Under the pieces are notes generated by a model. That model did not search any database, was not told where the DNA came from, and saw only the letters and a list, made by a program, of their open reading frames with translations. A stretch of DNA of 34,200 bases. Origin: a virus. The first letter of the stretch is position 1, and each line of letters begins with the position of its first letter. The DNA lies in the IMG/VR virus record IMGVR_UViG_3300030380_001726, positions 1 through 34,200 of that record. One strand, written 5' to 3'. A program made the position numbers and the translations under genes. Of this stretch, positions 1-34,200 are shown one piece after another.

Positions 1-99
1 CGAAGAGGAATACGAAGTATATAAAAAGAGTTTAAATAAAGAATACGAAATAATAATTGGTGTTCCCACTATTGGACTTCAAAGAAACTTTATAGAGAA
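1..99. repeat. Terminal direct repeat, left copy (circular-assembly overlap)
   Basis: Bases 1-99 are identical to bases 34102-34200; identity stops only at the window edge. The reading frame of the glycosyltransferase continues perfectly across the joined ends. This is best explained as the overlap left when a circular or circularly permuted genome is assembled. A true terminal repeat of the virion is possible, but 99 bases inside a coding gene is a typical k-mer-sized assembly overlap. Confidence 0.95.
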
Positions 100-652
100 G
101 TATTATAAAGAGGGTACTAAGTTAATAATGATTGATGATGATATCGATCAAGTATTGCGTAAAAAAGAAGATACGCTTGTACCTTTAGTAGATTTAGAAA
201 AAGAATTTATAATAGAGGGTTTCAAACAATGCGAAAAAGCAGGTGCTAAAACTTTCGGTATGTATGCAGCAGCTAATCATTACTTTATGAAAGAACGTGT
301 ATATAATAAAATATGCTATATAATTGCATCAATGTTTGGTGTAATTGTAGAACACGATCCTTTCTTAGAACGATATACTAATCACGGAGAAGATTATGAA
401 TATAGCATAAGGCAGTATATCAAAAATGGATGTTTAGTTAGGTTTGATTATATAACCGCTAAATCAAATTATTATAAAGAGCCAGGAGGTTTACAAACTT
501 TTAGAACCGAAGAGAATATATATAATTCAATAAAGTGGATACAAGATGAGTTTCCTGATTATTGTACAATGTATATTAGAAAATCGACCGGTCACGCTGA
601 ACTGCGACTGAGAGATAAAGCTGGTGATAAACAACAAGTAAAATTATTTTAA
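1..652 (+). CDS. TET-associated (TAGT-type) glycosyltransferase, 3' part
   Basis: C-terminal part of the gene starting at 33974; bases 1-99 duplicate 34102-34200. Numbered over the joined 259-residue protein, a metal/nucleotide-sugar DDD motif sits at about 88-90 (context LIMIDDDIDQ), the DxD equivalent of GT-A enzymes. A GED motif lies at about 172-174 (NHGEDYEYS), in the place where this family carries its catalytic or acceptor-side acidic residues. The protein is one compact domain with no signal peptide or membrane segment, so it should act in the cytoplasm on DNA. The DnaA-like gene follows 13 bases downstream. A generic GT-A enzyme acting on another acceptor is the alternative, but direct overlap with a TET/JBP gene argues strongly for DNA glycosylation. 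Confidence 0.8.
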   Translation, partial: EEEYEVYKKSLNKEYEIIIGVPTIGLQRNFIEKYYKEGTKLIMIDDDIDQVLRKKEDTLVPLVDLEKEFIIEGFKQCEKAGAKTFGMYAAANHYFMKERVYNKICYIIASMFGVIVEHDPFLERYTNHGEDYEYSIRQYIKNGCLVRFDYITAKSNYYKEPGGLQTFRTEENIYNSIKWIQDEFPDYCTMYIRKSTGHAELRLRDKAGDKQQVKLF

Positions 653-653
653 T

Positions 654-661
654 TAACTTTG
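654..661 (+). promoter_or_regulatory. Bacteroidetes-type -7 element (TAACTTTG)
   Basis: TAACTTTG matches the Bacteroidetes primary sigma -7 consensus TAnnTTTG and ends four bases before the ATG at 666, which would give a near-leaderless transcript of the DnaA-like gene. No clear -33 TTTG is seen at the expected distance. Confidence 0.4.
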
Positions 662-665
662 AACT

Positions 666-1103
666 ATGACACAATCACAAATTAGGCGTATAGCCAAAGA
701 CATAAAACAAATAACAGGTATTAACTTTTTAGAAAAAAGGCGTGATACCAAATACGTAGAAGCAAGAGCGTTCTTCGTACATATACTCAAAAATTACTAT
801 AAGTTTAGGAATAAAGATATAATAAACACCTTTAATGACCTAGGATTTAAATTAGACAGTGCTACATTATGTCACTCGTTGAAAATGTTTGAGGTATATG
901 AAAACAATAATGCAAGAATGCAAGGGTGGTTTGATTTATTATTTCAGGCACCTGATTATAAGAATAGGGATAAAACTCAAGCGTATATAAAAAGTAAACT
1001 TAAATATTTACCTGAGGAAACTTTAATAAAGTTAGCAGCTCAAATAAAAGTAATCATAGAAAATGGTGAGTACGAATTAGAAAACGTTGAGTTCCATTGG
1101 TAA
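666..1103 (+). CDS. DnaA domain IV-like DNA-binding protein
   Basis: A 145-residue protein. Residues about 24-75 resemble domain IV (the helix-turn-helix oriC-binding domain) of the bacterial initiator DnaA: a basic KRRDTKYVEAR entry, a helix resembling the DnaA basic-loop helix, then DSATLCHSLKMFE, which corresponds to the DnaA signature DHTTVxHAxxKIE. No AAA+ ATPase domain (no Walker A) is present, so it cannot act as a full initiator alone. Stand-alone DnaA_C-like domains occur in phages. Inferred jobs are binding the phage origin to recruit the host replisome, or transcriptional regulation. The -7 element at 654-661 could drive it separately from the upstream modification genes. Similarity was judged by eye, so confidence is moderate. 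Confidence 0.55.
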   Translation: MTQSQIRRIAKDIKQITGINFLEKRRDTKYVEARAFFVHILKNYYKFRNKDIINTFNDLGFKLDSATLCHSLKMFEVYENNNARMQGWFDLLFQAPDYKNRDKTQAYIKSKLKYLPEETLIKLAAQIKVIIENGEYELENVEFHW

Positions 1104-1128
1104 AAAAGTTATATTTTTTTATTATACA

Positions 1129-1152
1129 CTTGAATAATCAAGTTTTTTCAAG
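1129..1152 (+). promoter_or_regulatory. Short hairpin plus T-run before a small gene
   Basis: CTTGA (1129-1133) pairs with TCAAG (1138-1142) across an ATAA loop and is followed by TTTTTT (1143-1148). A second TTCAAG at 1147-1152, directly before the ATG at 1153, can pair with the same CTTGAA, so two mutually exclusive hairpins are possible. It could be a weak terminator after the DnaA-like gene or a translational control of the next one. A five-base-pair stem is not strong evidence. Confidence 0.3.
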
Positions 1153-1284
1153 ATGGCTAGAAAGATAATAAGCACATATATTGAGAAACCTAAAAAGAAA
1201 AGACCAGGGGTGCATAGTAAAAATGCAAGTAGAAATCAACCTGGATGGAAAAAGAAATATAGAGGTCAAGGAAAAAAAAGATAA
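1153..1284 (+). CDS. Small very basic protein upstream of terminase
   Basis: A 43-residue, extremely Lys/Arg-rich protein that reads MARKIISTYIEKPKKKRP, then VHSKNASRNQPGWKKKYRGQ near its end. It is soluble, with no cysteines and no membrane segment. The stop at 1282-1284 lies two bases before the start of the small terminase gene, so they form a compact operon. Similar small basic proteins ending in a KKYRGQG-like tail occur next to packaging genes in phages I associate with Bacteroidetes, which supports the reading; the function is unknown. Its charge suggests nucleic-acid binding. The coding call rests on the tight spacing and non-random composition. Confidence 0.6.
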   Translation: MARKIISTYIEKPKKKRPGVHSKNASRNQPGWKKKYRGQGKKR

Positions 1285-1286
1285 CA

Positions 1287-1550
1287 ATGAGTTGGGGTGG
1301 TAAACGTATCGGAGCCGGTAGGAAATCTAAATCACAAGAGGTTCAATTAATAGAACAACTTTCTATGTATGATGCACTTGCTATTGAAGAACTAATAAAA
1401 GGAATTAAAAGAGGTGACGTCAGGTGTTTACAATTATGGTTTAATTATAGATTGGGTAAACCAACAGAAACACAAAATGTAAACTTAGTACAAGAACAAC
1501 CTACATATGAAGTGATAGTATTAGACAATGACTCAGAAAGTTCAGACTAA
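1287..1550 (+). CDS. Terminase small subunit (putative)
   Basis: An 87-residue protein beginning MSWGGKRIGAGRKSK. The GGxRxGAGRKS motif at the N-terminus is characteristic of phage small terminase or terminase-like helix-turn-helix proteins. The middle (about 20-60) is helical and could recognise packaging DNA, and the tail is acidic (VLDNDSESSD). It overlaps the large terminase gene by 23 bases in another frame, the usual TerS-TerL arrangement, which is the strongest support for the role. In the cell it should oligomerise, bind the packaging start site and load the large subunit. The protein is short for a TerS, so the exact family is uncertain. Confidence 0.7.
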   Translation: MSWGGKRIGAGRKSKSQEVQLIEQLSMYDALAIEELIKGIKRGDVRCLQLWFNYRLGKPTETQNVNLVQEQPTYEVIVLDNDSESSD

Positions 1551-2697
1551 CGTTGTATTTAAACACGCTTATAAATTTAGCAGGTCTGATAAAAAAATCT
1601 TAATAGAACAGGGCGGATCTAGGTCAGGTAAAACTTTCAATATATTAATATGGATAATATTCGACTATTGTTCTAAACACAATAATCATATTGTAACAAT
1701 CTGTAGAAAAACTTTCCCAAGTTTACGTGGTACTGTGATGCGTGATTTTTTAGATATACTTAAAGATTATGAATTATATACAGAAGCTAATCATAACAAA
1801 ACAAACTCAGAATATTATATAAATGGAAATACAATAGAGTTTATTTCTTTAGATCAACCTGCTAAAATACGTGGGCGTAAAAGAAATTTATTATTTGTAA
1901 ACGAAGCTAATGAGATTGATTGGGATAGTTGGCAACAATTAATATTTCGTACAGAGGGTAAAATTGTAATTGACTACAACCCATCAGAAGCAACACATTG
2001 GATATATGACCAAGTCGAAACAAGAGAAGATGCGGTGTTTTATAAAACTACATATAAGGATAATCCATTTATTGATAAAAACTTAATTACAGAATTAGAA
2101 AGGTTAAAAGAAACAGATGATGAATATTGGCAGGTGTTTGGTTTAGGTGAAAGAGCATTGTCAAGAACCCAAATATTTAGGGCAAACGTTATAAAAAAAA
2201 TACCAGAAGATGCAAAGTTCCTCTCAATCGGTGTAGATTTCGGTTATACGAACGATCCAACTGTAGCAGTAGAAGTATATCAAAAAGAACATAATCTTTA
2301 TATAAACGAATTATTATATAGAACTATGATGACCACGTCAGATATACATAGATTTTTATTAGAACATAATCAAGGAAATAAATTATGCTTCGGTGATTCA
2401 GCTGAGGTGCGTTTAATAGATGAACTGCGTAGAATGGGTAACAATATTCGACCTAGTGTAAAAGGGCAAAACAGTGTAATGGCTGGAATAGATTTATTAA
2501 AACGTTATAAGATATACATAACAGAAACATCTGTAAACGCTATAAAAGAATTTAGGGATTATAGGTGGAAAAAAGATAAAGCAAATCGATTAACAAATAT
2601 TCCTCAAGAGGGCAATGACCATATTCCTGACGCTACAAGATATGCAACATATAGTCTAATGAGCAAACCCAACTATGGTAAGTATGCTATCCGATAG
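1528..2697 (+). CDS. terL: Terminase large subunit (packaging ATPase/nuclease)
   Basis: A 389-residue protein with both terminase domains. The N-terminal ATPase has Walker A GGSRSGKT (29-36) and a Walker B-like strand LLFVNEAN (121-128) followed by an IDYNPS segment (148-153) typical of the PBSX/Terminase_3 group. The C-terminal RNase H-like nuclease shows IGVDFGYTNDP (234-244, Asp237), CFGDSAE (287-293, Asp290) and a late GNDHIPDATRYA stretch carrying the third acidic position. It powers DNA translocation into proheads and cuts the concatemer. Length is slightly below the usual 400-500 residues but all motifs are present. The small minus-strand gene runs into its last 11 bases from the other side. 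Confidence 0.95.
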   Translation: MTQKVQTNVVFKHAYKFSRSDKKILIEQGGSRSGKTFNILIWIIFDYCSKHNNHIVTICRKTFPSLRGTVMRDFLDILKDYELYTEANHNKTNSEYYINGNTIEFISLDQPAKIRGRKRNLLFVNEANEIDWDSWQQLIFRTEGKIVIDYNPSEATHWIYDQVETREDAVFYKTTYKDNPFIDKNLITELERLKETDDEYWQVFGLGERALSRTQIFRANVIKKIPEDAKFLSIGVDFGYTNDPTVAVEVYQKEHNLYINELLYRTMMTTSDIHRFLLEHNQGNKLCFGDSAEVRLIDELRRMGNNIRPSVKGQNSVMAGIDLLKRYKIYITETSVNAIKEFRDYRWKKDKANRLTNIPQEGNDHIPDATRYATYSLMSKPNYGKYAIR

Positions 2698-2845
2698 TGT
2701 ATATAACTTGCCAAAGAGCTTTATTATTTAAACCTTGGGCTGCCTGACAGTACTCGTAAGATCCTGGCTTAGGACCTCTGACGTCGTGGACTTTCCCTGA
2801 TTCAAATAGCTTTTGTAAAGTTTCGTAATTTACATTTTTAATCAT
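2687..2845 (-). CDS. Small minus-strand protein, unknown function
   Basis: The only convincing minus-strand gene in the window, 52 residues: it starts MIKNVNYETLQKLFESGK, has a central RGPKPGSYEYCQAAQG, and ends LWQVIYTIG. The + strand here has no open frame, the composition is protein-like, and a TATATTTG element lies four bases before the ATG on the minus strand. It converges on terL, overlapping its last 11 bases, and diverges from the gene at 2916. I do not recognise the family. The location at the boundary between the early and late blocks would suit a small regulator, but there is no helix-turn-helix I can identify. Confidence 0.55.
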   Translation of the reverse strand: MIKNVNYETLQKLFESGKVHDVRGPKPGSYEYCQAAQGLNNKALWQVIYTIG

Positions 2846-2849
2846 ATTT

Positions 2850-2857
2850 CAAATATA
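2850..2857 (-). promoter_or_regulatory. Bacteroidetes-type -7 element (TATATTTG, minus strand)
   Basis: On the minus strand TATATTTG matches TAnnTTTG exactly and is followed after AAAT by the ATG at 2845, the same spacing as the element before the DnaA-like gene. No clear -33 TTTG is visible; the upstream DNA is a long A/T tract. Confidence 0.4.
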
Positions 2858-2915
2858 ATAAAAAAAAAGTTATAAAAAATTTTTTATAATTAATAAAAAG
2901 TTATATATTAGTGCT

Positions 2916-3227
2916 ATGAATAAAAATACAAATATCAAAAATGGTTTCGAGGTTATCGGTTACTTCGAAGAATATTTAGTTGACAATAAATTTATAGGAA
3001 CTAAAAGAGTAGAGTTCGACCCATCAAGAAGTTTAGGTTGGGCTGGTAGGAAAACTTTCTACGCTGCTAAAGATATAATTCTTGACAGAGGTAAAAAGAT
3101 AAAAGCAGGAACTAAATATTATACATACTTACAACAGTTATGTGGTAAATATCACGGAACACAAAAAGAAAAAATTAATGCTATTCAACAATCACAAGCG
3201 TGGAAGTTGAGAGCTCAATCTACATAA
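2916..3227 (+). CDS. Hypothetical protein in the early-late switch region
   Basis: A 103-residue soluble, basic protein with no membrane segment or signal peptide. It starts MNKNTNIKNGFEVIGYFEEY and contains GWAGRKTFYAAKDIILDRGKKIKAGTKYY split by no obvious domain border. The aromatic- and Lys-rich composition is compatible with nucleic-acid binding, but I do not recognise a family. The gene stands alone: the block before it is minus-strand, and a structured non-coding stretch with a terminator follows. Its own promoter is likely in the AT-rich 2860-2915 stretch, which carries TTATATATTAG just before the ATG. Confidence 0.7.
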   Translation: MNKNTNIKNGFEVIGYFEEYLVDNKFIGTKRVEFDPSRSLGWAGRKTFYAAKDIILDRGKKIKAGTKYYTYLQQLCGKYHGTQKEKINAIQQSQAWKLRAQST

Positions 3228-3262
3228 TATGCCTAACTATTATTACAGATATAAATTATAAT

Positions 3263-3313
3263 ATGGAACCAATTAAACGTTTTAATTTAGAACCGAACAA
3301 ACTACAAACGTAA
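3263..3313 (+). CDS. Possible 16-residue leader peptide
   Basis: An ATG at 3263 opens a 16-codon frame, MEPIKRFNLEPNKLQT, ending in TAA at 3311-3313, immediately before the paired repeats and hairpins that lead to a strong terminator. A short frame in front of a terminator recalls attenuation leaders, but no regulatory codon run is evident. The frame also overlaps one arm of the long inverted repeat. It may be chance. Confidence 0.2.
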   Translation: MEPIKRFNLEPNKLQT

Positions 3314-3388
3314 TCTGATTCTGTGCGGTAATCTGATAATTTCTTTTTTCAAATTATCTAGTATTTTTTTTCATATTAATTGGTTTAC

Positions 3389-3419
3389 AGAGAGCGTCGC
3401 ACAGGCTCTCTTTTTTTTT
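3389..3419 (+). terminator. Rho-independent terminator before the late operon
   Basis: AGAGAGC (3389-3395), loop GTCGCACAG (3396-3404), GCTCTCT (3405-3411), merging into nine T residues (3411-3419). The GC-rich stem stands out in AT-rich surroundings. It separates the switch region from the late genes starting at 3454. Confidence 0.9.
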
Positions 3420-3441
3420 GGATAAATTTTTTATATTTTAG

Positions 3442-3453
3442 TATTATACATAT
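3442..3453 (+). promoter_or_regulatory. TATTATAyATAT box directly before a start codon
   Basis: TATTATACATAT abuts the ATG at 3454 and is preceded by TATATTTTAG. One base differs from the TATTATATATAT found before 9919, 13666 and 16294. It sits just after a terminator, so a promoter is needed here. If it is a -10 type element the transcript would be nearly leaderless. Confidence 0.45.
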
Positions 3454-4113
3454 ATGAAATTATCTATCAACGTTCCTACAGAACTCAGCGATGTTACCTT
3501 GGGTCAATATCAAAAGTTTGTTAAAATACAAAAAGCAAACGAAGACCCAACATTTATAGCACAAAAGATGGTTGAAATATTTTGTAAGATCGATTTGAAA
3601 GATACGTTTAAAATTAAAGTAACTGACATTAACGAGATAGTGGCAATACTAAATAACCTATTTGATAAAAAACCTGAATTAATAACAGAGTTTAAATTAA
3701 ACAATCAAGAATATGGATTTATCCCTAAGTTAGAAGATATATCATTGGGCGAATATGTAGATGTTGACACCTATTTAGCAGATTGGGATAATATGCATTT
3801 AGCGATGAATGTTTTATATAGACCTATTAAAATGAAATATGGCGGTAAATATGATATCATTGATTACGAAGCTAAAGAATCTGATAAGATGAAAGATATG
3901 ACTTTAGATGTTGTATTTAGTTGTCTAATTTTTTTTTACAATTTAGGAATCGACTTGTCGAACAATATGATGGACTATTTAATGGACAAACGTCTGATCA
4001 ACCATACGGAAGAAGAAATCAATTCAGCAACAGGTGGGGTTGGTATGGATGCATTTACGAACTCGCTAAGGGAGATATTACAAAATTCAAAGATATCACT
4101 AAGCAGGGATTGA
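3454..4113 (+). CDS. Tail assembly chaperone, zero-frame product (putative)
   Basis: A 219-residue soluble protein that begins MKLSINVPTELSDVTLGQYQKF, a typical opening of a family found near tail genes of Bacteroidetes siphophages, and is mostly helical. From 3921 to 4113 a second frame, -1 relative to this one, is also open and protein-like. That is the classic arrangement of tail assembly chaperone pairs (lambda G/GT). A run of nine T residues (3929-3937) offers a canonical slippery heptamer. Chaperones of this kind coat the tape measure protein during tail assembly. Oddly, here the tape measure gene is about 6 kb downstream rather than next door. The chaperone role is inferred from family resemblance and the overlapping-frame architecture. 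Confidence 0.7.
   Translation: MKLSINVPTELSDVTLGQYQKFVKIQKANEDPTFIAQKMVEIFCKIDLKDTFKIKVTDINEIVAILNNLFDKKPELITEFKLNNQEYGFIPKLEDISLGEYVDVDTYLADWDNMHLAMNVLYRPIKMKYGGKYDIIDYEAKESDKMKDMTLDVVFSCLIFFYNLGIDLSNNMMDYLMDKRLINHTEEEINSATGGVGMDAFTNSLREILQNSKISLSRD
3930..3936 (+). other. Candidate -1 ribosomal frameshift site
   Basis: Within T9 (3929-3937) the zero-frame codons are ATT TTT TTT TAC, so T TTT TTT forms a perfect X XXY YYZ heptamer. The -1 frame becomes open at 3921, nine bases before it, after a TAG at 3918-3920, and stays open to 4196. Slippage further downstream, near GGTGGGGTTGG (4033-4043), cannot be excluded. Confidence 0.5.
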
Positions 4114-4196
4114 CGCAATCGTTACATGCGTTACTTTATATAAAAGAAAAAAATGAAATCGAACAAGCAGAATTAAAATCAAATGTCAGAAAGTAA
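3936..4196 (+). CDS. Tail assembly chaperone, -1 frame extension (putative)
   Basis: This frame has no convincing start of its own (the first codon, at 3921, is TTG) but its second half is clearly protein-like: WGWYGCIYELAKGDITKFKD, then a helix-rich LHALLYIKEKNEIEQAE and a basic end. WGWYxxIYxLAxGDixKFxx is a pattern I associate with the downstream partner of Bacteroidetes phage tail chaperones. If ribosomes slip at the T9 run the fusion would have about 161 residues from the zero frame plus 86 from here, about 247 in total. The stop overlaps the start of the next gene at 4183. An assembly error in the homopolymer is the alternative explanation for the split. Confidence 0.55.
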   Translation, partial: LQFRNRLVEQYDGLFNGQTSDQPYGRRNQFSNRWGWYGCIYELAKGDITKFKDITKQGLTQSLHALLYIKEKNEIEQAELKSNVRK

Positions 4197-4659
4197 CTCA
4201 GCAGCTAGATCATATTATTTAATAAGTGAAACTTTAGAATCAGCTTTACTAAACAACTCAATTACTAAAACAGTAACAATAGGTGATATATCTGATATTG
4301 ATTTAGGAAAACAAACTATATTTCCTTTAGCACATTTTATTGTGAACAATGTTGTATCTAACGAACAAACTTTAGTGTATAATATTACAGTGCTTACTAT
4401 GGATATAAAAGATACAAGTAAAGAAGAAGAAACAGATAAGTTCAGAGGTAATACAGATGAGCAAGATATATTGAATACACAATTAAGTGTTTTAAATACT
4501 TTAATACAAAAATTAAGGTTCGGTACATTACACCAATCTGGTTACAGATTAGCAAACGATCCAGTTTGTGAACCATTTGTAGATAGGTTTGAAAATAATT
4601 TAGCCGGTTGGTCTGCTGAATTAAATATAGAAGTAAGAAACGATCAGTACATATGTTAA
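4183..4659 (+). CDS. Tail completion/terminator-like protein
   Basis: A 158-residue soluble alpha/beta protein. The stretch IFPLAHFIVNNVVSNEQTLVYNITV followed by MDIKDTSKEEETDKFRGNTDEQDILN and CEPFVDRFENNLAGWSAELNIEV is a conserved pattern of a small tail protein I associate with Bacteroidetes siphophages. Its plan (a strand pair, an acidic loop, then helices and a final strand ending in a Cys) resembles tail completion or tail terminator proteins. The start overlaps the end of the -1 chaperone frame by 14 bases and its end overlaps the next gene, so it belongs to the late tail operon. The exact structural position (tail end or neck) is inferred. Confidence 0.6.
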   Translation: MSESNSAARSYYLISETLESALLNNSITKTVTIGDISDIDLGKQTIFPLAHFIVNNVVSNEQTLVYNITVLTMDIKDTSKEEETDKFRGNTDEQDILNTQLSVLNTLIQKLRFGTLHQSGYRLANDPVCEPFVDRFENNLAGWSAELNIEVRNDQYIC

Positions 4660-5231
4660 TATTTTCAGATAGATTTAATCAAAGATTAGAAGACTTTTTT
4701 AAGGCAGTCAAAAAACAATCTAGGCAAAATTTAAGTAAGGGTACAAAATTACAAAGAAAGAAAAGACCAATAAATAAAACTAAAAAATTATATAACAGCA
4801 TACAATACAAAAAATTATTTGAAAATAATGATTCATTAGCATATGGTCTATTTATGGAGGACTATGGTGATTACATTGACAAAGGTGTAAAAGGTACTAA
4901 AAGTAACTATAGAGTAAATAAAAACACGCCATATAAATATACAACTAAAAGACCGCCAAGTTTAGCAATTAGTGGATGGGCTAAAAAAAGTAATATAAGG
5001 TTTAGAAATGCTAAAGGTCAGTTTGAAAAAGGTAACTATAAAAGCATAGGTTATGTTATAGCTAAATCAATTTATGAAAAAGGTATCAGGGCTAACAACT
5101 TTTTTACAATACCATTTGTAAACGAATTTAAAAAATTACCTAATGACTTACAAGATATATTCGCAGATGATTTAATTATTTTAATGATTGACAGTATGAT
5201 AGAAGCAGAATTAATTAAAAGAGGAAACTAA
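4653..5231 (+). CDS. HK97 gp10-like tail/neck protein (putative)
   Basis: A 192-residue basic protein. An N-terminal helix rich in Lys and Arg leads to YGLFMEDYGDYIDKGVKG, then PSLAISGWAKK, and ISxxxYEKGIRANNFFTIPFVNEF near the end. The succession MEDYGxYIDKG, then GxANNFFTxPF is like the HK97 gp10/minor tail (tail-completion) group in phages of Bacteroidetes. It should act at the head-tail or tail-end joint of the virion. It overlaps its upstream neighbour by 7 bases and shares the TAATG stop-start with the downstream one, so all are co-translated. Confidence 0.55.
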   Translation: MLIFSDRFNQRLEDFFKAVKKQSRQNLSKGTKLQRKKRPINKTKKLYNSIQYKKLFENNDSLAYGLFMEDYGDYIDKGVKGTKSNYRVNKNTPYKYTTKRPPSLAISGWAKKSNIRFRNAKGQFEKGNYKSIGYVIAKSIYEKGIRANNFFTIPFVNEFKKLPNDLQDIFADDLIILMIDSMIEAELIKRGN

Positions 5232-6226
5232 TGGCAACAATATTATTAAGAAGTCCATATTACGAATCACGTAGTCAACCATATTCAAGTCCAAACGTTG
5301 CTAAAAGTGCAACTTTAACTTTATCAGTTGGCGGTACACAAATATCTTCTATGAGTAAAGATTGTGTATTAACAGGAACAACTAATCAAGAAACCGGGAC
5401 AGTCGCTTTTGAAATAGCAGATCTATGTAGAGATTATATAGATATAACTTTTGATAACACATATACACCTCAATTTATTAACATTACAGGTACATTAACT
5501 TTTAAAAGTAAAACTGTTGACGAAATTAATTCTGGCCAAACTGCAGTCACTGTAGGAACTCCAGTTAGTATATCGCATAAAGGTTTAGATGGTTACTACG
5601 AATTTTTACAAGGTTTAGGCACAAGCCAAACCTCTGCTAAAACAATAGCAACTAATGAGATGATGCAAGATAATACTACAATATATGCACCTGATAACAC
5701 TGCAGGAGTGATACCATATTGGAATGGTTCAACAATAGTTTATCAAAGTTTTTCTGCTAGTGATACGACTGAAACTGTAGTAAGCACAGCTTTTACGATA
5801 GAAAGAGTATGTTCACAACACGAAGCGTATAAAGTAACATTCGTTAATAAATATGGAGCTTTACAAGATTTATATTTTACCGGTAAAACTACTGAAAACA
5901 TAAACGTACAACGTACAACTTTCAAAAGATCTATAATTGATTCTAACTCTAGGTATGATACAGGGAAGCATTCAATAAAACAATACAACACTCTAGCAAA
6001 TGAAACCTTAATACTAAACAGCCCACCTATGAGTTTCGATACTATGAACGAAGCTATAAAGCAATTGTTAGTAAGTGAACAAGTTTGGATTTATAAAGAC
6101 TCAATAACTACACCTATAAACATAACAAGTAACACACAAAGAATTAAAACAGGTTTAAATGATAAAATAATACAATACACTATCACTGCAGAATATGCTT
6201 TTGATATGATATCAAATATTAGGTAA
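5231..6226 (+). CDS. Tail protein, unknown subtype
   Basis: A 331-residue, beta-rich protein with little charge and many Thr and Ser, as in virion components. It begins MATILLRSPYYESRSQPYSS, with a central DTTETVVSTAFTIERVCSQHEAYKVTFVNKYGALQDLYFTGK region broken here into its readable motifs: IERVC, KVTFVNKYGALQDLYFTGK. The last third, on the order of residues 220-331, ends in ITAEYAFDMISNIR. The family is common in tail modules of Bacteroidetes phages. Stop-start overlaps on both sides (TAATG) place it in an operon between the gp10-like gene and the large tail/baseplate gene, which suggests a distal tail or baseplate part. Confidence 0.55.
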   Translation: MATILLRSPYYESRSQPYSSPNVAKSATLTLSVGGTQISSMSKDCVLTGTTNQETGTVAFEIADLCRDYIDITFDNTYTPQFINITGTLTFKSKTVDEINSGQTAVTVGTPVSISHKGLDGYYEFLQGLGTSQTSAKTIATNEMMQDNTTIYAPDNTAGVIPYWNGSTIVYQSFSASDTTETVVSTAFTIERVCSQHEAYKVTFVNKYGALQDLYFTGKTTENINVQRTTFKRSIIDSNSRYDTGKHSIKQYNTLANETLILNSPPMSFDTMNEAIKQLLVSEQVWIYKDSITTPINITSNTQRIKTGLNDKIIQYTITAEYAFDMISNIR

Positions 6227-9200
6227 TGAATAATATTGAATTATATGTAAAATTAACCGGAGATACAAATTATACTAGGCTTGATTTGTTCGGCGATGAA
6301 ACAATAAACTTGACGCAAGTAGTTCAAGACGTCAAAGATCCTGGAAAAATATTTACAGATTTTAGTAAAACATTCAGTTTACCTGCCAGTAAAACTAATA
6401 ACAAATTTTTTAAACATTTTCATAATTTCACTCAAAGCGAATCATTCTCATTTGATGCACGTAAAAAAGTATTATCTAAAATAGAATTAAATAGTGCACC
6501 TTTTCAAAAAGGTAAATTAAGATTAGAGGGTGTAAATTTAAAAAATGGTAGACCTGATACATATAAAGCTACATTCTTCGGGTCGTTAAATTTAAAAGAT
6601 GTTTTAGGTGATTTGAAATTAGAGGATTTAGATTGGCTTACAAATTTTGATACAACATATACATCGGCAAAAATAATTGATGGTTTATCAGATGACGGGA
6701 CTGGGTCTGTTACAGTTGATAGCGTAGCATATCCGGTTCCGCTGGTTACCGCTTTAATTAGTAACTCAATGCGAGGTTTTTATTCTTCATCACAAACACC
6801 TGCGTATTGGGATACAAACAAACAAGAAATAAATAAATCAGGTGGAAACCTTAACCCATCACAAGCTACTCAATATTCTGGATATTATTGGAAAGACCTA
6901 ACATATAGTGTGAGGTTATATGTAATAATAAAAGCTATTGAGAACTCAGAAATTACAAAAGATATAAATGGAAACAAACAGATAGTATTTAGTGATGACT
7001 TTTTTAACACCACTAACACAGGGTTTTATAACTTGTATATGCTTTGCCAAAGAAACGCAGGAAAAATATTAGAAGGAGTTGGGTCATCTTACACACCTAA
7101 TCAACAATCTGGTAAAACATATGATAACGCTACTAACAACCACGAAGATAATTTAGTATTAAGGCAAAGAGGTTTTGAAATATATAATTTAACTTCTAAC
7201 GAAAAGTTTCAGTTTGCTATAACAGTAAACTTTGGGACTGTATCACAAAACATTGTAGCAGAAATAAAAAATATATCAACCGGTGTAATTGAATATGCGA
7301 CATATACACCATCACAATCAGGAACTCAAAGATCATATCAATTACCTAATGGAAATTATGAAATAAAATTTAAGAGTAATGCAGCTGCTACAATCACATC
7401 TTTTAGTTTAGTGTTTATTGACACCTTTGACACTAATACAAGCACGACTGTAAGCACAAGCGATGTTGATGCAAGTTTTGCAATACCAAGTGGCGGTTTT
7501 GCTTTGATGGAAAATATACCTGATATAAAAGTTATTGACTTCTTGTCAGGATTATTCAAAATGTTTAATTTAGTAGCAACTGAAAAAAATGGTGTTATAA
7601 CTGTTGACACTTTAGATAATTTTTATTCAGGCGGTACTTTAAGAAATATTACGGACTTTGTAAACAGTAATGAAAAAACTGTAGACAGTGCTTTACCTTA
7701 TAGAGAAATAGCATTTAGATATGAAGATACAGAAAATATTTTAGCAAAACAACATAAAGAACAGTTTCAAAGAGATTGGGGTGGCGTTAGTTATGATGGC
7801 GGTGGAAAATTAGATAGTAATAACACTACTTATGAAATAATTGCACCTTTTCAGCATATGAAGTTTGAAAGATTAGTTGACGGTGCAACAACAAAAAATA
7901 TACAAGTTGGACATTTACTAAACGACAAGCAAGAACCATATCTTGGTAAACCTGTTTTATTTTACCCAATACATAGTTCTGATCTAGGCGTGACTGCAGA
8001 TGGAATTAATTTAATTACAGAAATTAGCGGATATGATAACGGATCTACAAATGCAGAACAAACAATAACAGAATATTGGATACCTAGTAATTCACCGACA
8101 GTTCAAAGTAGTGGAGCAGGTTACCCTGAAACAATACATTTTAATCAAGAAATTAACGAGTGGACAAATGGTGATGATTATATCGACAGTTTATATTATA
8201 AATATTATCAATCTTATGTAGTTAATGTATTTAGGTTCAATGAAAGATTAACAAAAATAAAAGCTGTATTACCATTAAAATTTTTACAACAATATACATT
8301 GGCTGACGAAGTACAGATAGGCGATTTAACATATAGAATAAATTCAATTAATACAAATTTACAAACTGGTGAATCAACATTAGAATTATTAAATGGTAGA
8401 GAAACAGTTGCAGCTACCGGTGCCACCGCAGTAAGTATAACAATATCAACAAGCAGCAGTGCTACACCTAACACAGCTTGTGGGTACACTTTGAATAACA
8501 CATTATATTATTCAGGAACATTAGGTAACGGAACTAGATTATATACAAACTCTGGATTATCTACTGCTTTTTCTGGATCAGGAAACAACTACGCTTTCCC
8601 AGGAAGTTATTACGCAGCTATAGATGCAAATGGATATGTGTCAGGTTATCAACCTTGCCCAACATTAGCACCAACTGTAACAACTAATTCAGCAACAAAT
8701 GTTACATATAGTTCTTTTACTGCTAATGGTAGTGTAAACGTTGCTAATGGTACAATAAGTTCAAGAGGTTTTTATGTAGGTACAAATGTATCTTATGCCA
8801 GTAACACAAAAACTGCAGAGGGTGGTACATCTGTTGGAGGTTTTTCAGCTAATCAGACAGGTCTTTCTGCAAACACGAATTATTATGTAACTGCTTACGC
8901 TATAAATCAACACGGAGAGGGTGTAGGTACAACCATTTTAGTAAATACAAACAACGCACCATCAGTGCCAACAGTCAATACTTTAGCAGAATCAAACGTT
9001 GCTGAAACTTCATTTACAGCAAACCTACAAATAACAGCAGATGGTGGGCAAACAATTAATGGTGCAGGTTTTTATATGGGAACAGATAATTCTAGCCCTA
9101 CTAACAATACACATTATGACGTATCACCAGCACCAAATAACATAGGAAATAACAGTTATGATTTCACAGGTTTAACAGGCAGTACAAATTATTATTATTG

Positions 9201-9888
9201 GGGTACCGCTACAAACACATACAGTTCTACCAAGGGTGTATCATCGAGTTATGAAACTGTTACTACAAGTGCAGCACCAAATTATACAACACATACTCCA
9301 ATACAATACCACGCATCAGATGCATTCCTTGCCTGCGCAAGTACTGCTTATCAACAAACACTATATTCATCAGGTGTAGGAAACACATTTGCAGCAGGAT
9401 TAACATTATATACGAATAATGGTTTGACAAACTTAGCACCTAATGGTTATTATTCATATCAAAATAAATATTATCAAGTTACAAGCGGTAATGGTACATT
9501 AGGCTCACAAAACAATTGTTCAACTAATATTTATCGATTACAATTAAGTTCAGGTTATCCATCAACTTCTTATACAAGTTCGTCAGCAGCATGTTCATCA
9601 AGTTTCGGGTCAGTTTATGCTTATTATTCAGGTACTTTATCTAATGGTAGGCAGATGTGGACTGATACTACATTAACAACAAAATTTACAGGTGCCGGAA
9701 CACAATCATATCCTCAGTATTTAACACCTACGCAATATGTTGTAAAAGCTAAAAGGCAACATTTCGTAAGCGGTTACAATTTATGGTTAGATTTAGGGTC
9801 AGCAGTGTATGTTGGTTTTATAGACACGGCAGGTTTGTGGAAAATGACTTATTATGATTATTCAAACGGAACATTAACTTGTCCATAA
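6226..9888 (+). CDS. Large tail-tip/baseplate protein with FN3-like and Cys-paired modules
   Basis: A 1220-residue protein. The first 700 residues are a conserved tail-tip body with DETINLTQVVQDVKDPGKIF near the N-terminus and FSLPASKTNNKFFKHF after it, a pattern typical of Bacteroidetes phage baseplate proteins. From about 813 to 1015 there are two fibronectin III-like modules (TVTTNSATNVTYSSFTANGS, then GLSANTNYYVTAYAINQHGEG). Three further modules of about 65 residues, at roughly 744-810, 1030-1100 and 1119-1190, each carry an early Cys and YSGTLGNG-like or LYTNxGL motifs. The C-terminal part probably reaches the host surface. It is the largest gene of the tail half and starts one base from the previous stop (TAATG). 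Confidence 0.7.
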   Translation: MNNIELYVKLTGDTNYTRLDLFGDETINLTQVVQDVKDPGKIFTDFSKTFSLPASKTNNKFFKHFHNFTQSESFSFDARKKVLSKIELNSAPFQKGKLRLEGVNLKNGRPDTYKATFFGSLNLKDVLGDLKLEDLDWLTNFDTTYTSAKIIDGLSDDGTGSVTVDSVAYPVPLVTALISNSMRGFYSSSQTPAYWDTNKQEINKSGGNLNPSQATQYSGYYWKDLTYSVRLYVIIKAIENSEITKDINGNKQIVFSDDFFNTTNTGFYNLYMLCQRNAGKILEGVGSSYTPNQQSGKTYDNATNNHEDNLVLRQRGFEIYNLTSNEKFQFAITVNFGTVSQNIVAEIKNISTGVIEYATYTPSQSGTQRSYQLPNGNYEIKFKSNAAATITSFSLVFIDTFDTNTSTTVSTSDVDASFAIPSGGFALMENIPDIKVIDFLSGLFKMFNLVATEKNGVITVDTLDNFYSGGTLRNITDFVNSNEKTVDSALPYREIAFRYEDTENILAKQHKEQFQRDWGGVSYDGGGKLDSNNTTYEIIAPFQHMKFERLVDGATTKNIQVGHLLNDKQEPYLGKPVLFYPIHSSDLGVTADGINLITEISGYDNGSTNAEQTITEYWIPSNSPTVQSSGAGYPETIHFNQEINEWTNGDDYIDSLYYKYYQSYVVNVFRFNERLTKIKAVLPLKFLQQYTLADEVQIGDLTYRINSINTNLQTGESTLELLNGRETVAATGATAVSITISTSSSATPNTACGYTLNNTLYYSGTLGNGTRLYTNSGLSTAFSGSGNNYAFPGSYYAAIDANGYVSGYQPCPTLAPTVTTNSATNVTYSSFTANGSVNVANGTISSRGFYVGTNVSYASNTKTAEGGTSVGGFSANQTGLSANTNYYVTAYAINQHGEGVGTTILVNTNNAPSVPTVNTLAESNVAETSFTANLQITADGGQTINGAGFYMGTDNSSPTNNTHYDVSPAPNNIGNNSYDFTGLTGSTNYYYWGTATNTYSSTKGVSSSYETVTTSAAPNYTTHTPIQYHASDAFLACASTAYQQTLYSSGVGNTFAAGLTLYTNNGLTNLAPNGYYSYQNKYYQVTSGNGTLGSQNNCSTNIYRLQLSSGYPSTSYTSSSAACSSSFGSVYAYYSGTLSNGRQMWTDTTLTTKFTGAGTQSYPQYLTPTQYVVKAKRQHFVSGYNLWLDLGSAVYVGFIDTAGLWKMTYYDYSNGTLTCP

Positions 9889-9904
9889 AAAAATATAAAT
9901 AAAG

Positions 9905-9916
9905 TATTATATATAT
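9905..9916 (+). promoter_or_regulatory. TATTATATATAT box before the gene at 9919
   Basis: TATTATATATAT ends two bases before the ATG at 9919. The identical 12-mer lies directly before ATGs at 13666 and 16294. It could be a promoter -10-type element or an unstructured initiation region. Confidence 0.4.
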
Positions 9917-9918
9917 AG

Positions 9919-10071
9919 ATGCTGAACGAAATTATAACATTATTAAAATACTCAGACGCTAGTACTGAAAATATAAAAATCGCTAAAGGAAAAAATAAAT
10001 TACCTAGTAGCTTTACAGAAGTCTATAAACAATTTAAACAAGAACTTAAATGGCAGTCAAAAAAACAATAG
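9919..10071 (+). CDS. Small protein before the tape measure gene
   Basis: A 50-residue protein, MLNEIITLLKYSDASTENIK followed by a Lys-rich helix ending KWQSKKQ. It is probably all helical. Its ATG follows a TATTATATATAT box and its stop overlaps the tape measure gene by 22 bases in another frame, which suggests translational coupling to the tape measure. I do not recognise it; a small tape-measure partner is conceivable from location alone. Confidence 0.6.
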   Translation: MLNEIITLLKYSDASTENIKIAKGKNKLPSSFTEVYKQFKQELKWQSKKQ

Positions 10072-11822
10072 AATTAGAAGCTAACGTAAAAGGTCTTGAA
10101 GATGACGTAAGAGATATTAGAGAACAGTTTGCTGAACTAAAAGAATCTATTCAAGAGGTAGAAAAAAGTGCTAAACAAACTGCTGATAATACTAAAAAAG
10201 GATTTAAAGGTTTAAAAGGTGCGGTAGATACAGTAAAAAAAGGTTTTAGCGGTTTAGGTCTTGCAATTAAAACAATAGGAATCGGATTAGTTTTAGAAGC
10301 ATTCAATACTTTTAAATCGGTATTAAGCCAGAACCAAGTTGTAGCAGATGCATTCGCAGTAGCATTTGGTGCCATATCAAATATATTTAATGACTTTGTA
10401 AATTTCCTAATAAACAACTTTGACAAAGCAGTAGGTCCAGTAAAAGAATTCTTATCATCAGACACGTTTGAGGGTGTAGAAAACTTTTTTGTTGGTTTGA
10501 TTACAAGAGTTAAAAATTTAATTCAAGGAATCGGTGGTTTAGGTAAAGCGTTGGTAAAAGTTTTTAAATTAGATTTTGAAGGAGCTGCAGAAGAAGCTGG
10601 GGAAGCATTTAAAAATTTAGGCGAAGTTATAGTTGGTAATGCCGAAGAATCTGAGAACACTCGTAAAGTATTGAAGAAAGTTGCTAATACTATTAAAGAA
10701 GTTACAACAGAAGCGATTGACAATGCAAAAGCAGAGGTAGATCTAGCAAACGCTGCAAAATTAGCAGCTGCAGAACAAGAAAAATTAAGATTAGCAAATT
10801 TAAAAGCTGCAGAAGAACAAAGGCAAATCCGTGATGATGTAAGTAAAGATATTGAAGCTAGGATTACAGCTAACGCTGAACTTGGTAAAATATTGGAAGA
10901 GGGTATTGAACAAGAAAAAGAATTAGCAGAAGTACAACTTGCAGCTGCGGAAGCAGCACTTGCTAATAACGAAAGCAATATTGACTTACAAACCGAAGTT
11001 ATAAGAGCACAGGCTGCGGTTCTTGAAATAGAAGAACGTATCGGTGGGCTAAGGTCAGAACAATTAACAAACGAAACAAGTTTATTAAAAGAAAAATTAG
11101 ATTTAACAAATGCAGTATCTCAATCAGAAAGCGACGCTAGGTTAAGAACTCTTGAGGGTCAATTAGCTATAGAAGATGGTATCCTTGATAGATTAGATTT
11201 AGAACGTCAAGTTGCTGAGGAACAACAAAAAATAGCATTAGAACAATTTGAGAATACAAAAAAAATATTTAAAGAAGGAACTATTGAATTTGAAAACGCT
11301 GAAAAAGAAAAACTAGCTGCTCAAGAAAACTTTGCTAATATAAGTAAGAGCATAAAAAAACAAGAAGAAGAAGCAAAGGTTGCTATTGTATCAGAAGCGT
11401 TATCTGGTGTAAGTTCATTGTTAGGTCAAGAATCAGCTGCCGGCAAAGCAGTAGCAGTAGCACAATCAATTATAAACACATATCAAGGTGCAACAAAAGC
11501 ACTTGCTCAAGGTGGTATATTTGGTGCGGTAGCAGCAGCTGGTGTAATTGCAACAGGTTTAGCTAATGTTAAAAAAATAGTTGCTACTAAAGTTCCTGGA
11601 AGCGAAGGAAGTCCAGGTGCAGCAGCAGTTTCAGGTGTAGGCGGTCAAATTGAAAACATAGAAGCTAACGTGCCAGACTTTAACGTTGTAGGTGCATCAC
11701 CAATTAATCAATTAGCTAACTCACTAAACAACCGTCAACCAGTAAAAGCATTTGTAGTATCAGGTGATGTTACATCAGCTCAACAATTAGATAGAAATAT
11801 TATAAATGAAAGCGGAATATAA
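10050..11822 (+). CDS. Tape measure protein
   Basis: A 590-residue protein with the layout of a short siphophage tape measure. The N-terminal coiled coil (about 10-65, heptads rich in Glu and Lys) leads to Gly- and hydrophobic-rich helices (about 65-165, e.g. GLGLAIKTIGIGLVLEAF) that could span a membrane during DNA delivery. A long Ala/Glu/Lys coiled coil follows (about 215-440), then a Gly/Ala-rich segment (about 445-520). At roughly 0.15 nm per residue this would set a tail near 90 nm, if the usual relationship holds. It starts within the previous small gene and is preceded by baseplate genes rather than by the chaperone, an unusual order. Confidence 0.85.
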   Translation: MAVKKTIELEANVKGLEDDVRDIREQFAELKESIQEVEKSAKQTADNTKKGFKGLKGAVDTVKKGFSGLGLAIKTIGIGLVLEAFNTFKSVLSQNQVVADAFAVAFGAISNIFNDFVNFLINNFDKAVGPVKEFLSSDTFEGVENFFVGLITRVKNLIQGIGGLGKALVKVFKLDFEGAAEEAGEAFKNLGEVIVGNAEESENTRKVLKKVANTIKEVTTEAIDNAKAEVDLANAAKLAAAEQEKLRLANLKAAEEQRQIRDDVSKDIEARITANAELGKILEEGIEQEKELAEVQLAAAEAALANNESNIDLQTEVIRAQAAVLEIEERIGGLRSEQLTNETSLLKEKLDLTNAVSQSESDARLRTLEGQLAIEDGILDRLDLERQVAEEQQKIALEQFENTKKIFKEGTIEFENAEKEKLAAQENFANISKSIKKQEEEAKVAIVSEALSGVSSLLGQESAAGKAVAVAQSIINTYQGATKALAQGGIFGAVAAAGVIATGLANVKKIVATKVPGSEGSPGAAAVSGVGGQIENIEANVPDFNVVGASPINQLANSLNNRQPVKAFVVSGDVTSAQQLDRNIINESGI

Positions 11823-11840
11823 AAAAAACGATAAATTAAA

Positions 11841-11852
11841 TATTATATTATT
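11841..11852 (+). promoter_or_regulatory. TATTATATTATT box before the protease gene
   Basis: TATTATATTATT abuts the ATG at 11853. It differs at two or three positions from the box at 9905, 13654 and 16282 but holds the same position relative to the start codon. Confidence 0.35.
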
Positions 11853-13436
11853 ATGAGAATAGTCGAACTTATTTTAGATGAAGAACAAGAATATTCTGGT
11901 ATTGAAGCAATATCAATTGTAGAAAGACCTGCTATTGAGGAAGATTTTATTGCATTAAATAACAAACAAGAATACAAACTTGCAGAAGTAGATAAAAAGA
12001 AAAAAATATTATTAGGTGCACTGCTTATACCTAATAAACCAATTTTAAGAACAAGCGGTGATGGAGATTATTATATATATTTTTCTAAAGACACTGTTAG
12101 AAAAGCAAGTGAATTATATTTAATGGAGGGTAACCAAAATCAAGCAACCCTTGAACATCAAATGAAATTAAAAGGTTTGTCATTAGTTGAAAGTTGGATT
12201 GTAGAAGATAGTGAAAAAGATAAATCAGCTTTTTATGGTTTGAGTTATCCGGTAGGAACTTGGGTTGGTGCGGTAAAAGTTACATCAGATAAAATATGGA
12301 ACGAGTTTGTAGAAACAGGTAGAGTAAAAGGTTTTTCTATAGAAGGATATTTTCAAGACAAGTCAGAAACTAAAAAAGATACATTATCAGCTATTGAGCA
12401 AGAAGAAGCAGAATATTTATTATCAAATATAAAAGATGTTTTAACAGGCCAATATATTACTTTAGAAAGTTATAATGATTATCCTGACGCAGTTTCTAAT
12501 AATGCTAAAAGAGGTATTGAATTAAATAAAAAAGTAAATAATAAATGTGCTACAGATGTTGGTAAAATTAGAGCTCAACAATTAGCACAAAAAGAAAAAG
12601 TTAGTACTGACACCATAAAAAGAATGTATTCTTATCTGTCAAGGGCAGAAGCGTTTTATGACCCAAGCGATCCAGAAGCGTGTGGCACGATATCATATTT
12701 ATTATGGGGCGGAAAGTCTGCTAAAAATTGGGCTGAAAGTAAAATAAATAAATTAAACTTATATACAGAAGTTGTAAACGATGATTACGCTATAATTAAC
12801 GATAGGTTAGGATATTCTACTCAGGAAAAAGCTGAGGAGATGGCTAAAGATATTGGATGTGATGGTTTTCATACCCACGAAGTAGAGGGAAAAACTTGGT
12901 ATATGCCCTGTGAAGCTCATAGTAAAGAAGACTTAAAAAAAAAATATAAGTGTCCACCGGGATATAAAAAAGATTATCAGAAACATAAGTGTGTAAAGAT
13001 GACCGCCGAAGAATTAGCGGAAGTTGGACCGAGAGGTGGTATTAGACGCTCACCTAAAGCACCTGGAAGTACAAAAAGAAATACCAATCCTAAAGGTAAA
13101 GGCACCGCAAAAGGAAACGCTAAAACGAGCAGAGGTGCTAAAGTAGATAAACAAACAGAGGGCACCTTACAAAAAAAGTCTGACGAGTTTAACGAAAGAT
13201 ATAAAAAGAAGTTAGGGTATGGCGTAACTATTGGTCAACTAAAGACTGTATTTCAACGAGGGTTGGGTGCTTTCAACGTAGGGCATAGTCCTAGAGTTAC
13301 AAGTGCTAAACAATGGGCGTTAGCTAGGGTTAATGCATATTTGTATTTAGTAAAAAACGGAAGACCACAAAATGCGAAATATAAAGGTGATAATGATTTA
13401 TTACCAAAAGGACATCCTAAATCAGGTAAAAAATAA
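11853..13436 (+). CDS. XkdF-like prohead protease fused to three accessory domains
   Basis: A 527-residue protein. Residues 1-170 match the XkdF group of phage prohead serine proteases: a hydrophobic strand KKKILLGALLIPNKPI, a candidate catalytic His in ATLEHQ (His102), VESWIVEDS (Ser114), and the GFSIEGYF strand (160-167). A second unit follows (about 205-310) with DYPDAVSNNAKRGIELNKK and CGTISYLLWGGKSAKNWAESK, which is often joined to phage maturation proteases. A third short unit has Cys residues (FHTHEVEGKTWYMPC, then KYKCPPGYKKDYQKHKC). The C-terminal unit resembles DUF5824 (GVTIGQLKTVFQRGLGAF and NAYLYLVKNGRPQNAKY). It should cleave scaffold and capsid during head maturation. Confidence 0.8.
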   Translation: MRIVELILDEEQEYSGIEAISIVERPAIEEDFIALNNKQEYKLAEVDKKKKILLGALLIPNKPILRTSGDGDYYIYFSKDTVRKASELYLMEGNQNQATLEHQMKLKGLSLVESWIVEDSEKDKSAFYGLSYPVGTWVGAVKVTSDKIWNEFVETGRVKGFSIEGYFQDKSETKKDTLSAIEQEEAEYLLSNIKDVLTGQYITLESYNDYPDAVSNNAKRGIELNKKVNNKCATDVGKIRAQQLAQKEKVSTDTIKRMYSYLSRAEAFYDPSDPEACGTISYLLWGGKSAKNWAESKINKLNLYTEVVNDDYAIINDRLGYSTQEKAEEMAKDIGCDGFHTHEVEGKTWYMPCEAHSKEDLKKKYKCPPGYKKDYQKHKCVKMTAEELAEVGPRGGIRRSPKAPGSTKRNTNPKGKGTAKGNAKTSRGAKVDKQTEGTLQKKSDEFNERYKKKLGYGVTIGQLKTVFQRGLGAFNVGHSPRVTSAKQWALARVNAYLYLVKNGRPQNAKYKGDNDLLPKGHPKSGKK

Positions 13437-13440
13437 AACT

Positions 13441-13479
13441 ATGTGTAATTGTATATATTGTATTTGTAAAAATGCGTAA
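13441..13479 (+). CDS. Possible 12-residue cysteine-rich micropeptide
   Basis: ATG at 13441 opens MCNCIYCICKNA, four Cys in twelve residues, ending in a TAA that overlaps the ATG of the next small gene (ATGCGTAA). The overlap suggests coupling, but such a short frame could be chance. Confidence 0.25.
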   Translation: MCNCIYCICKNA

Positions 13480-13615
13480 AAAAAATAATTATTATAAAAC
13501 ACCTAGCCGGTCATCACCGAAAAGTTCTAGGAGGGGTTGCTTATGCCCTGATAATACTTATCATCAAAAATGTTGTGATGGTTCACTACAAGCCCAAGGA
13601 ATAGGCAGAGTGTAA
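13472..13615 (+). CDS. Small cysteine-rich protein
   Basis: A 47-residue basic protein, MRKKNNYYKTPSRSSP followed by RRGCLCPDNTYHQKCCDGSL and QAQGIGRV. The four Cys in CLC...KCC and the terminal QAQGIG make a pattern I associate with tiny proteins in structural modules of Bacteroidetes phages. They could bind one metal ion or form disulphides in the virion. It lies between the protease and the scaffold-like gene, so a minor head protein or an assembly factor is likely. The coding assignment rests on the motif rather than length. Confidence 0.6.
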   Translation: MRKKNNYYKTPSRSSPKSSRRGCLCPDNTYHQKCCDGSLQAQGIGRV

Positions 13616-13653
13616 ATTACCCAAATCGAAAATATAAATATTTTGTTAGTATT

Positions 13654-13665
13654 TATTATATATAT
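13654..13665 (+). promoter_or_regulatory. TATTATATATAT box before the scaffold-like gene
   Basis: TATTATATATAT abuts the ATG at 13666 and is preceded by TATTTTGTTAG (13639-13649), which partly resembles TAnnTTTG. The same 12-mer occurs before 9919 and 16294. Confidence 0.45.
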
Positions 13666-14277
13666 ATGAATGCTACAGAGATTTTATCTAAAGTCAAGAT
13701 CTTGTTAGGTGTTGACCCTAGCAATCTTGAAGTGAAAGCCGAAGCTGTGTCTTTGGAAGAATTAACTCTCGAAAATGGTACAACCTTAACTGCCGAAAAA
13801 TTTGAAGCAGGTGAGGAAATATTTATTCAGACAGAGGACGAGAAAGTACCTATGCCAATTGGCGAATACGAACTCGAAGATAATAGAATATTAATCGTTA
13901 AAACAGAAGGAATGATAGAAGATATCAAAAATCAAGAAGAAGTGACTGACGAAGTTCAGGACACTAATTTAGAAGAGACGCCAAAAGAAGAAGAAAAAAA
14001 AGAAATGGCGTATGCTACTAAAGAGGAGATGACAGCTTTAGCAGAAGCAGTTGAAGAAGTCAAGAATCAATTAAGAGAAGTCGTTGAAAAAATGATGGAC
14101 AAAAAAGAAGAAAAAGAAGAGATGGCAAAACAAGAAGTTTTATCTAAACCTGCAGCTGAGGGTATTAAACACTCACCAGAAGCAGAGCCAACAAAACTAG
14201 GTGCTAGATTTTCTGTAAATTCTAATCAAAACACTACATATAGTAGAGTATTACAAGCAATAACTAATAATCAATAA
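13666..14277 (+). CDS. Scaffold-like head assembly protein
   Basis: A 203-residue, very acidic and Lys-rich protein. The N-terminal third (MNATEILSKVKILLGVDPSN onward) is a small alpha/beta domain with VPMPIGEYELEDNRILIVK. Residues about 95-155 are a charged coiled coil (KEEEKKEMAYATKEEMTALA, EVVEKMMDKKEEKEEMAKQE). The tail holds GARFSVNSNQN. It lies between protease and capsid genes, the position of scaffold proteins, and its composition fits a protein that nucleates the prohead and is then cut by the protease. There is no sequence-specific proof of scaffolding, so the role is inferred. Confidence 0.65.
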   Translation: MNATEILSKVKILLGVDPSNLEVKAEAVSLEELTLENGTTLTAEKFEAGEEIFIQTEDEKVPMPIGEYELEDNRILIVKTEGMIEDIKNQEEVTDEVQDTNLEETPKEEEKKEMAYATKEEMTALAEAVEEVKNQLREVVEKMMDKKEEKEEMAKQEVLSKPAAEGIKHSPEAEPTKLGARFSVNSNQNTTYSRVLQAITNNQ

Positions 14278-14282
14278 TAAAA

Positions 14283-14693
14283 ATGGCAACAACTATATCA
14301 AATGACGTTACTAGAATTTTTTCTAAACAAGAAACGTTATCGGCTGCAACAACATTAACTGCTGCTGATTCAGGTAAAACATATTTAATAAATGGCACAG
14401 GTTACACTGTTACACTTCCTGCTCCTTTTGCAGGTTTTAGTGTTAAATTTATTGTAGCAGCTGCATTTACAACTGACTGTGTTATACAAACACCTGCTGA
14501 CAATAGAGATATTTTAAATGGCGGTGTAATTGTAAACGGAGCAATCGTAGAAGCTGACGCAGTAGATCAAGTAACATTTGAAGACGGTGCTGAAAGCATT
14601 GGTGATCACGTTGAGATTTCAAGTGATGGGACTAACTTTTACTTATCAGGTAATGGGAACGCAGCTTCATCAATAACAGTAGGAGAACTTTAA
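14283..14693 (+). CDS. Putative head decoration protein
   Basis: A 136-residue protein, low in charge, rich in Thr, Ala and Gly and almost entirely beta. It starts MATTISNDVTRIFSKQETLS, with a central YTVTLPAPFAGFSVKFIVAAA strand pair. Located five bases after the scaffold-like gene and 20 before the capsid gene, it holds the place of a capsid decoration (lambda D-like) or stabilising protein. Its ending, SSDGTNFYLSGNGNAASSI, is typical of small beta-sandwich or fibre-type domains. A head fibre is the alternative. Confidence 0.5.
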   Translation: MATTISNDVTRIFSKQETLSAATTLTAADSGKTYLINGTGYTVTLPAPFAGFSVKFIVAAAFTTDCVIQTPADNRDILNGGVIVNGAIVEADAVDQVTFEDGAESIGDHVEISSDGTNFYLSGNGNAASSITVGEL

Positions 14694-14713
14694 TAATAAT
14701 AATAATTTAAAAA

Positions 14714-15643
14714 ATGGCAACAACTAATAATTTAACAACTACATATGCTGGAGAGTTTGCAGGTAAATACATCTCGGCAGCACTTTTAAGTGGTAAAACT
14801 TTAGCAGAAGGAAACCTAACTGTGGTTCCTAACGTAAAGTTCAAACAAGTTATGAAAAAAGTTTCTACAAATGGTATCGTTAAAGATGCGACTTGTGACT
14901 TTGATCCAACTTCAACACTTACTTTAACAGAAAGAATTTTACAACCTGAGGAGTTTCAAGTAAACTTACAACTTTGTAAAAAAGATTTCAGATCAGATTG
15001 GGAAGCAGTACAAATGGGATTCTCTGCTTTTGATAATCTACCCCCATCATTCAGTGACTTTTTAATTGCTCACGTAGCAGATAAAGTTTCTCAAAAAATG
15101 GAACAAAATATATGGAATGGAACAAACGCTAATGCAGGTGAGTTCGATGGATTTAAAACAACTTTATTAGCAGACGGAGACGTAGTCGATGTGGCTGGTC
15201 AAGCAAGTACATCAGCTAACGTTGCAGCAGAAATAGGAAAAGTGGCTGACGCTATCCCATCTGCAGTGTATGGTAACGAAGATTTAGTAATCTATGTTCC
15301 TTCGAATATTCACAGGAATTACATCAGAAGTTTAGGTGGATTCGGTGCTAATGGTTTAGGTGCAGCAGGTACTAACGACCAAGGAAATCAATGGTACAAT
15401 ATGGGTAATGCTTTATCTTTTGACGGTCTAGAAATAGTACACGCTCCAGGTTTAGCAAGTGACACAATGATTGCTGCAGAAAAATCAAATCTATTTTTCG
15501 GAACAGGTCTAATGGCAGATCAAAACGAAGTAAAAGTAATTGATATGGCAGATATCGACGGATCTCAAAACGTAAGAGTCGTTATGAGGTTTACTGCTGG
15601 AATCCAGCACGGAATTGGTTCAGACATTGTACTGTACTCTTAA
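14714..15643 (+). CDS. Major capsid protein
   Basis: A 309-residue protein that begins MATTNNLTTTYAGEFAGKYI and contains TCDFDPTSTLTLTERILQPEEFQ and a C-terminal MRFTAGIQHGIGSDIVLYS end, features I associate with HK97-fold capsid proteins of Bacteroidetes siphophages. The helix around DFLIAHVADKVSQKMEQNIW would be the spine helix, and GNEDLVIYVPSNIHRNYIRS a strand-helix of the A domain. It forms the icosahedral shell, after cleavage of the scaffold. Preceded by an AT-rich gap (TAATAATAATAATAA) that may ease initiation. Context (protease, scaffold, decoration upstream; tail tube downstream) confirms the call. Confidence 0.85.
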   Translation: MATTNNLTTTYAGEFAGKYISAALLSGKTLAEGNLTVVPNVKFKQVMKKVSTNGIVKDATCDFDPTSTLTLTERILQPEEFQVNLQLCKKDFRSDWEAVQMGFSAFDNLPPSFSDFLIAHVADKVSQKMEQNIWNGTNANAGEFDGFKTTLLADGDVVDVAGQASTSANVAAEIGKVADAIPSAVYGNEDLVIYVPSNIHRNYIRSLGGFGANGLGAAGTNDQGNQWYNMGNALSFDGLEIVHAPGLASDTMIAAEKSNLFFGTGLMADQNEVKVIDMADIDGSQNVRVVMRFTAGIQHGIGSDIVLYS

Positions 15644-15668
15644 TGTTTAACTTTAAAATATATATACT

Positions 15669-16205
15669 ATGGCTTGTGCATTAACAACTGGACGTAAGTT
15701 ACCTTGTAAACAATCAGTAGGAGGTTTGAGGACTGTTAGCTTTGCTGTTTTCGGAACCCTAGGTACTGCAACTATTTCGGGAGGAAATATTTCAGCATTA
15801 TCTGGGACTCCAACTTTCTTTAAATATGATTTAAAAGGTGCGACGAGTTCATTAACAACTAACATAATTAGTTCTAGAGACACAGGTACGACAGTATATG
15901 AATCAACTCTAGAATTAACATTTACACATTTAGACGTGGCTACTCAAGAAGAAATTAAACTTCTAGCAGCTGCAAGACCACACGTTGTGGTAGAAGACAA
16001 TAACGAATCCTCAAACTCAATGATGGTTGGGTTTCATCAGGGTGCTGAGGTGACTGCGGGTACGATAGTCTCCGGTGCAGCATATACTGATTTAAGTGGA
16101 TTCACGTTGACGTTCACTGCTACAGAAGCAATACCACCTCTGTTCGTTACAGGTTCGGTAATAACTGCTCTACAGAGTGCAACTCAAATAGATCCGACAT
16201 CTTAA
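15669..16205 (+). CDS. Major tail tube protein (putative)
   Basis: A 178-residue beta-rich protein. It starts MACALTTGRKLPCKQSVGGL, with Cys residues at 3 and 13, a pattern I associate with tube proteins of Bacteroidetes siphophages. ESTLELTFTHLDVATQEEIK is the helix-strand near the middle and FTLTFTATEAIPPLF the last strand. It should polymerise into the tube around the tape measure. Placed directly after the capsid gene and before a strong terminator at 16228, which probably limits read-through into the next genes and lets the highly made capsid/tube pair end together. Confidence 0.7.
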   Translation: MACALTTGRKLPCKQSVGGLRTVSFAVFGTLGTATISGGNISALSGTPTFFKYDLKGATSSLTTNIISSRDTGTTVYESTLELTFTHLDVATQEEIKLLAAARPHVVVEDNNESSNSMMVGFHQGAEVTAGTIVSGAAYTDLSGFTLTFTATEAIPPLFVTGSVITALQSATQIDPTS

Positions 16206-16227
16206 AATTTGTTTTTGTGTGTTTATT

Positions 16228-16256
16228 AAAGGGGTAGTGTAAACTATCCCTTTTTT
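16228..16256 (+). terminator. Rho-independent terminator after capsid and tail tube genes
   Basis: AAAGGGGTAGT (16228-16238), loop GTAA, ACTATCCCTTT (16243-16253), with one G-T wobble, running into TTTTTT (16251-16256). It marks the end of the abundantly expressed capsid/tube segment. Confidence 0.9.
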
Positions 16257-16281
16257 ATTTTATAAAAAACTCTTTTTTTTT

Positions 16282-16293
16282 TATTATATATAT
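16282..16293 (+). promoter_or_regulatory. TATTATATATAT box before the gene at 16294
   Basis: TATTATATATAT abuts the ATG at 16294, only 25 bases after the terminator's T-run, where a fresh promoter is expected. It is identical to the boxes at 9905 and 13654. The DNA before it is a T-rich tract. Confidence 0.5.
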
Positions 16294-16725
16294 ATGAAAA
16301 TATTGACAACTAGCACAAGCAATCAAACATTATCTTTTTTACCAAGAGAATATCCATCTACAGTTAAGATGACATTAAGGGATAATAGTACGAATGCAAC
16401 AACAACTGTCGATACTTTAACTTTATCTAAAAACAACGATAATGCGTCTATCACAAATGCATTTACTTTAGTTGAAGGGAGATTTTATGATTTAAATATT
16501 ATAAAAGGTCAAGGTCAATTATGGAATACACTAACAACTCAATGGCAACTTGTAACTGATAATTGGGAAAATATTATTTCAAGTGAGATTGTAATATATA
16601 AAGATAAAATATTTTGTACTGATCAAACTATTGACCAACTAAACGACAGTTATTATGATATTAATAGCGGTGAATATACAGAAACAACATCTTACCCAGA
16701 TGACGATTATTTAATAATAAGCTAA
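16294..16725 (+). CDS. Small virion-associated protein before the portal
   Basis: A 143-residue beta-rich protein: MKILTTSTSNQTLSFLPREY, then TLVEGRFYDLNIIKG and IYKDKIFCTDQTIDQLNDSY. The pattern of a short beta-sandwich with an aromatic-rich core and a C-terminal Asp-rich end is known from genes next to portals in Bacteroidetes phages. Its stop overlaps the portal start by one base (TAATG). I do not recognise the function; a minor structural protein is most likely. Confidence 0.55.
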   Translation: MKILTTSTSNQTLSFLPREYPSTVKMTLRDNSTNATTTVDTLTLSKNNDNASITNAFTLVEGRFYDLNIIKGQGQLWNTLTTQWQLVTDNWENIISSEIVIYKDKIFCTDQTIDQLNDSYYDINSGEYTETTSYPDDDYLIIS

Positions 16726-18509
16726 TGAGCAACATAAGAGTAGTTAATTTAAGCACATATACAGCACCAAAAATAACAGAAGATAAAAGAAATAAATTCG
16801 TTATGTATGGTGAGGATAATAATTATTACCAATACTTGATTGATCAATATCAAGGCAGCCCTACAAACAATGCCATAATAAATGGTATAACAGAAATGAT
16901 TTACGGAAAAGGTTTAAATGCTACTAATAGCAATAAAAAACCTATGGAATATGCAGAGATGATTTCTTTATTTAAAAAAGAAGATATGAAAAAAATCTGT
17001 GCTGATTTTTATTTATTAGGTCAAGCAACGTTTCAAGTTTATTATAATCTTGATAGAAGCAAAATTGTTAAAGTTGAACACTTTCCAGTACAAACTTTAC
17101 GTGCAGAAAAAGCAGATAGAAAAGGAGATATAAAAGCATACTATTATTTTCACGATTGGTCTAAATATACATCAAGAGATAAATTAACACGCATACCAGC
17201 TTTCGGTAAAAGCACTAACAGTGCAATTGAGATACTATGTATTAAACCATATAGAGCAGGATATTTTTATTATACACCTGTAACATATCAAGGTGCTTTA
17301 CCATATTGTGAACTTGAAGCAGAAGTTGCTAATTACCATATCAACAACATACAGAACGGAATGGCTCCAAGTATGTTAATTAATTTTAACAATGGTACGC
17401 CAGATGAAGAATCAAGAGAATTAATCGAAAGACGTATATATGATAAGTTCAGCGGAAGCAGTAATGCAGGTAAATTTATATTAGCATTTAACGATAATTC
17501 AGAAAGTGCTGCTACTATAGATCCAGTTCAATTATCTGACGCTCACAATCAATATCAATTTTTATCAGACGAAGCTACAAAAAAAATTATGGTAGGTCAC
17601 AGAGTTGTATCACCTTTATTGTTAGGTATCAAAGATGCAACAGGTTTAGGTAACAACGCTGATGAATTAGAAAAAGCAAGTATTTTATTTGACAATATGG
17701 TAATAAGGGTACAACAAGAATATATCCTTGACGCTATTGAACAAATACTTACGTTTAATGATATTGCTTTAAACGCATATTTCGTTACACTACAACCTCT
17801 TGAATTTACAGATTTAACAAATAATGAAGTAGATGAAGAAACTAGAGAAGAAGAAACAGGTGTAGAAAGCGAGGAAAAAGAAGAACTATCTACACAAAAA
17901 ACTGCTCTTCAATCATTTATAGAACTAGGGGAAGATGAAAATTTAGAAGATTGGGATATGATTGAATCAGCACCAGTAGATTATGACAAAGATGAAGAAC
18001 TAAACGCGAAATTAATGTTATCTGATGTCAGACAAGGAACTGCTAGGTCTAATGCTAAAAGTTCACAAGACGGAACAAATGATAAAGGATATAAATTTAA
18101 AGTAAGGTATGCATATGCACCTGCAAAATATGATGATGAAAGCAGAGAGTTTTGTAAAGATATGGTTGATGCAGGTAAAATATATCGTAAAGAAGATATA
18201 ATGGCTATGAGTTCTGAAGCTGTAAATCCAGGATGGGGTCGCGATGGTTCTGATACATATGATATATGGTTATATAAAGGGGGAGGATCGTGTAGGCATT
18301 TTTGGGAACGAAGAGTCTATATGGCTAAAACTGTAACACCTGACGCTAAAAACCCAAGATCAGAAATAAGTGTAAACCAAGCAAGAAGAGAGGGTTTTAC
18401 TCCAGAGGTAAATGAAAAAAAAGTTGCACAAAGAACTAGAGATCAAGAGAACAGAGGTTTTCAAGAGGAAAAAAAATTTAAAACCCCAAAAAATAAAGGA
18501 TTTAACTAA
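16725..18509 (+). CDS. Portal protein
   Basis: A 594-residue protein. The core (about 20-390) has the helical wing, stem and crown order of siphophage portals: a YGEDNNYYQYLIDQYQGSPT opening, a FYLLGQATFQVYYN strand pair, APSMLINFNNGTP in the stem region and VVSPLLLGIKDATGLGNNAD in the crown region. A strongly acidic linker follows (about 385-425). The tail domain (about 440-560) has KFKVRYAYAPAKYDDESREF and a GGGSCRHFWERRVYM motif reminiscent of the head-morphogenesis modules fused to portals. It forms the dodecameric channel at the head vertex. Found after the tail tube rather than after terL, an unusual placement. Confidence 0.8.
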   Translation: MSNIRVVNLSTYTAPKITEDKRNKFVMYGEDNNYYQYLIDQYQGSPTNNAIINGITEMIYGKGLNATNSNKKPMEYAEMISLFKKEDMKKICADFYLLGQATFQVYYNLDRSKIVKVEHFPVQTLRAEKADRKGDIKAYYYFHDWSKYTSRDKLTRIPAFGKSTNSAIEILCIKPYRAGYFYYTPVTYQGALPYCELEAEVANYHINNIQNGMAPSMLINFNNGTPDEESRELIERRIYDKFSGSSNAGKFILAFNDNSESAATIDPVQLSDAHNQYQFLSDEATKKIMVGHRVVSPLLLGIKDATGLGNNADELEKASILFDNMVIRVQQEYILDAIEQILTFNDIALNAYFVTLQPLEFTDLTNNEVDEETREEETGVESEEKEELSTQKTALQSFIELGEDENLEDWDMIESAPVDYDKDEELNAKLMLSDVRQGTARSNAKSSQDGTNDKGYKFKVRYAYAPAKYDDESREFCKDMVDAGKIYRKEDIMAMSSEAVNPGWGRDGSDTYDIWLYKGGGSCRHFWERRVYMAKTVTPDAKNPRSEISVNQARREGFTPEVNEKKVAQRTRDQENRGFQEEKKFKTPKNKGFN

Positions 18510-19009
18510 TGGCACAAGTTTTATTTATAAAAGTAAGTACATTAAAAAAGAATACTATAATTGACGGCAACGTTGATGTAGATAAATTATTGCCTTATAT
18601 GAAGATAGCCCAAGAAATACATATACAAAATTTTTTAGGAACAAAATTATATCAGGCATTAGAAACTAAAATTACGAATGACAATTTAGCAGGTCATTAT
18701 TTGACTCTTGTTAATAGTTATGTACAACCAGCATTGATACATTTTGCTATGATGGATTATTTACCCTTTGCAGCATATCAGGTAAAAAACGCAGGTGTAT
18801 TTAAACACATAAGCGAAAACGCTGAAAGTGTTACAAAAACAGAAGTAGATTATTTGGTAAACAAAGAAAGAGAGTTTGCAGAATATTATATTAGAAGAAT
18901 GATTGATTATTTAAGTTTTAACTCAACACATTTTCCAGAGTATAATACAAACGTAAATGAAGATGTTTACCCTGACAAAGATAATTTATTTAATGGGTGG
19001 GTCTTATGA
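18509..19009 (+). CDS. Head-tail connector protein (DUF6712-like)
   Basis: A 166-residue mostly helical protein starting MAQVLFIKVSTLKKNTIIDGNVD. The combination of TLKKNTIIDGNVDxDKLLPYxKIAQExHIQNFLGTKL (given here with its motifs only: IDGNVD, LLPYMKIAQE, QNFLGTKLYQAL) is characteristic of neck proteins next to portals in Bacteroidetes phages. It likely forms a ring under the portal that joins head and tail. Its start overlaps the portal stop (TAATG) and its stop overlaps a tiny basic frame at 19006. Confidence 0.65.
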   Translation: MAQVLFIKVSTLKKNTIIDGNVDVDKLLPYMKIAQEIHIQNFLGTKLYQALETKITNDNLAGHYLTLVNSYVQPALIHFAMMDYLPFAAYQVKNAGVFKHISENAESVTKTEVDYLVNKEREFAEYYIRRMIDYLSFNSTHFPEYNTNVNEDVYPDKDNLFNGWVL

Positions 19010-19095
19010 AAAGATATAAAGTAAAAAAAGTAAATATTATAAAATTGAAAAAATATTTTAAAAAAAAATTGAACAATGGCAAGTCTAACAGGTAA
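19006..19095 (+). CDS. Possible tiny basic protein between connector and fibre
   Basis: A 29-residue, very Lys-rich frame (MKRYKVKKVNIIKLKKYFKK at its start) begins with ATGA overlapping the connector stop and ends inside the first 20 bases of the fibre gene. The overlap geometry resembles real phage genes, but A-rich DNA produces Lys codons by chance, so it is weak. Confidence 0.3.
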   Translation: MKRYKVKKVNIIKLKKYFKKKLNNGKSNR

Positions 19096-21772
19096 TTCGA
19101 TAAGCAGTACATATACATCGTTAATAAAAGTTGGCGATAATGGCACATTAGCTTCATCTTTACAATCAATAACTGACGGAGATGGAAACAGCAGTGGATT
19201 AAGTATGAACACAGGTGGTGATTTAACTGCTACCGGTACAATAACTGCTAACGCTTTTAGTGGACCATTAACTGGTAACGTAACAGGAACTGCATCACTA
19301 GCATCAAATTTAACAGGAACACCTAATATTTCAGTTGGCACAATAACAGCATCTGGAACAATCACAGGTAATGTAACAGGTAATGTAACAGGTAATATCA
19401 CCGGGAATGTTACCGGAAATGTAAGCGGAAGTTCAGGTTCAACAACAGGTAATGCTGCAACTGCAACTGCTTTAGAAACTGCAAGAACTATCGCAGGAGT
19501 ATCATTTGATGGAACTGCAAATATTTCACTTGACACGTCAAACATAACAGAAAATGCAAGTTTTTTATATTATACCGCAGAAAGAGTAGATGACCAAGCT
19601 AACACGCTAATCCAAGCAGGAACCGGTATAAGTAAAACGTATGATGATGCAGGTGGTACATTAACAATAACAAACACTGCTCCAGACCAAACAGTAGCGT
19701 TGACAGGTGGAACAGGAATAACAACTAGCGGTACATATCCAAACTTTACAATAACAAATGATAGTCCTGACCAAACAGTAAGTTTGAGTGCCGGTACAGG
19801 TATTACTGTATCAGGTACATACCCCAATTTTACAATTGCTAACAGTGGTGCAGGAATTGCTTTAACAGATTTATCTGCTACAGATGCAGGCGGTCTCGGG
19901 AGTTTTAGTTACAATAATGGAAGTGGTGTTTTCACGTACACAGGTCCTTCGGATTCAGATGTAAGAACATTGATTAGTGTTACTGATGCCGGTGGTGATG
20001 GTTCTCTTGCTTATAACAATTCAAGTGGAGTTATAACATATACTGGTCCAAGTTCCTCAGAGGTACAAGCCCACATAACTAAAACATATGTTGATGGTTT
20101 AGGGATCGCTGCATCTACTGCAGCAACTTTAGCAACACCTAGAACTATAAATGGTACATCTTTTGATGGAAGTGCTAATATAAGTTTCGATACAGATTCT
20201 GTAAGCGAGGGAAGTTCAAACCTTTATTACACTGCAGAGCGTGTAGACGATCAAGCGAATACATTAATACAAGCCGGTACAGGTATATCAAAAACTTATG
20301 ATGACGCTGGAGGGACGCTTACGATAGCTAATACAAGCCCTGATCAAACTGTAGCAATAACTGGAGGTACAGGTATAACTGCGAGTGGTACGTATCCGAA
20401 TTTTACGATTACCAATTCAGCACCTGATCAGACTGTTGCTTTAACAGGTGGGTCAAATGTAACTGTAAGTGGAACTTATCCATCATTTACAATAGCAGCC
20501 ACTGACACACAAACTGATAGCTTTAAAACAATTTCAGTAAGTGGGCAAAGCGATATTGTTGCAGATAGTTCAACAGATACATTAACTATGGCAGCAGGTA
20601 GTAATGTTACACTTACGACTAATGCGGGAACTGATACTCTAACAATAGCTGCTACTGATACAAATACAACGTATAGTGCTGGAACAGGTTTAGCTTTAGC
20701 AGGAACAACTTTTAGTTTAGATGCAGGTTTAAATAATTTAACAGATGTAAACTTAACATCACCAGCTGCAGGGCATATTTTAATTTATGACAATACTAAT
20801 AGTTATTTCGAAAACGCAACGCTGACGGCAGGAAGTAATATAACTATCACAGAGGGAGATGGAGCAATAACTATTGCAGCTACAAATACAAATACAGATA
20901 GTTTTAAAACAATATCAGTTTCAGGGCAGAGTGATTTAGTAGCAGATTCTGCGACAGATACCCTTACAATAGCTGCTGGTTCGAACGTAACATTAACAAC
21001 AAACGCAGGTACTGACACTTTGACTATTGCTGCAACAGACACTAATACTACATATACAGCTGGTAGCGGTTTGACACTTGCAGGCACAGAATTTAGCTTA
21101 ACAAATAATTCTGTAACAATAGGTGGTAGCTCATTAGCTTTAGGTGGTTCTTTGACAGCAACGTCAGGATCATTAACAATCGGTGGTAATGGATCAAGCG
21201 GTGGAGTAACGATTGATGACGGTTCTATTCAAGTTAGATCAAACACAGGTAATGTGGCAGAAATGAGATTTTATTGTGAAGTGAGTAATGCACATTATCA
21301 AACAGTTAAAGCTGCACCACATAGTGCATCAAGTAGTGCGGTATTAGTATTGCCTACTGCATCAGGAAACTTAGTAGGAACCGGTGATACAAGCAGTGTA
21401 GCAACAGCAATGATATCTGATGACGCTATTACAAGTGATAAACTTGGCGCAGAATATACAAGTGCACAAGCAGTAACAAGTGCTGCGACTATTACTTTAG
21501 ATACTGACGCTTATGATGTATTTACTTGGACTGTCGGGCATACTGCAAACATTGACTTTACAAACGTTGTAATTGGTAAAGTAAAAACATTAGTAGTTAC
21601 AGGTGGCGGAAGTTCATATGCTTTAACACTAAGAAACATAAACGGAAGCACTGGTACATTTAATAAAATATCTGGAACTTATGATGATACAAGTTCTACA
21701 AAAAATATAATACAAATTAAATTTATATCAACGTCAGAAGCGTGGTACACCATATCAAAAATAGGAAGTTAA
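19076..21772 (+). CDS. Repetitive tail fibre protein
   Basis: An 898-residue protein, rich in Gly, Thr, Ser and Asn, with virtually no Cys. It begins MASLTGNSISSTYTSLIKVG. Residues about 96-118 are five ITGN/VTGN tetrapeptides. Two large blocks occur twice: LYYTAERVDDQANTLIQAGT at about 164 and 383, and DSFKTISVSGQSD at about 481 and 608, each followed by more shared sequence. The C-terminal 200 residues differ (EMRFYCEVSNAHYQTVKAAP, then FTWTVGHTANIDFTNVVIGK), probably a trimeric tip. It should be a trimeric beta-rich side or tail fibre that binds the host. Two small genes that look like fibre partners follow. Confidence 0.75.
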   Translation: MASLTGNSISSTYTSLIKVGDNGTLASSLQSITDGDGNSSGLSMNTGGDLTATGTITANAFSGPLTGNVTGTASLASNLTGTPNISVGTITASGTITGNVTGNVTGNITGNVTGNVSGSSGSTTGNAATATALETARTIAGVSFDGTANISLDTSNITENASFLYYTAERVDDQANTLIQAGTGISKTYDDAGGTLTITNTAPDQTVALTGGTGITTSGTYPNFTITNDSPDQTVSLSAGTGITVSGTYPNFTIANSGAGIALTDLSATDAGGLGSFSYNNGSGVFTYTGPSDSDVRTLISVTDAGGDGSLAYNNSSGVITYTGPSSSEVQAHITKTYVDGLGIAASTAATLATPRTINGTSFDGSANISFDTDSVSEGSSNLYYTAERVDDQANTLIQAGTGISKTYDDAGGTLTIANTSPDQTVAITGGTGITASGTYPNFTITNSAPDQTVALTGGSNVTVSGTYPSFTIAATDTQTDSFKTISVSGQSDIVADSSTDTLTMAAGSNVTLTTNAGTDTLTIAATDTNTTYSAGTGLALAGTTFSLDAGLNNLTDVNLTSPAAGHILIYDNTNSYFENATLTAGSNITITEGDGAITIAATNTNTDSFKTISVSGQSDLVADSATDTLTIAAGSNVTLTTNAGTDTLTIAATDTNTTYTAGSGLTLAGTEFSLTNNSVTIGGSSLALGGSLTATSGSLTIGGNGSSGGVTIDDGSIQVRSNTGNVAEMRFYCEVSNAHYQTVKAAPHSASSSAVLVLPTASGNLVGTGDTSSVATAMISDDAITSDKLGAEYTSAQAVTSAATITLDTDAYDVFTWTVGHTANIDFTNVVIGKVKTLVVTGGGSSYALTLRNINGSTGTFNKISGTYDDTSSTKNIIQIKFISTSEAWYTISKIGS
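19361..19429 (+). repeat. 12-base tandem repeat encoding VTGN
   Basis: Five 12-base units, ATC/GTA-ACA-GGT-AAT and variants, encode ITGN VTGN VTGN ITGN VTGN, followed by a partial VSG. The units at 19373 and 19385 are identical in DNA; later ones carry mostly synonymous changes. Confidence 0.85.
19565..19754 (+). repeat. Fibre repeat A, copy 1
   Basis: Encodes LYYTAERVDDQANTLIQAGT and about 40 more residues that recur at 20222-20412. The protein is nearly identical (about 34 residues without a change) while many third codon positions differ. Confidence 0.85.
20222..20412 (+). repeat. Fibre repeat A, copy 2
   Basis: Second copy of the block at 19565-19754, 657 bases further on, with the same residues but mostly different synonymous codons, for example GCAGAGCGTGTAGACGAT against GCAGAAAGAGTAGATGAC. 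Confidence 0.85.
20516..20710 (+). repeat. Fibre repeat B, copy 1
   Basis: Encodes DSFKTISVSGQSDIVADSST onward, a block of about 65 residues that recurs at 20897. The block includes NVTLTTNAGTDTLTIAATDT. Confidence 0.85.
20897..21095 (+). repeat. Fibre repeat B, copy 2
   Basis: Second copy of the block at 20516, 381 bases away. Amino acids are largely the same (DSFKTISVSGQSDLVADSAT), and codons are again mostly exchanged for synonyms. Confidence 0.85.
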
Positions 21773-21773
21773 T

Positions 21774-22001
21774 ATGTATGCAAATAAAATAAATGGAGAA
21801 ATCAAAACATTTAAATATATACCAAATTATTGGGAAGGAACTAATATATATTTTAAAAATTTTGCTAGTTCACCCCAGCATATATTAGAGGAAGAGGGTT
21901 TTTACCCTATTGTAGATCCACAAATAGATCCTGAAACAGAGGAATTAGGAGAACTATATTTAGAAGATAATAAATATTATTATATAGTAATACAAAAATA
22001 A
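21774..22001 (+). CDS. Small fibre-associated protein
   Basis: A 75-residue acidic, aromatic-rich protein: MYANKINGEIKTFKYIPNYW, then EEEGFYPIVDPQIDPETEEL and GELYLEDNKYYYIVIQK. The sequence GFYPIVxPxxDPETExLG-xxYxxxxxYxY resembles small fibre-assembly or tail-fibre partner proteins found after fibre genes of marine phages. One base separates it from the fibre stop and two from the next start, so it is cotranslated with the fibre. It is likely a chaperone or small component of the fibre. Confidence 0.6.
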   Translation: MYANKINGEIKTFKYIPNYWEGTNIYFKNFASSPQHILEEEGFYPIVDPQIDPETEELGELYLEDNKYYYIVIQK

Positions 22002-22003
22002 TT

Positions 22004-22486
22004 ATGAAAGCAATAAATAACCAAGGCATAATAACAATACACCAATCTGTGCCACATACTTTACAAACACCAACAGGTACAATTATGAATGCACCTGCAC
22101 TATCTGACCAAGAATTAAAAGAATATGGTCTATTTGATTTATTTTTATCAGCAGATTACGATTCAAGAATACACGACCTTGGTGAAATATATTTTGATAG
22201 TGCAGCACAATGTTATAGGAAAGATATCGTAAATAAAACTTGGACAAAAACAATTGATGAATATAAAGAACAAGCTATAAATAATTATAAACATTCAATC
22301 GGTAGCAAATTAAGTGTAACAGATTGGTATATAATAAGAGAAATGGATAACGGAACAGAAGTTCCTGGGGATATAACAAGCCAAAGACAATCCTTAAGAG
22401 ACACTTGTAATGAAGTAGAACAGCAAATAAATGACTTAACAACAATAGAAGAAATTATTACATTTAATTACCCTAATATTGACTAA
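22004..22486 (+). CDS. Tail fibre assembly-like protein
   Basis: A 160-residue protein. The N-terminal half is beta (MKAINNQGIITIHQSVPHTL, then a DLGEIYFDSAAQCYRKDI strand pair); the C-terminal half (about 90-160) is helical, with KLSVTDWYIIREMDNGTEVP and RQSLRDTCNEVEQQINDLTT. The pattern TDWYxIRxxxxGxxxPxDIxxxRQxxRDxCNxxExxI is the one shared by phage tail-assembly chaperone or DUF4376-like proteins that follow tail fibres. It probably helps fold or attach the fibre at 19076 or the adhesin at 22486. Its stop overlaps the next start by one base (TAATG). Confidence 0.65.
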   Translation: MKAINNQGIITIHQSVPHTLQTPTGTIMNAPALSDQELKEYGLFDLFLSADYDSRIHDLGEIYFDSAAQCYRKDIVNKTWTKTIDEYKEQAINNYKHSIGSKLSVTDWYIIREMDNGTEVPGDITSQRQSLRDTCNEVEQQINDLTTIEEIITFNYPNID

Positions 22487-25400
22487 TGGCTATAAATGAT
22501 AAATTATTAAAAGCAGAAGCAGCAGCTGGTGGACTTACACCATCAGAACACTTTGGAGTAGTATTATACGAGGGAGATGGTTCATCTTCACATTCTATTA
22601 ACGGAGGTAAGTTTGGTGCAGCTGCTTATACTGCAAATAGTGGTGTTGTAACACTACCTGATAATGTTATAGATGCTGATAATCATTCAGTTTCAATTTG
22701 GTTTTATGCAAATAATCTTACAGGCGAACAACACTTAATGGAGTTTGATGAAACAAACAGAATTATATTTAGAATTTCTTCACCTAATAACAACGATTGG
22801 TGTTATATAGGTAATAGTGGGTATTTTGACCACGGTTTGCGTTTTAACACAGGTCAATGGTATCATATAGTAATTACATTCAGTAACGGAAATCCTTTTA
22901 AAATTTACAGAAATGGTTCTTTAGAATATACTGGTGGTAATACAAATTTATTTGCAAATAATTCTAACAATGATGTAGGTGCAGGAAGTAGTACAGGTAC
23001 AGCAAATGTTGAGGGTAAAATAGACCAACTACGAATATTTCATAAAGAATTATCAGCATCAGAAGTTTCTACTTTATATGCAGAAACTGCAGCAACAGTA
23101 GAATCATTAAGTCCACTTGGAAATGAAACAGTAGATACACTACAAGTTCTCGGTGATACATCTTGTACTGCCTTATATAAGTTTGAAAACAATGAAGATG
23201 ATAAAAGTGGAAATTTTAATGGAACTGGAACAGAAATACAATATGCAGCAGGAAGATATGGACAAGCAGCAAGTTTTAGTGGTGCAGACGATTGTATAAT
23301 AAACTTTGGTGCAGGTGGAATTCAAGCTACAAGTGCTGTATCTAATTCTTTTTCTATTTCTTGGTGGATGAAAACAACAACTACTACTCAACAAAAAGCA
23401 TTATTTAATACATACGGGAATGCTACAGGAGCATTTGGTTTTGCTCTTGAAATGAAAGGAAGTAATGGAGGACAAATTAAAATGTTTACTAATTATGGTG
23501 GTACTGATGTAAATTCAGGTTTTACATCAAATACTTATAATGATGGAAACTGGCATAATTTTGTTTTGGTTAAAGATGTTTCAGGTTCAAGTATGAAGTT
23601 GTATGCTGATAAAGAAGAAGTGCTTAACATTACTATATCTACAAGTGCACACGTTGGTAATCCATTGGTGTTTGGTAATTATACTGACCACCCTAGTGCT
23701 ACTTATAAGTATACAGGTTTATTAGACCAAGCAAGAACATTTAACAAAGCAATATCAACAAGTGAAATAGCTACATTATACGAAGAAAACTCACTTGCAG
23801 CTTCTTATAGATTTGAGGGTAATAGTTCAGATGATACGAGAAATAATGATGGCACGGATTCTAATGTTACTTATGAGTTTGGATTGAATTTTACTCCTGA
23901 TTTTGTTTGGATAAAAGAAAGAAGTGCTGCGGAATCTCATAGATTATTTGATACAACAAGAGGTGCAACTAAAAGATTATTTTCTGATAATACTAATGCT
24001 GAATCTACTGCAAGTGATTCTTTAACATCATTTGATACAGGAGGGTTTACAGTAGGGAGTAGTGCAGCAGTAAATCAAGATGGGCAAGATTATGTTGCGT
24101 GGGCTTGGAAAGCAAATGGAGGAACTACAAGCAGCAATACTGATGGAACAAATACAAGTACAGTACAAGTTAATCAAGATGCAGGATTTAGTATTGTTCA
24201 AGGAACCGCATCAGGAGGTCTTAATACTGTTAATAGTTTTGGACACGGACTGGGTGTAAAACCTGATTTAATAATTTTGAAATCGAAAACATCTACTGAT
24301 AATTGGTATGTATATCATAAATCAACAGGTGCAGGTAAAAGATTAGACCTTAATGACAGTGGTTCATATTCAAGCACATCACAAGTTTGGGCTAATACTG
24401 AACCTACAACATCAGTTTTCTCTATTAAAGATGGTCAAGCTGTTAATGTGGGTGCTACATTTATTGCTTATGCTTTTGCAGAAGTCGAAAATTTTTCAAA
24501 GTTTGGCTCGTATGTCGGTAATGGCTCAACAGATGGACCTATTGTAGAAACAGGATTTGAACCTGCGTTTTTAATAATCAAAAGAACAGACACAGACCCA
24601 ACTTCAGGGGGTGACACAACGTGGCTAATGTATGATAACAAAAGAAGTCCGGTAAACCCAAGAAAAAAAAGATTATGGGCAGATAATAGTGCAGCAGAAG
24701 CTGAATATACTCAATATAGTATTGACTTTTTATCTAATGGTTTTCAATTAAAAGATGGAACCTCTGGTTATGCACAAAATACAAATGGTGGTAAATATAT
24801 CTATATGGCATTTGCAGCAGATCCTGATACAGAGCAGCCAACACTTGCAAGAAGTTTTGGTATAAAAACTTGGGAAGGTAATGGTTCAGGTTTATCAGTA
24901 ACAGGTTTAGGCTTTGAGCCTGGTTTAATATGGGGTAAAGCAAGAACTTCAGCTAATTCACATTCTATATTTGATACAGTTAGAGGTATAAATAAAGAAT
25001 TAAATTCAAATTCAACTGATGCACAAGGTTCATTAGATGATGGTGTTTTGTCTTTTGATTCTGATGGTTGGACTATGGGTGATAGAGAAAATTTAACACA
25101 AAATAATGAAGATTTTGTTGGGTGGTCTTGGAAAGCCGATGATAATGAGCCGACAATTATTGGAGGACCTGCAACTTTAGTATATAAATTTGAAGATAAC
25201 GCTAATGATGTAACAGGTAATTATAATGGAACTGCAAATAACATTACTTATGCAACAGGTAAGTTTAATAAAGCTGCTCAATTTAATGGCAGTAGTAGTT
25301 ATATTGACACAAACTTTACACTACCTGCTATTTCTTCATATTCTATTAGTTTTTGGTTTAATACAAGTTCTACAGTTACTTGGAATGATTTTCTTGGAGA

Positions 25401-26496
25401 TAATCCATCAAACGGCTCAGGTTTAGGGGCGAGGATAATATTAGCAATAAAAAATGGAACTCATTTTCACGTAGCTATATCAAATGGTTCATCATTTTGG
25501 CAAGACAATTCAACAGTTAGTGCATCAAATTATGTAGATGGTGAATGGCATCATTATGCATTAGCTGTAAATGGTACTTCTGTAAAATTATTTGTAGATG
25601 GTAGTTTATTACACACATACACATCTTCAGTTAGTGCAGGTACTGGAGGTGCAAGGTCTATTACTTTAGGTAGGTTAGGAGATTATAATGGTGAATATTT
25701 TACAGGTAAATTAGACCAATTTAGATTTTATAGCGGTACTTTTGAACAAGATCAGGTATCAAATTTATATAGTGAAACTATTGGTGATAATGATGATTTA
25801 GATTACGGTTCACCTTTTACATCTATAATTAGTGCAAATGCTAATGCAGGATTCTCAATAGCCAAATGGACAGGGAATGGTTCTGCAGGTAAAATTCCTC
25901 ACGGTCTTTCAGCAGTTCCTGAAATGATAATTACAAAAAGATTAACCGGCGCAAGTCCTTGGTACACATATAATGCTTACCTAAACGGAGGAACAAATCC
26001 TGCTCATTATTTTATTAATTTAAATACAAATGATGCTGAAACAAGTAATGGTTCATCAGGTGGTAGTTTATTTAATTCAACACCTCCAACATCAACAATA
26101 TTTAATATTGGAACAAGTTTATCAGGAAGTGGAGATGAATATATAGCTTACTGTTTCCATTCAGTAACAGGATATAGTAAATTTGGAAGTTATACAGGAA
26201 ATGGGGGTTCAAATTCAATTACTGGGTTAGGATTCCAACCTGACTTTGTTATGATAAAAAGCACAGGGAGTGGTTCTTGGGGAATGTATGATAGCGTAAG
26301 AACTGTTTCTATAGGAGATAATGCAGGAACTGCTAATGCAAGACCATACATACTTGCTAATACAAATGGTAAAGAAAATGGTGCAACAAGTGCAAATGTT
26401 AATTTAGATTCTAATGGGTTTTCTATGAATACATCATCAGGTGATTTAAATACAAATGGACAAACTTATATATATATGGCAACAAAAATAAATTAA
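22486..26496 (+). CDS. Large LamG-domain adhesin/tail spike
   Basis: A 1336-residue protein. Three concanavalin/LamG-like folds are seen at about 45-200 (IWFYANN, GQWYHIVITF), 225-435 (SISWWMKTTTTTQQ, NWHNFVLVKD) and 895-1090 (EWHHYALAVNGTSVKLFVDG). Between and after them lie six copies of a module opening with a GFxPDFVWIK-like strand (about 465, 588, 690, 805, 1141, 1245), e.g. GLNFTPDFVWIKERSAAE and GLGFQPDFVMIKSTGSGS, a unit common in marine phage tail proteins (DUF7483-like). LamG folds bind glycans, so this is probably the receptor-binding spike or fibre. It is the largest gene in the window and the last of the structural block. Confidence 0.75.
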   Translation: MAINDKLLKAEAAAGGLTPSEHFGVVLYEGDGSSSHSINGGKFGAAAYTANSGVVTLPDNVIDADNHSVSIWFYANNLTGEQHLMEFDETNRIIFRISSPNNNDWCYIGNSGYFDHGLRFNTGQWYHIVITFSNGNPFKIYRNGSLEYTGGNTNLFANNSNNDVGAGSSTGTANVEGKIDQLRIFHKELSASEVSTLYAETAATVESLSPLGNETVDTLQVLGDTSCTALYKFENNEDDKSGNFNGTGTEIQYAAGRYGQAASFSGADDCIINFGAGGIQATSAVSNSFSISWWMKTTTTTQQKALFNTYGNATGAFGFALEMKGSNGGQIKMFTNYGGTDVNSGFTSNTYNDGNWHNFVLVKDVSGSSMKLYADKEEVLNITISTSAHVGNPLVFGNYTDHPSATYKYTGLLDQARTFNKAISTSEIATLYEENSLAASYRFEGNSSDDTRNNDGTDSNVTYEFGLNFTPDFVWIKERSAAESHRLFDTTRGATKRLFSDNTNAESTASDSLTSFDTGGFTVGSSAAVNQDGQDYVAWAWKANGGTTSSNTDGTNTSTVQVNQDAGFSIVQGTASGGLNTVNSFGHGLGVKPDLIILKSKTSTDNWYVYHKSTGAGKRLDLNDSGSYSSTSQVWANTEPTTSVFSIKDGQAVNVGATFIAYAFAEVENFSKFGSYVGNGSTDGPIVETGFEPAFLIIKRTDTDPTSGGDTTWLMYDNKRSPVNPRKKRLWADNSAAEAEYTQYSIDFLSNGFQLKDGTSGYAQNTNGGKYIYMAFAADPDTEQPTLARSFGIKTWEGNGSGLSVTGLGFEPGLIWGKARTSANSHSIFDTVRGINKELNSNSTDAQGSLDDGVLSFDSDGWTMGDRENLTQNNEDFVGWSWKADDNEPTIIGGPATLVYKFEDNANDVTGNYNGTANNITYATGKFNKAAQFNGSSSYIDTNFTLPAISSYSISFWFNTSSTVTWNDFLGDNPSNGSGLGARIILAIKNGTHFHVAISNGSSFWQDNSTVSASNYVDGEWHHYALAVNGTSVKLFVDGSLLHTYTSSVSAGTGGARSITLGRLGDYNGEYFTGKLDQFRFYSGTFEQDQVSNLYSETIGDNDDLDYGSPFTSIISANANAGFSIAKWTGNGSAGKIPHGLSAVPEMIITKRLTGASPWYTYNAYLNGGTNPAHYFINLNTNDAETSNGSSGGSLFNSTPPTSTIFNIGTSLSGSGDEYIAYCFHSVTGYSKFGSYTGNGGSNSITGLGFQPDFVMIKSTGSGSWGMYDSVRTVSIGDNAGTANARPYILANTNGKENGATSANVNLDSNGFSMNTSSGDLNTNGQTYIYMATKIN

Positions 26497-26497
26497 A

Positions 26498-26644
26498 ATG
26501 AATGGATTTGAACCAACAATATTAGGAATTAGTGTTTATATAATAACAATAGCAGAGATTAATCAATATTTACAAGGGTTACTTATAATAGCGACGTTGG
26601 TTTATACGATAATCAAGATTCATCAGCTGTTAAATAAAAAATAA
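26498..26644 (+). CDS. Small membrane protein, holin-like
   Basis: A 48-residue protein with one long hydrophobic stretch from ILGISVYIITIAEI into LLIIATLVYTIIKI, then a basic end (HQLLNKK). It could form one or two membrane passages. It starts one base after the spike stop, at the head of the lysis cluster (second membrane protein, endolysin, holin-like). A holin, antiholin or accessory lysis protein is inferred from place and hydrophobicity alone. Confidence 0.55.
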   Translation: MNGFEPTILGISVYIITIAEINQYLQGLLIIATLVYTIIKIHQLLNKK

Positions 26645-26667
26645 TTAACTTTAACAAAAATAAAATT

Positions 26668-26820
26668 ATGAAAAACTTTTTAAATAAAATTTGGAAAGGG
26701 TTACAAGAAGCATTCTGGCTTCAAGTACCTTATATGATATATTCAATTGTATGGTTGTTTTTAACTATGTTTTGGGCAACTCAATTCTTTAAATGGTATG
26801 TCAAAAATTATATAGGATGA
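26668..26820 (+). CDS. Small membrane protein in the lysis cluster
   Basis: A 50-residue protein, MKNFLNKIWKGLQEAFW followed by a membrane helix (MIYSIVWLFLTMFWATQFF) and a short basic end. The basic amphipathic N-terminus and single helix resemble small phage lysis or spanin-like proteins. Its TGA overlaps the ATG of the endolysin (ATGA at 26817-26820), which suggests coupled translation and supports that gene's start at 26817. Confidence 0.6.
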   Translation: MKNFLNKIWKGLQEAFWLQVPYMIYSIVWLFLTMFWATQFFKWYVKNYIG

Positions 26821-27422
26821 AACTTACAGAAAATTTAACATTAAGCGAAGCTATAAGAAGCGAAACCGCAAAAAGAAAATATATAGATAACACACCTGCA
26901 GGAATAGTAGTTGATAATTTAAAACTTACTGCAGAAAAAATATTTCAACCAATAAGAGACCATTTTAAAAAACCAATATATGTATCTAGTATGTATAGAT
27001 GCGAAAGGTTAAATGGTATAATTGGGGGTGCACCTCATAGTAAACATATCACTGGTCAAGCAATAGATATAGACAACGATGGAACTGATGTATCAAATAA
27101 AGATATATTTAACTATATAAAAGATAATCTAGACTTTGATGTGTTAATATGGGAGTTCGGTGATGAATCGCCAAGTTGGGTGCATTGTAGTTATGTTCCT
27201 GGATTGAATCGTAAAATAGTTTTAAGAAATTATTTTGACGAGAATAACAATTCAAAAAGTGTAGAATACAAAGAAGTAAAAAATGTCAAAGAAAAAGAAG
27301 AAGTTCAAAGAAACGAAACTAGGTCAGTTCCTACTAGGGAAGTCAGGTCTGTTTCAAAACCTAGCCGACACAATACCGGACAAAGGAATTCTAGGAGCTC
27401 TAAAGAATCTAATAATATCTGA
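26817..27422 (+). CDS. Endolysin, peptidase M15 family
   Basis: A 201-residue protein if it starts at 26817 (MKLTENLTLSEAIRSETAKR), preferred over an upstream in-frame ATG at 26793 because of the ATGA overlap and because the M15_3 domain normally begins MKLxxNFTLSE. The zinc site is complete: SKHITGQAIDI (His77, Asp84) and the late SWVHCSY (His123), with the substrate-side VSSMYRCERLN. It should cleave peptidoglycan cross-links during lysis. Residues about 150-201 are an unusual basic, Ser/Arg/Lys-rich tail (EVQRNETRSVPTREVRS, then PSRHNTGQRNSRSS). The last 140 bases of its frame also encode the start of the holin-like protein. Confidence 0.85.
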   Translation: MKLTENLTLSEAIRSETAKRKYIDNTPAGIVVDNLKLTAEKIFQPIRDHFKKPIYVSSMYRCERLNGIIGGAPHSKHITGQAIDIDNDGTDVSNKDIFNYIKDNLDFDVLIWEFGDESPSWVHCSYVPGLNRKIVLRNYFDENNNSKSVEYKEVKNVKEKEEVQRNETRSVPTREVRSVSKPSRHNTGQRNSRSSKESNNI

Positions 27423-27699
27423 CGAGGGTTTATCTCAACAAGATAAAGATGTGGCGTTAGAGATGCTTAAAATAGAGTTAGCGGAGTTCGAATCAATCAC
27501 TCGAAGATGGGAAGCTGACGCTATGTCTGATAGTTGGTTAAGTAAAAACGTTCGACCTCTTACTTTAGTTTTTATGGTTTTAGTTTATACAGTAGGTTTC
27601 TTTTTAGAATATCAATTAGAATCGATTAATCAAATCGTATTGCTTATCATAGGTGCATATTTCGGTGGTAGAAGTTTTGAAAAAACTCGCAAATTATAA
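27283..27699 (+). CDS. Holin-like protein with two membrane segments
   Basis: A 138-residue protein: a basic start (MSKKKKKFKETKLGQFLLGK), a soluble helical region with EGLSQQDKDVALEMLKIELA, a RRWEADAMSDSWLSKNVRPL motif, and two membrane helices (about 92-109 and 115-128) with a basic end (RSFEKTRKL). The WLSKNVRPLTLVF succession is typical of a phage holin group that sits with M15 endolysins in Bacteroidetes phages. It should open the inner membrane. Its ATG lies inside the endolysin gene, giving an overlap of 140 bases, far longer than elsewhere in this genome. Confidence 0.75.
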   Translation: MSKKKKKFKETKLGQFLLGKSGLFQNLADTIPDKGILGALKNLIISDEGLSQQDKDVALEMLKIELAEFESITRRWEADAMSDSWLSKNVRPLTLVFMVLVYTVGFFLEYQLESINQIVLLIIGAYFGGRSFEKTRKL

Positions 27700-27747
27700 T
27701 ATAAGTATATTTATAATATAAATAATATATTACTATATTAGTATTAT
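27694..27747 (+). promoter_or_regulatory. AT-rich regulatory region before the early operon
   Basis: TTATAATATAA is present twice (27694-27704 and 27711-27721), then TATATTAGTATTAT (27734-27747) reaches the ATG at 27748. The end TTAGTATTAT repeats the sequence before 3454 (TTAGTATTATA). It divides the lysis block from the recombination/replication block. It could be a promoter with paired operator half-sites; there is no obvious terminator for the late genes. Confidence 0.4.
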
Positions 27748-28134
27748 ATGCGACAAAAACTTATAAAAAAATTAGACAGGGTGTTTAGTGAGTACATAAG
27801 ATTAAAACACGCTGATCATTCTGGTAATTGTAAATGTATTACTTGTGAAAAAACTTTTCATTATAAGAATATTGATGCTGGTCATTTTGTTAGTCGTCGC
27901 CATATTATTACACGTTTCGATGAACTAAACGTTTTTCCTCAATGTAAATATTGTAACAGATTTTTAAATGGTTTACAATACGAATATGGCAAAGCTATTG
28001 ATTCCCGCTATGGTAAAGGAACTGCAGATAAATTAATGGCTAAAAGTAAATCAAACGAAAGATTAGAAACAGAAAAAATTGAAGAATTATTTGCTTTTTA
28101 TAAAAAAAATTTAATAACTTTGAAAAATAAATAA
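27748..28134 (+). CDS. NinG/Rap-like recombination endonuclease
   Basis: A 128-residue protein matching the lambda NinG (Rap) family: a Zn-binding Cys set CKCITCEKTF (28, 30, 33), DAGHFVSRRH (43-52) and a second set FPQCKYCNRFLNGL (Cys66, Cys69), as in HNH-like nucleases, with a Lys-rich helical tail. In lambda this group resolves branched DNA and aids recombination. It starts the early block, directly downstream of the AT-rich control stretch. The full motif set makes the family firm; the specific reaction in this phage is inferred. Confidence 0.8.
   Translation: MRQKLIKKLDRVFSEYIRLKHADHSGNCKCITCEKTFHYKNIDAGHFVSRRHIITRFDELNVFPQCKYCNRFLNGLQYEYGKAIDSRYGKGTADKLMAKSKSNERLETEKIEELFAFYKKNLITLKNK
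28090..28122 (+). promoter_or_regulatory. Candidate Bacteroidetes promoter inside the end of the NinG gene
   Basis: TTTG at 28090-28093, 21 bases, then TAACTTTG at 28115-28122, in agreement with the Bacteroidetes -33/-7 consensus (TTTG ... TAnnTTTG). The start codon at 28142 follows by 20 bases. It could drive the replication genes independently of the AT-rich region at 27694. Confidence 0.5.
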
Positions 28135-28141
28135 CACACAA

Positions 28142-28441
28142 ATGCAATTAAATAATATAATCACAAATACAAAACCTGTTGCTGACTCATTTGTAAACGA
28201 CCAATTAAAATGGCGTAGAGAACGCATCGAGAAACTTACCAAAGAACGTAACTTATATAAAAAGGCTTACGAACAAGAATGCAAGTATGTAAGAACACTT
28301 AGCGAATTAGTTAATTTTATGATTTCAGATATGGAAAATGTAGTTGGTACATTACCTCACGCTGAAAAATTAAAAGAAACATTAGAAAAACATATAAAAG
28401 AACAAAAAGATGGCACTAAAAATAGTAACACCAAAGACTGA
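28142..28441 (+). CDS. Coiled-coil early protein, unknown
   Basis: A 99-residue, charged helical protein. The stretch QLKWRRERIEKLTKERNLYKKA is a likely coiled coil and is followed by CKYVRTLSELVNFMISDMENV. No enzyme motif and no membrane segment is seen. Preceded by a promoter-like -33/-7 pair and overlapping the next gene by 32 bases, it is part of the replication/recombination operon. Similar short coiled-coil proteins are widespread in phages; I assign no function. Confidence 0.65.
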   Translation: MQLNNIITNTKPVADSFVNDQLKWRRERIEKLTKERNLYKKAYEQECKYVRTLSELVNFMISDMENVVGTLPHAEKLKETLEKHIKEQKDGTKNSNTKD

Positions 28442-28985
28442 ATATACATCAACAATAAAGTCAATTCAACAAGGAAAAGACTGGGAGGGTGACGATAAAG
28501 TTATCAGAACAGAATATAAAGTAGAACTAGCTAATGGACAAGTTCCAATATTCAATATTAAAACTAGCGATAACAATCCTAATAGAACGTTTCCTTATAA
28601 AAGCGGAGATGTAATCTGTTACGATATGACAGAAAAAGAACAGTTTAATAAAATTAGGCAGTTCGGTAATTTAAACATTAATAAAACAAAAGCAATGAGC
28701 GAACCAAAAGCAGAAAAACAAACAAGCAGTACCCCAACCAGTACCCCAAAACCTTTATCTCAACAAGAAAGTATCGCATTGTCGGTATCGTTAAAACTTG
28801 CTAAAGAAACTTTTGATAGCGAACTCTGGCAATCTTATAACAAAATACAAGTTAAAGGAAAAACAAAAGCAGAAACAGAAGAGAAAACTAAACAAGCAAT
28901 CTCTGCTGCAAAACAATCAGCTCTTCAAGAGATAGGTCAAATCACAAGAATATATTTTAAAACATTAACAACTAAAGTCGAATAA
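28410..28985 (+). CDS. OB-fold-like, possible ssDNA-binding protein
   Basis: A 191-residue protein in two parts. Residues 1-90 look like a small beta barrel (KTEYTSTIKSIQQGKDWEGD, EYKVELANGQVPIFNIKTSD, FPYKSGDVICYDM), a pattern of OB-fold proteins. A linker of Ser, Thr and Pro (TSSTPTSTPKPLSQQ) leads to a helical C-terminal half (about 115-191) with GKTKAETEEKTKQAISAAK. Its place just before a protein with an SSB-like tail and a helicase supports a DNA-binding replication role. The fold is judged from strand pattern only; a single-strand binding or annealing protein is the leading idea. Confidence 0.45.
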   Translation: MALKIVTPKTEYTSTIKSIQQGKDWEGDDKVIRTEYKVELANGQVPIFNIKTSDNNPNRTFPYKSGDVICYDMTEKEQFNKIRQFGNLNINKTKAMSEPKAEKQTSSTPTSTPKPLSQQESIALSVSLKLAKETFDSELWQSYNKIQVKGKTKAETEEKTKQAISAAKQSALQEIGQITRIYFKTLTTKVE

Positions 28986-28987
28986 CA

Positions 28988-29422
28988 ATGGATCCAATAG
29001 AAAGAAAAAGATTACGAGTAGAGAAATTGATTAATGATTTAAGGTCATTATTTACAGAAAAAGAATTAGGTGTATTAGATTTACCTGAGGAATCGAAGTA
29101 TGGTATAAAACCTAACTACACTTATGGTATGTTTTTTAATAAAGCAAAGCAAGATTATTTTGTAGCTAAATTAGATGTTGACGTATATGGATTTATAATG
29201 TATTTACTACACGAAAAAGTCAGCGAACATATATTAGAAAACAGCGGTAAAATGAAAATTACTATAAAAAATAACAAACCTAGACCAGATAAACCACCTG
29301 GAATGCATGGTTCGTTAGATAGTAACGAATGGAAAAAAAATCAAAAAGAGCTCACTAGCAAGGAACATAGTCCTGATAGAGCAGTAACCTCTAACGCTAG
29401 TGACGATGACCTCCCATTCTAA
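28988..29422 (+). CDS. Early protein with an SSB-type DDDLPF C-terminus
   Basis: A 144-residue protein. The first 95 residues form a charged alpha/beta unit (MDPIERKRLRVEKLINDLRS, AKQDYFVAKLDVDVYGFIMY); about 95-138 is a polar, Pro-rich linker; the last residues are SDDDLPF. Bacterial SSB proteins end in DDDIPF, a tip that binds exonucleases, primase, RecO and other replication partners. The layout body-linker-acidic tip is that of SSB, but the body does not obviously show an OB fold, so it may be a phage SSB replacement or a mimic of the host SSB tail. The stop lies inside the start of the helicase gene. Confidence 0.55.
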   Translation: MDPIERKRLRVEKLINDLRSLFTEKELGVLDLPEESKYGIKPNYTYGMFFNKAKQDYFVAKLDVDVYGFIMYLLHEKVSEHILENSGKMKITIKNNKPRPDKPPGMHGSLDSNEWKKNQKELTSKEHSPDRAVTSNASDDDLPF

Positions 29423-30320
29423 AGGTTTAGTAACATACAAATCACAAGTAGATAAGTTAAACGCCATTAGGCGTGGCGAAATACAAGAGGGTTTATCATT
29501 AGGTATCGAGTCAATAGATGAGTATTGGAGATTTAAATATAATTCTTTCAATATAGTTTTAGGACACGCAAGTACTGGTAAAACAACAACTCTACTATAT
29601 ATGCTTCTTTTGTATTCTATAAAATATGGGTTAAAGTTTTTAATTTATAGTGCAGAAAACGAAGCAACTAGCATAAGTAAAAAGTTAGTAGAATTTTTAA
29701 CAGGTTTACCATTTCATAAAATTGATGATAAAACTTGGTTAGAAAAATTAAAATGGGTGGATAAACATTTTAAGTACATTGACATCGATGAAGTTTATAC
29801 TGCTACAGAATTATTGAACAAAGCATCTGAAATAAAAACAGATTTTAATTATTCGGCATTAATGATAGATCCATATAATTCTTTATTAAGAGATAAGGAA
29901 ACAATGAAATCACACGGTGCGCACGAGTACGATTATGCTGTAATGTCAGATATGCGTTTATTTACAAGAAGAAATAAGTGTTCAATATATTTAGTAACTC
30001 ACGCAGTTACAGAAGCGTTAAGGCATAGGCACCCACACAACCATATGTTTGCCGGTTATATAACACCACCAAGTGCAGGTTCAGCAGAGGGTGGAGGTAA
30101 ATTTTTAAATAAGTCAGATAATTTTATGATCTTACACAGATATACAAATCATCCTGAACTTTGGACCAATACGTTTTTAGCAGTAATAAAAATAAAAGAG
30201 ATTGACAGTGGCGGTAGACCTACACCATTAGATAACCCGATAGTATTTAAATCAATAGCTAATAATGTTGGCTTTAGTTTAAATGGTAAAAATTTATTAC
30301 ATTTAATTAAAAAGCGTTGA
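29406..30320 (+). CDS. DnaB-like replicative helicase (RecA-fold ATPase only)
   Basis: A 304-residue protein with the ATPase of the DnaB/RecA superfamily but no N-terminal DnaB domain. Walker A is GHASTGKTT (about 53-61) and Walker B LMIDPYNS (about 152-159); LVTHAVTEALRHRH carries the sensor-like His. ATG at 29406 is chosen; GTG at 29400 is possible, both inside the end of the previous gene. The ring ATPase should unwind the phage replication fork, with the host polymerase and primase completing synthesis as no others are encoded. Its short length suggests dependence on accessory factors, such as the SSB-tail protein upstream. Confidence 0.75.
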   Translation: MTSHSKGLVTYKSQVDKLNAIRRGEIQEGLSLGIESIDEYWRFKYNSFNIVLGHASTGKTTTLLYMLLLYSIKYGLKFLIYSAENEATSISKKLVEFLTGLPFHKIDDKTWLEKLKWVDKHFKYIDIDEVYTATELLNKASEIKTDFNYSALMIDPYNSLLRDKETMKSHGAHEYDYAVMSDMRLFTRRNKCSIYLVTHAVTEALRHRHPHNHMFAGYITPPSAGSAEGGGKFLNKSDNFMILHRYTNHPELWTNTFLAVIKIKEIDSGGRPTPLDNPIVFKSIANNVGFSLNGKNLLHLIKKR

Positions 30321-30868
30321 TTCTTGAAAAGGCATTTGAAAAACATAAAACGTGGGTCAGGGTAGTTGTATCATTTGGCTGTAATAAAGAAACCGCCGAA
30401 GATATCGTTCAAGAAGCGTATCTAAAAGTTCACGATATGACACTAAAAGGCAAAGACCTTTGGTATAAAGATGAATTAAATTATTGGTATATGTATAAAA
30501 TATTAAGACATTTATATTTGCATTTAAAAATAAAAGAATCAAAAATAAAGATTGCAGAACATTTTGCTAAAAATGAATATGGTCAAACTAAGAATATTTG
30601 GAGAGACGAAGAAGTTTTAAAAGCACCTACGTATGTAAACTATAAACAATTTGATGAAAAGTTTGAAAAGGTTTTATCAGAATTAACTTGGTATGATCGA
30701 AGCATTTTTGAGTTGGTTAGTTCAGGTAAAAAAATATCAGAATTAAGTAGGGAAACAAATATAAATTATGTATCATTGTGGAATACATATACTAAAGTAA
30801 AAAATTATTTAAAATCTAAAATAAAAAATTATGATTGGTTTAGGGGATTTGATAGAAAAAGTAATTAG
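30317..30868 (+). CDS. Sigma-70 family RNA polymerase sigma factor
   Basis: A 183-residue protein with regions 2 and 4. Region 2 has AEDIVQEAYLKVHD (27-40), the core-binding helix, and DELNYWYMYKILRHLYLH; region 4 has LTWYDRSIFELVSSGKKISE and a helix-turn-helix LSRETNINYVSLWNTYTKVK. It is ECF-sized, without region 1.1 or 3. The start is TTG at 30317, overlapping the helicase stop (TTGA), and the gene overlaps the next small gene by 38 bases. It should bind host core polymerase and redirect it to phage promoters, perhaps those marked by the TATTATATATAT box of the late genes (inference). Confidence 0.8.
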   Translation: MILEKAFEKHKTWVRVVVSFGCNKETAEDIVQEAYLKVHDMTLKGKDLWYKDELNYWYMYKILRHLYLHLKIKESKIKIAEHFAKNEYGQTKNIWRDEEVLKAPTYVNYKQFDEKFEKVLSELTWYDRSIFELVSSGKKISELSRETNINYVSLWNTYTKVKNYLKSKIKNYDWFRGFDRKSN

Positions 30869-30995
30869 AGTTATAACATTTGGCCAAGGGAAAAGATTTG
30901 CAAAATGGGTTGCTAAATTATTTGGATACGAAGACTGCGGATGCGACCAACGACAAGAAAAATTAAATAACATTAAATTTAAAATAAAGAGATGA
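30831..30995 (+). CDS. Small CGC-motif protein next to the sigma factor
   Basis: A 54-residue protein: MIGLGDLIEKVIRVITFGQG, then a basic helix RFAKWVAKLFGYEDCGCDQR and QEKLNNIKFKIKR. The DCGCxxRxxxLN motif is one I associate with tiny proteins of Bacteroidetes phages; two Cys so close could bind a metal or form a disulphide. It begins inside the sigma factor gene (38-base overlap) and ends overlapping the next start (ATGA). A regulator of the sigma factor is a possibility from coupling only; the function is unknown. Confidence 0.6.
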   Translation: MIGLGDLIEKVIRVITFGQGKRFAKWVAKLFGYEDCGCDQRQEKLNNIKFKIKR

Positions 30996-31225
30996 GTACT
31001 AAAATTAAAATGACTACAAACGATTATAATCAGTGGTCAAAATTTAAAGGCGTACAAAACAACACAATCACACAAAGCGAACTGAGATTAATCGAGCATT
31101 TACACGCTAAATATTTCGATCATCCATTAGAATCTTTGTGTACTTGCAGGGGTGAAAAGATGAAAGGGAAAATACAGCAATATGTAGATGACATAAATAG
31201 CATCTACGAAAATGGATATAAATAG
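30992..31225 (+). CDS. Small early protein, unknown
   Basis: A 77-residue protein starting MSTKIKMTTNDYNQWSKFKG, with a helical SELRLIEHLHAKYFDHPLES and a CTCRGEKMKGKIQQYVDDIN segment. The two Cys (CTC) and the helix pattern suggest a compact metal-binding or protein-binding unit like others of its kind near replication genes of Bacteroidetes phages. It overlaps both neighbours (ATGA with the previous, 14 bases with the next). No function assigned. Confidence 0.6.
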   Translation: MSTKIKMTTNDYNQWSKFKGVQNNTITQSELRLIEHLHAKYFDHPLESLCTCRGEKMKGKIQQYVDDINSIYENGYK

Positions 31226-31643
31226 TGTACACGAGTGGGAACAAGTTGTAGTAAAAATATTAAATCTTGATGGTTGGAATCTTGAATGGTGTGGTGGTGA
31301 CTTTACTCATTACGACGCTAAAGGTAAAACCCGAAAAGGTAAAGAATGTGTAATTGAAATAAAATTTAGAAATAAATATTATAAAACTAAAATGTTAGAA
31401 AGAATTAAATACGAAAGGTTAATGGCTTTGCCCGAAGAAGTGCATAAGTTATACCTAGTATTCGACCCGAAAGGAATGTATATATTTTGGTTAAACGATA
31501 TAATATTACCGGTCCAAGAAAAACTAAATTGCCCTGATACAAGTTTGTGGACTAAAGAAAAAAAAGAAAAACAAGTTTATTTATTAGAAGAATCTCAAGC
31601 GAGTTATATAAATTATGAGTCAGGATTTAACAGGAAGCTATAA
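31212..31643 (+). CDS. PD-(D/E)XK-like nuclease/resolvase-like protein
   Basis: A 143-residue protein. The core GWNLEWCGGDFTHYDAKGK followed by KECVIEIKFRNKYYKTKMLE shows an acidic residue (Asp30 or Asp35) and an E-I-K (49-51) signature, the PD-(D/E)XK metal site, with KYERL and YLVFDPKGMYIFWL strands after it. This fold is used by phage nucleases, Holliday junction resolvases and VRR-type proteins. It has no DNA-binding extension. In an operon of overlapping genes leading to the exonuclease, it could process recombination intermediates. The active site is visible; the substrate is not. Confidence 0.6.
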   Translation: MDINSVHEWEQVVVKILNLDGWNLEWCGGDFTHYDAKGKTRKGKECVIEIKFRNKYYKTKMLERIKYERLMALPEEVHKLYLVFDPKGMYIFWLNDIILPVQEKLNCPDTSLWTKEKKEKQVYLLEESQASYINYESGFNRKL

Positions 31644-31944
31644 AAAATTAGAAGCGTTAAAAGAACTAGAGTTAGATACAAATATATTGTATATACTAGA
31701 AGTTTTAAATAAATGGAATAAAGCTAAAGACAATCAACAATTAAAAAAAGTTATTGATGCGTTTTTAGAAATACAATTTTATTTAATAGAATTAAAACGA
31801 GATAAAGATTTGGCAATGCGAGGATTGATAGATTATAAAACCCAACGTAATACAGCGTTAAATGAACTGCAAGAAATTAAAGCAAAATTAAATAATTATG
31901 AAAATAGAAATTTTACCGGAAATCAAAGGGGAGATGCCAAATGA
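31615..31944 (+). CDS. Coiled-coil early protein, unknown
   Basis: A 109-residue almost wholly helical protein: LKELELDTNILYILEVLNKW, then KVIDAFLEIQFYLIELKRDK and NTALNELQEIKAKLNNYE. It is charged, soluble and free of enzyme motifs, with heptad-like spacing in the last half. It overlaps the nuclease-like gene by 29 bases and the next gene by up to 47. I do not recognise it; a small adaptor of the DNA-processing proteins is all that context allows. Confidence 0.55.
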   Translation: MSQDLTGSYKKLEALKELELDTNILYILEVLNKWNKAKDNQQLKKVIDAFLEIQFYLIELKRDKDLAMRGLIDYKTQRNTALNELQEIKAKLNNYENRNFTGNQRGDAK

Positions 31945-32143
31945 TGATGTATTAACAAAATTTTATGAGACGATACAGGTTTTATATAATGAGTTTTCTA
32001 CAGTACCAGAGTACGGCAGTAAGATTGAAGTTGATATATTCAAATTTATATTTGAGTTCACAATGGTTGATAAGGTGTATTCTTATGACGGTGAAAAATT
32101 AGAAATTAAATTAGTGTACGAAAAAACAAAAGAAATAATATAA
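31898..32143 (+). CDS. Small acidic early protein, unknown
   Basis: An 81-residue protein. From the ATG at 31898 it reads MKIEILPEIKGEMPNDDVLT; an internal ATG at 31934 (MPNDDVLTKFYETIQVLY) would shorten the overlap with the previous gene from 47 to 11 bases and follows a GGGGAG sequence, so the true start is open. The remainder, EVDIFKFIFEFTMVDKVYSY, is alpha/beta. The TAATG junction at 32143 couples it to the exonuclease. No family recognised. Confidence 0.55.
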   Translation: MKIEILPEIKGEMPNDDVLTKFYETIQVLYNEFSTVPEYGSKIEVDIFKFIFEFTMVDKVYSYDGEKLEIKLVYEKTKEII

Positions 32144-32925
32144 TGAAAGAAATAAAATTACTTGACGGAAAGTTTTACGATACAAAAGAATTATTATCAA
32201 AAATGTTAGATGATGATTTCTATTATGGCTTTATGCATAAATTTGCATTCAGTTCTTCTAGCATTAAATTATTGTTAGAATCTCCAAAAACATATCACAA
32301 CGTTATGACTTACTCACAGAATGAAAAACAAAGTCAAGCGTTAAGAGATGGTTTCCTTTTACATCTATTAGTTCTTACGCCAGACTATTTTCATAAACAA
32401 ATATTTGTAGACGTACAAAGTAAAAATACAAATAAGTTTAGATTAGCACAAGAAGAACACGGAGAGGTATATACTATAAAAGAAAAAGAAGATGCTGAAA
32501 GATTAGCCGATGCAGTATTTCGTAATGAACCTGCTATGCAAATAATAAAAGGTGCTAAAGTTGAGTTTCCTGGAGTAGGTGTAGTTCAAGGAAAACCATT
32601 CAGGGCTAAAGCCGATGTATTAAGAGATGATTGTATTATAGATTTAAAAACAACAAGTAACATAAAACAATTTGAGAAAGCAGCTAATTGGTATCATTAC
32701 GATGTACAAGCATATTTATATACAGAAATATTTGGTATAAAAAATTTTAAATTTATAGTTATAGATAAAAAAAGTTGCGACATAGGTATAAGCACTAAAC
32801 CGGTCAGCGATGATTTTATTTCAAGCGGTCGCGATAAAGTAAGATATGCGATGAGAGTGTATAAGGATTATTTTGAAACCGAGGAAACAGATTTAGATAG
32901 TTATTATATAGACATCAAGTTATGA
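32143..32925 (+). CDS. Exonuclease VIII/RecE-like PD-(D/E)XK exonuclease
   Basis: A 260-residue protein with the signature of the RecE/exonuclease VIII group (PDDEXK, DUF3799-like): FSSSSIKLLLESPKTYH and LRDGFLLHLLVLTP near the N-terminus, the core KPFRAKADVL (Asp158) and CIIDLKTTSN (Asp167, Lys169), then YHYDVQAYLYTEI (about 185-195). It should chew one strand of dsDNA ends to give 3' tails for recombination. Recognisable annealing proteins (RecT, Erf) are absent, so the partner may be the OB-fold-like protein at 28410. It overlaps the next gene by 4 bases. Confidence 0.8.
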   Translation: MKEIKLLDGKFYDTKELLSKMLDDDFYYGFMHKFAFSSSSIKLLLESPKTYHNVMTYSQNEKQSQALRDGFLLHLLVLTPDYFHKQIFVDVQSKNTNKFRLAQEEHGEVYTIKEKEDAERLADAVFRNEPAMQIIKGAKVEFPGVGVVQGKPFRAKADVLRDDCIIDLKTTSNIKQFEKAANWYHYDVQAYLYTEIFGIKNFKFIVIDKKSCDIGISTKPVSDDFISSGRDKVRYAMRVYKDYFETEETDLDSYYIDIKL

Positions 32926-33146
32926 AACTATTTGAATACGAGTTTCCAAAAAACGAAGAGCCAAAAGATGATACTGAAATCACAAACGCACTCTTGTATT
33001 TTACACACGCTAACAGAGATAAATTTAAAAAGCTATGTAAAAAAGGTATGGAGGTAGAATATAACAAAGAAGAATTAAAAACCGCAAACATATCTGATTT
33101 TTTATTATATATATTAAATAAGAATTATGGAGAAGATAAAATTTAA
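32922..33146 (+). CDS. Small acidic early protein before the TET gene
   Basis: A 74-residue protein: MKLFEYEFPKNEEPKDDTEI, then ANRDKFKKLCKKGMEVEYNK. It is helical, with an acidic start and a basic middle. It overlaps the exonuclease (ATGA) and extends 20 bases into the TET/JBP gene, so it is translated with both. I do not recognise it. It could be an accessory to the modification or exonuclease enzymes, on position only. Confidence 0.55.
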   Translation: MKLFEYEFPKNEEPKDDTEITNALLYFTHANRDKFKKLCKKGMEVEYNKEELKTANISDFLLYILNKNYGEDKI

Positions 33147-33993
33147 AAGAGTTCTTACTGAACAACAAGGTCACGAACTTGCTAAAAAACATATAGGGGA
33201 AGAATATATAAAAACATTAATCACTAATGATGCTGATGGTTATGATATGTATGGTAACCTATTATTTAAGTTTAGGAAAAACGTTATACCTATTGACATA
33301 CTAAAAGCAGGTGTAGATAATTTTAAAGATAGTATTGAGTGGACAGAAAGCAGGGGTGCAGCCAGTGGTTTTAGTGGAAAAAGAACTAGGGCTGACGGTA
33401 GCATATCTAACACAAGTGTCGGTGCAAAAGTTGAATCTGGAGTTGTAGGGTTTATGGATAAAAGTGCAATGATTAGATATTGTAGGAAAACAGCTTTTAC
33501 TAAAAAATATTTTGATAACTATCAAGAGGGGTTACCCTTTGTAAAATTCGTTGATGAGCAATATAAAAAATTATGCCCTGAATATTATAATAGGCAGAAA
33601 AACATTGCCGAGGGTACAAATCAAAATTATGTAATTCCTGACACAAGTTTTACAACTGTGACTGTAAACAAAAATTTTAGAACTGCGGTACACAAAGATG
33701 CTGGAGATTTTAGTGAGGGGTTTGGAAATTTAGTTGTTTATCGTGAGGGTGATTGGGGTGGTGGATATTTTATTCTACCAGAATATGGTGTTGGTATCGA
33801 TTTAAAAAATACAGATATTTTATTTGTAGATGTACATAAGTATCATTGTAACACAGGGTTTACTAATTTTACAGATGATTGTTTACGCGTGAGTTTCGTG
33901 CTTTATTATCGTGAATATATGTACAAGTGTAAAGCACCCAAAGACGAATTATTAAGAGTAAAAATAGATCAAGGTGGATATCACAGATTATAA
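33127..33993 (+). CDS. TET/JBP-family 2-oxoglutarate/Fe(II) DNA base dioxygenase
   Basis: A 288-residue protein. The double-stranded beta helix is complete: FTTVTVNKNFRTAVHKDAGD carries the HxD iron ligands (His189, Asp191), DVHKYHCNTGF the second His (His240), and CLRVSFVLYYRE the 2-oxoglutarate arginine (Arg254). The substrate-side ESRGAASGFSGKR (75-85) and GFGNLVVYREGDWGGGYF (198-214) agree with phage members of the TET/JBP group. It should oxidise the methyl group of 5-methylcytosine or thymine in DNA to hydroxymethyl. Its end overlaps the glycosyltransferase start by 20 bases, so the product is probably passed on for glycosylation. No C5-methyltransferase is present in the genome. Confidence 0.9.
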   Translation: MEKIKFKRVLTEQQGHELAKKHIGEEYIKTLITNDADGYDMYGNLLFKFRKNVIPIDILKAGVDNFKDSIEWTESRGAASGFSGKRTRADGSISNTSVGAKVESGVVGFMDKSAMIRYCRKTAFTKKYFDNYQEGLPFVKFVDEQYKKLCPEYYNRQKNIAEGTNQNYVIPDTSFTTVTVNKNFRTAVHKDAGDFSEGFGNLVVYREGDWGGGYFILPEYGVGIDLKNTDILFVDVHKYHCNTGFTNFTDDCLRVSFVLYYREYMYKCKAPKDELLRVKIDQGGYHRL

Positions 33994-34200
33994 CATAGCG
34001 ATTCCTTCGTATAAAAGACCGGAGGTTATTAAACAGAAAACTTTGAGAGTGTTAAGCGAATATAACATTCCTAAAGAACGTATCAGTATTTTCGTTGCAG
34101 ACGAAGAGGAATACGAAGTATATAAAAAGAGTTTAAATAAAGAATACGAAATAATAATTGGTGTTCCCACTATTGGACTTCAAAGAAACTTTATAGAGAA
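33974..34200 (+). CDS. TET-associated (TAGT-type) glycosyltransferase, 5' part
   Basis: This is the N-terminal part of a gene that continues at base 100 of the window after circularisation (259 residues in all). The best start is GTG at 33974, because an in-frame stop at 33965-33967 excludes anything much earlier and the next residues, YNIAIPSYKRPEVIKQKTL, are a typical first strand and helix of a GT-A glycosyltransferase. The start overlaps the 3' end of the TET/JBP dioxygenase gene by 20 bases, so the two are probably translationally coupled. Known of the family: TAGT glycosyltransferases are encoded beside TET/JBP enzymes in phages and are related to the base J glucosyltransferase of kinetoplastids. 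The inferred role is to transfer a sugar to the hydroxymethyl group made by the neighbouring oxygenase. The sugar donor cannot be told from sequence. Confidence 0.8.
   Translation, partial: MDITDYNIAIPSYKRPEVIKQKTLRVLSEYNIPKERISIFVADEEEYEVYKKSLNKEYEIIIGVPTIGLQRNFIE
34102..34200. repeat. Terminal direct repeat, right copy
   Basis: Exact second copy of bases 1-99. Joining 34101 to 1 removes the redundancy and gives a circle of about 34,101 bp in which all genes are intact. Confidence 0.95.

Follow-up and report, generated by a model that had tools for sequence, protein, structure and literature searches.

Which base of the phage DNA would be modified by a TET/JBP dioxygenase that is encoded directly in front of a TAGT glycosyltransferase, and what would be placed on it? 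This question is raised by the window, the whole stretch of 34,200 nucleotides analysed here, in which an earlier note had recognised a DNA hypermodification operon. Curated HMMs and structure searches support that overall reading. We consider it rather probable that the pair is a two-step, post-replicative operon of a marine phage in which thymine is converted to 5-hydroxymethyluracil (5hmU) and a clamp-docked TAGT then forms glycosyl-5hmU (base J or an isomer).

The gene pair and its circular genome

The window represents a phage contig that closes into a circle of 34,101 bp through a 99-bp end repeat (1-99 = 34102-34200); on this circle, the TAGT gene encodes 259 aa and ends at 652 (Table 1). 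The earlier note was right that this gene crosses the junction to 652, whereas the range it assigned to the operon, 33127-34200, cuts the second gene. An assembly artefact was rejected because the joined gene is found intact in locus L020, where it is identical letter by letter over the circle junction. The TET and TAGT genes share 20 bases (33974-33993), as previously recorded.

Table 1. Features of the operon and its flanks in the window
Feature	Coordinates	Strand	Remarks
Exonuclease-VIII-like gene	32143-32925		Upstream of TET; Pfam and PHROG matches
Small protein, 74 aa	32922..33146	+	Directly 5' of TET; 20-base overlap with TET start
TET/JBP 2-oxoglutarate/Fe(II) dioxygenase, 288 aa	33127..33993	+	Predicted base-methyl hydroxylase
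TAGT glycosyltransferase, 5' part	33974..34200	+	GTG start at 33974; enters circle junction
TAGT glycosyltransferase, 3' part	1..652	+	DDD and GED motifs; stop 650-652; 1-99 repeat 34102-34200
Codons for C-terminal pentapeptide QVKLF	635..649	+	Putative beta sliding clamp-binding motif of TAGT
Conserved gene, 145 aa	666..1103	+	3' boundary of exchanged second gene; homologue in 51 neighbourhoods

The first protein matches the Pfam family Tet_JBP (PF12851) with an E-value of 8.5e-24 (84.1 bits, cut-off 34.9). Its AlphaFold model has a pLDDT of 93.4, and its best PDB matches in Foldseek are NgTET1, TET2, CcTET and CMD1 (E 1e-12 to 1e-9), in agreement with the TET/JBP identity first proposed. The full set of 2OG-Fe(II) ligands noticed earlier is present as H189, D191, H240 and R254, which are invariant in a set of 55 sequences and invariant or nearly so in a set of 64. 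A PDB sequence search with single proteins returned nothing relevant, TET2 was recovered with a TET profile, and NCBIfam yielded no model for TET or TAGT. The predicted activity of this enzyme is the oxidation of 5-methylcytosine (5mC) or thymine in DNA.

The second protein matches Pfam PF20691 (1.6e-12; 48.2 bits, cut-off 27.5) and PHROG 842, a beta-glucosyl-HMC-alpha-glucosyltransferase (1.3e-19). With these two Pfam E-values, chance open reading frames were rejected for both genes. The DDD (88-90) and GED (172-174) motifs are present as described, and R15, D89 and D174 are invariant across 46 TAGTs. Its predicted structure has a pLDDT of 91.9; the structure comparison suggested in the earlier note was run and did not place the protein outside the GT-A/TAGT enzymes, since the top PDB fold matches are GT-A-type enzymes and the matches in a viral structure library are TAGTs, including a beta-glucosyl-HMC-alpha-glucosyltransferase. 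The protein is predicted to transfer a sugar to a hydroxymethylpyrimidine in DNA.

Of 61 family members, 60 carry a homologue of the 74-aa protein just 5' of TET, and Pfam and PHROG searches gave no convincing match for this protein. In the sister group L077-L101, this gene is replaced by a ParB-like gene. Downstream of the operon, the terminase follows the 145-aa gene. A weak sigma-70-like match was found at 30317-30868 of the window (PHROG 1740, 3.6e-4), which is possibly a phage sigma factor.

A nearly constant TET followed by different second genes

A total of at least 586 TET relatives were found in viral contigs by profile scan, from which 80 were kept for analysis, and five were found in bacterial genome contigs; the window-type TET is therefore mainly a phage gene. 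Among cultured phages, the closest one found was Nonlabens phage P12024L. It infects a flavobacterium and encodes a TET that is 65% identical, a TAGT and an N6/N4-type DNA methyltransferase, the last lying directly 3' of the TAGT (L002, 18039-18674). Clustering of the genes around TET gave 59 TAGTs, 30 P-loop kinases and 27 ADDT-like transferases, and the TAGT adjoins TET or sits within a few genes of it in most TET loci of the clade. The ParB-linked sister group additionally carries a glutamine amidotransferase (GATase) and a GNAT protein near TET.

The second gene is exchanged at gene boundaries next to a near-constant TET. TETs that are 96-99.7% identical were observed to precede a TAGT, a P-loop kinase, or an ADDT-like transferase together with a kinase. 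As an example, the TETs of L051 (ADDT-like and kinase) and L052 (TAGT) are 99.65% identical and those of L015 (kinase) and L016 (TAGT) are 96.2% identical. The L015 and L016 contigs are 93% alike until one base beyond the L015 TET stop, and a 97% match sets in again just after the kinase or the TAGT, so that the second gene alone differs. The match between such cassette-swapped contigs restarts just 5' of the 145-aa gene. The same type of swap was observed between L011 and L006, where the two TAGTs are about 25% alike. On the TET tree, we count around ten changes between TAGT and ADDT/kinase, an approximate figure from a quick tree in which some forks are weak.

Kuttervirus (ViI-like) and Coopervirus phages encode relatives of the ADDT-like transferase of L051. 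This transferase has no match of its own to Pfam ADDT, which is matched by the L077-type members of its cluster, and its putative link to ADDT runs through Cr30/L077-type members and the ViI-like homologues. The kinases are only weakly similar to named families.

Further genes were noticed around TET in the relatives. The L077-L101 operons have the order ParB-TET-GATase-GNAT-ADDT-kinase, which suggests a further base decoration of the amide or acyl type. A PDDEXK-like gene of 149-160 aa with a G.EIK.D motif lies directly 3' of TET in 25 loci (L031-L033, L035, L036, L038-L045, L047, L048, L050-L055, L067, L070, L075 and L095) and is not present in the window operon. In Coopervirus Zemanar, gp2 (L111, 785-1759) is annotated as a queuine tRNA-ribosyltransferase and sits between ParB and an ADDT-like gene; this position, together with the weak match of the window TET to PHROG 6059, which bears the same name, suggests that gp2 is a TET/JBP protein.

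Thymine or cytosine as the predicted modified base

The earlier note left the substrate at a pyrimidine methyl group, which is supported and can be narrowed, most probably to thymine, by the absence of a C5-methyltransferase match and by the exchange of the second gene. A search for the C5-cytosine methyltransferase family (PF00145) found no match in the circular genome of the window, nor in six complete phages that carry a TET (P12024L, HTVC112P, DLP_6, Cr30, C48C1 and S-CBWM1), and a thymidylate-synthase-type hydroxymethylase (PF00303) was likewise not found in the window genome. The characterised 5mC route is therefore unsuited to the window. Because near-identical TETs serve both types of module and the window and its six complete relatives show no C5-methyltransferase, thymine is the likelier substrate. 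It is also predicted because the enzymes swapped in beside TET belong to thymine hypermodification. In the phages ViI, M6 and phiW-14, a 5hmU DNA kinase first phosphorylates 5hmU, which is then decorated (PMC6449724), and a thymidine hypermodification system is annotated for the ParB-tet-aGPT-kinase genes of phage Tonitrus (PMC11955845).

The main alternative is that 5mC comes from a C5-methyltransferase of the host or from one that escaped recognition, and that TET would oxidise it to 5hmC before the TAGT adds a sugar. Phage TETs have been described as 5mdC enzymes (PMC11404850) and a T6-type TAGT acts on glucosylated hmC (PMC13216743). Furthermore, PF00145 is matched on nine related contigs and in phage Melnitz, in some cases near TET, and the Melnitz enzyme, an HhaI-like C5-methyltransferase, is encoded directly 5' of its TET; part of the family may therefore use 5mC as its substrate. 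Most of the contigs are fragments, so that a missing match on them says little. Against this route in the window stand the complete genomes above, the swapping of the TAGT for enzymes of the thymine hypermodification type, and the finding that near-identical TETs occur with and without a C5-methyltransferase on the contig (L054 and L052, 98.6%). We regard the cytosine route as unlikely for the window.

Residue D194 was considered as a specificity marker, as it aligns with the N of the HRDLHN stretch of TET2. It was dropped because the C5-methyltransferase-linked TET of Melnitz also has D and the residue cannot separate cytosine from thymine. The CpG odds ratio is 0.76 in the window and 0.95 in P12024L, a difference to which no meaning can be attached.

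In the favoured thymine reading, the TET/JBP protein would act on a base of the phage DNA, most likely thymine, and hydroxylate its 5-methyl group to yield 5hmU; with an NDP-sugar as donor, the TAGT would then glycosylate this hydroxyl, giving glycosyl-5hmU, that is, base J or an isomer. Both the base and the sugar are predicted, as is the protective role, in which glycosylation probably blocks host nucleases. A 2019 paper gave glucosylated 5hmU as unreported in phages.

Two further explanations concern the purpose of the pair. Polysaccharide synthase GT-A folds are among the PDB matches of the TAGT, which could then glycosylate a host or phage surface structure with its adjacency to TET being incidental; this is very improbable and was rejected on gene context, as the TAGT lies beside or near TET in most loci of the clade and overlaps it by 20 bases, its family is defined by TET association, kinase-type enzymes are exchanged at the same position and its tail is clamp-like. 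Alternatively, oxidation could be the whole purpose, serving to remove a methyl mark of the host while the second enzyme just traps the product; this recalls the animal TETs that work in demethylation (PMC12730594) but is likewise very improbable, since a further-decorating enzyme is found among the genes 3' of TET in most loci and removal of 5mC leaves the ADDT/kinase versions unexplained.

The TAGT tail and the place of the operon among known systems

Despite low identity within the family, a Q..[LIM]F sequence forms the extreme C-terminus in 51 of 59 TAGTs. Among 13 representatives that are at most 50% identical, six have the exact tail motif and none has internal copies. This ending was also observed in six kinases and, for the 150-aa PDDEXK-like protein, in 16 of 25 copies; it was not found in TET, ADDT, ParB, terminase or the other neighbour families tested. 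The motif is missing from the TAGTs of Cr30, S-CBWM1, Donny and Klevey. In the TAGT model, the QVKLF region has a pLDDT of about 55 in the last block, consistent with a flexible C-terminus. The consensus of C-terminal beta-clamp motifs is QLxLF (PMC4549789), and, judged from its sequence, the tail is likely to bind the host beta clamp. A family A polymerase (PF00476, the polymerase family searched) was not found in the window genome, and no polymerase-like long ORF was seen by eye. QVKLF would probably dock the TAGT on the clamp of the host, and such docking would direct modification to new DNA near the fork. The T4 alpha-GT binds the gp45 clamp, a contact that the same study found not to be the main determinant of the modification ratio (PMC13216743).

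More tentatively, we propose a joint reading for small marine phages, in which TET hydroxylates DNA thymine and the decoration is an exchangeable cassette that transfers a sugar, a phosphate or an amino-acid-type group. Several of the cassette enzymes would be tethered to the host clamp, and in the window the outcome would be a base-J-like glycosyl-5hmU.

Operons of a phage TET and a TAGT are as such already known and are recorded in the Pfam family name. P12024L and the Acadianvirus/Coopervirus mycobacteriophages have TET followed by TAGT as in the window, with an extra N6/N4 DNA methyltransferase in the former and ParB in the latter, and the ParB-TET-TAGT-deacetylase-kinase operon of Donny carries extras that the window pair lacks. 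Cytosine hypermodification by a phage C5-methyltransferase, TET and glycosyltransferase (Burke 2021, as far as it is reported in PMC11404850 and PMC12730594) shares the dioxygenase and the glycosyltransferase with the window, where in contrast no C5-methyltransferase was found, the pair is minimal and the second gene is swapped in relatives. The kinetoplastid base J pathway (JBP1/2 and JGT) follows the same predicted logic of 2OG-dependent hydroxylation of DNA thymine and then glycosylation. The window differs in belonging to a phage, in using a TAGT as transferase and in the size of its TET, whose 288 aa leave no space for a separate J-DNA-binding domain; its product is predicted. Kinase and ADDT-like genes, as in the thymidine hypermodification of ViI, M6 and phiW-14, replace the TAGT in near-identical-TET relatives of the window; those phages incorporate 5hmdU during replication, whereas TET is predicted to generate it within the DNA of the window phage, which also has a glycosyltransferase. 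The pair without a C5-methyltransferase, the cassette exchange and the tail motif seem to be new here, though a 2013 prediction paper may foresee some of this.

The phage TET chemistry described so far acts on 5-methylcytosine. If the thymine reading is true, base J-type chemistry would occur in bacterial viruses, carried out by a minimal two-enzyme system, and the cultured relative P12024L makes this chemistry directly testable. Replacement of the second enzyme with single-gene precision next to a near-constant TET has the look of a means by which phages vary the end group of their DNA, and modification-dependent host defences would be expected to select for such variation.
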